From Hydrogenophilaceae bacterium (GTDB lineage: Bacteria; Pseudomonadota; Gammaproteobacteria; Burkholderiales; Thiobacillaceae), in assembly GCA_013389025.1 (NCBI GenBank), contig JACAED010000008.1:1-48082 (forward strand): a DNA stretch of 48,082 nt. The letters are read 5' to 3'. This document shows, one piece after another, positions 1 to 48,082 of the stretch. The notes beneath the pieces were generated by a model. That model was not told the DNA's origin. It saw only the letters and a list, made by a program, of their open reading frames with translations, and searched no databases. Position numbers and translations under genes: made by a program. Position 1 is the first letter of the stretch. Every line of letters starts with the position of its first letter.

Positions 1-964
1 CCGTCACACCCAGCCTGTGTGATTCGGCAACGATGTTCAGGCCATCATGATCCCTCGTCACATCCTCTCCACGCCGGCATTCGCCAGCGGCCTGATGCTC
101 TCCACCCATGATGACGTGCGTGCAACCATAGTTCCGGGCCACGATGGCACCCAGCAGCTTTTCACGCAGGCTGGATGTTCTGGCCGCGACGGGCAGCATG
201 GCCAATTGGGTCGTCGCCACCGGAAAGCGTGACATCATGGCCTGGAATGAACGAATCAGCGTGATGTATCCGGCGTTTCCGGTGAGGTCCCCGCCACCAC
301 AGGGCAACAGAAGCAGGTTTGCTTCATGTTCTATTGCACTGCGCAGACAAAAGGCAAATTGAGCCTGGTGCATCGGCTGGCGCGCCATATAGGTAACGAT
401 CCTGCGCCAGCCACGCCTGGCAAGCTGTGATCTCAGTTCGGCCGGCCCCAGTCGCAACGAGGTAAAGTCATGATGCTGCGGCATGGATACGCCCTCGATC
501 TTTCCGCCGACCAGCCATGCGCCCGAAACAAGCTCGACCCCTTTGGGCGCCGGCGATTTTTCCAGCAATGAAACGGACTGGGCTACGTCCAGCTGCCACA
601 CATCGCTCACGTCAAGCATCGCGAGCATGAAGCCCTCGCCATCCCTCAAGGCCACGCGATCACCGGGCTTGATCTGCGCAGCCTGCTTTTCATTGACGGA
701 AAGACTGATTGGGATCGGCCAGGCAGTGCCATCCGACAATGTCATCGATTTCAGAACGCTCTCGAAATCGGCTTTGCCGAGATAGCCGGTCAGGGGAGAA
801 TAAGCCCCCCCCATCAGCATTTCGAGCTCACCTGCCTGTTGCCAATCCAGACTGATTGAGGGCAGATCGAATGCCTCCTTTTTCAATGCCTCGGCCCTGT
901 CGGCCGGGACGATCAGATCGACGAGCTTTCCACCATGTGGAGCAATCAAATGGTCCACGTTCAT
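1..964 (-). CDS. ATP-sulfurylase-like protein, 3' end cut by window edge
   Basis: Reading the minus strand from an ATG at 964 gives 321 uninterrupted residues to the window edge. The start APHGGKLVDL, the SPLTGYLGKADFESVL stretch (56-71), LREKLLGAIVARNYGCTHVIMGGEH (267-290) and the later DHDGLN region follow the layout of sulfate adenylyltransferase (ATP sulfurylase), the enzyme that makes APS from ATP and sulfate. The nucleotide-binding HxxH motif is altered: residues 194-202 read ARQPMHQAQ, so the second His is Gln. The usual MRYAGPRE is ARTSSLRE. The start overlaps the DHH gene stop as ATGA, so the two are probably co-translated. An APS-kinase domain could lie beyond the edge but is not visible. 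Family assignment is fairly safe; catalytic activity is doubtful. In an EPS locus, a role in supplying activated sulfate for polysaccharide sulfation is only a guess. Confidence 0.72.
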   Translation of the reverse strand, partial: MNVDHLIAPHGGKLVDLIVPADRAEALKKEAFDLPSISLDWQQAGELEMLMGGAYSPLTGYLGKADFESVLKSMTLSDGTAWPIPISLSVNEKQAAQIKPGDRVALRDGEGFMLAMLDVSDVWQLDVAQSVSLLEKSPAPKGVELVSGAWLVGGKIEGVSMPQHHDFTSLRLGPAELRSQLARRGWRRIVTYMARQPMHQAQFAFCLRSAIEHEANLLLLPCGGGDLTGNAGYITLIRSFQAMMSRFPVATTQLAMLPVAARTSSLREKLLGAIVARNYGCTHVIMGGEHQAAGECRRGEDVTRDHDGLNIVAESHRLGVT

Positions 965-1917
965 CCTTTGTAGACGCCAAAAAAAGTATTCACGAAACGG
1001 CTGTAATCCGCCTCGGGCAAATGGTTGATGCCTGCCGCCCCCTTGCGCCCCCCACCGGTTTCGAACTGGCTGCAAACTTCGTCCGCGCCGGATTTGTTTG
1101 CCAACGGCGCGCGCACGCTGACGACATAACCGCCACCAGGCTTGCGTGTTAGCACGGCATGTGCCAGGCTGGGTGAAGTTTCTGCCAGCCTATTGCCCAG
1201 CACGCCGGAAATACGCCGTGCCCACTTCTCGGCGGGCAGGACATAAATTCGCCCCGACGGGCGCTCTTCCTCTGGCCTGGCACTCTCAGCATGCGCCATA
1301 TCATCGGCAAAACCGTTACGTAATACCTGAAATGCGGGCTCGGTAGCGATCATGTCGAAAGGATCAACATACTGATGCACGATGCGATACAAGACATCCG
1401 GCTCGTAATGCAGGTCCGCCAGCGTTTCGCCATAGCCGTTGTAATTCAGGCATTCGCCCAGTTCGCGCAATTGCTCGAGTTGGGCATCGTTCAGCTTTAA
1501 TGGCGCAGCGGCCTTGCGCGCAGACTGGGCCAGATTGTCGCCGAACGCCGCGGTCACCGCCCAAGCAAGATGTTTGCCGCCTAGATAGTCATTGACCAGC
1601 AGGCTGGTGCAGGTTTCCGGACTGGTGTCGATATGCGCTTCGAAATTTGGGTGTTCGGGAATATCGCCGGACTGATGATGATCAAAATACCGAACACTGG
1701 CCCCTGCGGCCAGTGCTGCATCCAGCGCTTCGCGGTTTTTCGACAGCGCCACATCCAGCACGGTGATTCTGTCGCCCGCTTGCGCCTTGACGCGTTTCAG
1801 CAGACTGATATCACGCTTGGGGCCGGTGATGAGTTGCGAGTCGGCGGGTTCCGCCAGACGGAGCTGGTGCAGGGCGCATACACCGTCGGCATCGCCGTTG
1901 AAGACATCGTATAGCAA
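961..1917 (-). CDS. DHH-family phosphoesterase
   Basis: The 318-residue protein has the DHH phosphoesterase signatures: NGDADG (7-12), LDV around residue 55, DHH (79-81) and a C-terminal GGGRKGAAGIN of the DHHA1 type. Family members hydrolyse phosphodiester bonds in short nucleotides, cyclic dinucleotides or pAp using metal ions held by the Asp/His motifs. The start codon is TTG with AGGGAA a few bases upstream; the protein begins directly with the DVFNGDADG core, so no earlier start is needed. Its stop overlaps the start of the ATP-sulfurylase-like gene by four bases (ATGA). That link makes a nucleotide such as pAp or PAPS by-products a possible substrate, but this is inference from context. 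Cytoplasmic; no signal peptide or membrane segment. Confidence 0.85.
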   Translation of the reverse strand: MLYDVFNGDADGVCALHQLRLAEPADSQLITGPKRDISLLKRVKAQAGDRITVLDVALSKNREALDAALAAGASVRYFDHHQSGDIPEHPNFEAHIDTSPETCTSLLVNDYLGGKHLAWAVTAAFGDNLAQSARKAAAPLKLNDAQLEQLRELGECLNYNGYGETLADLHYEPDVLYRIVHQYVDPFDMIATEPAFQVLRNGFADDMAHAESARPEEERPSGRIYVLPAEKWARRISGVLGNRLAETSPSLAHAVLTRKPGGGYVVSVRAPLANKSGADEVCSQFETGGGRKGAAGINHLPEADYSRFVNTFFGVYKG

Positions 1918-1971
1918 GCAGGTTCCCTGAATCTGGAATATCGGGAGTTTTTATACCACAAGCAGACCGGT

Positions 1972-4401
1972 TTACGCCGCATCAGCCGTGTGATGCCGTG
2001 TCTCATGCAAATGACGACGACGCAAATGCCTTTTCCTGCCGGGCTTCGCATCAGTTGAACAATCCCAGGCAGCGCTGACCAGAAGCAACCCATGAACCAT
2101 GAGGGCGAGCCTTGGGGCATCCACCAGACTGTCAACCACGCCGACCACGAACCATGCACTCATGACTGCGAGTAAAACGGTGGCGTCGATACTGCCCTGT
2201 CCCACCGCCCTCATCAATCTGACCAGCGCCAGCACCATGATCAGGCCGAACAGCATCATGCCCAGCCAGCCCTGCTCGAACAGCAGGTGCACCCACAGGT
2301 TCTTGGCATGCCAGAAAAGGTGATCATTGGACTTGAAAAACCAGAAATCGCCCCCCTTTGAAAAATCACCATTTTTGAGCAAATCACGGCCCCGTGAATC
2401 GAGGAGGCGTACATTGTCGATTTCCACCACCGTCCCTGCGGCCGGGTTGTACAGGGAAAACTGCACTGGCCGTCTCGTCAGCCAGTTACCCGCCCCCACA
2501 ATCCCGCTGCTGAAGGTTTGTGCATGTTGATGCCATACCTGTCTGCCTGGGCTGAAATCAATTTTCAGCCATTGGCACTGCCGTGAATTGAACAGGATTT
2601 TTTCGCACAACGAAGCCTCCAGTCCTGCCATCGTGGCAGGAGCGCGAACTGCAATTTCGAGTCTGAGCAATTCATTCGGACGTGGTGCCACACGCTGGGC
2701 CATGTAGAGCGTGTCTGCGGAATTGAGCGCCAGCCAGGTATTGCCGTCTTTTGTGACATAGCGATAGCTACCCACCCGGTCAGGCAGCTGACTGGCAAGG
2801 TTCGATGCCGGAAGCGTGCCCAAACCCTGTCCGAACACTGCAGTCAACACCCCTGCATTCCGCATGTCCAGCACCTCTGCCCAATGCCGGAAGCGGATGC
2901 CCGCATCGGTTACGGTTTGCTCCATGCGCTGCTTCCAGAACAATCCCGACACGCCGGCCAGCATGATGCCGACCGTCATAGCCCCCAGCATCAGCGGCAG
3001 AGCGAGTCCTGTCTTTACTCTGTTTGTCCTGCGTTTGCCCAAGAAGGCCCCTGCGACAAAGATCAGAAGCATCGCCGCCAGGGCAATAGCTCCCCCCCGT
3101 GAGACCGTGAAAAACAAGGCATAAACACCGAGCAGGAACACCATGCCCGCCAGAATACGCAGAACAGGCTTGATCGATGAGAATGCCAGCCCCAAAACAA
3201 ACGGCAGCGCAATCACCAGATAGGCTTCGATGTGCCCTCCTCCAGTGTGCATGCTTGAGAAACCGGCTGTGACGCGGTAATCAGCCGTTGTGGCAGTCCC
3301 GGCAAACATCATCTGTTCCCAGACCACCCACAGGCTGACGCCCAGCACACCCAGCGCCATGCCGAATGAAAACTTCTGGAACGCATTTGCTGCCCCGGGC
3401 AGTGATCGATACAACCCATAGAACACCAGCCCCCAAAGCAAACCCTTGCCAACCCGCAGACTGTTGTAATGACTCCAGTAGGCACTGAAAGCATTGTCAT
3501 CGAGCGGCTGCAAAGGGAACAAGCCAAGCAGCAAGCTCACCAGCGCAGCCAGTACAAATATTCCCAGCAGACCACCCAATTTGGGAACAGCCCATGCCGA
3601 CATCTTGAAGCGCCGCTGCAACAAGGCTACCGCCAGAGTCACCAGCATCAGCAGGTCAAACTCATCCCAGAAAAACCTGCCGCTCCAATGAGCGAGGTCG
3701 AGCAAGGCCAGCGCAGGCGGAATGACAATCAGCCACGTCAAGGGCAGGAACCACAGCAAGGCCGCGTAAAGAATCAAACCAGCTACCAAACCTGCTTGCA
3801 TGAACGGGAACTGATACAGGCTTATGCCCGCACCCGCCACCAAGAATAGTGCGAAGATGCGTCCAGCCAGGCCGCGGCCGGCAAAAGCGGCCGGGTTGAC
3901 GCAAATCGCCATGCGTTCCGGAGCAAGCCTGGATTGCAGGGGAACATGTGCGGATGTCCCACTCGCTACATTTTGATCTGAGGTCGGCACAGGCAGCGCG
4001 CCTTTTGTCCTGACTGCCAGCCACCTGCCCAATGCGAGACCGGGTATGGCGAACACGGCTTCCAGGACTTCCTTGTAATTCAAATCCGGGAGCACGACCA
4101 AACCTGTCGCCAACAGTCCAAGAACCACCAGGGGCGCGCAAATTGTGACCACCCGAATGCCGCCCGCCAATGTGTAAAGAAACCCGACAGGCGCCCAGAG
4201 TATGGCGGTTTTGATCAGTCGATAGATATGACCGGGAAGGGTGGAGAGATAGGTAACAGGCTCCGCCAGTTGAGTGAAGGCAATCTGGCCACTGCCATCC
4301 AGTGGAACCAGTGCAGCCCCAAACGCAAGCAGGAGCATGGCACCCCAATAATTAAATGATTCTTTTGGGGTGACAGGAATTGCCCTACGTGACGAAACCA
4401 A
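1972..4401 (-). CDS. O-antigen ligase/polymerase-type membrane protein with inserted beta domain
   Basis: About 809 residues. The N-terminal part (YWGAMLLLAFGAALVPLDGS onward) resembles the C-terminal half of VanZ-like proteins. A long polytopic region follows, with the Wzy/WaaL-type core including GGGHIEAYLVIALPFVLG and FFTVSRGGAIAL. Between two late membrane segments lies a soluble stretch of roughly 150-200 residues (from VGSYRYVTKDGNTWLALN to RGRDLLKNGDFSKGGDFW) that looks like a galactose-binding-type beta-sandwich placed in the periplasmic loop. The likely role is polymerisation or ligation of polysaccharide at the periplasmic face of the inner membrane. I chose a TTG start at 4401 because GGAGG lies just upstream; an in-frame TTG at 4431 is the alternative. 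It follows the PEP-CTERM gene by about 100 bases and is probably part of the EPS/glycosylation gene run. Confidence 0.75.
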   Translation of the reverse strand: MVSSRRAIPVTPKESFNYWGAMLLLAFGAALVPLDGSGQIAFTQLAEPVTYLSTLPGHIYRLIKTAILWAPVGFLYTLAGGIRVVTICAPLVVLGLLATGLVVLPDLNYKEVLEAVFAIPGLALGRWLAVRTKGALPVPTSDQNVASGTSAHVPLQSRLAPERMAICVNPAAFAGRGLAGRIFALFLVAGAGISLYQFPFMQAGLVAGLILYAALLWFLPLTWLIVIPPALALLDLAHWSGRFFWDEFDLLMLVTLAVALLQRRFKMSAWAVPKLGGLLGIFVLAALVSLLLGLFPLQPLDDNAFSAYWSHYNSLRVGKGLLWGLVFYGLYRSLPGAANAFQKFSFGMALGVLGVSLWVVWEQMMFAGTATTADYRVTAGFSSMHTGGGHIEAYLVIALPFVLGLAFSSIKPVLRILAGMVFLLGVYALFFTVSRGGAIALAAMLLIFVAGAFLGKRRTNRVKTGLALPLMLGAMTVGIMLAGVSGLFWKQRMEQTVTDAGIRFRHWAEVLDMRNAGVLTAVFGQGLGTLPASNLASQLPDRVGSYRYVTKDGNTWLALNSADTLYMAQRVAPRPNELLRLEIAVRAPATMAGLEASLCEKILFNSRQCQWLKIDFSPGRQVWHQHAQTFSSGIVGAGNWLTRRPVQFSLYNPAAGTVVEIDNVRLLDSRGRDLLKNGDFSKGGDFWFFKSNDHLFWHAKNLWVHLLFEQGWLGMMLFGLIMVLALVRLMRAVGQGSIDATVLLAVMSAWFVVGVVDSLVDAPRLALMVHGLLLVSAAWDCSTDAKPGRKRHLRRRHLHETRHHTADAA

Positions 4402-4502
4402 GTTTCCTCCCAGGATCCAGGCAGGACTCAAAGGAAGAAATTGTAATGCGTAAAAGCGGCCAGCTTGAGCAGTAACGCGCTATGACGCTTTGCAGACAGG
4501 AA

Positions 4503-5039
4503 TTACTGGGGTGCTCTTTTTCGCCGCAATGAAACTGCCAGCGCGCCCAGACCCAATCCCAGCAAGGCCATGGTGCCCGGTTCCGGGATTGAGGCAGTGT
4601 TATAAAGGTGATAGGTCCCATTCACAGTTGTAAACCCAGATGGTCCAGAAAGAGACGCCGTGCGAACAGGATCGGCAGTACTGGTACAGTTTGGATTCGT
4701 TGCCTCGTCTGGAACAACAACACTCAAATTCAATACGTAGGAATTATCTTCATTAGCAGGAATTGCTGCATTAACCCCAACGTTGTTTACCCCCTGATCC
4801 AGACATTCCCCATTCTTGAACGTGTAAATCTGGCTCGTCACAGGCGAAGGAATATTGAATGTCAAGGCAGGATGTGTTCCAAATGTATTCGCCGCAATCG
4901 TTAATGTGCCCGGTGCTTCGGTGCCCGCAGGGCCGGAAAGCGCTCCCTTGAGAAAAAAGAAATGGGCCGCAAAACTGGCTGGACTGATGACTGAAAACGC
5001 AAGCGCAGCAAGCAAAACCATACGTGTGGGACTGGTCAT
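4503..5039 (-). CDS. PEP-CTERM sorting-domain protein (small)
   Basis: 178 residues: a signal peptide (MTSPTRMVLLAALAFSVISP, cleavage probably after ASFA), a short secreted domain with two cysteines, and a C-terminal tail PEPGTMALLGLGLGALAVSL followed by RRKR. That tail is the PEP-CTERM signal: Pro-Glu-Pro motif, one hydrophobic helix, basic end. Such proteins are recognised and cleaved by an exosortase at the inner membrane and exported, often into the EPS matrix. The ATG at 5039 was chosen because TAGAGGTAG precedes it and the signal peptide starts there. A sigma-54-type promoter at 5075-5090 lies between this gene and the upstream ligase gene, so it can be transcribed independently. The function of the secreted domain is unknown. 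Confidence 0.85.
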   Translation of the reverse strand: MTSPTRMVLLAALAFSVISPASFAAHFFFLKGALSGPAGTEAPGTLTIAANTFGTHPALTFNIPSPVTSQIYTFKNGECLDQGVNNVGVNAAIPANEDNSYVLNLSVVVPDEATNPNCTSTADPVRTASLSGPSGFTTVNGTYHLYNTASIPEPGTMALLGLGLGALAVSLRRKRAPQ

Positions 5040-5074
5040 TTTGACTACCTCTAATTCAAATTCAACCAAAAACA

Positions 5075-5090
5075 AGCAATAATCACGCCG
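5075..5090 (-). promoter_or_regulatory. Predicted sigma-54 (-24/-12) promoter of the small PEP-CTERM gene
   Basis: On the minus strand the bases read CGGCGTGATTATTGCT. Compared with TGGCACG-N4-TTGCW, the invariant GG and GC have the correct ten-base spacing, and TTGCT matches fully. It sits 36-51 bases upstream of the ATG at 5039, leaving a leader of roughly 25 bases. RpoN-dependent PEP-CTERM genes fit the presence of PrsK/PrsR in this window. Confidence 0.68.
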
Positions 5091-5108
5091 GACAATAATT
5101 TCAATGAC

Positions 5109-6416
5109 TTAGCGCTGGGTATCAGGTGTATTTGTAAGACTTGCCGACACCCTGACCGGGCGTAAAGATGAGTCTAAGTCACCGACTCCGGGTTCACTCA
5201 CGGCCAGCCGGCCAGCGATCATGGCGCAGATGATCAGCCACAATGGCAATTCCCAGTAGGCAATCCCCAAGGTCAGCGCACCCGCCAGATAAGCCACCAG
5301 CGCAGCTTGCAACATGCCTGCAATGGGTCCGGCCCAAATCAGGTTCGGCTGTCTGCAGCGCCGAATCAGAAATCCGAGGCTCAATATCGTGCCGGCAAAC
5401 AACACGCCCCATATTACCAGGCCGACAAAACCATGCTCGGCAAGCATTTCGATATAGGCACTGTGCCAGTCCAGAAACCGGCCATTCGATTCCGACAGAA
5501 TGGGCCAGGCATTGAACCCATGGCCCGTTAAGGGATCCTTGAGCGCGGCTTCCCAGCCGATTCTCCAGATTTCCAGCCGGCTTTGCGCGGAGCCGTCATC
5601 CTGGAAGGCCAGCATGCTTCCCATGCGCGCCAGCCATTGCTCCGAAAATACCATGGGCACAAGCAGCGCAGCCAATATAAAAATTGGAATGGCAAGCATT
5701 TTTCGCCGGCTATGCCAGACCAGCAGCACACTCATGGCAATGAGACTCAACAGCCCGCCTCTCGACCATGAGCTCAGGGCAGAAAGAAAACTCAGAACAA
5801 TCAGGCCCAGGATTACCCAGTACAGGAGCTTGTCGCGGCTTTCATGCAGCCAGATGAACAAAAGCGGGATAGTCATGGCTACCGCGACGGAAAATTCGTT
5901 GTTGTCGCCAAACTGGCTGCCGGGTGGTCCATACACGCGATCCCCGAACCCGGTCATGACGGCCCAATAACCCCCTTTGATCGTCACCAGGGCAATCGAG
6001 AGTGCGATGGTGACCAGCAACAGAAACAGTTTCTCCCGGGTATCGATCAAGAGCCAGACCAGCACCAGCGGTGGGAGAATCTTGAGGACTTCCACCAGTT
6101 TCTCGCGCGCGGCGATGGGCGCGAGAGCAAAGTAGGTGGAGACGAAGTACCAGCCAAACAAAAGCGCCAGCATCATCAGGCGCCAGTCCCAATGAAGTTC
6201 TGGCCATCTTCTCAGCCGGAATCGCTCAAACGCATACCCGGTTGTTGTTGCGGCAAAGAGGGCCTGAAAGGCAGGGAAGGTCCTCATGAAGCCTTCTCCG
6301 TACCCATGAGGATGCATGAAACCCAGCACAGCGAGTCCCAGCACCCCTAACCATGGACGGTATAGGGCGAGGACGATGAAGCCGAGGAGTATTACGAACA
6401 GGGCGTGGTCGCGCAT
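5109..6416 (-). CDS. Exosortase-system O-glycosylation ligase (Wzy/WaaL type)
   Basis: 435 residues from the ATG at 6416. The N-terminus MRDHALFVILLGFIVLALYR followed by PWLGVLGLAVLGFMHPHGYG is characteristic of the putative O-glycosylation ligases that accompany exosortase A. The protein is polytopic, with roughly ten membrane segments. The Wzy_C region carries FLSALSSWSRGGLLSLIAMS and a later HGFNAWPILSESNGRFLDWHS loop, where HSAYIEMLAEHGFVGL resembles the O-antigen ligase active-site loop. It probably transfers glycan from a lipid carrier to exported PEP-CTERM proteins, or polymerises glycan. The reading frame is open for another 78 codons upstream, but that stretch overlaps the VanZ gene and is not family-like; the chosen start lies 11 bases after the VanZ stop. 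Confidence 0.85.
   Translation of the reverse strand: MRDHALFVILLGFIVLALYRPWLGVLGLAVLGFMHPHGYGEGFMRTFPAFQALFAATTTGYAFERFRLRRWPELHWDWRLMMLALLFGWYFVSTYFALAPIAAREKLVEVLKILPPLVLVWLLIDTREKLFLLLVTIALSIALVTIKGGYWAVMTGFGDRVYGPPGSQFGDNNEFSVAVAMTIPLLFIWLHESRDKLLYWVILGLIVLSFLSALSSWSRGGLLSLIAMSVLLVWHSRRKMLAIPIFILAALLVPMVFSEQWLARMGSMLAFQDDGSAQSRLEIWRIGWEAALKDPLTGHGFNAWPILSESNGRFLDWHSAYIEMLAEHGFVGLVIWGVLFAGTILSLGFLIRRCRQPNLIWAGPIAGMLQAALVAYLAGALTLGIAYWELPLWLIICAMIAGRLAVSEPGVGDLDSSLRPVRVSASLTNTPDTQR
5133..5149 (-). promoter_or_regulatory. Candidate PrsR activator site (17-bp TGT...ACA element)
   Basis: Reads TGTCGGCAAGTCTTACA on the minus strand, inside the 3' end of the O-glycosylation ligase gene and 43 bases upstream of the -24 box at 5090. 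The same TGTCGG-N6-TTACA pattern occurs upstream of the second PEP-CTERM gene at 34694-34710. Assignment to PrsR is inferred from co-occurrence only. Confidence 0.45.
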
Positions 6417-6427
6417 GGCATTTACGA

Positions 6428-7801
6428 TCAATCTACGGTTCCGTTTCCACGCATTTTTGCTCGCTGTGCCCTTCCCATGCGCGGGCGCATCAACCCGGTC
6501 AAGAAAAAGCCCAATACGCCACCCAGAAACTGAAGAAACGGGTCCATGATGTCCGGACTTTTTCCGGGCTGGATCAACCTGCCCGCCACAACGCACAGCG
6601 CAAAACCTGCGATCAGGGCTATCGATATCCATGTTGCGTAGCCGCGCCACATGTACCGCAATCTGGACACAAACCAGCCCAGAAACATGCCCAAGGGGAT
6701 GAAGAACAGGACCTTGTGCATCACTTCGGTCATTGCACGATACTCTGAGCCAAAATAGTATGCCTGAAAGGGCACGCTTCCCATCAAACGATGCAGCCTT
6801 TCACGCATGAAAGCGCCTTCAGTCCGGAATTCGAACGGATACCAGAACACGATCATGATCAATCCTGCCCAGACAGCTGCCAGCACCAGGGGCATAACGG
6901 CGAATCCGGTATGTCCAGCCGGCCTTTGAAGTTTGGCGTTTCCATTGAAAACGTTGACAAACCAGACACCCGCACCCGCACCAAGGGCAGCAGTGAAAAT
7001 ATCGGTCATATCCGATATTCTCGAATAAACGAATAACTGCAAACATTCCAGTAGCGCTGCCGCACCCGTCATGATGGTCCACACTCTCAAAGCGGAGGTT
7101 CTATCCGACCATCTCCACAGAAAGGCGGGAACCGCCCAGAGCAGAGCGTCACTTGCCAGTTCGTAGAGGGCGTGCACGGGGTTGTGCGGCACCCTTGCAA
7201 AGGGCAGCAGATTGAGCTTGCCTTCGCGGAATTTGTGGTAGACCTCGACCGGGCTGATGGTCAGATCCAGCGGCAGCAGGCTGTAGCCGAACAGGAAAAA
7301 CAAATAAATCAGCGTTAGGCGTTTGGTGATTGCAAGGTTGTCACTGACGGTTTTCCAACCTGCCAGCCAGTGTGCGAAACGCTGGCCGTACACCCACCAG
7401 ACGGCCACCCCAATGATCCCTCCCAGCATTTCTGCCACAAGATCGTTCAGGGAAACCGTACGTTGTGGGAAATACAGTTGCGTAAACTCAATACCCAGAC
7501 TCAGCAATCCCGCGCAACAAATGACCAGCAAGGATGGCAATATTATTGCGGACGGTTTGCTGCCAAGCGCCAGTGCACCTGTCCACAGGAATGCCAGTGG
7601 AATGAACAGTAGCAGATTCGCCACCCAGTCCGCGCGGGAATCAATGCCCAGTCTGAGGAATTCAATCTGTCTGAACCTTGCCACGGCTTCATTCCATGGC
7701 ATGAATTGGTAATCCAGTGGCACCAGGCTTCCATAGATGACAAATACCGTGTAGCCCAATGAGACCCATTGCAGAAAGGCACGAATGTGCCGGTTCGGCA
7801 T
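6428..7801 (-). CDS. VanZ-family multi-pass membrane protein
   Basis: About 457 residues with two VanZ-like halves: YGSLVPLDYQFMPWNEAVARF near the start and GYSLLPLDLTISPVEVYHKF in the middle, each followed by hydrophobic helices. The recurring 'SL(V/L)PLD' entry motif is typical of VanZ-like domains in exosortase/EPS loci. The biochemical role of such proteins is unknown; membrane location is clear from at least ten hydrophobic segments. The start MPNRHIRAFLQW at 7801 is preferred over an in-frame start 20 codons earlier because the longer form would overlap the beta-helix gene by 47 bases. It is followed closely by the O-glycosylation ligase gene, so the two are probably one transcript. Confidence 0.8.
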   Translation of the reverse strand: MPNRHIRAFLQWVSLGYTVFVIYGSLVPLDYQFMPWNEAVARFRQIEFLRLGIDSRADWVANLLLFIPLAFLWTGALALGSKPSAIILPSLLVICCAGLLSLGIEFTQLYFPQRTVSLNDLVAEMLGGIIGVAVWWVYGQRFAHWLAGWKTVSDNLAITKRLTLIYLFFLFGYSLLPLDLTISPVEVYHKFREGKLNLLPFARVPHNPVHALYELASDALLWAVPAFLWRWSDRTSALRVWTIMTGAAALLECLQLFVYSRISDMTDIFTAALGAGAGVWFVNVFNGNAKLQRPAGHTGFAVMPLVLAAVWAGLIMIVFWYPFEFRTEGAFMRERLHRLMGSVPFQAYYFGSEYRAMTEVMHKVLFFIPLGMFLGWFVSRLRYMWRGYATWISIALIAGFALCVVAGRLIQPGKSPDIMDPFLQFLGGVLGFFLTGLMRPRMGRAQRAKMRGNGTVD

Positions 7802-7814
7802 GAGGCCTGAATGA

Positions 7815-9140
7815 TCAACGGGTTCGCGGGATTTTCTCGTTTTCACGGAAAAACCTGTCAATCATCTCGCGGGAAATCATTGCGCCGGGCGTCGAAACAT
7901 TGCGACGTTTTTCTGCCCCTATCCTGTCCCATTCAGGGTATGCCCGATAAATTTGAATCAAGCGGCCTGGCAAATCCTTCTGATTCCGGCCACGCTTAAT
8001 CAAGCTCGTTGAAAGATCATGAATCCGCTCAGGTCCCGCAAGGTCATGTTGATAGGTCATGAGGAGATTTTCTTCAGCATTTCTGGCCTGGAGCGGATTT
8101 GTTGCCGAGATGATGTTGCCGGTGATTCTCTGGGTAAAACCCTCATCCGCCATGGATGGCTCGCTGACCCGAATACCCGTGCCTGATGCAAGAACAGTAT
8201 TGTAGAAAACCTCCATGTCCCGAGGAATGTCGTTGTGCGGCTGGATGTTTATGGCGTCACCAAAAGGATTGATGAACATGTTGTTGTACAGCACAACGCG
8301 TCCTTCTGCCTGAAACAGCGCTTCAGTGGGATTGTTCAGGAATACATTGCCGTAAACCAGATAGCGGTCATCGCTCCCCGCGCCCTGCAAGGGCCAATGG
8401 CCAAGCAGGACATTGGGACGCGCACGTTTCTCGGTGGAAGAGTTGGCGGCCTTGCGAAAGAAATTGTTGCGTATCATCGTGACGGCAGGCATCAAGCCTT
8501 CAGCATTTTCGGCAGGACGTCCTTTCTGGTGTTTGATCTGCAGGTTGTAACCCACGCTGTCCAGCACCCAGTTGTTTTCGATCAGCCCTTCCCAGAACGG
8601 GTCCGAGCCATCGGAATCGCCGAGGTAGATGCCCGTTCCTGCACCTTCTATCACGTTGCCGCGAATGATCCAGCCGCGTGCCGGGCACTTGGTGGAAATG
8701 CCGACAGTAAGCTGGTTGTTGCCGTGTCCTGTTATGTGGAGATTTTCCAGCGTGACATGATGCGCGAATTGGGCATGGCCTTCAGCCTTGACCGCATCCA
8801 CTGGCAGATTTCGACCATCCAGTTCCAGATTCCGGATAACGATGTGCTGAACATTGACGAGACTAACCGTATTGGCGCCGGGTCGCGCAAGGAAGCGAGC
8901 TCTTTCGCCCGTGGCAGGTCCTTCCACGACAATTGGCCTGTTGGCCCGACCCTGAATGCCATGCAAAGGCAAGCCATTGTGATAATCACCCGGCTTCAGC
9001 AGAAGCCGGTCACCCGGTTCGAGCCGCGTAATAACACTTCGGTAATCTTCCGGGCCTGCAGGATAATCGCCCGCCACCGCCAGATTCACCTGACCGGCCA
9101 GCAATATCGACAAGAAGCTGATCACCGACGGCGCATGCAT
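7815..9140 (-). CDS. Secreted right-handed beta-helix protein
   Basis: 441 residues with an N-terminal signal peptide (hydrophobic SFLSILLAGQVNLAVAG). The first part, LEPGDRLLLKPGDYHNGLPL then RPIVVEGP, is the opening of parallel beta-helix proteins of the chondroitinase-B/NosD type. It is followed by repeating rungs such as IVIRNLELDGRN, VTLENLHITGHGNNQ, WIIRGNVIEGAGTGIYLGDS and LVYGNVFLNNPTEALFQ. Family members bind, cleave or epimerise polysaccharides outside the cytoplasm, so EPS processing is plausible here, but no catalytic residues could be assigned. AGGATTAA precedes the ATG at 9140. It lies 20 bases after aroK and just before the VanZ gene. Confidence 0.8.
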   Translation of the reverse strand: MHAPSVISFLSILLAGQVNLAVAGDYPAGPEDYRSVITRLEPGDRLLLKPGDYHNGLPLHGIQGRANRPIVVEGPATGERARFLARPGANTVSLVNVQHIVIRNLELDGRNLPVDAVKAEGHAQFAHHVTLENLHITGHGNNQLTVGISTKCPARGWIIRGNVIEGAGTGIYLGDSDGSDPFWEGLIENNWVLDSVGYNLQIKHQKGRPAENAEGLMPAVTMIRNNFFRKAANSSTEKRARPNVLLGHWPLQGAGSDDRYLVYGNVFLNNPTEALFQAEGRVVLYNNMFINPFGDAINIQPHNDIPRDMEVFYNTVLASGTGIRVSEPSMADEGFTQRITGNIISATNPLQARNAEENLLMTYQHDLAGPERIHDLSTSLIKRGRNQKDLPGRLIQIYRAYPEWDRIGAEKRRNVSTPGAMISREMIDRFFRENEKIPRTR

Positions 9141-9160
9141 GATTTAATCCTGCTGAATCG

Positions 9161-9715
9161 CTATTGGCCTTGATCAAATCCGGAGGCTCTGGATTGCATG
9201 ACCAGATCAAGCTTGTCCTTGAGCTGGCGGGTCAGGCTGGCAACACTTTGCCGGCCAGTATCCACGACGATATCGGCCACTTCGCGATAAAGCGGATCAC
9301 GTTCCGCAAACAGGGCTTTTAACTTTGCGAGTGGGTTGTCGGTCTGCAGGAGCGGGCGATTCTTGTCATGCCGGGTTCGTTCGTAGAGCTGTTCCGGAAT
9401 GCCCCGAAGGTATATCACCATTCCACGCGAAGTGAGATGCGCCCTGTTTGCGGACGAAAGCACCGCGCCACCGCCCGTTCCCAGGACAATGCCGGATTGC
9501 ATCGTGAGATCGTCAATGATGGCTTCTTCTCGCTTGCGAAAACCGGCTTCGCCTTCAATTTCGAATATGACAGGTATGCGAACCCCCGTACGCATTTCGA
9601 TCTCGTGATCGGAATCGACGAACCTTTTCCCCAGTTGCCTGGCCAGTTGCCGGCCAACCGTTGTCTTGCCGGCCCCCATCAGGCCAACCAGGAAAATGTT
9701 ATCGAGCTTGCTCAT
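9161..9715 (-). CDS. aroK: Shikimate kinase
   Basis: 184 residues from [20 protein letters not shown]. The Walker [10 protein letters not shown], the shikimate-binding DSDHEIE with later [16 protein letters not shown] and the lid region [13 protein letters not shown] are all present, as in standard AroK (about 170-190 residues). It phosphorylates shikimate at the 3-hydroxyl in chorismate synthesis, in the cytoplasm. In many betaproteobacteria aroK follows pilQ and precedes aroB. Here a strong terminator separates it from pilQ, and the next gene downstream is a beta-helix protein rather than aroB. The frame is open for 11 codons upstream, but those enter the terminator hairpin; the chosen ATG gives the usual N-terminus. 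Confidence 0.94.
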
Positions 9716-9744
9716 GACCGCATTGTATCCGAGCCGGAAGATCA

Positions 9745-9776
9745 CCAAAAAACAACGCCCCTTGCGGGGCGTTGTT
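9745..9776 (-). terminator. Rho-independent terminator after pilQ
   Basis: On the minus strand an 11-bp perfect stem AACAACGCCCC / GGGGCGTTGTT with a GCAA loop is followed by a run of T. It lies 20-50 bases after the pilQ stop and directly before the aroK start, so aroK expression needs read-through or its own promoter. Confidence 0.9.
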
Positions 9777-9795
9777 TTGAATATCCAAGTCGAAG

Positions 9796-12033
9796 TCAGC
9801 GCAAGGACAGTCGATCATCAAGGATGCGAGGCGTGAGGAAAATCAGCAATTCCACCTGCTCCTCATTCTTGTCGCTATTCTTGAACAGATTTCCAAAGAA
9901 GGGGATATCCCCCAGGAATGGAACCTTGTTGATGTCGTTGCGGGAAACTTGTTCAAAGATTCCTCCCAGAACGGCGGTCTCCCCATTATTCACGCGAACC
10001 TGGGTTTTGACGCGGCGAGTGTTGATTGGAAAGGCAAAGCCCTGGCCCAGAGTGATGATTTCTCCGGGGGTGTCACGCAAAACTTCAACCGTCAGGACGA
10101 CTGAATCGTTGTTCAACACCTGCGGATCCACCAGCAAGCAGAGGAATGCGTCCTTGAATACGACAGTTTGCGTCACTGTCGTACCCGAGTTCGAAACAGT
10201 CACGTTTGGTATCTGGGTGCCCTGCAAAATCACCGCGGGTTTCTGATTCGAGGTTACAACACGGGGACTTGCAATCACCTTGCCACGGTTATCCGCCTCC
10301 AATGCCTGCAATTCCAGGCTGATCAGGTTTCCGGTTGCAATATTGAGCAAGGTCAGGCCGAACGATCCAGCTGTCGATGTTCCAGTCGCCGCGGGCAAGG
10401 AAACATGGTTTGAAAGTGTTGTGGTTCCAAGGGTATTGGCAACAGATGCGGATTGATTGCCGCCAAAGCCAATGCCGAACTCGCCGTCTCCCTTGCCAAT
10501 TCGATTGCTCAGGCCCGTACCCAGGCGAGCGCCCAGCTGGCGGCCAAATTTGTTATCGGCAATCACCACGCGCGCCTCGATCATGACCTGCCGTGCAGGC
10601 ACATCGATACGCGCCAGCAGATCACGCACTTCCTGAATTTTCTTGGGTGTATCGTTGACGATCAGTGTGTTGGTTTTCAACTCGTAGGTGGCTCGGCCAC
10701 GCTTGGATAGAATTTTCTGGTCTGATTCCTTGCCTTGCTGGGAAACCTGAACTGCCTTGGCTCCTTCCAGACCTTCAGACGATACCGAGCACGAGGCTTT
10801 GTTATCGGAGTTCAGGAATGCCCCCCCGGCAAATCCGTACAATATGGTCTGGGCTTCATCGGCCCTGAGGTAGTTCAGCGGAATATACTCTGTTACCAGC
10901 GGTTCAAGATCTGCCACCGCCGCCTTGGATTCGAATTCGAGTTTTTCCTTTGCAAGCAGCTCGTCACGTGGAGCCACCCAGATGACATTCCCGCTCTCGC
11001 GTTTATCCAGTCCCTTGGTAGTGAGTATCAGATCGAGCGCCTGATCCCAGGGCACATCCTTTAGCCGCAACGTCAGGTTGCCCGCAACGGTATCGCTGGC
11101 AACGATATTCAGGCCCGTGAAGTCGGCAATGACCTGCAGCACCGAGCGAACTTCAACGTTCTGGAAATTAAGGGAAAGCTTCTCGCCCTTGTATGCCGGC
11201 TTTCCATCGGCTGTTTTCTTGGCGCCCTCCGTGGAAGGCTTGACCTCGACAATAAACTTGTTGTCTGTTTGATAGGCCGAATACTCCCACCCCCCTTTGG
11301 GTTCGATCACCATGCGGGTGTTTTCACCCAGGGAATAACTTTCGACAACCTGAACCGGCGTTGCAAAATCCGCAACGTCGAGACGGCGCTGCAAGGCCTT
11401 CGGCAGTTCGGTATCGATGAAATCGATCACGACCCCCTTGGCCTGCTGGCGGATATTGATTCCAGTCTGGGCATCCGAAAGTGTGGTGATAATCTTGCCC
11501 TCACCATTGGCGCCACGGCGGAAATCCACATCCTTGATGGCGTGCCTTGCACCTCCAGGCGCCGCCTCTGCAAATTGAGGCGAGGCGTTCACCGAAGTCG
11601 CCGTAGTAACCGTATCGTTCAGGCTGACCAACAAGGTTTTTCCATCCACCCTGGCCTCGTACTCAACAGACTTGTTTAGATTGAAAACCAAACGGGTACG
11701 CGTCCCTGCCTGAACGACATTGACTGAAACCAGGGGCCCCAGGTTGGCTTCAACAAGGTTTTTACCAACCGCATTGCCTGTATCGGCCAGATCGAGCGCT
11801 ATTCTCGGGGGATTGCCAACCGTAAAGCCTGCGGGTGCGCCTGACAGTGCCTGCTTCAGACCAACCCGTACAACCACCTTGCCTCCCGGCATGCTTGCCG
11901 GCTCCACAGTCAGGATCGAATTCGATGTAGGGGGAGTGGCTGCATGTACCGAAAATACGGAAGCCGACATGAAGACCACTGCCATCCAGAGGATGCGAGT
12001 GAGCGAGAGTGTTTTGAGGGTTACTTTTTTCAT
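9796..12033 (-). CDS. pilQ: Type IV pilus secretin PilQ
   Basis: 745 residues with a signal peptide ending near SVHAATPP. In order: AMIN-type domains in the first third (for example [17 protein letters not shown] and later [20 protein letters not shown]), a secretin/TonB short N-terminal domain ([20 protein letters not shown] followed by [20 protein letters not shown]), an N-terminal secretin module, and the C-terminal secretin core ([58 protein letters not shown]). It forms the outer-membrane pore through which type IV pili extend. Length and domain order are normal. It is the last gene of pilMNOPQ, 7 bases after pilP. Confidence 0.96.
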
Positions 12034-12040
12034 ATCAGCC

Positions 12041-12547
12041 TCATTCTTGCAAAGTCATGGCACTGGTTCTTTCGGTCCAATCGCCCGCACTGTCCTGGAC
12101 GATTTCTTTCAAACTGATTTCGGTTTCTGTAATTTTGGTTATCCGGCCAAAATTCTGGCCCATGTAGTTTCCGACGTGCACATGGTAGACACCCTTGTCC
12201 GGCGCAGCCACAACGGCATGTGTAAGACCTTTCTTGCTGACTACGCCAACCATTTTCAGCGTTTCAAGCGAATAGGCTTCAAGCGGTTCCTTGGGGCGGT
12301 TCAAGTCCGGTTGCAAACCTCCGCCGCCGCCTGCAGGAGAGAGTTTTCTCGGCTTGAACGGATCCGGTAAATCAAATGCTTCGTAATTGAAGGGTTCATA
12401 AGGTTTGACTTGCGGCAGGGGTTCCACCTTGCCTTGCATGTCCTTCCCGGCATCGGCAACGAACTTTTCCAAATCATCCGTACCTATGCCTCCGCAAGAC
12501 ACAAGCACCATCATGCAAGAGAGCATCGAGATGCGCCTGACGATCAT
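12041..12547 (-). CDS. pilP: Type IV pilus assembly lipoprotein PilP
   Basis: 168 residues. The N-terminus MIVRRISMLSCMMVLVSCGG carries a lipobox (LVSC, Cys18), so the protein is a lipoprotein tethered to the inner membrane. It continues with the PilP-type segment FDLPDPFKPRK and a C-terminal beta domain (LKMVGVVSKKGLTHAVVAAP, VHVGNYMGQNFGRITKITET). PilP links PilN/PilO to the secretin PilQ. The gene overlaps pilO by four bases and precedes pilQ by seven, consistent with one transcript. Confidence 0.94.
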   Translation of the reverse strand: MIVRRISMLSCMMVLVSCGGIGTDDLEKFVADAGKDMQGKVEPLPQVKPYEPFNYEAFDLPDPFKPRKLSPAGGGGGLQPDLNRPKEPLEAYSLETLKMVGVVSKKGLTHAVVAAPDKGVYHVHVGNYMGQNFGRITKITETEISLKEIVQDSAGDWTERTSAMTLQE

Positions 12548-13191
12548 TTCTTCTTGCCTCCCGGCTTCTTGCCCTTTTTGTCTTTCTCGCTGGCTTTCCT
12601 GGCGGAATTGATTTCCTCTTCATCCAGGTATCGATAAGTTCTGGCGATGGTGTCCATGACCAGGACGCCTTCCTTGTTTGGTTGAATTGCAATATCGTGC
12701 AATGTCACGATTCGGGAAAGCTTTGCCACGTCACTGGTAAATGCAGCGATATCATGGTAACCACCCATCACCTTAATCTTGATCGGAAGTTCGGCGTAAA
12801 ATTCCTTCTGGGATTCTGATTCAGGCTTGAACAATTCAAATTGCAAACCCCTGCCAAGTCCTGCCTGATTGACATCGGTGATCAATGCATCCATTTCCTG
12901 CTTGTTGGGCAGTTGCTTCAAAAGCGCACCAAAGGACTGCTCTATATCCGCAAGCTGCTTTTTGTAAGCTTCCAGATTCACTGCCTGTCCCTTTTTAGTG
13001 GTGAAAGAAGCTCTCAGCTCCTGTTCCTTGCGCTGCCCGCTTTCGAGTTCTTGCAGGCTGGGTTTCCATAAAAACCACCAGCTTGCCCCGACGATGGCGA
13101 CGAAGCCGATTGCCAGGAGACCCAGTTTCGCGCCCAGCGGCCAATCTGCAACCGTTTTGAAATCAAGCTTGTTAATGTCGTCCAGGGTCAT
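12544..13191 (-). CDS. pilO: Type IV pilus inner-membrane protein PilO
   Basis: 215 residues: a short cytoplasmic N-terminus, one membrane helix (LGLLAIGFVAIVGASWWFLW), a coiled-coil segment rich in Glu/Gln/Lys, then the PilO ferredoxin-like domain (ELPIKIKVMGGYHDIAAFTS). The C-terminus is very lysine-rich (KDKKGKKPGGKKK). PilO pairs with PilN to form the alignment subcomplex of the pilus machine. It overlaps pilN and pilP by four bases each (ATGA), the usual sign of coupled translation. Confidence 0.94.
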   Translation of the reverse strand: MTLDDINKLDFKTVADWPLGAKLGLLAIGFVAIVGASWWFLWKPSLQELESGQRKEQELRASFTTKKGQAVNLEAYKKQLADIEQSFGALLKQLPNKQEMDALITDVNQAGLGRGLQFELFKPESESQKEFYAELPIKIKVMGGYHDIAAFTSDVAKLSRIVTLHDIAIQPNKEGVLVMDTIARTYRYLDEEEINSARKASEKDKKGKKPGGKKK

Positions 13192-13763
13192 GACTGACTC
13201 CCCTTGTCTTCACCTTCTGCCTGTTGCTTGGTTTGTTTTACGCTCAAATTGAATTCGTTGGCACGAAGATTGTTGACGGTCGCAGCCTTGATTTCGACAA
13301 GTTTCGGATCCTCAAACCATGGCGAGGCATCCAGATTCCGCATGAGAGAAGACACCCTGGCACTGGATTGCGTATAGCCCTGCAACTGCACGCGCCCCCC
13401 TGATTGCTTGATCGCCTTGAGGTAAAGTCCCTCGGGCAATTGACGGATCATTTCATCGAACAGGTGAACGACCTCTGTCCGGTTGGATTGCAGGGTTTCG
13501 ACCACCTGCTTGCGTTCAAGCAGCGCCTGGGTCTGTTCGCGGATTTTCTTGATTTCGCCGATCTGGATGTCAAGTTTGGCGATTTCCTGTTCAAGATAGC
13601 GATTGCGCGTTTCCTGGTTTGCCTGGCGCGCCGATATCAGCGTTTGTCCCAACGCGGCTACGCCGATGGCGCTCGCCAGTGCGGCCACCAGCATGAAGTT
13701 GAATTGACGGCGGCGTGCCGCACGCTTCAGTTCGCGATGGGGAAGGAGGTTAATGCGGATCAT
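13188..13763 (-). CDS. pilN: Type IV pilus inner-membrane protein PilN
   Basis: 191 residues. The start MIRINLLPHRELKRAARRRQ contains the conserved INLLP motif through which PilN binds PilM. One membrane helix (FMLVAALASAIGVAALGQTL) follows, then a coiled coil and a periplasmic domain with LPEGLYLKAIKQSGGRVQLQ. The gene overlaps pilM by four bases upstream and pilO by four bases downstream. Confidence 0.95.
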   Translation of the reverse strand: MIRINLLPHRELKRAARRRQFNFMLVAALASAIGVAALGQTLISARQANQETRNRYLEQEIAKLDIQIGEIKKIREQTQALLERKQVVETLQSNRTEVVHLFDEMIRQLPEGLYLKAIKQSGGRVQLQGYTQSSARVSSLMRNLDASPWFEDPKLVEIKAATVNNLRANEFNLSVKQTKQQAEGEDKGSQS

Positions 13764-14848
13764 TGTGGGTCAAACCTCCTCATGGCCAGACCACAAGCAA
13801 CAAATAAAGACGGCGCATCTGCAGCCAGCTGCTGCGGACGCACCTTGGCACCGACAGCCATATTGGAGAAGGGATTGGCAATCATGGTCGAGGTGTTTGT
13901 ACGACCCGAAACCACCTCATCGATGCCCGGAAGCATTGCTCCGCCGCCCGCCAGCAGAATCTGGTCCACCTTGTGATATTGGGTCGACGTTGTAAACAGT
14001 TGCATGGCCCGGCCGACTTCCATGGCCAGCGTTTCACCATAAGGGCGCAAGACCTCGATTTCATAACTTTCGGGCAAAGTGCCCTTGCGCTTGGCGAGTT
14101 CTGCTTCCTCGCTGGTCATGCCGTAGCGACGGGATATTTCATGATTCAGCTGGTTGCCGCCGAATCCATGCTCCCTCAAATAGACGGATTCATTGTTGTG
14201 CAGAATGTTGATATGCATGTTCTGGGCGCCCACATCAACGATAGCCACGGTCTGGCCCATCCCTCCATTGGGAAGCAGATGGGCGATACGCTCGTAAGCG
14301 GCCTGTGTTGCATAGGATTCAACATCCATTACCAGGGCTTTGAGGCCAGCAGCCTCGGCGACAGCCACCCGGTCTTCCACCTTTTCCTTCCTGGCGGCCG
14401 CAAGCAGAACCTCGACATCATTTGGACTTCCCGGAGAAGGGCCCAGCACCTGAAAATCCAGATTGACTTCATCCAGGGAAAAGGGAATGACCTGATTGGC
14501 TTCGCTTTCAACCTGATTTTCCAGCTCGATGCCCGTCAGCGTCGCCGGCACAAGAATTTTCTTGGTAATGACCGCGGAAGAAGGCAAGGCCATGGCCACG
14601 TTCTTGACACGTGTCCCCATTTCCTTCCAGGCCTGCCTGAGCACATCGGCAACCTGATCCATGTTGGCGATATTGCCTTCGTTTACGGCTTCTTTTGGCA
14701 GACTATCGATGGCATAACGCTCGACGCGATACAAATCCTTGCCGGCTTCTGAAATTTCCACCAACTTGATCGAGGTCGAGCTGATATCCAGACCCAACAT
14801 TGGCGGGGTCTTGGTTGTAAATCCATCCAGGCTGAATTCGAATTTCAA
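13760..14848 (-). CDS. pilM: Type IV pilus assembly ATPase-like protein PilM
   Basis: 362 residues of the actin/FtsA-like fold: GLDISSTSIKLVEIS near the N-terminus, NVAMALPSSAVITKKILVPA, VAIVDVGAQNMHINILHN and QILLAGGGAMLPGIDEVVSG supply the nucleotide-binding pattern. It is the cytoplasmic partner of PilN. The best start is a TTG at 14848 with AAGGGA upstream; an internal ATG at residue 17 lacks a ribosome site and would trim the usual N-terminal extension. First gene of the pil operon, divergent from the penicillin-binding protein gene. Confidence 0.95.
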   Translation of the reverse strand: MKFEFSLDGFTTKTPPMLGLDISSTSIKLVEISEAGKDLYRVERYAIDSLPKEAVNEGNIANMDQVADVLRQAWKEMGTRVKNVAMALPSSAVITKKILVPATLTGIELENQVESEANQVIPFSLDEVNLDFQVLGPSPGSPNDVEVLLAAARKEKVEDRVAVAEAAGLKALVMDVESYATQAAYERIAHLLPNGGMGQTVAIVDVGAQNMHINILHNNESVYLREHGFGGNQLNHEISRRYGMTSEEAELAKRKGTLPESYEIEVLRPYGETLAMEVGRAMQLFTTSTQYHKVDQILLAGGGAMLPGIDEVVSGRTNTSTMIANPFSNMAVGAKVRPQQLAADAPSLFVACGLAMRRFDPQ

Positions 14849-14886
14849 GGAGTTTCCCTTTGTTTATAGGTGGTTATCCATTTTTA

Positions 14887-14916
14887 CTTATAATTATGTT
14901 TAAATCCTAGCAGCAA
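14887..14916 (-). promoter_or_regulatory. Possible sigma-70 promoter of pilMNOPQ
   Basis: Minus strand TTGCTG (14916-14911) and TATAAG (14892-14887) are separated by 18 bases, about 40 bases upstream of the pilM TTG. The surrounding bases are AT-rich. It is a moderate match only. Confidence 0.4.
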
Positions 14917-14972
14917 CCCACCAATAATCACAAACATTTTTCAGGGAGTCCGAACCACAATCGACATTTGTG

Positions 14973-15003
14973 TTCAAAATCCGACACTCATAACGCCTAT
15001 AAT
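14973..15003 (+). promoter_or_regulatory. Possible sigma-70 promoter of the PBP1A gene
   Basis: A perfect TATAAT lies at 14998-15003, 27 bases before the ATG at 15031. The best -35 candidate is TTCAAA at 14973-14978 with a 19-base spacer, which is weak. Confidence 0.45.
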
Positions 15004-15030
15004 TTCCACAAACTTTAGGGGTTCTCACGC

Positions 15031-17349
15031 ATGTTTTCGAAATGGTGGCACTACGCCCTGGCGCTTTTCCTGGGTTTGGGCATAGTGGGCACAGCACTTG
15101 GCGGTCTGGCAGCCGCACTCATTTATCCCAATCTGCCCTCGATCGAAAGTCTCAGGGACTACAAACCCAAAATCCCCTTGCGCATTTATTCCGCGGAAGG
15201 TGCCTTGCTGGCTGAAATCGGTGAAGAACGCCGGGCATTCATGCCTATTGATCAGATACCCCAAGTCATGAAGCAGGCCATCATTGCCGCCGAGGATGAG
15301 CGCTTTTACGAACATGGCGGCGTGGATACGCTCGGCGTTTTACGGGCGGCAGGCGCCAACATCTTGTCCGGCGGTGCCTCTCAGGGCGCCAGCACGATCA
15401 CCATGCAGGTGGCACGCAATTTCTTCCTGACCCGTGAGCGAACGCTCACTCGGAAAATATCCGAAGCCTTGCTTGCCATCAAGATTGAACACAATCTTTC
15501 CAAGGACAAGATTCTCGAGCTTTACATCAACCAGATCTACCTGGGTCAACGGGCCTATGGATTCGAAGCCGCAGCCAGAACCTATTTTGGAAAGGGATTG
15601 AAGGACCTCAGCGTGGCCGAAACTGCCATGCTCGCGGGTTTGCCCAAAGGTCCTTCGCTGTACAACCCCGTCGTCAACCCGCAACGTGCCACAGCAAGGC
15701 AGCACTATGTGTTGGGCCGCATGAAAACCTTGAAATTCATAAACGAGCATACCTATCAGACAGCCTTGAAGGAAAAGCTGATTGTTCGCCGCGAAAAGCG
15801 TGTGGTCGATGTGCCGGCGGACTACGCCACCGAAATGGTCCGACAAACCCTGGTTCAGCAGTTTGGCGAGGAAGCGCTTTACAACACCGGCTTCAAGGTC
15901 ATCACCACCCTCCGTAGAAGCCATCAGGAGGCAGCCAATCAGGCAATCTGGCGCGGCGTGCTTGATTACGACCAGCGCCACGGCTACCGTGGCCCGGAAA
16001 GATTCTTCGAATTGCCCAAAGACAGTTCGGAACAGATCAGATTCATACAGGAATCCCTGAAAAGCATCGATCCGGTCAATGCGCTGGTTCCTGCCGTCGT
16101 CGTCAACACAAGCGCAAAAAGCGTCAAGGCCATCCTCGCGAACGGCAAGGAAATCCAGATCACCACGGATGGTCTCAAGCTTGCAAATTCCTGGCTTGGC
16201 GATAAGGCTGCGCGCGGCAAGCGGATTACACCCGGGTCGTTGATACGCGTACAGCAACTGAAAGACAAAAACTGGAAAATCAGCCAGTTGCCCGAAGTGG
16301 AAGCCGCCCTGGTTGCCATGGATCCATCATCGGGCGCCATTACCGCGCTGGTAGGCGGGTTTGATTTCAACCGCAACAAATTCAATCACGCCAGCCAAGC
16401 CTGGCGTCAGCCAGGCTCGAGCTTCAAGCCGTTCATCTACTCGGCCGCCCTGGAAAAGGGATACACACCCGCCACCATCATCGAAGACGCTCCCTTGAGC
16501 CTCTCCGCGGAAGAAACGGGAAGCACTGCATGGGAACCGCAGAATTACGACGGCAGTTATTCAGGCCCTGTCAGGATGCGGACGGCACTGACCAAATCGC
16601 TCAATCTGGTTTCCATCAGAATTCTTCAGGGCATCGGCCCGTACTATGCAAGAGACTATATCCGTCGATTTGGTTTCGATCCGTCCCGGCATCCGCCATA
16701 TCTGACCATGGCATTGGGTGCAGGATCGGTGACCCCCCTGCAAATGGCCGGGGCCTATTCGGTTTTTGCCAATTCGGGGTATCGGGTCAGTCCCTACCTG
16801 ATTGACAAGGTCTACGACGGGCAGGGCAAACTGGTCATGCAAAGCCAGCCACAAACCGTGGCTTCGGGTGCTCCACGGGTGCTTGACCCGAGAAACGCCT
16901 TCCTGATGACCAGCATGATGCAGGATGTCGTTCGCAAGGGTACTGCCGCACGCGCATCCCAACTGGGTCGTATTGATCTCGCGGGCAAAACCGGGACAAC
17001 CAACGATCAGCGCGACGGCTGGTTTGCCGGCTACAGTCCGAATCTGACGGCCGTGACCTGGATTGGCTTTGATTTGCCCAAGTCACTCGGCGAAAGGGAA
17101 ACGGCAGCACAATCCGCCCTGCCCATATGGATGGATTTCATGGGACGCGCCCTGTCGGGCACCGCTCAAAAAGGTTTCGGCATGCCCGCCGGGGTCAGTG
17201 CCGTAAAAATCAATCCCGTCACAGGTCAAGCCGTACCCGAAGAAGGCGAAGGCGTCATCGAGTATTTTTACCAGGAGAACATGCCTGCCTCTGAAGACAA
17301 CGCCACGCCCATCCTCGAGGAGACCCCCCTGGAAGGAATGACCATATGA
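15031..17349 (+). CDS. mrcA: Penicillin-binding protein 1A (bifunctional transglycosylase/transpeptidase)
   Basis: 772 residues. An N-terminal membrane anchor (ALALFLGLGIVGTALGGLAA) is followed by the GT51 transglycosylase domain with EDERFYEHGG near residue 90, GASTITMQVARNFFL and KILELYINQIYLGQRAYG. An OB-like middle region comes next. The transpeptidase domain has PGSSFKPFIYSAALEKG (SxxK near 460-466), SLNLVSIRI (SxN) and KTGTTNDQRDGWFAGYSP (KTG). It polymerises and cross-links peptidoglycan on the periplasmic side. Its position, divergent from pilMNOPQ, is the standard arrangement in gamma- and betaproteobacteria. Length is normal. The last four bases overlap the following small gene. Confidence 0.96.
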   Translation: MFSKWWHYALALFLGLGIVGTALGGLAAALIYPNLPSIESLRDYKPKIPLRIYSAEGALLAEIGEERRAFMPIDQIPQVMKQAIIAAEDERFYEHGGVDTLGVLRAAGANILSGGASQGASTITMQVARNFFLTRERTLTRKISEALLAIKIEHNLSKDKILELYINQIYLGQRAYGFEAAARTYFGKGLKDLSVAETAMLAGLPKGPSLYNPVVNPQRATARQHYVLGRMKTLKFINEHTYQTALKEKLIVRREKRVVDVPADYATEMVRQTLVQQFGEEALYNTGFKVITTLRRSHQEAANQAIWRGVLDYDQRHGYRGPERFFELPKDSSEQIRFIQESLKSIDPVNALVPAVVVNTSAKSVKAILANGKEIQITTDGLKLANSWLGDKAARGKRITPGSLIRVQQLKDKNWKISQLPEVEAALVAMDPSSGAITALVGGFDFNRNKFNHASQAWRQPGSSFKPFIYSAALEKGYTPATIIEDAPLSLSAEETGSTAWEPQNYDGSYSGPVRMRTALTKSLNLVSIRILQGIGPYYARDYIRRFGFDPSRHPPYLTMALGAGSVTPLQMAGAYSVFANSGYRVSPYLIDKVYDGQGKLVMQSQPQTVASGAPRVLDPRNAFLMTSMMQDVVRKGTAARASQLGRIDLAGKTGTTNDQRDGWFAGYSPNLTAVTWIGFDLPKSLGERETAAQSALPIWMDFMGRALSGTAQKGFGMPAGVSAVKINPVTGQAVPEEGEGVIEYFYQENMPASEDNATPILEETPLEGMTI

Positions 17350-17924
17350 AGACCAATGACATGCGCCGCCGGATTGCGCACGAAGCCGCCCGCCTTCTGG
17401 CGGAAGATGGTGGACTTGATTACGGATTTGCCAAGCGCAAGGCCGCCCGGCAGCTTGGCGCGGCAGACAGCCGCAATTTGCCAGACAATCGCGAGGTGGA
17501 AGAAGCCCTGCGCAGTTACCATTCACTTTATCAGGGTCAGGAGCAACGCGACCGCTTGGCGTTTTTACGTGAAATTGCCGTTGAATACATGGAAAAGTTT
17601 GCTGATTTTGACCCCCATTTGACGGGTCCGGTCATGAATGGTACTGCCGGCCGGCACTCCGAGGTCAACCTGCAATTGTTTACGGACAATGAAAAGGAAC
17701 TGGAATTTTTCCTGATGAACATGAAAACAAATTTCAAACGAAGCGAAATCCGGTTCGATGGACAGATTTACCCACATTATTCGTTGCAGGATTCTCGTGC
17801 GAGCATTGAATTAACGGTTTATCCAACAAACGATTTGAGGCAAATGCCCCGCCATCAGGCTAATGGAACGCTTCGGCGAATCCGATTGCCACAAGTACGC
17901 ATGCTGCTTCAGTCTGAACAATAA
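17346..17924 (+). CDS. Conserved hypothetical protein
   Basis: 192 residues, starting with an ATG that overlaps the stop of the PBP1A gene by four bases, so translation is probably coupled. The N-terminal third is helical and charged (MRRRIAHEAARLLAEDGGLD then YGFAKRKAARQLGAADSRNL). The middle has YMEKFADFDPHLTGPVMNGT then AGRHSEVNLQLFTDNEKELE, which recalls nucleotidyltransferase-like proteins where a short 'G(S/T)xxxHS(D/E)VxLxLFTD' stretch forms the core. I do not recognise a characterised homologue. It is cytoplasmic, with no signal or membrane segment. A small hairpin with a T-run follows at 17938. Confidence 0.75.
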   Translation: MKTNDMRRRIAHEAARLLAEDGGLDYGFAKRKAARQLGAADSRNLPDNREVEEALRSYHSLYQGQEQRDRLAFLREIAVEYMEKFADFDPHLTGPVMNGTAGRHSEVNLQLFTDNEKELEFFLMNMKTNFKRSEIRFDGQIYPHYSLQDSRASIELTVYPTNDLRQMPRHQANGTLRRIRLPQVRMLLQSEQ

Positions 17925-17926
17925 AC

Positions 17927-17942
17927 TGTTAAAATTTCGACA
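17927..17942 (+). promoter_or_regulatory. Candidate PrsR activator site upstream of gtf-prsK-prsR
   Basis: TGTTAAAATTTCGACA, 62 bases before the -24 box at 18004. It resembles the 17-bp TGTAA-N6-CCGACA elements upstream of both PEP-CTERM genes but is one base shorter and has TGTTAA. It overlaps the small hairpin at 17938. Confidence 0.35.
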
Positions 17943-17956
17943 TTACTGTCGTTTTT
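17938..17956 (+). terminator. Weak hairpin with T-run after the hypothetical gene
   Basis: CGACA-TTAC-TGTCG followed by TTTTT, 14 bases after the stop at 17924. A five-base stem is short for a terminator; it may instead be a protein-binding palindrome for the sigma-54 promoter downstream. Confidence 0.4.
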
Positions 17957-18003
17957 CAACCTTTTTCCTTATAGCCCTGCCATCGTTTTACATGGTTGCC
18001 GAC

Positions 18004-18019
18004 TGGCACAAAAACTGCA
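18004..18019 (+). promoter_or_regulatory. Predicted sigma-54 promoter of the gtf-prsK-prsR operon
   Basis: TGGCACAAAAACTGCA: full TGGCAC at -24 and CTGCA at -12 with the correct spacing. This is one of the best matches in the window. It lies 34 bases before the ATG at 18053. Because the operon encodes PrsR, a sigma-54 activator, positive autoregulation is likely. Confidence 0.75.
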
Positions 18020-18052
18020 GACCTCTCCGTATCCTGCAAATTGGCAACTGCA

Positions 18053-19447
18053 ATGATCAGATTTTTCCGGCACTATGTGCCTGCAAGCATCCTTTTACTG
18101 CTGATTACCGAAGCACTGATATTAGGTAGTGCCATATTTCTTGGTGCCGGTATCAGGTTTTCCGACCAGAAGCCTGCCCTTGACTACACTTCCCCCCTGC
18201 TGCCGGCGGCGCTTTCCTTTACCGCCATCATGATCATCCTCATGTCGGCATTTGGACTCTACAATTTCGAATGGAAATGGGGAGTCAAGAACCTGTTGCT
18301 GCGACTGGGATTGGCTTTTGGCGTCGGATTGATGGTCATGGTCCAGCTGTTCTACTTTATCCCTTCCATTTCCCTGGAACGGGGAGCGTTCCTGCTTGGC
18401 TTTGGGGTATCGCTTTCAGGCATCATGCTGGCCAGGCTTGGCTATCTGAAGTGGGCAAACCTGGATACGCTGAAATCACGTGTGCTGGTACTGGGAACGG
18501 GCAGCCGGGCGGCAAGGGTTGAGGAAATCCTGTCCAAACGAGGTCCCTCATGCGGCATCCAGGTCGTTGGCTATTTCCCCGCCAACGGAACCCATCACTT
18601 CGTTCCCCATGACCGCATCATCCCGGACGACAAACCGCTTTCCGAACTGATTGACCGTTACCAAGTGAATGAAATCCTGCTGGCCGTTCGGGAACGCCGA
18701 AGCGGCGGTTTGCCGATTTCCGAATTGCTCGACTGCAAGTTGCGCGGGGTTCGCATCACCGAATTGTCAACTTTCTTCGAACGTGAAAACGGCCACCTGC
18801 AACTGGATTCAATGAATGCCAGCTGGATGATCCTGGGAGAGGGGTTTCATCAGGGCCTGTTGAGGGATACCGTCAAACGTGTTTTCGATCTGCTGGTCAG
18901 CCTGACGCTGTTGACTGTCACCTCCCCCATCATGCTCATCACGGCAATTTTGATCAAGCTCGAAAGCCATGGTCCGGTGTTCTACCGTCAGGAACGGATC
19001 GGACAGCATGGCCGGCCGTTTTCGATATTCAAATTCCGCAGCATGCGTGTCGATGCGGAAAAGGATGGCCGGCCACAATGGGCCCGCAAAAACGATGACC
19101 GTATCACGCTGATCGGTCGTTTCATCCGCCGCACACGGATCGATGAGCTGCCGCAGGTGTTCAACGTGTTCATGGGCGAGATGAGCTTTGTGGGTCCCAG
19201 ACCAGAGCGGCCATACTTTGTTGCAGATCTGAATCGCAAGATTCCTTATTATGGCGTCAGGCATATCGTCAAACCCGGCATTACCGGTTGGGCCCAGGTT
19301 CGTTATCCCTATGGCGCAAGCGTGGAAGATTCCCTGGAAAAACTACAATACGACTTGTACTACGTAAAAAACCACAGTCTGTTTCTCGATTTGATGATCC
19401 TGACTCAAACCGTACAAGTTGTCCTGTGGGGTCAAGGCGCCCGCTGA
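18053..19447 (+). CDS. PEP-CTERM/exosortase-system polyprenyl glycosylphosphotransferase
   Basis: 464 residues from MIRFFRHYVPASILLLLITE. Four N-terminal membrane segments and a Rossmann-like middle region (SRVLVLGTGSRAARVEEILS) are followed by the C-terminal bacterial sugar transferase domain: KRVFDLLVSLTLLTVTSPIM, GPVFYRQERIGQHGRPFSIF, KFRSMRVDAEKDG, RRTRIDELPQVFNVFMGEMS, FVGPRPERPYF and GITGWAQVRYPYG. It transfers the first sugar-1-phosphate to undecaprenyl phosphate to start the EPS repeat unit at the inner membrane. Being immediately upstream of prsK and prsR marks it as the exosortase-associated member. A start 19 codons upstream is possible but would overlap the sigma-54 promoter. Confidence 0.93.
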   Translation: MIRFFRHYVPASILLLLITEALILGSAIFLGAGIRFSDQKPALDYTSPLLPAALSFTAIMIILMSAFGLYNFEWKWGVKNLLLRLGLAFGVGLMVMVQLFYFIPSISLERGAFLLGFGVSLSGIMLARLGYLKWANLDTLKSRVLVLGTGSRAARVEEILSKRGPSCGIQVVGYFPANGTHHFVPHDRIIPDDKPLSELIDRYQVNEILLAVRERRSGGLPISELLDCKLRGVRITELSTFFERENGHLQLDSMNASWMILGEGFHQGLLRDTVKRVFDLLVSLTLLTVTSPIMLITAILIKLESHGPVFYRQERIGQHGRPFSIFKFRSMRVDAEKDGRPQWARKNDDRITLIGRFIRRTRIDELPQVFNVFMGEMSFVGPRPERPYFVADLNRKIPYYGVRHIVKPGITGWAQVRYPYGASVEDSLEKLQYDLYYVKNHSLFLDLMILTQTVQVVLWGQGAR

Positions 19448-19448
19448 C

Positions 19449-21527
19449 ATGAAGAGCCTTGCCGCATTCGGTTACGGCCTGGCCGCCTTGGCGTTTCTGT
19501 TGCTTTCGCTTGTCGGTTTCCGTCAGTGGCGCCCCTGGCGGCATTTTCAGCTGTTCACCACCGCGAGCCTGTTGACTGCCTTGTGGGCCCTGGTCTCATC
19601 GTGGGAAGCACAAAGGCAGGGAGCGCCGGGACCGGCAAGTCTGCTTCTCGAACTTCTGCGCAATGCGGCCCTGCTTGGACTGCTGCTGCAAATTCTCGAA
19701 AAGAGACGGCCGGATGACACCGCGCGGCCCACATTTTTCATTCTGCTGATTCTTGCGGGGCTCGGATTGCCAGCGCTGCTGGTGGCCGACCTGCTTGTTT
19801 CGGCTGGTTCAGACACTCTCCCCAGGCTGATTCCGACCGTACGCCACACTTTCTGGCTGGTCACAGCCCTCACCGGATTGATTCTGGTCGAACAGGTTTA
19901 CAGAGGCGCGCGTTCCGAGGATCGCTGGGCCCTGAAGTTTCTCTGCCTCGGGCTGGGCGCCCTGTTTGCATACGATTTTTATTCTTATACGTATCTGGTA
20001 CTGTTCCGCTCGCTGAACTTGGATATCTGGATGGCGCGTGGTTTTGCCGTGGTACTGATTGCCCCTCTCCTCGGATTGGCGGCATCACGGCAGGAAACCC
20101 GCAGCGGCAATCTCGTCCTGTCCCGTCGCATGGTGTTCCATGGCACCACGCTGATTGGCGCAGGAACATACCTGCTGGTTATGGCGGCAGCGGGCTACTA
20201 CTTGCGCAGCCGTGGTGGCGAGTGGGGCCAAATGCTGCAAACCGTATTCCTGTTTGCAGCGCTCATCCTGCTTGCCATGGTGCTGTTCTCCGGAACCCTG
20301 AGGGCAAGACTCCGGGTGTTCCTGAACAAGCATTTCTTTTCCCTGCATTACGACTATCGAGAAGAATGGTTGAAATTCACCCGCCTGCTGTCAGAGGGGC
20401 AGCCTGGCGAAAGGCTGTGCGAGCGAGCCGTTGAAGCGCTGGCGGGGCTGGCGGAAAGTCCCGGCGGTGCAATCTGGTTAAGCGAGTCAGATGGCACCTA
20501 TCGTCGAATTGCCTACTGGAACATGGCCGACATCGAAGGCGAAATCGGTGCCGAGTCCCCCCTGATCAAATGGCTGAAAAACCAGCAATGGGTAATCAAC
20601 CTGGATGAATACCGTTTCAATCCCCAACATTATGATTCCATCGAACTGCCATCATGGATGCACGACCATCGGGATGCCTGGCTGGTTGTGCCTTTGCTCA
20701 TCCATGAGGACCTGATCGGCTTCATTGTGCTGAAGCATTCCCTGGGCAATATCACGTTCAACTGGGAAGTCAGTGACCTGCTGAAAACCGCTTCACGCCA
20801 GGCGGCCATGCATCTGGCGCAAATGCAGGCAAACAACGCGCTGGTGGTCGCCCGCCAGTTCGAATCCTTCAACCGTACCACGACCTTTGTCATTCACGAC
20901 CTGAAAAACCTCGTCGCACAGCTCTCGCTGCTCTTGTCCAATGCCGAGAAACACAGGCACAAACCGGAATTCCAGGAAGACATGCTGGCCACCATTGAAA
21001 GTTCCGTCACGCGCATGAACAAGGTCCTGGCCCAGCTACGTCGCGCCAATGAAGTGGACAAGAACCAGCTCATCGACCTGGTGAAATTGCTGCCCGAGGT
21101 CATCGAATCCAAGAATGCCTTCAGGCTCAAGCCTGTATTTGTTGCCAATTGCGAACAGGCCCTCGTTCGAGGCGATCCCGCGCAACTCACCCGGGTCATC
21201 GGCCACATCCTGCAAAATGCCCTGGAAGCCACGCCCGAGCACGGTCAGGTGACAATGACACTCGAGTGCAACGCACATCGGATTGCCCTGGAAATCGTCG
21301 ACAATGGCATGGGCATGAGCGCGGAATTCATCCAGGAAAGACTGTTCCGGCCTTTCGATTCCACCAAGGGCGCCGGCATGGGCATTGGGGCCTATGAATG
21401 TCGGGAATATGTCCGCAGCCTGGGCGGACAGGTTGTTGTTAACAGTACACCAGGAAGGGGAACCAGCTTCAGCATCCAGTTACCTCAAGCCCAGGTGCCC
21501 GCAGAAAAAATCGGAGTCGCCGCATGA
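19449..21527 (+). CDS. prsK: PEP-CTERM system sensor histidine kinase PrsK
   Basis: 692 residues. The N-terminal third has about eight membrane helices. A GAF-like region follows (ERAVEALAGLAESPGGAIWL through SLGNITFNWEVSDLLKTASR). The kinase core has FVIHDLKNLVAQLSLLLSNA (phospho-acceptor His in HDLKN), an N-box HILQNALEATPEHG, DNGMGMS and GAGMGIGAYECREYVRSLGG. It senses an unknown signal at the membrane and phosphorylates PrsR. The ATG at 19449 lies one base after the previous stop and its stop overlaps prsR (ATGA), so all three genes form one operon. Confidence 0.93.
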   Translation: MKSLAAFGYGLAALAFLLLSLVGFRQWRPWRHFQLFTTASLLTALWALVSSWEAQRQGAPGPASLLLELLRNAALLGLLLQILEKRRPDDTARPTFFILLILAGLGLPALLVADLLVSAGSDTLPRLIPTVRHTFWLVTALTGLILVEQVYRGARSEDRWALKFLCLGLGALFAYDFYSYTYLVLFRSLNLDIWMARGFAVVLIAPLLGLAASRQETRSGNLVLSRRMVFHGTTLIGAGTYLLVMAAAGYYLRSRGGEWGQMLQTVFLFAALILLAMVLFSGTLRARLRVFLNKHFFSLHYDYREEWLKFTRLLSEGQPGERLCERAVEALAGLAESPGGAIWLSESDGTYRRIAYWNMADIEGEIGAESPLIKWLKNQQWVINLDEYRFNPQHYDSIELPSWMHDHRDAWLVVPLLIHEDLIGFIVLKHSLGNITFNWEVSDLLKTASRQAAMHLAQMQANNALVVARQFESFNRTTTFVIHDLKNLVAQLSLLLSNAEKHRHKPEFQEDMLATIESSVTRMNKVLAQLRRANEVDKNQLIDLVKLLPEVIESKNAFRLKPVFVANCEQALVRGDPAQLTRVIGHILQNALEATPEHGQVTMTLECNAHRIALEIVDNGMGMSAEFIQERLFRPFDSTKGAGMGIGAYECREYVRSLGGQVVVNSTPGRGTSFSIQLPQAQVPAEKIGVAA

Positions 21528-22873
21528 GCGAAAAAAAACCATCCATCCTGGTCATTGAAGACGATCCCGGTCTGCAAAAACAGATCAAGTGGAGCCTCGA
21601 TCAATATGAAGTCCTGACTGCCGCCACGCGGGAAGAAGCCATTAGCCAGCTTCGCCGGCAGGAGCCGGCCGTGGTCTTGCTGGACCTGGGATTGCCGCCT
21701 GACCCTGATGGTGCCACGGAAGGCCTTGCCGCACTGGAGCAGATTCTGTCACTCGCGCCCAATACCAAGGTCATTGTCATCACGGGCAACCAGGATCGCA
21801 GCAATGCCGTCAAGGCCATCGGAATGGGCGCCTTTGATTTTTTCCTGAAACCGTTTGATGCGGATGTGCTCGCCATCATTGTTGGTCGCGCATTTCATGT
21901 GTATGACCTCGAAGTGGACAATCTGCGCCTGCGCAGTGCACACAGTTCCCCCCTCGAAGGCCTGATTACCAACGATGGGGCCATGCTTAATATCTGCCGC
22001 ATGATCGAGAAAGTCGCGCCATCCAATGCCACCGTGCTGCTGCTGGGAGAATCCGGCACCGGCAAGGAGGTCCTGGCGCGCGCCGTTCACGGCCTTTCCC
22101 CGCGCGCCGACAAGCGTTTTGTTGCCATCAACTGCGCCGCCATTCCCGAAAACCTGCTGGAATCTGAACTATTCGGCTATGAGAAGGGTGCGTTTACCGG
22201 TGCCAGCAAGACCACGCCCGGCAAAATCGAGGTGGCCAACCAGGGCACATTATTCCTTGACGAAATCGGTGATTTGCCGCTTCCCCTGCAGGCCAAGCTG
22301 TTGCGATTCCTTCAGGAGCGGGTCATCGAACGACTGGGGGGGCGAACGGAAATCCCGGTTGACGTGCGTGTCGTGTGCGCCACGCACCAGGATCTTCCCA
22401 ACATGATCAGCGACGGCCGGTTCCGCGAGGACCTGTACTATCGTCTGACCGAAATCACCATCGCCATTCCGCCGCTTCGCGAGCGTCACGGCGATGCGGT
22501 ATTGCTTGCACAGGCTTTTCTGGAAAGACACGCGAAAGAGCAAAACCGCAATCTCAAGGGTTTCACGCCCGAGGCCCTCAAGGCGCTTGATCTGCATTCA
22601 TGGCCCGGAAACGTGCGCGAAATGGAAAACCTCATCAAGCGTGCCGTGATCATGTCCGACGGTCCCATGGTCAACGCTGACGACCTGGGGTTGAAGCTCA
22701 AGACCAGGGATGAAGAGCCCCTGAACCTCAGGCAAGTGCGTGACGAGGCCGAACGTCAGGCCGTCATCCGCGCCCTGGCCCGCACTGGCGACAATGTTGC
22801 CCAGGCTTCCGAACTGCTGGGCATCAGCCGGCCGACCTTGTATGACCTGATGAGCAAGCTGGGTTTGAAATAG
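21524..22873 (+). CDS. prsR: PEP-CTERM system sigma-54 response regulator PrsR
   Basis: 449 residues in NtrC layout. The receiver domain has acidic E12-D13-D14 and phospho-acceptor Asp54 in VLLDLGLPP, with FLKPFD supplying the conserved Lys. The AAA+ domain has Walker A GESGTGKE, a normal GAFTGA loop for sigma-54 contact, [13 protein letters not shown] (Walker B) and [11 protein letters not shown] Fis-type helix-turn-helix ends the protein ([20 protein letters not shown]). Phosphorylated PrsR activates RpoN-dependent promoters of PEP-CTERM and EPS genes. Three such promoters are predicted in this window, including its own operon's. Confidence 0.94.
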
Positions 22874-22890
22874 CAGGAAGCTCATCCTGC
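22873..22890. other. Hairpin at convergent gene ends
   Basis: GCAGGA-AGCTCA-TCCTGC spans the 8-base gap between the convergent prsR and RND-transporter stops. There is no T-run on either strand, so termination by it alone is doubtful. Confidence 0.3.
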
Positions 22891-25161
22891 ATCGGCAGTT
22901 GAAGGCTTGTGCCGCAACGCAAGCAAGGCCGGCATCAACAACAATTCAAATACCTGGCCCGCCAGCAAACCCACCGCGCATAGCAGTCCGAAGTGCGCGG
23001 TTGGGCGGAAATCAGACAATGCCAGCAGGCTGAATTGCGCAATCAGGATAATCGAGATGGCAATGACCGCCCTGCCCGAGGATTCCACACTGCGGATGAT
23101 GGCAAAAACCGGGCTGACCCCTTTTTGCAGGCGGTGAAGGTAGCCATGATAGAGATGGATGGTGTCGTCCACGGTTATCCCCAATATCACGCCGGCTATC
23201 AACACGGTGGCCACATCCAGGGCAATCCCGGTCAACCCCATGACCAAAAAAATGAAAAACAGTGGCGCGAGGTTCGGCACAAGGCAGATCAAGCCCCCGC
23301 GCAAGGAGCGAAACAGCAATGACATCAACAGAAGAATCTGCAAAAAGGCCGAAAAGAAGCTTTTCAACTGCCCCTCGACAATCAGGTCTTCCTGGTCGGA
23401 AAACAATTTGCCAAATCCAGCCATTTCGGTCCTGATCCCGGCAAGCGGCTTTTCCTTCAAGCGCGCCTCGATGCGCTCTATCACCCGGCCAATCTGATTG
23501 GCCCCGTGGACATTCATGTTGAGCAAAACGCGTCCACGCTGAAATTCCCGGTTGACCAGCTCGTACAAATCCCTGCCGTCATAAATCAGCAGGAGCTGTT
23601 CAATCAGTTTTCGATCTGATGGCAAGGCCTCATCCAGATTCTCTCCGCTGAATGCCCGGTTCATCTCTTCGATGACCTCCACCATCGAAAAGCTGCGGTC
23701 AATTTCCGGCTGGTCCTCCAGCCAAGATTGCAGGTCTTTGATCTGCGCCAGTGTGGCGGGGTTTTTCAGGCCATCGCGTTGCGCTGAGGTCAGCACGATT
23801 TCCATCGTGCTGACACCCGACATCTTTGCCTCGACACGCTCGGTACTCAGACTGATCGGATGATCAGGCGCAAAAAACTTGATCAGGTTGGATTCAACTT
23901 CGACCTTCGAAATTGCCGGAATGCCGATAACAGTCAATAACAAAGTGCCCAACAGCACGGCTTTCGAGTTGCGCATGCTGAAAACGGCAAAGGCCGCAGC
24001 AATGTGGCGAACTTTTGCCATACCGGAACGACGGCGCGGCCATCGGGGAATGTCCCATTTCAGCAGGATTGGCGGTACGAGAACGAAGACAACCAGAAAC
24101 ACCATCAATGTGCCGATTGCTCCCGCCAGTCCGAACGTCTGCACCGGTGGAATATCCACCCATAACAGGCTCAACAGGCCGGCGCCAGTCGTCAGAACGT
24201 TGAACAGGCCCGGTTTCATCGTTTCCGACAAGGCACGCTCTATGCGTTGCTGGCGAGGCAGCAAGGCAATGCGTCCTCGCTGTATGGCCGCATACAAGTG
24301 CAGCAGCGTTGCCGTGGTATATGCGGCCATCAAGGTTGGAATCATGGCCGTGATCGGCGTATAGGGCTGACCCGATACAACGATTCCGGCCACGCTGACT
24401 GAAACCACCACGCCCATGGCCAATCCACCAACGATCACGGGACGAGTTCTACCAACAACCCACCCCATCAAGGCAAGCCCGATAAGAATCGTCAATGGTA
24501 TAAATATGGCGCTGTCACGCCACAGCGAGTGCAATTCACCAACGGTTTGTGCCACGGTCCCGGCGGTTGCGGTCCGGTATGCAGCAAGCTTTTCCGAATC
24601 AATCGCTGCTTCCAGCGCCTGCTGGATATCCAGTCGCGCGAGACTTTCCTTGAGAACCTTTGGCCGCACCACCAGCGCCAAGGCCTTGCCATCTCTGGAT
24701 GCCAGGATTTCGGGCGCAAATGCATCGCTCAATACCCTTTTACGCCAGGCGTCAGGAGGACGCGAAGTCAGTTCCTTCGGGTCAACCAAAAGCGAAACCG
24801 CGAAGCCGTCATCGGTTGCATCGATATGTTCAACCGTAGTAACGACGAGCACGCGATCCACTGATTGATGTGACTGCATTTTTCTTGCCACCCTGTCCAG
24901 AGCGGCAAGAAACCCGGGTTCGTAAATCCCTTTCCCTTCGAACAGCACAACGAGCGCGTCATCTGTCGGAAACTCGCTGAACAGAGACTCTCGCAATTTG
25001 ATGATGGGCGCATCGGGTGGCGAGTAGATATCTCCCGCATTATTGAAATGTATCCTGAACAGGAAGGGCGTAGCGGCAAGCTGCAGTCCGAGCAGAATCG
25101 CCAGCGCCAGCCATGGCGGCAGCATGCGCCTGCCTTCAAGCCAGGAAACCAGCATGGTCAT
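22882..25161 (-). CDS. RND-superfamily (MMPL-type) transporter
   Basis: 759 residues with the two-fold RND layout: one helix, a periplasmic domain (LRESLFSEFPTDDALVVLFE), helices 2-6 (IFIPLTILIGLALMGWVVGR onward), a second helix plus periplasmic domain (IKFFAPDHPISLSTERVEAK), and helices 8-12 (VATVLIAGVILGITVDDTIH). The GITVDDTIH in the last bundle is typical of MMPL/HpnN-like lipid exporters; about 12 membrane helices are visible. Substrate unknown; with the two upstream genes (outer-membrane barrel, LolA-like) it resembles lipid or hydrophobic-compound transport sets. It follows the barrel gene by 13 bases and is convergent with prsR. Confidence 0.85.
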   Translation of the reverse strand: MTMLVSWLEGRRMLPPWLALAILLGLQLAATPFLFRIHFNNAGDIYSPPDAPIIKLRESLFSEFPTDDALVVLFEGKGIYEPGFLAALDRVARKMQSHQSVDRVLVVTTVEHIDATDDGFAVSLLVDPKELTSRPPDAWRKRVLSDAFAPEILASRDGKALALVVRPKVLKESLARLDIQQALEAAIDSEKLAAYRTATAGTVAQTVGELHSLWRDSAIFIPLTILIGLALMGWVVGRTRPVIVGGLAMGVVVSVSVAGIVVSGQPYTPITAMIPTLMAAYTTATLLHLYAAIQRGRIALLPRQQRIERALSETMKPGLFNVLTTGAGLLSLLWVDIPPVQTFGLAGAIGTLMVFLVVFVLVPPILLKWDIPRWPRRRSGMAKVRHIAAAFAVFSMRNSKAVLLGTLLLTVIGIPAISKVEVESNLIKFFAPDHPISLSTERVEAKMSGVSTMEIVLTSAQRDGLKNPATLAQIKDLQSWLEDQPEIDRSFSMVEVIEEMNRAFSGENLDEALPSDRKLIEQLLLIYDGRDLYELVNREFQRGRVLLNMNVHGANQIGRVIERIEARLKEKPLAGIRTEMAGFGKLFSDQEDLIVEGQLKSFFSAFLQILLLMSLLFRSLRGGLICLVPNLAPLFFIFLVMGLTGIALDVATVLIAGVILGITVDDTIHLYHGYLHRLQKGVSPVFAIIRSVESSGRAVIAISIILIAQFSLLALSDFRPTAHFGLLCAVGLLAGQVFELLLMPALLALRHKPSTADAG

Positions 25162-25174
25162 GAAATTGAATGAA

Positions 25175-26659
25175 TCAGAAACGCGTACGCAAACCCAGGG
25201 TAATCAACGAATGATCCTCATGGAATCCACCCAGTGTCTGTGTCTCGCCGTCAAACAGATGCGCGGAGAGGTAAAGCTCATGCGGCTCCCAGCCAACATA
25301 GCCGAGTCTGGGGTTGATGTACACGTCATGCACATTCAGGCCGGCAAAGAACCGTATCCCTGCCTTCCAGCGACCATTGCCGAAGATGGTTTCGATCTCT
25401 CCGTTGGCACCGTAGTATTCCTTCATTTCGAGGATACTCTGATCGGTTTGCAGGGCATGGGCCACCAGTTGCAGGTTGATACGGGTGTCCTTGCCGCCGG
25501 GAAAGAACTCCATCGCGCCGATCCAGTCAAGGGATTGGGTCTTTGCCATTGAGGTTGAAGGCAGCGTTACCGGTACGTCTTCCGTATAGCCAAGCTCCAT
25601 GCGCCACGTGACCCCGCCCCTTACCAGTTCCAGGTCCGCGCCAATAAAATTGTTGAAGGGGTGTACTGCAGTCAGCAGAGAACTTCCAGCATCAACCCTG
25701 TAATAAGGCAGGGACTGCCGGGTACGCGCGAGGGACATGCCGAAATCGAACGGTTCGCCCGTTCTGGTCAAACGAAGCGCGCCGCCCCCACTGCCATGCT
25801 CGTCCTCATCGATGCGTGCGGTTTTTACAAAAGCATCCAGCGCAGGACTTGGTTCTATGCCAAGGACTTTCCCGGTCAATTGATTGATCGGATTCCAGAC
25901 ACTTTCCACATCAGGCATCTGGGCACCGCGCAATATCGGAAGCCACACCGCATCCAGCTTGTAATCGCCAAGAGTCTGCTCCCAGCGGGCGGCCAGCTGG
26001 GCACGTCGACGGTCAGGCAGGTCATCCAGAACGAAACGGGTCAGGTCCGCGCGACTGACACGGTCGGCCAATGGGATTTCATCGGCACGACCCCAGATGA
26101 TGGTTTGCGTACCGACGGTCAGACGGGAATCGCCTTTGCGATAGCGCACATAGACATCACCATAATCGGCCAGCATTTCTTTGTGATCGGCGAGTCCGCC
26201 ATCCTGCATCATCCCGTCCAGCCGCCCACCCGCACGAAATTCCCACTCGCGGCTGGGCTGCCACAGCACGTAGGCGCTTGTCCGGAAGGTGGAATACGTG
26301 TCTGCCTCGGGCGCATCAGGCAAACCGCCGAATTCCAGCAGAAAATCATCGATCCCGGCCTTCATTGAAGGCTGAAACCCGCGCGCGACAGGCTTCTTGC
26401 CGGACCTGGCCGGTGGAGGCAGATCTTTTGATGCGGTGTCAGAAGGTGCGGTTACGTCTGGCTGAGCGCCCGTTGCCGGCGTGGCAGTTGCAGGCGCCGC
26501 ATCGGCAGGGACAACGCGCGGCTTGCGGGACGTTGCACGCGGTGGCGGCAAATCCTCCACCCCATCCTGAGGGACGGCTCGTGGCGGAGGCAAGTCATCC
26601 GCTGCGCGAACGGTTACGGCAGCAAGCAATAAACCCAGCAACAGCATGGATGTTTTCAT
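25175..26659 (-). CDS. Outer-membrane beta-barrel protein (DUF1302-like)
   Basis: 494 residues. A signal peptide (MKTSMLLLGLLLAAVTVRA) is followed by a Pro/Ala-rich linker with three 'DLPPP' repeats (near residues 22, 36 and 79). A long region of alternating hydrophobic/polar strands ends in LITLGLRTRF with a C-terminal Phe, as in outer-membrane barrels. Segments such as WQPSREWEFRAGGRLDGMMQ, VGTQTIIWGRADEIPLADRV and DLTRFVLDDLPDRRRAQLAA match barrels that sit beside RND transporters and LolA-like proteins. It is probably the outer-membrane partner of that set. Start and stop overlap or abut both neighbours (four-base ATGA with the LolA-like gene). Confidence 0.75.
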   Translation of the reverse strand: MKTSMLLLGLLLAAVTVRAADDLPPPRAVPQDGVEDLPPPRATSRKPRVVPADAAPATATPATGAQPDVTAPSDTASKDLPPPARSGKKPVARGFQPSMKAGIDDFLLEFGGLPDAPEADTYSTFRTSAYVLWQPSREWEFRAGGRLDGMMQDGGLADHKEMLADYGDVYVRYRKGDSRLTVGTQTIIWGRADEIPLADRVSRADLTRFVLDDLPDRRRAQLAARWEQTLGDYKLDAVWLPILRGAQMPDVESVWNPINQLTGKVLGIEPSPALDAFVKTARIDEDEHGSGGGALRLTRTGEPFDFGMSLARTRQSLPYYRVDAGSSLLTAVHPFNNFIGADLELVRGGVTWRMELGYTEDVPVTLPSTSMAKTQSLDWIGAMEFFPGGKDTRINLQLVAHALQTDQSILEMKEYYGANGEIETIFGNGRWKAGIRFFAGLNVHDVYINPRLGYVGWEPHELYLSAHLFDGETQTLGGFHEDHSLITLGLRTRF

Positions 26660-27459
26660 GGGCGATATTCCGATTCAAGGCTCTCGTCTGCGAGCGCCTG
26701 GGTCGTAAAAAGTTTGGTGGGCAATTTCTGATCGTATAGGGCCAAGTCAACCACCATCCGGGTCTCGTGTCCGCTTACCAGGTCAATCATGCGGCTGTCG
26801 GTAATGGTCCAGTAGCCCTGATTGCGGCTCTTCTTGCGCAACAGCCATCGCTTTGTCGGTGTAACAGAATCCCTTTCGTAATAATCCACCCGCTGAGGAA
26901 TCGAGGTATCCGGGTCGATCCAGCTGATTTTCTTCTCGTAGACGGAATCTTCCGGGTCACGTGAAATGCTCTCCAGCACTTCACATAAAATGCCGTTTTC
27001 GGATTGTTTGCCTAACAGCCGATGTTTGTCCTTGGAGGGTTTCCTTTCCTGCAAATCCTCGAAGTAAAAATCAGAACCGACGAATCGCCCGCCTTTGCGA
27101 TCGCTGGAAATTCGACGAACCCGATCCAGCGCCGGCAGGTACAGCCATTGATCGGTATCGCCATTGGCTTTGTCGATGCTGAGCAATCCTGTTCCCGCAA
27201 TATCTTCCGGATCAAGAAAGCGGATCAGATTGGCCGTCTCGCCACCCGATTTGTCCAGCCTGTAGGTCACGATTTCCCGGATGCGTGGCGCACGGCCCTT
27301 TTCGGTCAGCACCATGCGGCCCAGAATTGTAAGGTCCCTGCCATTTGGACGGTCATAAACTCTTTGTGCCAATAATTCCGCATCATCCGCCAGCGCCAGC
27401 GCACCCTGAATCAGGCCGAGCGCAAACAATCCAAATTTTACGAATCGGGCAAATGTCAT
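26656..27459 (-). CDS. LolA-like outer-membrane lipoprotein-sorting protein
   Basis: 267 residues with a signal peptide (FVKFGLFALGLIQGALALAD). The body (TILGRMVLTEKGRAPRIREI, SGGETANLIRFLDPEDIAGT, GLLSIDKANGDTDQWLYLPA, RRISSDRKGGRFVGSDFYFE) matches the periplasmic LolA/LolB-fold proteins annotated as outer membrane lipoprotein-sorting proteins beside RND exporters. It probably carries a hydrophobic ligand across the periplasm. First gene of the three-gene set; the upstream region (27460-27671) is shared with the divergent prsT gene. Confidence 0.82.
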   Translation of the reverse strand: MTFARFVKFGLFALGLIQGALALADDAELLAQRVYDRPNGRDLTILGRMVLTEKGRAPRIREIVTYRLDKSGGETANLIRFLDPEDIAGTGLLSIDKANGDTDQWLYLPALDRVRRISSDRKGGRFVGSDFYFEDLQERKPSKDKHRLLGKQSENGILCEVLESISRDPEDSVYEKKISWIDPDTSIPQRVDYYERDSVTPTKRWLLRKKSRNQGYWTITDSRMIDLVSGHETRMVVDLALYDQKLPTKLFTTQALADESLESEYRP

Positions 27460-27671
27460 TTATTGTGGTCCGAAAATTGCGTGACAGTCATTCATTTACA
27501 TTGGCAAAGAAAACAGGCTTCCTGGGTCATGATCAACATCCTGTAAGCCGGAATGACACGCAAAGCCCGTTCTGACCTGAGCCAAAAGCGGTTGAAACAT
27601 GTGTCAATTACTATTCCCTATAAATTTGAGATTCTTACAAGACTTTCGCCCGTGTCATTTTACTTCAGCCC
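27460..27671. other. Divergent intergenic region with one candidate PrsR-like element
   Basis: 212 bases between the LolA-like gene and prsT. It contains TGTAAGCCGGAATGACA at 27542-27558, which matches the ends and length of the elements upstream of the PEP-CTERM genes. No sigma-54 box with correct GG-N10-GC spacing was found on either strand, and no convincing sigma-70 promoter. Confidence 0.35.
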
Positions 27672-30446
27672 ATGTTAGTCCCGAAATCATCCCTTTTCTG
27701 CTTGTTGCTCTGCCTTGAACTGGCGTCCTGCTCCGGTGAAGACCCAAACTCCCTTCTCGAAATGGCCCGGGCTGCTCAGGCAAGGGGGGATTTCGCAACT
27801 GCCGCCATACATTTGAAAAGCGCCATTCAGGCAGACGAAAAGAGCAGCGAGGCCCGCCTGATGCTGGGCAAGCTTTACCTGACACGCGGCGAATACGCTG
27901 CAGCGGAAAAGGAGCTCTCGCGCGCCCGAGGATTGGGGCAAAAGCCCGAAAAAATCAACCCATTGCTGGCGCAGGCCATGCTGGGCCTGCGTGAATATCA
28001 GCGTGTGGTCGATGAACTCCCCATCCCCGATGAATCCGGCACCGTTCGCGCCCAGATGCTGGCAAGCCGCGCCCAGGCCTATCTGGGCCTTCAGCAAACC
28101 GAGGAAGCTCGCAAAATTCTGGATGCCTCATCAAACGAATATCCCGCCGAGGCAGAATTGCATTTTGCCCAAGCCAAATTGCATCTGGCTGATCGACAGA
28201 CAGACCGGGCATTGTCCAGTCTGGATCAGGCCATCCAGCTCGACCCCAAACATTCCGACTATCTGCTACTGAAAGGCGACATTCTCAAACTGACCGTCAA
28301 GCCCGAAGAGGCGGCAAAGGTTTACCAGACGGTCATCACCCACGACCCCCAACATGCTTCCGCACGGCTGGCCATCGCCGCTCTGGCCATTGGCGAGAAC
28401 CGCCTGGAGGACGCCCGCAAGGAAGTGGATGCCGTACTCAAAAACACGCCCAACCATCTCATTGCACGCCATACCCGCGCGCTGATCGAATTTCGCAACC
28501 ACCAGCCCGCCAAGGCCCGCGACGACCTTGCGCCCATACTAAAAGCGGCGCCCGATTACCTGCCCGCCAACCTGCTGGCCGGCGCAGTGGAATATTCGCT
28601 TGGCTCGATGGAAACCGCCGAAACCCATCTGAAAAAAGTGTTGGCAGTTGCGCCTGGGCATCGTTATGCACGGCGTCTGCTTGCCGCGTCGCAACTCAAG
28701 CGGGGCCAGATCAACGCCGCCGAAGAAACCCTCAAAACGCTGAAACCCGAACAAAGCCAGGATGCCGCCACCCTGGTCGTGGCGGGCGAAATCGCCCTGG
28801 CCAAAAAAAATTATCCGCTGGCCGAGCAGCACTTCGCCAGGGCATCGGCACTCAAACCCGGTAGCGCAGCCATCCGCACCGAACTTGGGCTCGCCCGCAT
28901 GGCGCAGGGCGATGCGCAGGCCATCACCGATCTTCAAGCCAGTGCCGGCATGGATGCGGACAGCACGCGTGCCGATACCCTGCTTGTCCTCAATCATCTG
29001 AAGCGCAAGGAGTTCGATCAGGCACTTGCCGCCATCAATCATCTGGAACGAAAAATGCCAGGCAGTCCCCATCCTGCGAATTATCGCGGCGCGGCATTGA
29101 TGGGTAAAAATGATCTTCAGGGCGCGCGCAAGCAGTTTGAACAAGCCTTGAAGATAGACCCGAAATTTTTTCCGGCAGCGGCCAATCTTGCCCAACTGGA
29201 TGTTCGCGAAGGCAAACCCCAAGCCGCCAAAACCCGCTACGAAAGCCTGTTGAAGGCTGCCCCCCAAAACATGAACGCCATGCTGGCCATTGCGGAAATC
29301 GAGGGTCGCGCCGGCAATGAAAAAGTTTATGTCGACTGGTTGAACAAGGCAGCAAAAGCACAGCCCGATGCGCTTCAGCCTCGCAGCCTGCTCGCACAGT
29401 ACCAACTGCGCAAGAAGGAGCCCGCCAAAGCGCTCGCCCTTGCCCGCGAGGCCTACAACAGCAACCCCCAAAGCGCTGCCGCCCTGGAACTGCTGGGCAA
29501 CGTGCAGCTTGCAGCGGGCGAAAAACAGAATGCCAAGGATTCCTTCAACAAGCTGGTTGAACTGGCACCGAACTCGCCCGCCATGCATTACAAGCTGGCG
29601 CAAAGCCAGACTGCATTGAATGAACTGGAACCCGCGCTAAAAAATCTCAACAAAGTGCTGGAACTGGATGAAAACCATCTGCAGGCACGATTGGATCTTG
29701 CGCAACTTCTGGTCAAGAGCGGACAGACCGCCGAAGCCCTCAAGCAGGCCGAAATCGTCAAACGTGCATTGCCCGAGAACCCGTCCGGCCAGATGCTTGA
29801 AGGCGACATCCTGATGAGCCGGAAGAATTATCCGGGCGCGCTGGCCGCCTACGAACAGGCAGGCAAGATCAAGCCTGGCAATGCCATCCTGCTCAAACAA
29901 GTTGACGCGCTCAAGGCGGCTGGCCAGTCAGCGGAAGCGGACAAGCGCCTTGCCGCGTGGATCAAATCCCATCCGGATGATCACGCCGTGCGTATGGTGT
30001 ATGCTGAAGCCAAAATTGGCACCAGGCAATATGCCGAAGCGGCCGAGCATTATCTATACCTCAATCGGAGACTCCCCGGCCAGCTTTCCATTCTGAACAA
30101 CCTTGCCTACGCTTACGCCCAGTTGAAGGACAAGCGCGCCCTGAGCTATGCCGAACAGGCCTACACACTGCAACCCGGCCATGAAGCAGTCCTTGATACA
30201 ATGGGATGGGCATTGACCCAGACCGGCCAAGCTGCAAAAGGAATACCCTATCTGCAGAAAGCGTTGTCCAAAAAACCGGATGCCGGAGACATCCAGTATC
30301 ATTACGCAGCAGCGCTTGCGTCGAATGGTGAAAAAAGTAAAGCCGTCAATGAATTGAGGCGCCTGTTTTCAAGTGGCATTGGTTTCACATTTGAAGAAGA
30401 GGCCAAAGCCCTCCTCGACCGGCTTCAGGACAAACCTCGCCATTAA
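27672..30446 (+). CDS. prsT: PEP-CTERM system TPR-repeat lipoprotein PrsT (copy 1)
   Basis: 924 residues. The N-terminus MLVPKSSLFCLLLCLELASC forms a lipoprotein signal with Cys20. Almost all the rest is TPR repeats, recognisable by recurring A-x-x-x-Y/F-x-x-A and L-x-P helices, for example GDFATAAIHLKSAIQADEKS and ALEKLDPK-type turns such as FEQALKIDPKFFPAAANLAQ. PrsT proteins accompany exosortase A and probably organise EPS or PEP-CTERM export at the periplasmic membrane face. There is no clear ribosome site before the ATG. The stop overlaps the open frame of the second copy, which starts about 50 bases later. Confidence 0.9.
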   Translation: MLVPKSSLFCLLLCLELASCSGEDPNSLLEMARAAQARGDFATAAIHLKSAIQADEKSSEARLMLGKLYLTRGEYAAAEKELSRARGLGQKPEKINPLLAQAMLGLREYQRVVDELPIPDESGTVRAQMLASRAQAYLGLQQTEEARKILDASSNEYPAEAELHFAQAKLHLADRQTDRALSSLDQAIQLDPKHSDYLLLKGDILKLTVKPEEAAKVYQTVITHDPQHASARLAIAALAIGENRLEDARKEVDAVLKNTPNHLIARHTRALIEFRNHQPAKARDDLAPILKAAPDYLPANLLAGAVEYSLGSMETAETHLKKVLAVAPGHRYARRLLAASQLKRGQINAAEETLKTLKPEQSQDAATLVVAGEIALAKKNYPLAEQHFARASALKPGSAAIRTELGLARMAQGDAQAITDLQASAGMDADSTRADTLLVLNHLKRKEFDQALAAINHLERKMPGSPHPANYRGAALMGKNDLQGARKQFEQALKIDPKFFPAAANLAQLDVREGKPQAAKTRYESLLKAAPQNMNAMLAIAEIEGRAGNEKVYVDWLNKAAKAQPDALQPRSLLAQYQLRKKEPAKALALAREAYNSNPQSAAALELLGNVQLAAGEKQNAKDSFNKLVELAPNSPAMHYKLAQSQTALNELEPALKNLNKVLELDENHLQARLDLAQLLVKSGQTAEALKQAEIVKRALPENPSGQMLEGDILMSRKNYPGALAAYEQAGKIKPGNAILLKQVDALKAAGQSAEADKRLAAWIKSHPDDHAVRMVYAEAKIGTRQYAEAAEHYLYLNRRLPGQLSILNNLAYAYAQLKDKRALSYAEQAYTLQPGHEAVLDTMGWALTQTGQAAKGIPYLQKALSKKPDAGDIQYHYAAALASNGEKSKAVNELRRLFSSGIGFTFEEEAKALLDRLQDKPRH

Positions 30447-30496
30447 TGCCAGACAACCCATCCGCATCCATCCAAGTATCCAGGAACACCCGCATC

Positions 30497-33274
30497 ATGA
30501 AATTCCGCCCTGTTACCCTTGCCCTAGCGCTGTCTTTTTCCATCTCGCTCTGCCTTCCGGGATGTGACAGCACAGCGAATCTGACCGAACAGGAACATAT
30601 CCAGCGCGCAAAGGATTTCGAAGACAAGGGCAACCTGAAGGGCAGTATTGTCGAGTTGAAAAACGCTATACAGAAGAATCCCGATAGCCCACAGGGACGT
30701 TTGCTGCTGGGACAAATCTATTTGAAGAGAGGGATGGCAGCGGAAGCAGAAAAGGAATTGACCCGCGCCCGGCATCTCGGCATCGATGATGAATTGATCA
30801 AGCCTGCACTTGGCGAAGCGCTGTTGATGATGGGCGAATACAGTCGGGTACTTGCGGAAATCGAGCCCAGTGAACATAGCACGAAGCCAAATCTTGCCCG
30901 TATCATCCAATTACGGGCCGACGCCACGGCAAAGACGGGCCGCATCAAGGAGGCCTGTGGCATGTTTCAGCAGTCCCTTGCCGTCAACAGCGGCAACCCG
31001 CCGACTTACTGGGGACTTGCCAGGTGCGCGATGATGGAGAACGATTTGGCCAAGGCGCGGACCTGGCTGAATAAGGCCGTTAGATTGAAGGAAAAGCAGG
31101 CGCTGAGTTGGGTCGCACTAGGCGATCTGGAACGGGCCGACAACAAACCCGATCAGGCTCTGGCTGCCTATACGAAGGCGATCAACTCGGACCCCCAGAG
31201 CATCAAAGCGCGCACGGCACGCGCTACTTTGTACCTGAGCCAGGGCAATCTTGCGTCAGCTAAAGCAGACGCTGAGAAAGTTCGGCAGGATGCTCCTAAA
31301 TCCGTCAGTTCAAACTACCTGCAGGCACTCCTGGCGTACCGTGAGGGGAAATTGCCCGAGGCAAGAATTGCTTCGCAGGAGGTGTTAAAAATCAGTCCTG
31401 ACTACCTGCCTGCCTTGTTCTTGAGCGCCAATATCGAATACGCGCTGGGCAACTGGAATACAGCCGAATCACATCTCAACAAAGTGAGAAACAGGGCCCC
31501 GCAAATCCCGTCCGCGCTCAAGTTGCTGACTAGCATTCAATTGCGCCAGGGTCGAGTGGACGACGCCAAAAAGACATTGTCGGTCGTCGACCTGTCGAGG
31601 ACAAGAGACCCGGAGCTGCTGGCTTTGGCTGGCCAGATCGCGATGACTGTTAAGGATTACAACGAAGCGGCCCGGCTTATTGACGCAGCCGCAGCTCTCG
31701 ACCCAAGTAACCCAGTAATTCGTGCTGAGCTGGGCGTGGTCCGGTTTGCGCTAGACGATCCGCGTGCCATCTCGGATCTGAAGGAGGCAGCAAGACTCGA
31801 ACCAAAAACCGGCATTGTCGACAGCCTACTAGTTCTTTCCCTGCTCAAACAAGAGAAATATGATGCTGCACTGGCCAGCATCGACGAAATCGAAAGAGAG
31901 TCCCCCCCCAACCCGCTCTTATGGAATTACCGGGGGACGGCATACACCGGCAAGGGCGACCTGGACAAGGCCCGCCAAAGCTTTGTCCAGGCTCTCAAAC
32001 TGGATCCTGCCTTCTTTCCCGCAGCGGCAAAGCTGGCCTACATGGAACTTGCAGCGGGCAAAATCGACCAAGCCCGCAAGCACTACCAAAACGTACTCAA
32101 CGCCGAACCCAAGCACCTGCAGGCACTCCTCGCCTTGGCCGATCTAAGCTTGCGCGAAAAGGATGAAGCTGGCTATCTCAACGGGCTGGAGAAGGCTATT
32201 AAGGCTCATCCCCGAGCGTTCTTGCCTCGCGCCGCCATGGTGGGCCATTTCCTGAACAAGAAAAATAACAAGAGAGCGCTGGCTTTGGCCACCGAAGTTG
32301 CCAACCTTTTTCCCGACAACCCCAATGCTCAGGAACTTTTGGGTAGCACTCAGTTGGCCGTCGGTGAAAAAACACATGCCATTGCAACCTTTACCAAGCT
32401 CACCCAAAAAAGCAGGCCGTCCCCAGATGCCTTCCTGCGCCTCGCCAATGCCCACATCGCCAGCAACAACCTGGCCGAGGCGAAGAAAGCCCTAGCCAAC
32501 GCGCTCCAGATAAGACCCAATCACCTGAACAGCCTCGATGCATTGCTTCAACTGGAACTGAGGCAGAAAAATGCCGAGCAAGCCCTGACGATCGCAAAGC
32601 AGATTCAGTCGCATTATCCCACACTCCACCTCGGCTTCGACCGAGAGGGAGATATCCATTTGGCCCGTAAGCAGCTGACGCAAGCGATCGCCGCCTATGA
32701 GACGGCCTTGAGCAAGAAAGCGCGCCCGGAAGGATTCATCAAGCTTTTCAGGGCTCGCGTGATGGCAGGCAATCGCCAAGTTGCCGAAGACGATCTCAAC
32801 AAGTGGCTAAAATTGCACCCCAAGGATTCCACTGTCCGCGCCTACGCAGCCGAATACTTTTTGGCGCACAACAGGAACAAGGAAGCCATCGCCCATTATT
32901 CCGCCCTGCTACAAAACAATCCCGAGAACATTGTCTATCTCAACGATCTGGCGACTCTGTATCAAAAGGAAAAGGATCCTCGCGCCCTGGCTATGGCTGA
33001 GCGCGCGAACAAGTTGGCGCCAGACAATCCAGTCATTCACGACACCTTGGGCTGGATTTTGGTCGAGCTGGGTCAAACACGGCGCGGTCTGGAATTCCTG
33101 CAGAAAGCTATAGCAAAAATGCCTAAGACCCCGACCGTCCGCTACCACCACGCCTATGCCGTGGCGCAATCTGGAAACAAAACCGAAGCGAGAAAACGTG
33201 TCGAGAAATTGCTTCAGGAGACACAGGACTTTCCAGAAGCGGATGCGGCCAGAGCCCTTTTGAAGACCCTATAG
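30497..33274 (+). CDS. prsT: PEP-CTERM system TPR-repeat lipoprotein PrsT (copy 2)
   Basis: 925 residues from MKFRPVTLALALSFSISLCL with lipobox LPGC (Cys23). It is collinear with copy 1: the same opening (KDFEDKGNLKGSIVELKNAI, LGQIYLKRGMAAEAEKELTR) and the same ending (DTLGWILVELGQTRRGLEFL) appear in both, so the pair is a tandem duplication that has since diverged. The frame is open 17 codons further upstream, but the lipoprotein signal defines the start used here. The function is inferred to be the same as copy 1; whether both are needed cannot be read from sequence. Confidence 0.88.
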   Translation: MKFRPVTLALALSFSISLCLPGCDSTANLTEQEHIQRAKDFEDKGNLKGSIVELKNAIQKNPDSPQGRLLLGQIYLKRGMAAEAEKELTRARHLGIDDELIKPALGEALLMMGEYSRVLAEIEPSEHSTKPNLARIIQLRADATAKTGRIKEACGMFQQSLAVNSGNPPTYWGLARCAMMENDLAKARTWLNKAVRLKEKQALSWVALGDLERADNKPDQALAAYTKAINSDPQSIKARTARATLYLSQGNLASAKADAEKVRQDAPKSVSSNYLQALLAYREGKLPEARIASQEVLKISPDYLPALFLSANIEYALGNWNTAESHLNKVRNRAPQIPSALKLLTSIQLRQGRVDDAKKTLSVVDLSRTRDPELLALAGQIAMTVKDYNEAARLIDAAAALDPSNPVIRAELGVVRFALDDPRAISDLKEAARLEPKTGIVDSLLVLSLLKQEKYDAALASIDEIERESPPNPLLWNYRGTAYTGKGDLDKARQSFVQALKLDPAFFPAAAKLAYMELAAGKIDQARKHYQNVLNAEPKHLQALLALADLSLREKDEAGYLNGLEKAIKAHPRAFLPRAAMVGHFLNKKNNKRALALATEVANLFPDNPNAQELLGSTQLAVGEKTHAIATFTKLTQKSRPSPDAFLRLANAHIASNNLAEAKKALANALQIRPNHLNSLDALLQLELRQKNAEQALTIAKQIQSHYPTLHLGFDREGDIHLARKQLTQAIAAYETALSKKARPEGFIKLFRARVMAGNRQVAEDDLNKWLKLHPKDSTVRAYAAEYFLAHNRNKEAIAHYSALLQNNPENIVYLNDLATLYQKEKDPRALAMAERANKLAPDNPVIHDTLGWILVELGQTRRGLEFLQKAIAKMPKTPTVRYHHAYAVAQSGNKTEARKRVEKLLQETQDFPEADAARALLKTL

Positions 33275-33656
33275 AAGCCCTCGGAGAAGATGGAAACCTC
33301 CCTTTAGCCGCACCATCCGGTCAAGAAAATAAAACAAACGTCTGGCCAGGTTGGCTTATTCCGCTGTCCAAGCCCGGCTCGCTGTTGCCAGCATAGGCAA
33401 CATCCCAAACTACAAGGGCCGCGGCATGCTGGACACACAGCCGATCGCCGCAAAGGGCAAGAAGGGATGAGCGGCGATCCGCCACACGCCGTAATCGGCC
33501 AACCTGACAGCCGGGCTGCGCCAAAAAGCGTCCTTTCGGAACGCAACCGCAAGACACGGACATGACCAGCAGCGCCTCTCAGCCAAGCTATGACCCCAAC
33601 AAAAAAAGCGACCCACTTCGGGCCGCCTTTTAATCCTCTGGAAGCGCAGGTTTCGT
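33275..33656. other. 382-base non-coding stretch with nested inverted repeats
   Basis: No convincing gene on either strand. An outer imperfect inverted repeat (core CAGGTTGGC at 33347-33355 and GCCAACCTG at 33498-33506, with partly matching flanks) encloses two hairpins: TGTTGCC/GGCAACA (33383-33402) and the 9-bp perfect GATCGCCGC/GCGGCGATC (33443-33479). A terminator follows at 33598-33632. This could be a structured RNA or a small mobile-element remnant. Confidence 0.4.
33598..33632 (-). terminator. Terminator of the second PEP-CTERM gene
   Basis: Minus strand GCGGCCC-GAAGT-GGGTCGC (one G-T pair) followed by seven T, 25-60 bases after the stop at 33657. The plus strand also ends in TTTT, so it may act in both directions, stopping prsT transcription too. 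Confidence 0.75.
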
Positions 33657-34517
33657 TCAGGCCTTGCGGCGACGTGATGCGAAACCCATACCCATCAGCC
33701 CAAGTCCCAAGAGTGCCAGGGACCCCGGCTCGGGAACGTAAGCACGAACAGGATCTTCACTAACCAGGTCCCAGTTACCTTGGGCTGGGTAAGCACAACC
33801 AACAGTGCCGTTCACGCAGAAATCATTTTGCGCGAACATGTCGCGGTTGCCGAAAGCCGTTGGCAGCAAGCTATTATCAAACGTTGCCGCGTGAGACCCG
33901 CCGATCACGTCGAGGTAGAAGGCGCCATCGCCGGACGACGGAGACGTCGATCCATCCAAGTTTGCATCAATCGTAACGGTGCCATCTAGGGGGTTGACGC
34001 CTGAAGCAAACTGTAGGGCCAAGAACAACGAACCACCAACGACGTTGGTAATGCCATTGTAGTCATTGTGTGCGATGCCATCGCCGTCTGCAATATATCC
34101 ACCGGTTCCCTGATTGGCGCTCACCCCTGAGCTGTTCAGGTAAATATCAAGGAAGCCACCCGTCAGCTCAACATTAAGCCCTGTGCCGCTCGTTGTGATC
34201 TTATAGACATCCAAGTTATAAAACAAACCGGTCAGGAACTCACCGTTGTCACCTGCAGACCAAAGATTTAGATTGTTTCCGTCGTCGGACTCAATACTGG
34301 TAATGGCAACAATACCGTAATTGTCCTCGTCACCATCGTTACAGGCCGTACCAGTAGGCTCGCCGTTGGCGTTGAAACAATCTGCAGGCAGAATCAGGTT
34401 TTCCCAGTTGGAATATTTGATCTTGACAGGGCCTTGGTACCCGCCAAGGCTGAATGCCATGGCATTGCCAGCCATAAGGCTCGCGCCAATCAAGAGAGAA
34501 AGTTTGGTGAGTTTCAT
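33657..34517 (-). CDS. PEP-CTERM sorting-domain protein (larger)
   Basis: 286 residues: signal peptide (MKLTKLSLLIGASLMAGNAM-AF), a secreted domain with four cysteines (DCFNANGEPTGTACNDGDED and FCVNGTVGCAYPAQ) and many Gly/Asn/Asp residues, then the C-terminal tail VPEPGSLALLGLGLMGMGFA with SRRRKA. This is the tripartite PEP-CTERM signal for exosortase processing. AGGAGG nine bases before the ATG is a strong ribosome site. A -24/-12 promoter at 34592-34607 and a candidate activator site at 34694-34710 lie upstream, so regulation by RpoN with PrsR is likely. The function of the exported domain is unknown. Confidence 0.9.
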   Translation of the reverse strand: MKLTKLSLLIGASLMAGNAMAFSLGGYQGPVKIKYSNWENLILPADCFNANGEPTGTACNDGDEDNYGIVAITSIESDDGNNLNLWSAGDNGEFLTGLFYNLDVYKITTSGTGLNVELTGGFLDIYLNSSGVSANQGTGGYIADGDGIAHNDYNGITNVVGGSLFLALQFASGVNPLDGTVTIDANLDGSTSPSSGDGAFYLDVIGGSHAATFDNSLLPTAFGNRDMFAQNDFCVNGTVGCAYPAQGNWDLVSEDPVRAYVPEPGSLALLGLGLMGMGFASRRRKA

Positions 34518-34591
34518 TTTTTCAGGCCTCCTAGAAGAATTAAAGTTAAGAATCTCGACTCAGGGGATCAAACCCCCACGCCAACACTTAA

Positions 34592-34607
34592 AGCAGAAGC
34601 CATGCCA
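34592..34607 (-). promoter_or_regulatory. Predicted sigma-54 promoter of the larger PEP-CTERM gene
   Basis: Minus strand TGGCATGGCTTCTGCT: TGGCA..G at -24 and TGCT at -12 with correct GG-N10-GC spacing. About 75 bases upstream of the ATG at 34517, giving a leader of roughly 60 bases. Confidence 0.7.
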
Positions 34608-34693
34608 GAACAGGCCGTTACATCATAACAAATTGATTATTATGTGATTTTCATCTTCTTGGCAAAGGCAGTCGATGCCCAAGATAACCAACA

Positions 34694-34710
34694 TGTAAAA
34701 AAAACCGACA
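34694..34710 (-). promoter_or_regulatory. Candidate PrsR activator site (17-bp TGT...ACA element)
   Basis: Minus strand TGTCGGTTTTTTTTACA, 87 bases upstream of the -24 box. It shares TGTCGG and TTACA at identical spacing with 5133-5149. The two sites differ in distance to their promoters by 44 bases, close to four helical turns. Confidence 0.45.
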
Positions 34711-34825
34711 GACAAGGTGGTCACTTGCTTGTCCTAATCACTTGACTAACTTGAAGGCAGGTAATACGCCAAAAAATGTCATGGAATGAAACCCCACCAT
34801 AGCGCGGCGTGTCCGTGAAACAGAG

Positions 34826-35716
34826 CTACTGCGTGTTTTCCCTATTGATCCGCCAAGTTACATAACGTATCGCCAATTGATTGAGGGGATGCAGGTTTCC
34901 TCCTGGCCGCCAGCAGTGCTTAAGACGTCCCGAATAAGCATCGAATTGCATGCTGTGTGGCGCCGACAACACTTTGCCCCTCCCCAGCATGAGCTTCAAC
35001 GCTTCAGTCCCTGCCATACCTGCACATATCTGGCATGCAAGGCCCGTGGACGGTACACGCTGCCTCTTGAAATCGACGATTTCAGGGTAGACAAGGTAAC
35101 CCTTGTGCAGGAGACCTGGCGCCACGCCGACCAGGAAACGGATTGGCCACTCGTCAGGAGGAAACCCCTCCAGCCGGAAGTATTCCTCAAAGCTGGGACC
35201 GGCAGGGAGGAAATTGATGAGCGATGCGCCCATTCCAAGTGGCACCGCGAAAGTGACAGGAATGCCCCGCTGGCGGCACGCATCGTAAACCATGCGCCGT
35301 GAATGGAAGACGAAATAATCGAGTCCGTAGACATAGAGATCGACGCCATCTAGAAATTTTCCAATGTTGTCTTCCTGTACCCCATCGGGAAAGAGCGAAA
35401 GCTCCAAATCAGGATTGATGTCTAGGGCCAGTTTCGACATGACCGTAACTTTGTCCTTCCCCAGGCTGGACATGCCTGCCCCGGCTTGTCGATTGAAGTT
35501 CACCAGATTGAACAGATCGAGATCGGCCAGGTGAAATTTTCCAACGCCAAGCCTGGTTAAGGTAAGCAGATGGACGCCACCAGCCCCGCCCAAGCCTGCA
35601 ATAGCTACTCTCTTGTTTCTTAGTGATTCCTGTTCAACGGGGGTGAGCCAACCGAGGTTGCGGGAATATGCCTCGTGATAGTCAAAATCGCTGTTCCGCG
35701 GTTTCCCCTCATTCAT
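34826..35716 (-). CDS. ThiF/MoeB-type E1-like adenylyltransferase
   Basis: 296 residues from MNEGKPRNSDFDYHEAYSRN. The nucleotide-binding GLGGAGG (41-47) after RNKRVAIA, the acidic DLDLFNLVN, and NFNRQ (73-77) are the E1-like core that adenylates a C-terminal carboxylate. LACQICAG near the C-terminal third supplies one CxxC; the second CxxC of MoeB/ThiF zinc sites was not seen. No ubiquitin-like partner gene is nearby. The gene overlaps the FeeM-like gene by eight bases and lies just upstream of the promoter region of a PEP-CTERM gene. E1-like fold is sure; substrate is unknown, and activation of an acyl or amino-acid carboxylate made with the neighbour is only a hypothesis. A start 32 codons earlier exists but lies inside the neighbour. 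Confidence 0.85.
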   Translation of the reverse strand: MNEGKPRNSDFDYHEAYSRNLGWLTPVEQESLRNKRVAIAGLGGAGGVHLLTLTRLGVGKFHLADLDLFNLVNFNRQAGAGMSSLGKDKVTVMSKLALDINPDLELSLFPDGVQEDNIGKFLDGVDLYVYGLDYFVFHSRRMVYDACRQRGIPVTFAVPLGMGASLINFLPAGPSFEEYFRLEGFPPDEWPIRFLVGVAPGLLHKGYLVYPEIVDFKRQRVPSTGLACQICAGMAGTEALKLMLGRGKVLSAPHSMQFDAYSGRLKHCWRPGGNLHPLNQLAIRYVTWRINRENTQ

Positions 35717-36515
35717 CTTCTTTGAGGATTCTACGCAAAATGCCGTCTTGATCGTGCGTCGAAAAAAAATAGGGGTATAAGCTACGCTCCCTTGCCGATT
35801 TGCCTTTGCCACCCACTTCGTCGATTCTCGCCTGCATGTATGACAAATCCAAGTGCATGAGAATCACAGGGAAATTTACTCTCTTGTTAAGCCTCTCTTC
35901 GCCGATCTGTTTGAATCCGAGCATTTTTTCGTAGAAATTCTTATGGTGCGGGACAATCTCAATGACTGCATCTGTACACTCATGAATAACGCCGTAAATA
36001 TAGGCAATATGAATAAGGCTGGCCAGCAATTGCTTCGAGCCAATATTTTCGTCAACCGCCAGCTTGCTGAGCTCCCCAACCCTTTTGCCTTGCTGGCGAA
36101 GATGATCAATTTCCGGCTTGTAGAGTTCATCTGCCAGCATACCTTCTTCAGAGTCGTAGCCTACCGTAACCGTCCCAACTACCCTGTTTTGAAGATAGGA
36201 AAGAATAGTTATTCGATTAGGACATTTTTTCAGCTGGACCTTTGGAAATCCCCTCCAGGCATAACGCTTCTGAACCAGCAAACTTGCGTTACTGAACACA
36301 TCTTCCTGTTGGGCAAAACGAATCTTGAATTGCCTATCACCCAGATTCTCCTCTGCAACTGAGGCCTCGTTTCCCATGGGGGGACATAAATCCTTCAGCC
36401 TATAGGGCGACTCAAAACTTATGATGGTTCTTTCGAACTCATCAGCCTTATGCCGATTACGGCCAGACAATCCGCGTAAACTTATGGCCACCTTTAATGT
36501 TTCCCGAGTGAGCAA
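35709..36515 (-). CDS. FeeM-like N-acyltransferase (GNAT/LuxI fold)
   Basis: Up to 268 residues. The core FKIRFAQQEDVFSNASLLVQ-KRYAWRGF, VVGTVTVGYDSEEGMLADEL-YKPEIDHLRQQGKRVGELSK and HHKNFYEKMLGFKQIGEERL matches N-acyl amino acid synthases of the FeeM type, which join a long acyl chain from acyl-ACP to an amino acid. They are related to LuxI-type synthases. The listed start is a TTG at 36515; an ATG at 36377 just before the core is an alternative, so the N-terminus is uncertain. The gene lies 51 bases after hemB, overlaps the ThiF-like gene by eight bases, and is near a PEP-CTERM gene; exosortase loci often carry acyltransferases of this superfamily. Family assignment is moderately sure; substrates are unknown. 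Confidence 0.68.
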   Translation of the reverse strand: MLTRETLKVAISLRGLSGRNRHKADEFERTIISFESPYRLKDLCPPMGNEASVAEENLGDRQFKIRFAQQEDVFSNASLLVQKRYAWRGFPKVQLKKCPNRITILSYLQNRVVGTVTVGYDSEEGMLADELYKPEIDHLRQQGKRVGELSKLAVDENIGSKQLLASLIHIAYIYGVIHECTDAVIEIVPHHKNFYEKMLGFKQIGEERLNKRVNFPVILMHLDLSYMQARIDEVGGKGKSARERSLYPYFFSTHDQDGILRRILKEDE

Positions 36516-36566
36516 GTAATTAGGATGTACTTCGTATTATTTTTATCGGTACACTGCCAGTAAAAT

Positions 36567-37610
<1,044 letters not shown>

Positions 37611-37653
37611 TTACGCCCCCCTTCTCTATGTTTGCAGATGGCGTTTGCTGTCT

Positions 37654-37731
37654 CCCGCTTCTCCTCCCTGAGCGGGAACCTTCGATTGCAGAAGGTCTTT
37701 GGCCCGGCCTCCCCCTTTGGCCGGGTTTTTT
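37654..37731 (+). ncRNA. Candidate small RNA ending in a terminator
   Basis: Three consecutive stem-loops on the plus strand: CCCGCT/AGCGGG (37654-37676), CCTTC/GAAGG (37679-37695) and CCCGGCC/GGCCGGG (37703-37725), the last followed by six T. No plus-strand protein gene precedes it, and it lies just upstream of the divergent hemB start. The 5' end and promoter were not located. It was compared from memory with 6S RNA and not matched. Confidence 0.4.
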
Positions 37732-37773
37732 ATTTCTGTTTTTTTCTGCCTGAATGTGCTATCAGTTTTTTCT

Positions 37774-37884
37774 GGGGCGCTTCTATAAATCAGTCATTCC
37801 GGCTTGACCCGGAATCCAGTGGCTTGATTTGACTGGATTCCCGCCTTCGCGGGAATGACGATATGCGGATTTATAGAAGTGCCC
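37774..37884. repeat. Miniature inverted-repeat element (about 110 bp)
   Basis: 17-base terminal inverted repeats with one mismatch: GGGCGCTTCTATAAATC (37775-37791) and GATTTATAGAAGTGCCC (37868-37884). Nested inside are GTCATTCC...CGGAATCCAGT and ACTGGATTCCC...GGGAATGAC arms, a palindrome common in proteobacterial genomes. TCT on both sides (37771-37773 and 37885-37887) may be a target duplication. No coding capacity. Confidence 0.7.
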
Positions 37885-37950
37885 TCTAGGGAAACTGACT
37901 TTTTGGATACTGGATTCACACGCAAGCGCGCTCATACGAAATCAATGACT

Positions 37951-37978
37951 TGTAGGAGCAGGCTTGCCTGCGATCAGC
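37951..37978 (+). repeat. REP-like palindrome
   Basis: TGTAGGAGCAGGCTTGCCTG with the perfect stem GCAGGC-TT-GCCTGC (37958-37971; six bases per arm). It resembles the GTAGGAGCGGGCTTGCCCGC type of repetitive extragenic palindrome. A single copy is in the window. Confidence 0.55.
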
Positions 37979-37994
37979 GTTTGCCTAGCGTTCA

Positions 37995-38318
37995 TTATGC
38001 AAATCCCAGGAAAACAGCCAATGCCCGGTTAACACCGAGCATGGTGTCATCGTCCAAATGGCCAATTGTTTCGCCGATCTTGTCACGTGACACCGTTTGT
38101 GGTTTGTCGACCATGATCTGAGAAGGTTTTTTCAAACCATTCTGATTCCCCGGGTTTACTGCAATTCGGAACAATGGGGCGTCTCTCAGCTCGCTGGTAA
38201 CTGGGAGAATGGTGACGGATGGATGCGCATCAAATAAGTCGGACTGTATGACCAAACCGGGCCGAGGCTTGCCAAAGTCACCTTGCAGGGCAATCGTGAC
38301 CAAATCCCCTCGCCTCAC
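37995..38318 (-). CDS. mazF: MazF/PemK-type toxin endoribonuclease
   Basis: 107 residues: MRRGDLVTIALQGDFGKPRP then GLVIQSDLFDAHPSVTILPV is the opening beta-sheet of the MazF/PemK family, and SQIMVDKPQTVSRDKIGETI the C-terminal half. Family members cleave mRNA at short sequences and are neutralised by the partner antitoxin. The ATG overlaps the antitoxin stop by four bases. Length is normal for the family. Whether it is active cannot be told from sequence. Confidence 0.88.
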   Translation of the reverse strand: MRRGDLVTIALQGDFGKPRPGLVIQSDLFDAHPSVTILPVTSELRDAPLFRIAVNPGNQNGLKKPSQIMVDKPQTVSRDKIGETIGHLDDDTMLGVNRALAVFLGFA

Positions 38319-38548
38319 TTTTTTTCCTCTTGAGGTGTTTCCCAGTCATTGATATCCGCAACATCCGTCAGCCAATCAAGTATTGCCTTTTCATGCTGAT
38401 CGCCACGCAAGGCAAGTGATTGTCTACGGCATTCTTCTGCAAATCCGGCCCGGCGAGTATCCGGCACCCAGATTTGAACCGGGCGCATGCCCGCAGCCCT
38501 CAAAGCTGCGCGATGCTTGTTGACCCGCTCGGATGTAGTCGAACCCAT
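38315..38548 (-). CDS. mazE: MazE-type antitoxin (DUF3018-like)
   Basis: 77 residues from MGSTTSERVNKHRAALRAAG-MRPVQIWVPD, the DNA-binding half typical of short antitoxins paired with MazF. The C-terminal part is acidic (DVADINDWETPQEEKK) and would cover the toxin. GGGAG precedes the ATG at 38548; an upstream in-frame start would run into the operator repeats. It overlaps mazF by four bases. Autoregulation through the two repeats at 38562-38604 is likely. Confidence 0.82.
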   Translation of the reverse strand: MGSTTSERVNKHRAALRAAGMRPVQIWVPDTRRAGFAEECRRQSLALRGDQHEKAILDWLTDVADINDWETPQEEKK

Positions 38549-38561
38549 TTTGAACTCCCGT

Positions 38562-38604
38562 GTTACATGCAACAAGAATATACACAAATTCCGTTACATG
38601 CAAC
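38562..38604 (-). promoter_or_regulatory. Duplicated operator of the MazE/MazF pair
   Basis: GTTACATGCAAC occurs at 38562-38573 and again at 38593-38604. Each is a near-palindrome and their centres are 31 bases apart, about three helical turns. They lie just upstream of the antitoxin start, and TATATT between them could be a -10 box. Confidence 0.7.
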
Positions 38605-38610
38605 ACAGGA

Positions 38611-39210
38611 CTACCTCGAATCGTCCAATAACAGCCAACTCTTGATGATGCCTTCGGCTTCTTCAATCCCCTGCTTTGCCAGGCTGGAAAAAAGCTGCAC
38701 GCTGACCTGGGGTGAATTTTTCAGGGCTTTTCTGACTTCGTGCAAGGTTTTGCCGGCGGCTCCGCGCGAAAGCTTGTCCGCCTTGGTCAGCAGGATATGC
38801 ACGGGCAGGCCTCGAGGCAGAAACCAGTCCAGCATGCGCCGGTCAAGTGGCGTTAGCGGATGACGGGCATCCATGATCAGCACCAGCCCGGCCAGCGCCT
38901 CGCGCGTTTGCAGGTAGGCGGACAACACGTTTTCCCAGCGTTCGCGGATTTCGGCCGGCACTTTCGCGTAGCCATAGCCGGGCAGATCGACGATGAACTG
39001 CCCCTCATCCACACCAAAAAAATTGATCAGCTGGGTTCGGCCGGGCGTTTTGGACACGAAAGCCAGCCGCTTGTGCCCGGCCAGCGTATTGATGGCGCTG
39101 GACTTGCCCGCGTTGGACCGCCCGGCGAAGGCGATTTCCACCCGGCTTTGAGGAAGCTGAGCCAGGGTGGCCGCGGATGTCGCATAGGAAAGCTGACTGA
39201 AGAGAGACAT
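38611..39210 (-). CDS. engB: Ribosome biogenesis GTPase EngB/YihA
   Basis: 199 residues from [21 protein letters not shown] motifs: [18 protein letters not shown] (G1), [13 protein letters not shown] (G2), [12 protein letters not shown] (G3), [11 protein letters not shown] (G4). EngB assists assembly of the large ribosomal subunit. The short form is preferred to a start seven codons upstream because it gives the family N-terminus. It is divergent from the cytochrome c4 gene, the usual order in many betaproteobacteria. Confidence 0.95.
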
Positions 39211-39311
39211 CGCCTTGGCAGGTATATTCAAATTGGCTAAAATTTCGCAATTCTACGCGTGTCTTGTCGCGCGCTTTCCGAATAAATTAACGCTCTCCCC
39301 AGGAGTTTTGC

Positions 39312-39938
39312 ATGAAAACCCAACTGGCATTTTTGTTTGCCGCTGTTCTCTCCGTCCCCGCCGTTGCATCCGAGACCCCTGCAGTGTCCGCCAAAGGCGA
39401 TCCCAAGGCTGCCGAAGCCATAGTCAATTCCGTTTGCGCGGGTTGCCATGGCGTGGATGGCAACAGCGCCATTCCCGCCAACCCCAGCCTGGCAGGGCAG
39501 GGTGCGGAATACCTGAACAAGCAACTGATGAACTTCAAATCGGGCGAACGCAAAAGTGCGGTCATGATGGGCATGGTTGCCAGCCTCACCCCCTCTGACA
39601 TGAAAAACCTGGCGGCGTATTTCAGCGAAAAGCAACCCAAGCCCGGCACCGCCAAAGACAAGGACAAGGCGCTGCTTGGTCAAAAAATCTACCGTGGCGG
39701 CGTGCAAGGTTCCGGCGTGCCAGCCTGCGCCTCCTGCCATGGCGCCAAGGGCCAGGGCATTCCCGTCCAGTTTCCGCGTCTGGCGGGTCAACATGCGGAC
39801 TATACGCTGGATCAGTTGAACAAGTTCCGCGCGGGCGAACGCGCCAACGATGCCGCCAAGATGATGCGCGTCATTTCCGCCAAAATGACCCCGCAAGAAA
39901 TGGAAGCAGTGGCGCAATATATCCAGGGCATGCGCTGA
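39312..39938 (+). CDS. Cytochrome c4 (di-haem)
   Basis: 208 residues with a signal peptide (TQLAFLFAAVLSVPAVASE) and two CxxCH haem sites, CAGCH in the first half and CASCH in the second. Each is followed by a class I cytochrome domain (NPSLAGQGAEYLNKQLMNFK and FPRLAGQHADYTLDQLNKFR). It is a periplasmic electron carrier to terminal oxidases. AGGAG lies seven bases before the ATG. A strong terminator follows. Confidence 0.94.
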   Translation: MKTQLAFLFAAVLSVPAVASETPAVSAKGDPKAAEAIVNSVCAGCHGVDGNSAIPANPSLAGQGAEYLNKQLMNFKSGERKSAVMMGMVASLTPSDMKNLAAYFSEKQPKPGTAKDKDKALLGQKIYRGGVQGSGVPACASCHGAKGQGIPVQFPRLAGQHADYTLDQLNKFRAGERANDAAKMMRVISAKMTPQEMEAVAQYIQGMR

Positions 39939-39966
39939 TCGACGACATCACTCTTTTTGATATAAG

Positions 39967-39990
39967 AAGGCAGCTTAGGCTGCCTTTTTT
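39967..39990 (+). terminator. Terminator after cytochrome c4
   Basis: AAGGCAGC-TTAG-GCTGCCTT followed by T residues, about 30 bases after the stop at 39938. Confidence 0.88.
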
Positions 39991-40116
39991 ATTTGATTCG
40001 CAATCATGCTGAAATAACACTTGCCATCATATGGTTGATTTCAACAGCTTTTTAAAGAAAGATTGGTTCTAGGGTTAATTCAGCTGACTAAATGTCGAGG
40101 CGCTCATTTCACTGCA

Positions 40117-41460
40117 ATGGACAAGACACTGATTCAAAGCCTGGTCGATGCGCATCCCGAGCCTTTTGCCCTGGTCGATGAAAACTATTACATCGTCGCC
40201 TGCAACAAGAAATACGCCCAGGCTTACACTCATCTCGAACCGTCCGAAATCGTTGGCATGAAGTGCCACGAGGTCTCACACAAAAGCGAAAAAACTTGTG
40301 ACATCAACGGCGAGGAATGCCCGCTTGCCCGTGTCTTTCGCACCCAAACAGCCACACAGGTCATCCATCGCCACCTGGACAGGGATCACGCACCCGAATA
40401 TGTCGCCATCCACGGCAGCCCGGTCTTTGACGACAGCGGCGCTCTGCGGTACATGGGCGAAGGCATGCATCCCATCAGCAAGGAAGTGGATCTGGTATTC
40501 GACGAACAGAAAATGGTCGGCTGCTGCCCGTCGTTTACCCGGGTACTCGACAATCTCTGCATGGTGGCGGGGACTGACGCGACGGTTCTGATTCACGGCG
40601 AAACCGGTACCGGCAAGGAACTCGCCGCGCAGTTTCTGCATCGCAAATCCTCCCGCTGCGATGGCGAGCTGGTGGCAGTCGATTGCACGCAATTCACCGA
40701 GGACATGTTTGTCAACGAGCTGTTTGGCCACGAATATGGCGCCTACACCGGTTGCGTGGGCATGAAAAAAGGCCTGGTAGAACTGGCGCACAAGGGCACG
40801 CTTTTTCTGGACGAAATCGGCGAAATGCCCTTGTCGATCCAGGCCAAGTTTTTGCGCTTACTGGAAACCGGCACGTTCCGCCGGCTGGGCGGAACCAAGG
40901 AAATCAAGGCCGATTTCAGACTGATCGCCGCCAGCAACCGCGATCTCAAAGGCATGGTCGAAAGAGGACAATTCCGCGCCGACCTTTATTACCGCATCAA
41001 CTGCATGCAGGTCGAGTTGCCGCCCTTGCGCCATCGCAAGGAAGACATCCCTGAACTGGTAAGGCATTTCCTGTCCCGCAGGGTAATGGGCAAACATACT
41101 TCCACCATCAGTCAGCCAGCCCTGGATGTGCTCATGCGTTACAACTTTCCCGGCAACATGCGCGAACTGAAAAACCTGCTCGAACGTGGCGCGCTGCTGG
41201 CACGCGGCGGCTTGATCGAACCCGAGCACCTGCCGGATGAAGTGCGTAACTACAATCCGGCTCGTGATCAAGCCACTGCGGTACGCGAGCAGGAATTCGA
41301 ATCCCAGGCCTGTGAAACCTGTGCGCAGCCGGTGACAATGGAAATGATTCAGCACACGCTTGAACACTTCCGTGGCAACCGCAGACTGACTGCCAAGGCA
41401 CTCAAGATCAGCGAACGCACACTGTACCGCCGGTTGAAGGAATCCGAGCCCGTCTCCTGA
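40117..41460 (+). CDS. PAS-containing sigma-54-dependent activator
   Basis: 447 residues. A PAS domain (1-120) holds a Cys/His set: Cys50-His51, His55, Cys61 and Cys68 (MKCHEVSH, KTCD, EECPL), which suggests metal, FeS or redox sensing. The AAA+ domain has Walker A GETGTGKE and [13 protein letters not shown]. The sigma-54 contact loop reads GAYTGC (208-213) instead of GAFTGA. A Fis-type helix-turn-helix ends it (NRRLTAKALKISERTLYRRL). There is no receiver domain, so it probably senses its signal directly. The ATG at 40117 is used; a TTG 18 codons upstream is possible. It is followed by a large palindrome and a -24/-12 promoter facing the cytochrome genes, its likely targets. Confidence 0.88.
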   Translation: MDKTLIQSLVDAHPEPFALVDENYYIVACNKKYAQAYTHLEPSEIVGMKCHEVSHKSEKTCDINGEECPLARVFRTQTATQVIHRHLDRDHAPEYVAIHGSPVFDDSGALRYMGEGMHPISKEVDLVFDEQKMVGCCPSFTRVLDNLCMVAGTDATVLIHGETGTGKELAAQFLHRKSSRCDGELVAVDCTQFTEDMFVNELFGHEYGAYTGCVGMKKGLVELAHKGTLFLDEIGEMPLSIQAKFLRLLETGTFRRLGGTKEIKADFRLIAASNRDLKGMVERGQFRADLYYRINCMQVELPPLRHRKEDIPELVRHFLSRRVMGKHTSTISQPALDVLMRYNFPGNMRELKNLLERGALLARGGLIEPEHLPDEVRNYNPARDQATAVREQEFESQACETCAQPVTMEMIQHTLEHFRGNRRLTAKALKISERTLYRRLKESEPVS

Positions 41461-41465
41461 GGCGC

Positions 41466-41501
41466 TTCTGCCAGATTCTGCCATGACAGAATCTGGCAGA
41501 A
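41466..41501. promoter_or_regulatory. Large palindrome, candidate activator binding site
   Basis: Perfect 15-base arms TTCTGCCAGATTCTG (41466-41480) and CAGAATCTGGCAGAA (41487-41501) around CCATGA. TTCTGCCA also occurs twice in direct order inside it. It starts six bases after the activator stop and ends 73 bases before the -24 box at 41575. No T-run follows, so termination is less likely than enhancer binding. Confidence 0.62.
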
Positions 41502-41574
41502 ATCCATGACAGACCATTGCACATGGTCAACAAAATATTCGTTTAATATCAATGATCTACATTATGCAGACGGT

Positions 41575-41590
41575 TGGCATAAAGTCTGCA
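41575..41590 (+). promoter_or_regulatory. Predicted sigma-54 promoter of the cytochrome operon
   Basis: TGGCATAAAGTCTGCA: TGGCA at -24, CTGCA at -12, correct spacing. About 50 bases separate it from the ATG at 41641, which has GGAGG eleven bases upstream. Confidence 0.72.
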
Positions 41591-41640
41591 TGGCCCTCTG
41601 GCGGCCCAGGAAACGGGCCCGGCAAACCGGAGGAAAACAA

Positions 41641-43146
41641 ATGAAAAAAGCATTGCATTGGTCTTTGCGCCATCGTCTGGCAATTGTTGCGATTGCCCTG
41701 ATCAGCGGATTCGCTGCCATCCTGGCTACCGCGCGCGTATCCATCGCGGAGGGCGGCATTGCCTTCCCCTACTACCCCGCGTTTCTCAAGGTGGAAATGA
41801 AAGCGGAAGGCGAAAAACCCATGCCGGAAAACTGGCAGGACCCGCAGGTTTGTGCCGGCTGCCATCCGCGCCAGTACAAGGGCTGGAGCACGTCCATGCA
41901 CTCCATTTCATTCAAGGACCCGGTGTTCCAGGCGGAATGGGCGCTGGCGCACAAGGCCACTGATGGCAAAACGCTCAACCATTGCGGCGGCTGCCATACC
42001 CCCATCGGCGTGGCAACCGGCACGGTCAAGTTTGATCCCGCGCTGGGCAAGCACGGCGGTTTCACGGCCCCGCCCATCGCCGAGAAAGGCGTTTCCTGCG
42101 ATGTCTGCCATACCATTTCCGGCACCACGGCCGTGCACACCTCGACCGGTAATCCGGGTAACGCCTCGTTTGTCATGTCGCCCGGCCGCGTCAAACGCGC
42201 CACGCTGAAGGACTCGAAATCCCCGTTCCACGATACCGAGTACTCGGAACTGCACACCAAGTCGGCTTTCTGTTCGAACTGCCACAATATTTTCCATCCG
42301 GACAACCGCTTCCCGGTCGAACATACCTTCGATGAATGGAAGGCCTCGCCTTATGCGCAAAACGGCATCCAGTGCCAGGATTGCCACATGGTGCCGGTGG
42401 ACACGGCCATCCGCGTGGCGGATGAAATGAAACCCGCCAGGGATCTGACTGATCACGGCCTCGGCGGCTTTGCCGGCATGGGCGCGAAGACCAAGCGCGA
42501 CATCGTGCACGATCACGGTTTCGTTGGCGGCAATACCGTCATCGCCGAAGCGCTGGGCGTCAAGGGCGCCTCCGATAACAAGGCCGAGGCATTGAAGCGT
42601 TTGCAGAATGCCGCCGAGCTGGACTTCGAAATCATCCCGGCCAAGGGCGGCGCCAACCTGCTCAAGGTCAAGGTCACCAACAAGCGGGCGGGACATCACC
42701 TGCCGACGAGCCTGACCTTCATCCGCCAGATCTGGCTGGAAGTGCACATCACCGATGATCAGGGCAACGAGCTGCTGAGTTCCGGCGTCGCGAAAAACAA
42801 TCATGTGCCAGCCGATGCGGTCACGTTCATCAATCGTTCGGTGGACAAGGACGGCAAACCCACCATCAATCCGTGGGAGATCGCCAACTTCGATCATCTG
42901 AACACCATTCCGCCCAAGGGCTTCCGCTACGGCGTGTACGCGTTCCATCTCCCCGCCAATGCCAAGGGCTTCAAGGTGCAGGCCAAGCTGCATTACCAGT
43001 CCTACGCGCAAGGCGTGGCGGACAAGTTGCTGGGTGAAGGCAAGCTGACCGTGCCCACCGTGGTGATGAAGGAACTGACGCGCGACTTCAGCGCGGCAGA
43101 TCTGAAATCCGCCGGGTCAAAATCGGAAAAAATTGCCGCTCGTTAA
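41641..43146 (+). CDS. Five-haem c-type cytochrome (cytochrome c554-like)
   Basis: 501 residues. The N-terminal helix (RLAIVAIALISGFAAILATA) may be a signal peptide or anchor. CxxCH sites: CAGCH (71-75), CGGCH (115-119), CDVCH (153-157), CSNCH (211-215), CQDCH (245-249). Several extra His residues between them could be axial ligands. The C-terminal half has no haem sites and is a beta-rich domain (GGANLLKVKVTNKRAGHHLP, FIRQIWLEVHITDDQGNELL). The layout recalls multihaem cytochromes of the c554 group, acting in the periplasm. It is first in a probable operon with a c4-like cytochrome and a peroxidase-type protein, behind a sigma-54 promoter. Redox partner and substrate are unknown. Confidence 0.86.
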   Translation: MKKALHWSLRHRLAIVAIALISGFAAILATARVSIAEGGIAFPYYPAFLKVEMKAEGEKPMPENWQDPQVCAGCHPRQYKGWSTSMHSISFKDPVFQAEWALAHKATDGKTLNHCGGCHTPIGVATGTVKFDPALGKHGGFTAPPIAEKGVSCDVCHTISGTTAVHTSTGNPGNASFVMSPGRVKRATLKDSKSPFHDTEYSELHTKSAFCSNCHNIFHPDNRFPVEHTFDEWKASPYAQNGIQCQDCHMVPVDTAIRVADEMKPARDLTDHGLGGFAGMGAKTKRDIVHDHGFVGGNTVIAEALGVKGASDNKAEALKRLQNAAELDFEIIPAKGGANLLKVKVTNKRAGHHLPTSLTFIRQIWLEVHITDDQGNELLSSGVAKNNHVPADAVTFINRSVDKDGKPTINPWEIANFDHLNTIPPKGFRYGVYAFHLPANAKGFKVQAKLHYQSYAQGVADKLLGEGKLTVPTVVMKELTRDFSAADLKSAGSKSEKIAAR

Positions 43147-43165
43147 ATTGAATGGAGAACTTGTC

Positions 43166-43735
43166 ATGACCACACTTTCAAAAATATCAGCGCTCATGGG
43201 ACTCTTGCTGGCTGTATCGGCCGTGCAGGCCGGTGATGCCGCCGCTGGCAAGTCCAAAGGCATGAAATGCATCAGCTGCCATGGACTGAAAGGGGTTTCC
43301 AGCAACTCTCAATACCCGAGCATTGCCGGACAAAAGGAGGCCTTCCTTGTTTCGCAAATGGAAGCCTTCAAAAGTGGCGCTCGTCCCGTGGCGGCCAAAT
43401 CCGCCTTGTTCGGCAGCCTGGCTTCAAATGATTTTGCGGATCTGGCGGCGCATTTCTCCGCGCTGCCGCCAGGCTCGTCGGGCAGCAAGGCTGATGCAGC
43501 CGTACTCGACAAGGGCAAGGCCGGTTACGAAATGTGTGCCGGCTGTCACGGAGCAGCCGGCGAAGGCAGTGACGCGGGGCCGCGCCTGGCTGGCCAGCAT
43601 TCCGCCTACCTGATTAAACGCCTGGGCGACTACAAGAGCGGCGCTGCACCCGATGAATCCATGAAGGGTATTGCCAGCGGCATGTCAACCGATGACATGG
43701 TTGCCGTATCGGAATTTCTCTCGTCGTTAAAATAA
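43166..43735 (+). CDS. Di-haem cytochrome c (c4-like)
   Basis: 189 residues from MTTLSKISALMGLLLAVSAV, signal peptide ending near VQAG. Two haem sites: KCISCHGLKG and MCAGCHGAAGEG, each with the class I segments QYPSIAGQKEAFLVSQMEAF and GPRLAGQHSAYLIKRLGDYK. A paralogue of the c4 gene at 39312. GGAGA precedes the ATG; an in-frame start 11 codons earlier overlaps the previous gene. Periplasmic electron transfer, possibly between the five-haem cytochrome and the peroxidase-type protein. Confidence 0.9.
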   Translation: MTTLSKISALMGLLLAVSAVQAGDAAAGKSKGMKCISCHGLKGVSSNSQYPSIAGQKEAFLVSQMEAFKSGARPVAAKSALFGSLASNDFADLAAHFSALPPGSSGSKADAAVLDKGKAGYEMCAGCHGAAGEGSDAGPRLAGQHSAYLIKRLGDYKSGAAPDESMKGIASGMSTDDMVAVSEFLSSLK

Positions 43736-43750
43736 ATAGCCGCATAGACC

Positions 43751-44782
43751 ATGCAAGGGATAGGACAGTCAGGTCTGCTGATAGTCGCCGCTTTGACGGC
43801 GCCGGCCGGGCTTGCCGAGGAATGGCTTGCCCTGCCGGATATTCCGCCAGTCCCCGCTGACAATCCCCAGACCAATGCCAAAATCGAATTGGGCAAGCAA
43901 CTTTTTTTCGATCCGCGTTTTTCCTCGACCGGCACCGTGTCCTGCAACTCCTGCCACAACCTGATGGCGGGTGGCGAGGACAGCCGCACGACATCCATGG
44001 GCGTACATGGTCTGGCCGGCCCGCGCAATGCGCCCACGGTCTGGAATTCGGCTTTCCACAGCGTGCAGTTCTGGGACGGCCGCGCGGGAAGCCTCGAGGA
44101 ACAGGCCAAGGGTCCGGTTATCGCACAAGTGGAAATGGGCATGCGCTCGCTCGATGAAGCCATCGCCCGCGTGCGGCAAATTCCTGGGTACGTCGAGCAG
44201 TTCAGAAATGTTTTTGGCGGCGAGAATGCCGTCACGGTCGACAACGCGGCAAAAGCCGTCGCCGCGTTCGAACGCACACTCGTCACACCCGGCAGCGCCT
44301 ACGACCGCTTTGCCAAGGGTGATGAATCGGCGCTGAACGCACAACAGCAGCGCGGTCTGAAGCGTTTCAACGAACTGGGCTGCACGGGCTGTCACCGGCC
44401 GCCCGCGTTCAGTGGCCCCTGGCTGGCTGGCGGATTTTTCGTGACCTTCCCGTTTCACGACAGCCCCCATGTCACGCAATACAAATTGCGTGACGACAGT
44501 GGCCGCGAAGCGGTGACAAAAGACCCCGCCGACAGGCACAAGTACCGGGTGCCCACGCTTCGCAACGTGGCGCTGGGCGCGCCGTACTTTCACAACGGCG
44601 CCGTCCCCACCCTGAGCGAAGCCGTGCAGGTGATGGCGGCCTCGCAACTTGGCATCAAGCTGAACGAAGCCGATACCGCCGACATCGTGGCCTTTCTCGG
44701 TGCGCTGACCGGCCCCTTCCCGGCCATGAGCCTGCCACGCCTGCCAGCCACACCAGGAGTCAGCATTGTTCCGGCAAACTGA
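43751..44782 (+). CDS. Di-haem cytochrome c peroxidase/MauG-family protein
   Basis: 343 residues with two haem sites, SCNSCHNLMAGGEDSRTTSM and GCTGCHRPPAFSG. The family segments FDPRFSSTGTVSC, GRAGSLEEQAKGPV, RVPTLRNVALGAPYFHNGAV and ADIVAFLGALTG are all present. Members reduce hydrogen peroxide using two haems, or oxidise protein substrates (MauG). The signal peptide (MQGIGQSGLLIVAALTAPAG) has no basic residue, which is unusual; an in-frame stop just upstream rules out a longer N-terminus. It lies 15 bases after the c4-like gene. Confidence 0.9.
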   Translation: MQGIGQSGLLIVAALTAPAGLAEEWLALPDIPPVPADNPQTNAKIELGKQLFFDPRFSSTGTVSCNSCHNLMAGGEDSRTTSMGVHGLAGPRNAPTVWNSAFHSVQFWDGRAGSLEEQAKGPVIAQVEMGMRSLDEAIARVRQIPGYVEQFRNVFGGENAVTVDNAAKAVAAFERTLVTPGSAYDRFAKGDESALNAQQQRGLKRFNELGCTGCHRPPAFSGPWLAGGFFVTFPFHDSPHVTQYKLRDDSGREAVTKDPADRHKYRVPTLRNVALGAPYFHNGAVPTLSEAVQVMAASQLGIKLNEADTADIVAFLGALTGPFPAMSLPRLPATPGVSIVPAN

Positions 44783-44903
44783 TTCCACGTCGGCCCGCCA
44801 ATGGTCTGCCTGTCACCTGGCATATGCGGCAAACCAGTTGCCTCAAGTCAGCCTTGATCCATATCTATATTTGAGAATATTGATGATTTCTTGCGCTTAC
44901 TTG

Positions 44904-44919
44904 TGGCATTCCATCTGCC
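44904..44919 (+). promoter_or_regulatory. Predicted sigma-54 promoter upstream of fccA
   Basis: TGGCATTCCATCTGCC: TGGCA at -24 and CTGC at -12 with correct spacing, 63 bases before the ATG at 44982. It resembles the element at 41575, so the same activator may act here, but no copy of its palindrome was found nearby. Confidence 0.55.
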
Positions 44920-44981
44920 ATACAACGAGTTCCAATGAGGACGAATGCCTTGCATAGCAAACGATTAACAAGGAGGAAGAC

Positions 44982-45629
44982 ATGAAGCGTATTTCCGCAT
45001 TGCTGGCGGCTCTTGTGCTTGCCAGCCCGATTCTTTCCAATGGCGCGACCACCGAGCCGCCCATGGGCAAACTGCTTTATCTGCCCCCGCAGCCCGTCAA
45101 CGTACCTGCCAACATGGTGGCTGTACCGGTGGCTATCTGGTCGAACGGGCAGGTGTTCATGCAGTGGATGTTCGTGCCCGCGCAAGCGCTGGCCAACATG
45201 CCCGCCCTCGCGCCACCGGTCGCGGCAGCGGTAACCGCTCCCGCTTCCGCCGCCACAACGGCGGTTTCTACTGCCACCTCCGCCGCCGCTGCCATGCCTG
45301 CGGCGGCCACGGCTGCCGCCACCGCGGTGACATCCGCACCCAGCGCCGCCGCCACGGCTGCCGTGAACATGGCCGGAAAGCTCACCGGGTCAACGGCAAC
45401 CCATGCCCGCTCCATGGCCGCCACCTGTTATTCATGCCATGGCACAGACGGCAAGAGCCACTCCGCCATTCCGCCATTGGCCGGCATGGACAAAAGCTAT
45501 TTCATCGAACAGATGAAGGATTTCAAGTCCGGCAAGCGCGAAGCCACGGTCATGCACCAGCATGCCAAGGGCTACACCGATGAAGAATTCGCGCAAATGG
45601 CAGACGTCTTTGCCGCCGTCAAACCCTGA
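44982..45629 (+). CDS. fccA: Cytochrome subunit of flavocytochrome c sulfide dehydrogenase, unusual N-terminal domain
   Basis: 215 residues with a signal peptide (MKRISALLAALVLASPILSN). Three parts: a short domain with TTEPPMGKLLYLPPQPVNVP and AIWSNGQVFMQWMFVPAQAL; an Ala-rich linker of about 55 residues; and a C-terminal mono-haem class I domain, TCYSCHGTDGKSHSAIPPLA to EEFAQMADVFAAVKP. That haem domain and the adjacent flavoprotein identify it as FccA, which takes electrons from FccB during sulfide oxidation. The N-terminal domain and linker are not part of the FccA types I know (mono-haem of about 10 kDa or di-haem of about 20 kDa). AAGGAGGAAG precedes the ATG. Confidence 0.82.
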   Translation: MKRISALLAALVLASPILSNGATTEPPMGKLLYLPPQPVNVPANMVAVPVAIWSNGQVFMQWMFVPAQALANMPALAPPVAAAVTAPASAATTAVSTATSAAAAMPAAATAAATAVTSAPSAAATAAVNMAGKLTGSTATHARSMAATCYSCHGTDGKSHSAIPPLAGMDKSYFIEQMKDFKSGKREATVMHQHAKGYTDEEFAQMADVFAAVKP

Positions 45630-45641
45630 GGAGACAAGAAC

Positions 45642-46898
45642 ATGAGCATGCAAAGACGCGATTTCCTGAAAGCCTCATCCGCCGGCCTGATCGCGGCCGG
45701 TCTGCCGTTGCGCGCCCATGGTGCAGCCGTGAAAGCCAAGGTCGTGATCGTGGGTGCCGGCTTTGGCGGGGCCACAGCAGCCAAATACATCCGCAAATGG
45801 GATTCGAACATCGAGGTCACGCTGATCGATCGCGAAGCCAAGTTCGTCTCCTGTCCGCTGTCCAACCTCGTGCTCGCAGGCCTTAAAACGCTTGACGACA
45901 TCAGCCGCACCTATGACGGCCTGAAGTCGCATGGCGTCAATGTGGTCGTGGACGAAGTCACCGCCATCGACACCGACAAGCGCGTGGTCAAGACCGCCAA
46001 GGGCAGCTTTCCCTATGATCGTCTCATCGTCTCGCCCGGCATCGACTTCCTGTTCGACCAGATCGAGGGCTATGACGCCAAGGCGCAGGAAACCATCCTG
46101 CACGCCTGGAAAGCCGGCCCGCAGACTTTGAAGCTGCGCCAGCAAATCGAATCCATGCCCGATGGCGGGCTCATTGTCGTTGGCATGCCGCTGGCCCCCT
46201 ACCGCTGCCCGCCCGGGCCGTATGAGCGCGTGTGCCTGATGGCCAACTACCTCAAGCGCGCCAAGCCGAAATCCAAGATCATCATGCTGGATGCCAATCC
46301 GGACGTGGCGTCGAAAAAACCCTTGTTCATGAAGGCCTGGAACACGCTGTACAAGGACTGGGTGGAGTATCGGCCCAACAGCAAGGTGCTGAAAGTCAGC
46401 GCCGACAAGATGACCGTCAGCACGGAGTTCGAAGACCTGAAGGCCAACGTGATTAATATCATCCCGCCGCAACGTGCCGGGCATGTGGCCGAACTGGCCG
46501 GGGTGCGCACCGACTCGAATGGTGTCTGGTGCCCCGCCAGTTTCGTCACCTACGAATCCAAATCCAAGCCTTTCGTTCACGTCATTGGCGACTCATTGCT
46601 TTCAAACTTTCCCAAGTCGGGCCACATGGCCAACAACATGGGCAAGGTGTGCGCCAATGCCATCGTCGAACTGCTCAATGGCCGCGAACCCAATCCCGTC
46701 CCCATCGTCGCCAATACCTGCTATAGCGCAGTGAGCGAAGACAAGGCCATCCACGTCGCCACCGTCTTCCGCTACGACCCGGTCAAGGACCAGATGACGG
46801 CACAGCCAGGTGGGGGAATATCTGCCGACCTGTCCGAGGTGGAGGCAGTCTATGCCGAAGCCTGGGCGGAAGGCATCTGGGGCGATGTGTTCTCCTGA
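45642..46898 (+). CDS. fccB: Flavocytochrome c sulfide dehydrogenase, FAD subunit
   Basis: 418 residues. Twin-arginine signal MQRRDFLKASSAG, so it is exported folded. The FAD-binding VVIVGAGFGGATAAKYI is followed by FVSCPLSNLVLAG (Cys71, where FccB attaches FAD covalently). The redox Cys pair appears as Cys188 (APYRCPPGPYE) and Cys359 (ANTCYSAVSED). VHVIGDSLLS and PKSGHMANN complete the fold. It oxidises sulfide in the periplasm and passes electrons to FccA, whose gene ends 12 bases upstream. GAGGAGA precedes the ATG. A terminator follows. Confidence 0.95.
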   Translation: MSMQRRDFLKASSAGLIAAGLPLRAHGAAVKAKVVIVGAGFGGATAAKYIRKWDSNIEVTLIDREAKFVSCPLSNLVLAGLKTLDDISRTYDGLKSHGVNVVVDEVTAIDTDKRVVKTAKGSFPYDRLIVSPGIDFLFDQIEGYDAKAQETILHAWKAGPQTLKLRQQIESMPDGGLIVVGMPLAPYRCPPGPYERVCLMANYLKRAKPKSKIIMLDANPDVASKKPLFMKAWNTLYKDWVEYRPNSKVLKVSADKMTVSTEFEDLKANVINIIPPQRAGHVAELAGVRTDSNGVWCPASFVTYESKSKPFVHVIGDSLLSNFPKSGHMANNMGKVCANAIVELLNGREPNPVPIVANTCYSAVSEDKAIHVATVFRYDPVKDQMTAQPGGGISADLSEVEAVYAEAWAEGIWGDVFS

Positions 46899-46921
46899 TT
46901 TTTCTGTCTCCTCCGAGACTC

Positions 46922-46951
46922 CCGGCGGGTGCCCTTCCCGCCGGTTTTTTT
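46922..46951 (+). terminator. Terminator after fccB
   Basis: CCGGCGGG-TGCCCTT-CCCGCCGG followed by T residues, about 25 bases after the fccB stop. Confidence 0.9.
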
Positions 46952-47017
46952 AAACCATTGGCCCGTTTTCCATAATTGGAGGATAGTGAACCTCCCCAAA
47001 CCCCAAATCAAGGAAAC

Positions 47018-47662
47018 ATGATGAAACTCAAACTGATCTCCGCGTTGACGCTCGCCTTTACCAGCACTGCCTTTGCGCAAGGACCCACGCCTGCCACCCC
47101 GGAAGCCTGGGCGGCCAAAATGACCGACCCGACCCAGAATGCCTCCGCCTTCAAGGATCCCCGTGCATTTATCCAGTGGAGCAATGCCATGGCCAACCCG
47201 ACCATGATCCCCGCCATGGGCAATGTCATGATGGACCCCGGCATGTATGCCCGCATGGCCTACGGCATGATGAGCCCGGGCGCGTTCCAGAATTACATGC
47301 AGTTCACCGATCCCAATGTGGCCATGAAATGGATGGGCGCCGGCATGGATCCGAATTTCTATACCGCCATGGCCGCGCCCATGATGAACCCCGCCAATTA
47401 CATGAACTGGATGATGGCGCCCATGGACCCCCGCATGATGAACATGGGCATGCAGATGATGAACCCGGGCATGTACGCCAACTGGATGGCTGCGCCAATG
47501 GACCCGAAAATGATGAGTCTGATGGCTGCCCCCATGAACCCGCAGGTATATGGTGCCTGGATGGGTACAGTCGCCGACCCACGCACCTATCCCCTGATGC
47601 AACCGCTACAGGTGCCGGCCGCCGGTGCTGAACCTGTGCCTTTCCCAATGCCGGCAAAATGA
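47018..47662 (+). CDS. Methionine-rich secreted protein of 12-13-residue repeats
   Basis: 214 residues with a signal peptide (MKLKLISALTLAFTSTAFAQ). By my count 39 residues are Met (about 18%) and there is no Cys or His. From about residue 45 to 195 the chain consists of about ten tandem units of the form (M/T/A)(D/N/S)Pxx(Y/F/M)xxWMxxP, for example MDPNFYTAMAAPM, MNPANYMNWMMAP, MNPGMYANWMAAP, MDPKMMSLMAAP and MNPQVYGAWMGTV. I do not recognise a characterised family. The regular DP/NP-aromatic-Met pattern suggests a solenoid or a metal- or sulfur-binding surface. It lies between fccB and soxY; AAGGAA precedes the ATG. Confidence 0.85.
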   Translation: MMKLKLISALTLAFTSTAFAQGPTPATPEAWAAKMTDPTQNASAFKDPRAFIQWSNAMANPTMIPAMGNVMMDPGMYARMAYGMMSPGAFQNYMQFTDPNVAMKWMGAGMDPNFYTAMAAPMMNPANYMNWMMAPMDPRMMNMGMQMMNPGMYANWMAAPMDPKMMSLMAAPMNPQVYGAWMGTVADPRTYPLMQPLQVPAAGAEPVPFPMPAK

Positions 47663-47683
47663 TTGTTCATATAGGAGACATGC

Positions 47684-48082
47684 ATGAATGCAATGCGCAG
47701 AAACGTTCTGAAAGGCGCCGGTGGTTTTGGCGCCCTGTCGGTTGCCGTGGCCGCAGGCCTGTTGAAGCCGACACACGTGCTGGCTGACTGGAACAAGTCG
47801 GCTTTCGAGGCAACCCAGAAAGAGGCAGCGCTTTCAGCCATCGGCGGCGCCAGCGCCGAGGCCTCTGACAAAATCACCATCAAGGCTCCTGACATTGCCG
47901 AGAACGGCGCGGTCGTGCCGGTGGAAATCACTGCAAACCTGCCAGGCCTGGAGTCGATTGCCATTCTCAGTGAAAAGAACACCACCCCCCTGGTAGGCGT
48001 CTACAAGATGACCGATACCGATGGCTACCTCTCCACCCGCATCAAGATGGGCGCAACCGCCAACGTGCGCGCCATCGTCAAG
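47684..48082 (+). CDS. soxY: Thiosulfate-oxidation carrier SoxY, cut by window edge
   Basis: 133 residues are visible. Twin-arginine signal MRRNVLKGAGGFGALSVAVA, then the SoxY body: ASDKITIKAPDIAENGAVVP, VEITANLPGLESIAILSEKN and a later DGYLSTRIKMGATANVRAIV. SoxY carries sulfur intermediates on a C-terminal GGCGG cysteine in the periplasm with SoxZ; that end lies beyond the window. AGGAGA precedes the ATG at 47684. soxZ and other sox genes probably follow. Confidence 0.92.
   Translation, partial: MNAMRRNVLKGAGGFGALSVAVAAGLLKPTHVLADWNKSAFEATQKEAALSAIGGASAEASDKITIKAPDIAENGAVVPVEITANLPGLESIAILSEKNTTPLVGVYKMTDTDGYLSTRIKMGATANVRAIVK

Follow-up and report, generated by a model that had tools for sequence, protein, structure and literature searches.

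Introduction

Several described systems resemble the protein analysed here in one feature or another. MrpX is a small, secreted, Met-rich scavenger of the periplasm, whose Met residues are reported to be re-reduced by a periplasmic methionine sulfoxide reductase, and MrpX-type genes adjoin msrP/msrQ or an ECF sigma/anti-sigma pair. The sulfur globule proteins SgpA-C are rich in Gly, Asn and Tyr. Sgt2 has a Met-rich region that binds its clients, and STI1 domains hold theirs in a hydrophobic groove, as described in passages of PMC8010706.

On the side of sulfur oxidation, DUF302 genes have been noted in sox operons and a role in the oxidation of trithionate has been guessed (passages of PMC5037610 and PMC5248467). 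The passages of these two papers that deal with DUF302 make no mention of a repeat protein. DUF302 genes of sox clusters appear also in passages of PMC10512742, and the sox clusters of Sulfitobacter hold DUF302 together with YeeE genes (a passage of PMC11034169). SoxT/YeeE proteins mediate the import of sulfur for oxidation (PMC11582611, of 2024). According to passages of the same paper, Hyphomicrobium transports the second thiosulfate sulfur 'by unknown means'; SoxT is proposed there as the importer, the donors being unproven.

Here we describe a gene located between fccB and soxY in a window of 48,082 nucleotides (the whole stretch of DNA that was analysed) from a member of the Thiobacillaceae. 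An earlier interpretation made from the letters alone (the sequence-only reading) had suggested for its product, a Met-rich protein of about ten repeats, a role as an unrecognised periplasmic part of sulfur oxidation, binding for example copper, sulfur chains or sulfur globules. The comparisons reported below suggest an overlooked part of sulfur handling outside the cell membrane.

The repeat gene and its neighbourhood

The features of the locus are collected in Table 1. The repeat gene has two possible starts, and an AAGGA motif reads as better placed upstream of the second ATG (47021) than of the first (47018). From the second ATG the protein has 213 residues, of which 38 are Met and 6 are Trp, and it contains neither Cys nor His; counted from the first it has 214 residues and 39 Met, exactly the composition that the sequence-only reading had given (about 39 Met in 214 residues, no Cys or His). 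Met makes up 18% of the protein and is clustered (MMAPMDPRMMNMGMQMM). The open reading frame, the signal-peptide-like N terminus and the repeats that should follow it are all present. The hydrophobic start ending in AFA is probably a signal peptide, in which case the protein would be exported. The repeats of 12-13 residues, put at about ten, turned out to be more regular than claimed, with 13 [DNS]P motifs at successive spacings of 10, 13, 13, 13, 12, 13, 13, 13, 12, 13, 12 and 13. A partner at +12 or +13 is found for 11 of these 13 motifs. When the mature sequence was shuffled 20,000 times, the number of motifs with such a partner averaged 0.13 and never exceeded 3.

Table 1. Coordinates of the repeat gene, its parts and the surrounding island within the window.
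Feature	Position	Strand	Basis or remark
Cytochrome c554-like multihaem gene of the island	41506..43146	+	PF13435 9.3e-10
Cytochrome c of the island	43133..43735	+	PF00034 3.6e-15
Di-haem peroxidase/MauG-like gene of the island	43751..44782	+	PF03150 2.7e-58
fccA-like cytochrome c, with a long Ala-rich N-terminal extension before the haem domain	44982..45629	+	PF00034 1.1e-4; fccA by position
fccB, flavocytochrome c sulfide dehydrogenase flavoprotein	45642..46898	+	PF21706 1.6e-42, PF09242 1.7e-19
Hairpin resembling an intrinsic terminator (8 G-C pairs, then T7), past fccB and before the repeat gene	46922..46954	+	conservation
DP-repeat ('MET') gene, 213 aa + stop	47021..47662	+	codes for repeat protein P0001; alternative start 47018
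Signal-peptide-like N terminus (MKLKLISALTLAFTSTAFA)	47021..47077	+	read from sequence
DP/NP helical repeats in tandem, about 13 units of 12-13 residues	47126..47614	+	motif spacing, shuffles, helix starts in the model
soxY, truncated at the contig end; lies 21 bases past the repeat gene	47684..48082	+	PF13501 3.2e-22

The neighbours are the ones named in the sequence-only reading, a sulfide dehydrogenase upstream (PF21706, PF09242) and SoxY downstream (PF13501), and the six flanking genes consist of cytochromes, the MauG-like gene, fccB and soxY. Homologues of the MauG-like gene are also found near the repeat gene at L146, L160, L184 and L239. The hairpin between fccB and the repeat gene (46922-46944, then T7), which the sequence-only reading did not mention, keeps its stem with changed bases in all four aligned loci. 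The whole scan gave 4 terminator-like sites against a shuffle mean of 3.7, which is no excess, so that the case for this hairpin is its conservation. The repeat gene and soxY therefore probably have a common transcript, separable from fccB.

Predicted structure and database comparisons

Structure prediction had been proposed as a check of the repeat, and AlphaFold2 (81 sequences) returned a confident all-helical repeat, with a mean pLDDT of 83 and a pTM of 0.68. The model has fifteen helices of 7-12 residues each, the first of them in the signal region. Thirteen follow a [DNS]P motif, and since 12 of these begin exactly at its Pro (the other one two residues later), the motif caps the helix. 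A Foldseek comparison with the PDB gave 13 matches, none with an E value under 1, and VIA gave a single row with Z 2.5, a value that argues neither way about the fold; the predicted fold is therefore one that Foldseek does not recognise in the PDB, from which it does not follow that the fold is novel.

At the sequence level, the protein matched no Pfam family at E values up to 1, STI1-type models included, and its best NCBIfam match (E 0.37) was far under the cut-off. Membership in a known family with another function, an outcome that the sequence-only reading had named as speaking against it, was thus not found in Pfam or NCBIfam. Sequence searches of the PDB gave three weak matches (best E 0.031), two (best 0.14) and none, tblastn searches of plasmids and phages gave no match to the repeat family, and searches of an open-access paper library, judged from titles and the openings of abstracts, gave no paper on it. 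This family of helical-repeat proteins was found in none of the databases searched.

Paralogues in the Thiobacillaceae

The source genome (75% complete) carries four copies of the repeat family. The family was present in 19 of the 61 genomes searched, namely in 19 of the 37 that belong to the same bacterial family and in none of the 24 from others. Over 117 Thiobacillaceae genomes, 52 have 3-10 matches each (fragments counted) and the other 65 have none; among the best assemblies it is present in 27 of 59. The distribution is all-or-none per genome, even inside one genus. Repeat genes were searched in all six frames; simple codon-score gene calling misses some that lie in overlapping frames (L182, L186).

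The copies occupy conserved genomic places (gene names here and below were mostly read from the sequence). These are cysS/mla; fthC/zapA, accompanied either by a liv operon or by a gene for an AGCS transporter; hydrogenase genes; hppA/pfp/adk; miaB-ybeY; and the sulfur islands. A tree of 136 copies, in which copies sharing the last 120 residues were entered once, follows these places; the loci that came from one of the searches are the best 80 of 90. At L020-L026, L033-L041 and other loci a conserved paralogue stands beside a divergent small gene, weakly DUF72-like, followed by the mla operon, often with cysS opposite. A group of Met-poor paralogues (L135, L156, L163) adjoins genes that read as NiFe hydrogenase and maturation protease genes. 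The copy at the fthC or ybeY locus may be followed by a second gene in tandem; its product is in most cases poor in Met and has RY at the C terminus (QRY, YRY or RRY), as at L012, L013, L016, L018, L064, L067, L071, L076 and L082.

The longest members have an additional domain. Each of the 14 members that reach 400 aa (407-547 aa; L030, L042, L045, L127, L130, L134, L140, L148, L153, L161, L167, L173, L177 and L180) carries a C-terminal, peptidoglycan-binding OmpA domain after the repeat, assigned by Pfam in three of them and in the remainder by a profile built from those three. L151, with 388 residues, is without it. There is one OmpA paralogue per genome in the 11 genomes with repeat loci that were examined, a count that leaves out one small fragment in G022 and does not include G025, of which a single locus was examined. 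The four copies of the source assembly include no OmpA member, which its incompleteness could explain.

Copies in sulfur islands

The order fccB-MET-soxY of the window is found at four loci, the other three being in G008 (L125), G106 (L043/L186) and G122 (L031/L185). In another arrangement the genes DUF302, MET and fccB follow one another; six genomes have it, at eight loci in all (L146, L147, L160, L182, L183, L184, L237 and L239), in six of the eight with a cytochrome gene between MET and fccB. Some contigs carry two labels (L031/L185, L043/L186, L055/L122 and others), and the island counts are of distinct loci; many islands were chosen for a nearby repeat gene or for their DUF302 type, so that their number is no unbiased frequency. 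SoxYZ, rhodanese and molybdopterin oxidoreductase genes are close by in several islands, and at L125 and L186 a DUF302 gene comes after soxYZ.

The linkage with fccB/soxYZ recurs beyond chance, as should be the case for a component of Sox/Fcc islands. In the 19 genomes for which the lists are complete, with 91 repeat loci and 59 FCSD domains, 6 pairs lie within 2.5 kb of each other against 0.65 expected (Poisson p 6e-5, an optimistic value given that the genomes are related), and one of the six (G016:C1) is a divergent neighbour and not an island. The listed SoxY matches of the same genomes gave no further pair with repeat loci, and 85 of the 91 repeat loci are farther than 5 kb from any FCSD domain. 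Conversely, fifteen other soxY loci of genomes that bear the family (L187-L201, hand-picked) have no repeat gene in any frame, nor do five loci with fccB and DUF302 (L238, L241, L242, L243, L246). At three of these last, L242, L243 and L246, DUF302 and fccB form a unit, in L242 and L246 with fccA as well. Contig C45 of the source genome G000 (L245) holds two DUF302 genes and a third partial match.

The careful tree places island copies in a single clade of 11 rows (support 89/97), the window copy inside it. Seven of these rows are in fcc/sox islands, one (L145) is two genes away from a DUF302 gene and three are elsewhere. The seven strict island copies do not form a clade of their own, an arrangement rejected with an AU p of 0.0004, as L145 and the three others nest among them; the four fccB-MET-soxY rows group with a support of only 59/10. 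Among the 117 Thiobacillaceae genomes SoxY is found in 100, FCSD in 104, a DUF302 relative in 113 and the repeat family in 52. With SoxY and FCSD nearly universal, the repeat family is dispensable for sulfur oxidation as such, and the same counts reject the idea that it simply tracks fccB or soxY.

Relatives in other bacterial families

Distant relatives were found in 13 genomes outside the Thiobacillaceae, from seven families. A scan of 399 genomes of the order gave 2 outside the family and one of 369 genomes of the class gave 7, while two single families gave 3 of 22 and 3 of 121, each of these threes including one of the two from the order. The outside genomes searched have one or two matches each. 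The similarity does not come from a shared composition in Met and Pro, an explanation rejected by the scores of the family profile, which gives five distant relatives 73-208 bits (129 for L236); none of 1,500 shuffles scores above 5.5, and no reversed sequence above 38.8.

The genes around some of these relatives are again linked to sulfur. A DUF302 gene directly adjoins the repeat gene at L202, L203, L220, L221, L235 and L236 (two families), and L236 has the order repeat-DUF302-repeat-soxY-soxZ-cytochrome-fccB. In a third family (L227), a single cytochrome-like gene separates the DUF302 gene from a repeat gene that matches weakly (E 2e-6), whereas the distance from DUF302 to the clearly matching one is about 4 kb; the genes there are the cytochrome-like one (no Pfam family), DUF302, soxZ, soxY and a sigma-54 activator. 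Sulfur transporters of the PF04143 type were identified by Pfam at L202, L203, L227, L234 and L235. In a fourth family (L234:7342-8598), DUF302 forms a fusion with an NP repeat rich in Met (NPAMMMNPMMGMM). This repeat is only weakly related to the repeat family (E 2e-8), and PF04143 and DsrE2 genes lie near the fusion. No DUF302 was found at L226, a contig of 3 kb, or at L228-L233; overall, a separate DUF302 gene is absent from the examined stretch in 6 of the 13 outside genomes, counting G606, where the stretch is only 3 kb, and G697, which has the fusion.

The sulfur genes around this copy and around relatives in three other bacterial families (in a fourth only weakly) make it plausible that sulfur oxidation has a periplasmic component not recognised before. 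Part of the evidence goes against the proposal: a distribution of homologues away from sulfur genes had been named as contrary evidence, and most paralogues do lie elsewhere, at conserved places without fcc or sox.

Methionine content

Homologues within the Thiobacillaceae range from 1.5% to 23% Met, and relatives reach up to 30%. We have defined as Met columns the 36 alignment columns with at least 40% Met in 52 Met-rich rows; alignment A2 leaves out L034, L086, L090 and eleven further rows, mostly Met-poor second genes, and keeps L043. In 27 Met-poor rows these columns are 77% hydrophobic (Met included) and 17% polar, against 41% and 42% in the 139 other columns of the same rows, and what they hold in the Met-poor relatives is mostly Leu, Ala or Val. 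The relative in the DUF302-soxYZ-fccB cluster of L236 has 4 Met in 409 residues, that is 1%. Met is neither an essential nor a defining feature of the family, which weakens the earlier suggestion of copper binding and, with it, any chemistry strictly based on Met.

The clade of 11 rows contains the most Met-rich copy of the genome in all six genomes that have a clade member, among the 12 compared. That the island copy is always the most Met-rich one in its genome was rejected; among the cases given it is true only for G000 and G008, the island copies ranking second and fourth in G016 and second in G029.

Possible functions

Because the same repeat is found at loci unrelated to sulfur, the most economical view is a general scaffold with a specialised version in the sulfur islands. 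We tentatively favour this view, as a possibility that falls a little short of probable. The proteins would be binding scaffolds of general use outside the cytoplasm, and the version in the sulfur islands would be a periplasmic scaffold or carrier acting with DUF302 in sulfur handling. Each unit of 12-13 residues starts with a helix-capping Asp/Asn-Pro and forms one short amphipathic helix, and about thirteen such helices would stack into an elongated repeat. The sulfur-linked copies, located in the periplasm as we infer, would present a hydrophobic groove lined with Met and Trp as a scaffold or carrier. Together with the DUF302 protein this groove would act on sulfane-sulfur intermediates or on partner proteins of FccAB/SoxYZ, a step that may be placed upstream of the sulfur importer. 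The paralogues would take the same repeat to other jobs in the envelope, one of them tied to peptidoglycan through its OmpA domain. A much more specific form is a distinctly unlikely one, in which the sulfur-island copies would be an extracytoplasmic 'sulfur chaperone', a Met-lined solenoid that noncovalently cradles chains of elemental sulfur or polysulfane and passes them from FccAB or SoxYZ, with DUF302, to an importer of the SoxT/YeeE type. If true, it would fill the poorly understood handover from periplasm to cytoplasm in sulfur oxidation.

The all-or-none distribution with 3-10 matches per genome, the OmpA domain on all 14 of the longest members (400 aa or more), with one such member per genome in 11 genomes, and the conserved positions without fcc or sox genes would be expected if the repeat proteins were a general scaffold of the envelope, assembling with one another on the OmpA paralogue anchored to peptidoglycan, the copy between fccB and soxY having no task specific to sulfur. 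We regard this as somewhat unlikely, since it leaves unexplained why in other families, with one or two matches per genome, the repeat is paired with DUF302 and sulfur genes. A low-complexity, hydrophobic repeat protein with a secreted look in a sulfur island could also coat sulfur globules; however, paralogues stand at loci that we read as hydrogenase, mla and hppA, and the composition is unlike that of the Gly/Asn/Tyr-rich SgpA-C, which makes this very improbable.

Two other explanations rely on the Met residues themselves. A protein with 18% Met and no Cys or His, and with relatives of up to 30% Met, could be a sacrificial antioxidant, in which Met would absorb reactive oxygen, chlorine or sulfur species and be re-reduced by a periplasmic methionine sulfoxide reductase, as reported for MrpX. 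Yet in the Met-poor relatives the Met columns are hydrophobic to 77%, so that Met mostly takes the place of buried-type Leu, Ala or Val, the L236 relative, in a similar gene setting, has only 4 Met among its 409 residues, and no msr gene was found in a scan of the six flanking genes; we hold this role to be quite improbable. The clustered Met (MMAPMDPRMMNMGMQMM) could also bind Cu(I) in the periplasm through their thioethers, but the protein has no His or Cys and the family does not conserve Met at its Met positions, which makes this explanation barely credible.

The route by which sulfane sulfur enters the cytoplasm from the enzymes of the periplasm is still under study, and under the favoured reading, a binding scaffold specialised in the sulfur islands, the repeat protein is a concrete candidate for a handling step. 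The candidate rests on its recurrence, across several bacterial families, alongside DUF302 and genes for SoxYZ/FccB or PF04143 transporters, and the DUF302 genes of sox operons gain with it a possible partner. The expansion within the Thiobacillaceae, with 3-10 matches or none and one copy carrying an OmpA domain, points to an undescribed repeat system of the envelope.

Comparison with known systems

Like MrpX, the window protein is small, secreted-looking and rich in Met; however, the six flanking genes scanned include neither msrPQ nor genes for an ECF sigma/anti-sigma pair, and Met is not conserved in the family. Conserved Met/His ligands of the kind found in copper-binding Met-rich proteins were likewise not seen, as there is no His, no Cys and no conservation of Met. 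The DUF302 genes of sox clusters are similarly located in sox/fcc islands, but DUF302 is a neighbour and not the repeat protein. Importers of the SoxT/YeeE type (PF04143) have their genes beside the repeat-DUF302 pair in other families; these are membrane transporters, again neighbours only, and their orthology with SoxT is putative.

The STI1/DP domains of Sti1/Hop, Sgt2/SGTA and ubiquilin share with the window protein short amphipathic helices and helix-breaking prolines. Short helices separated by DP or NP, as in domains of the STI1/ubiquilin type, are present in it according to both the motif spacing and the model. Three of the distant relatives (L203, L220 and L221) score above the cut-off of PF23195 (UBQLN1) as whole proteins, with no single stretch passing. 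Unlike the STI1 domains, which are a five-helix hand, the window protein has about thirteen units, is bacterial, starts with a signal-peptide-like segment and has no Pfam match. With its putative hydrophobic groove it may work like an STI1 domain rather than be a member of that family.
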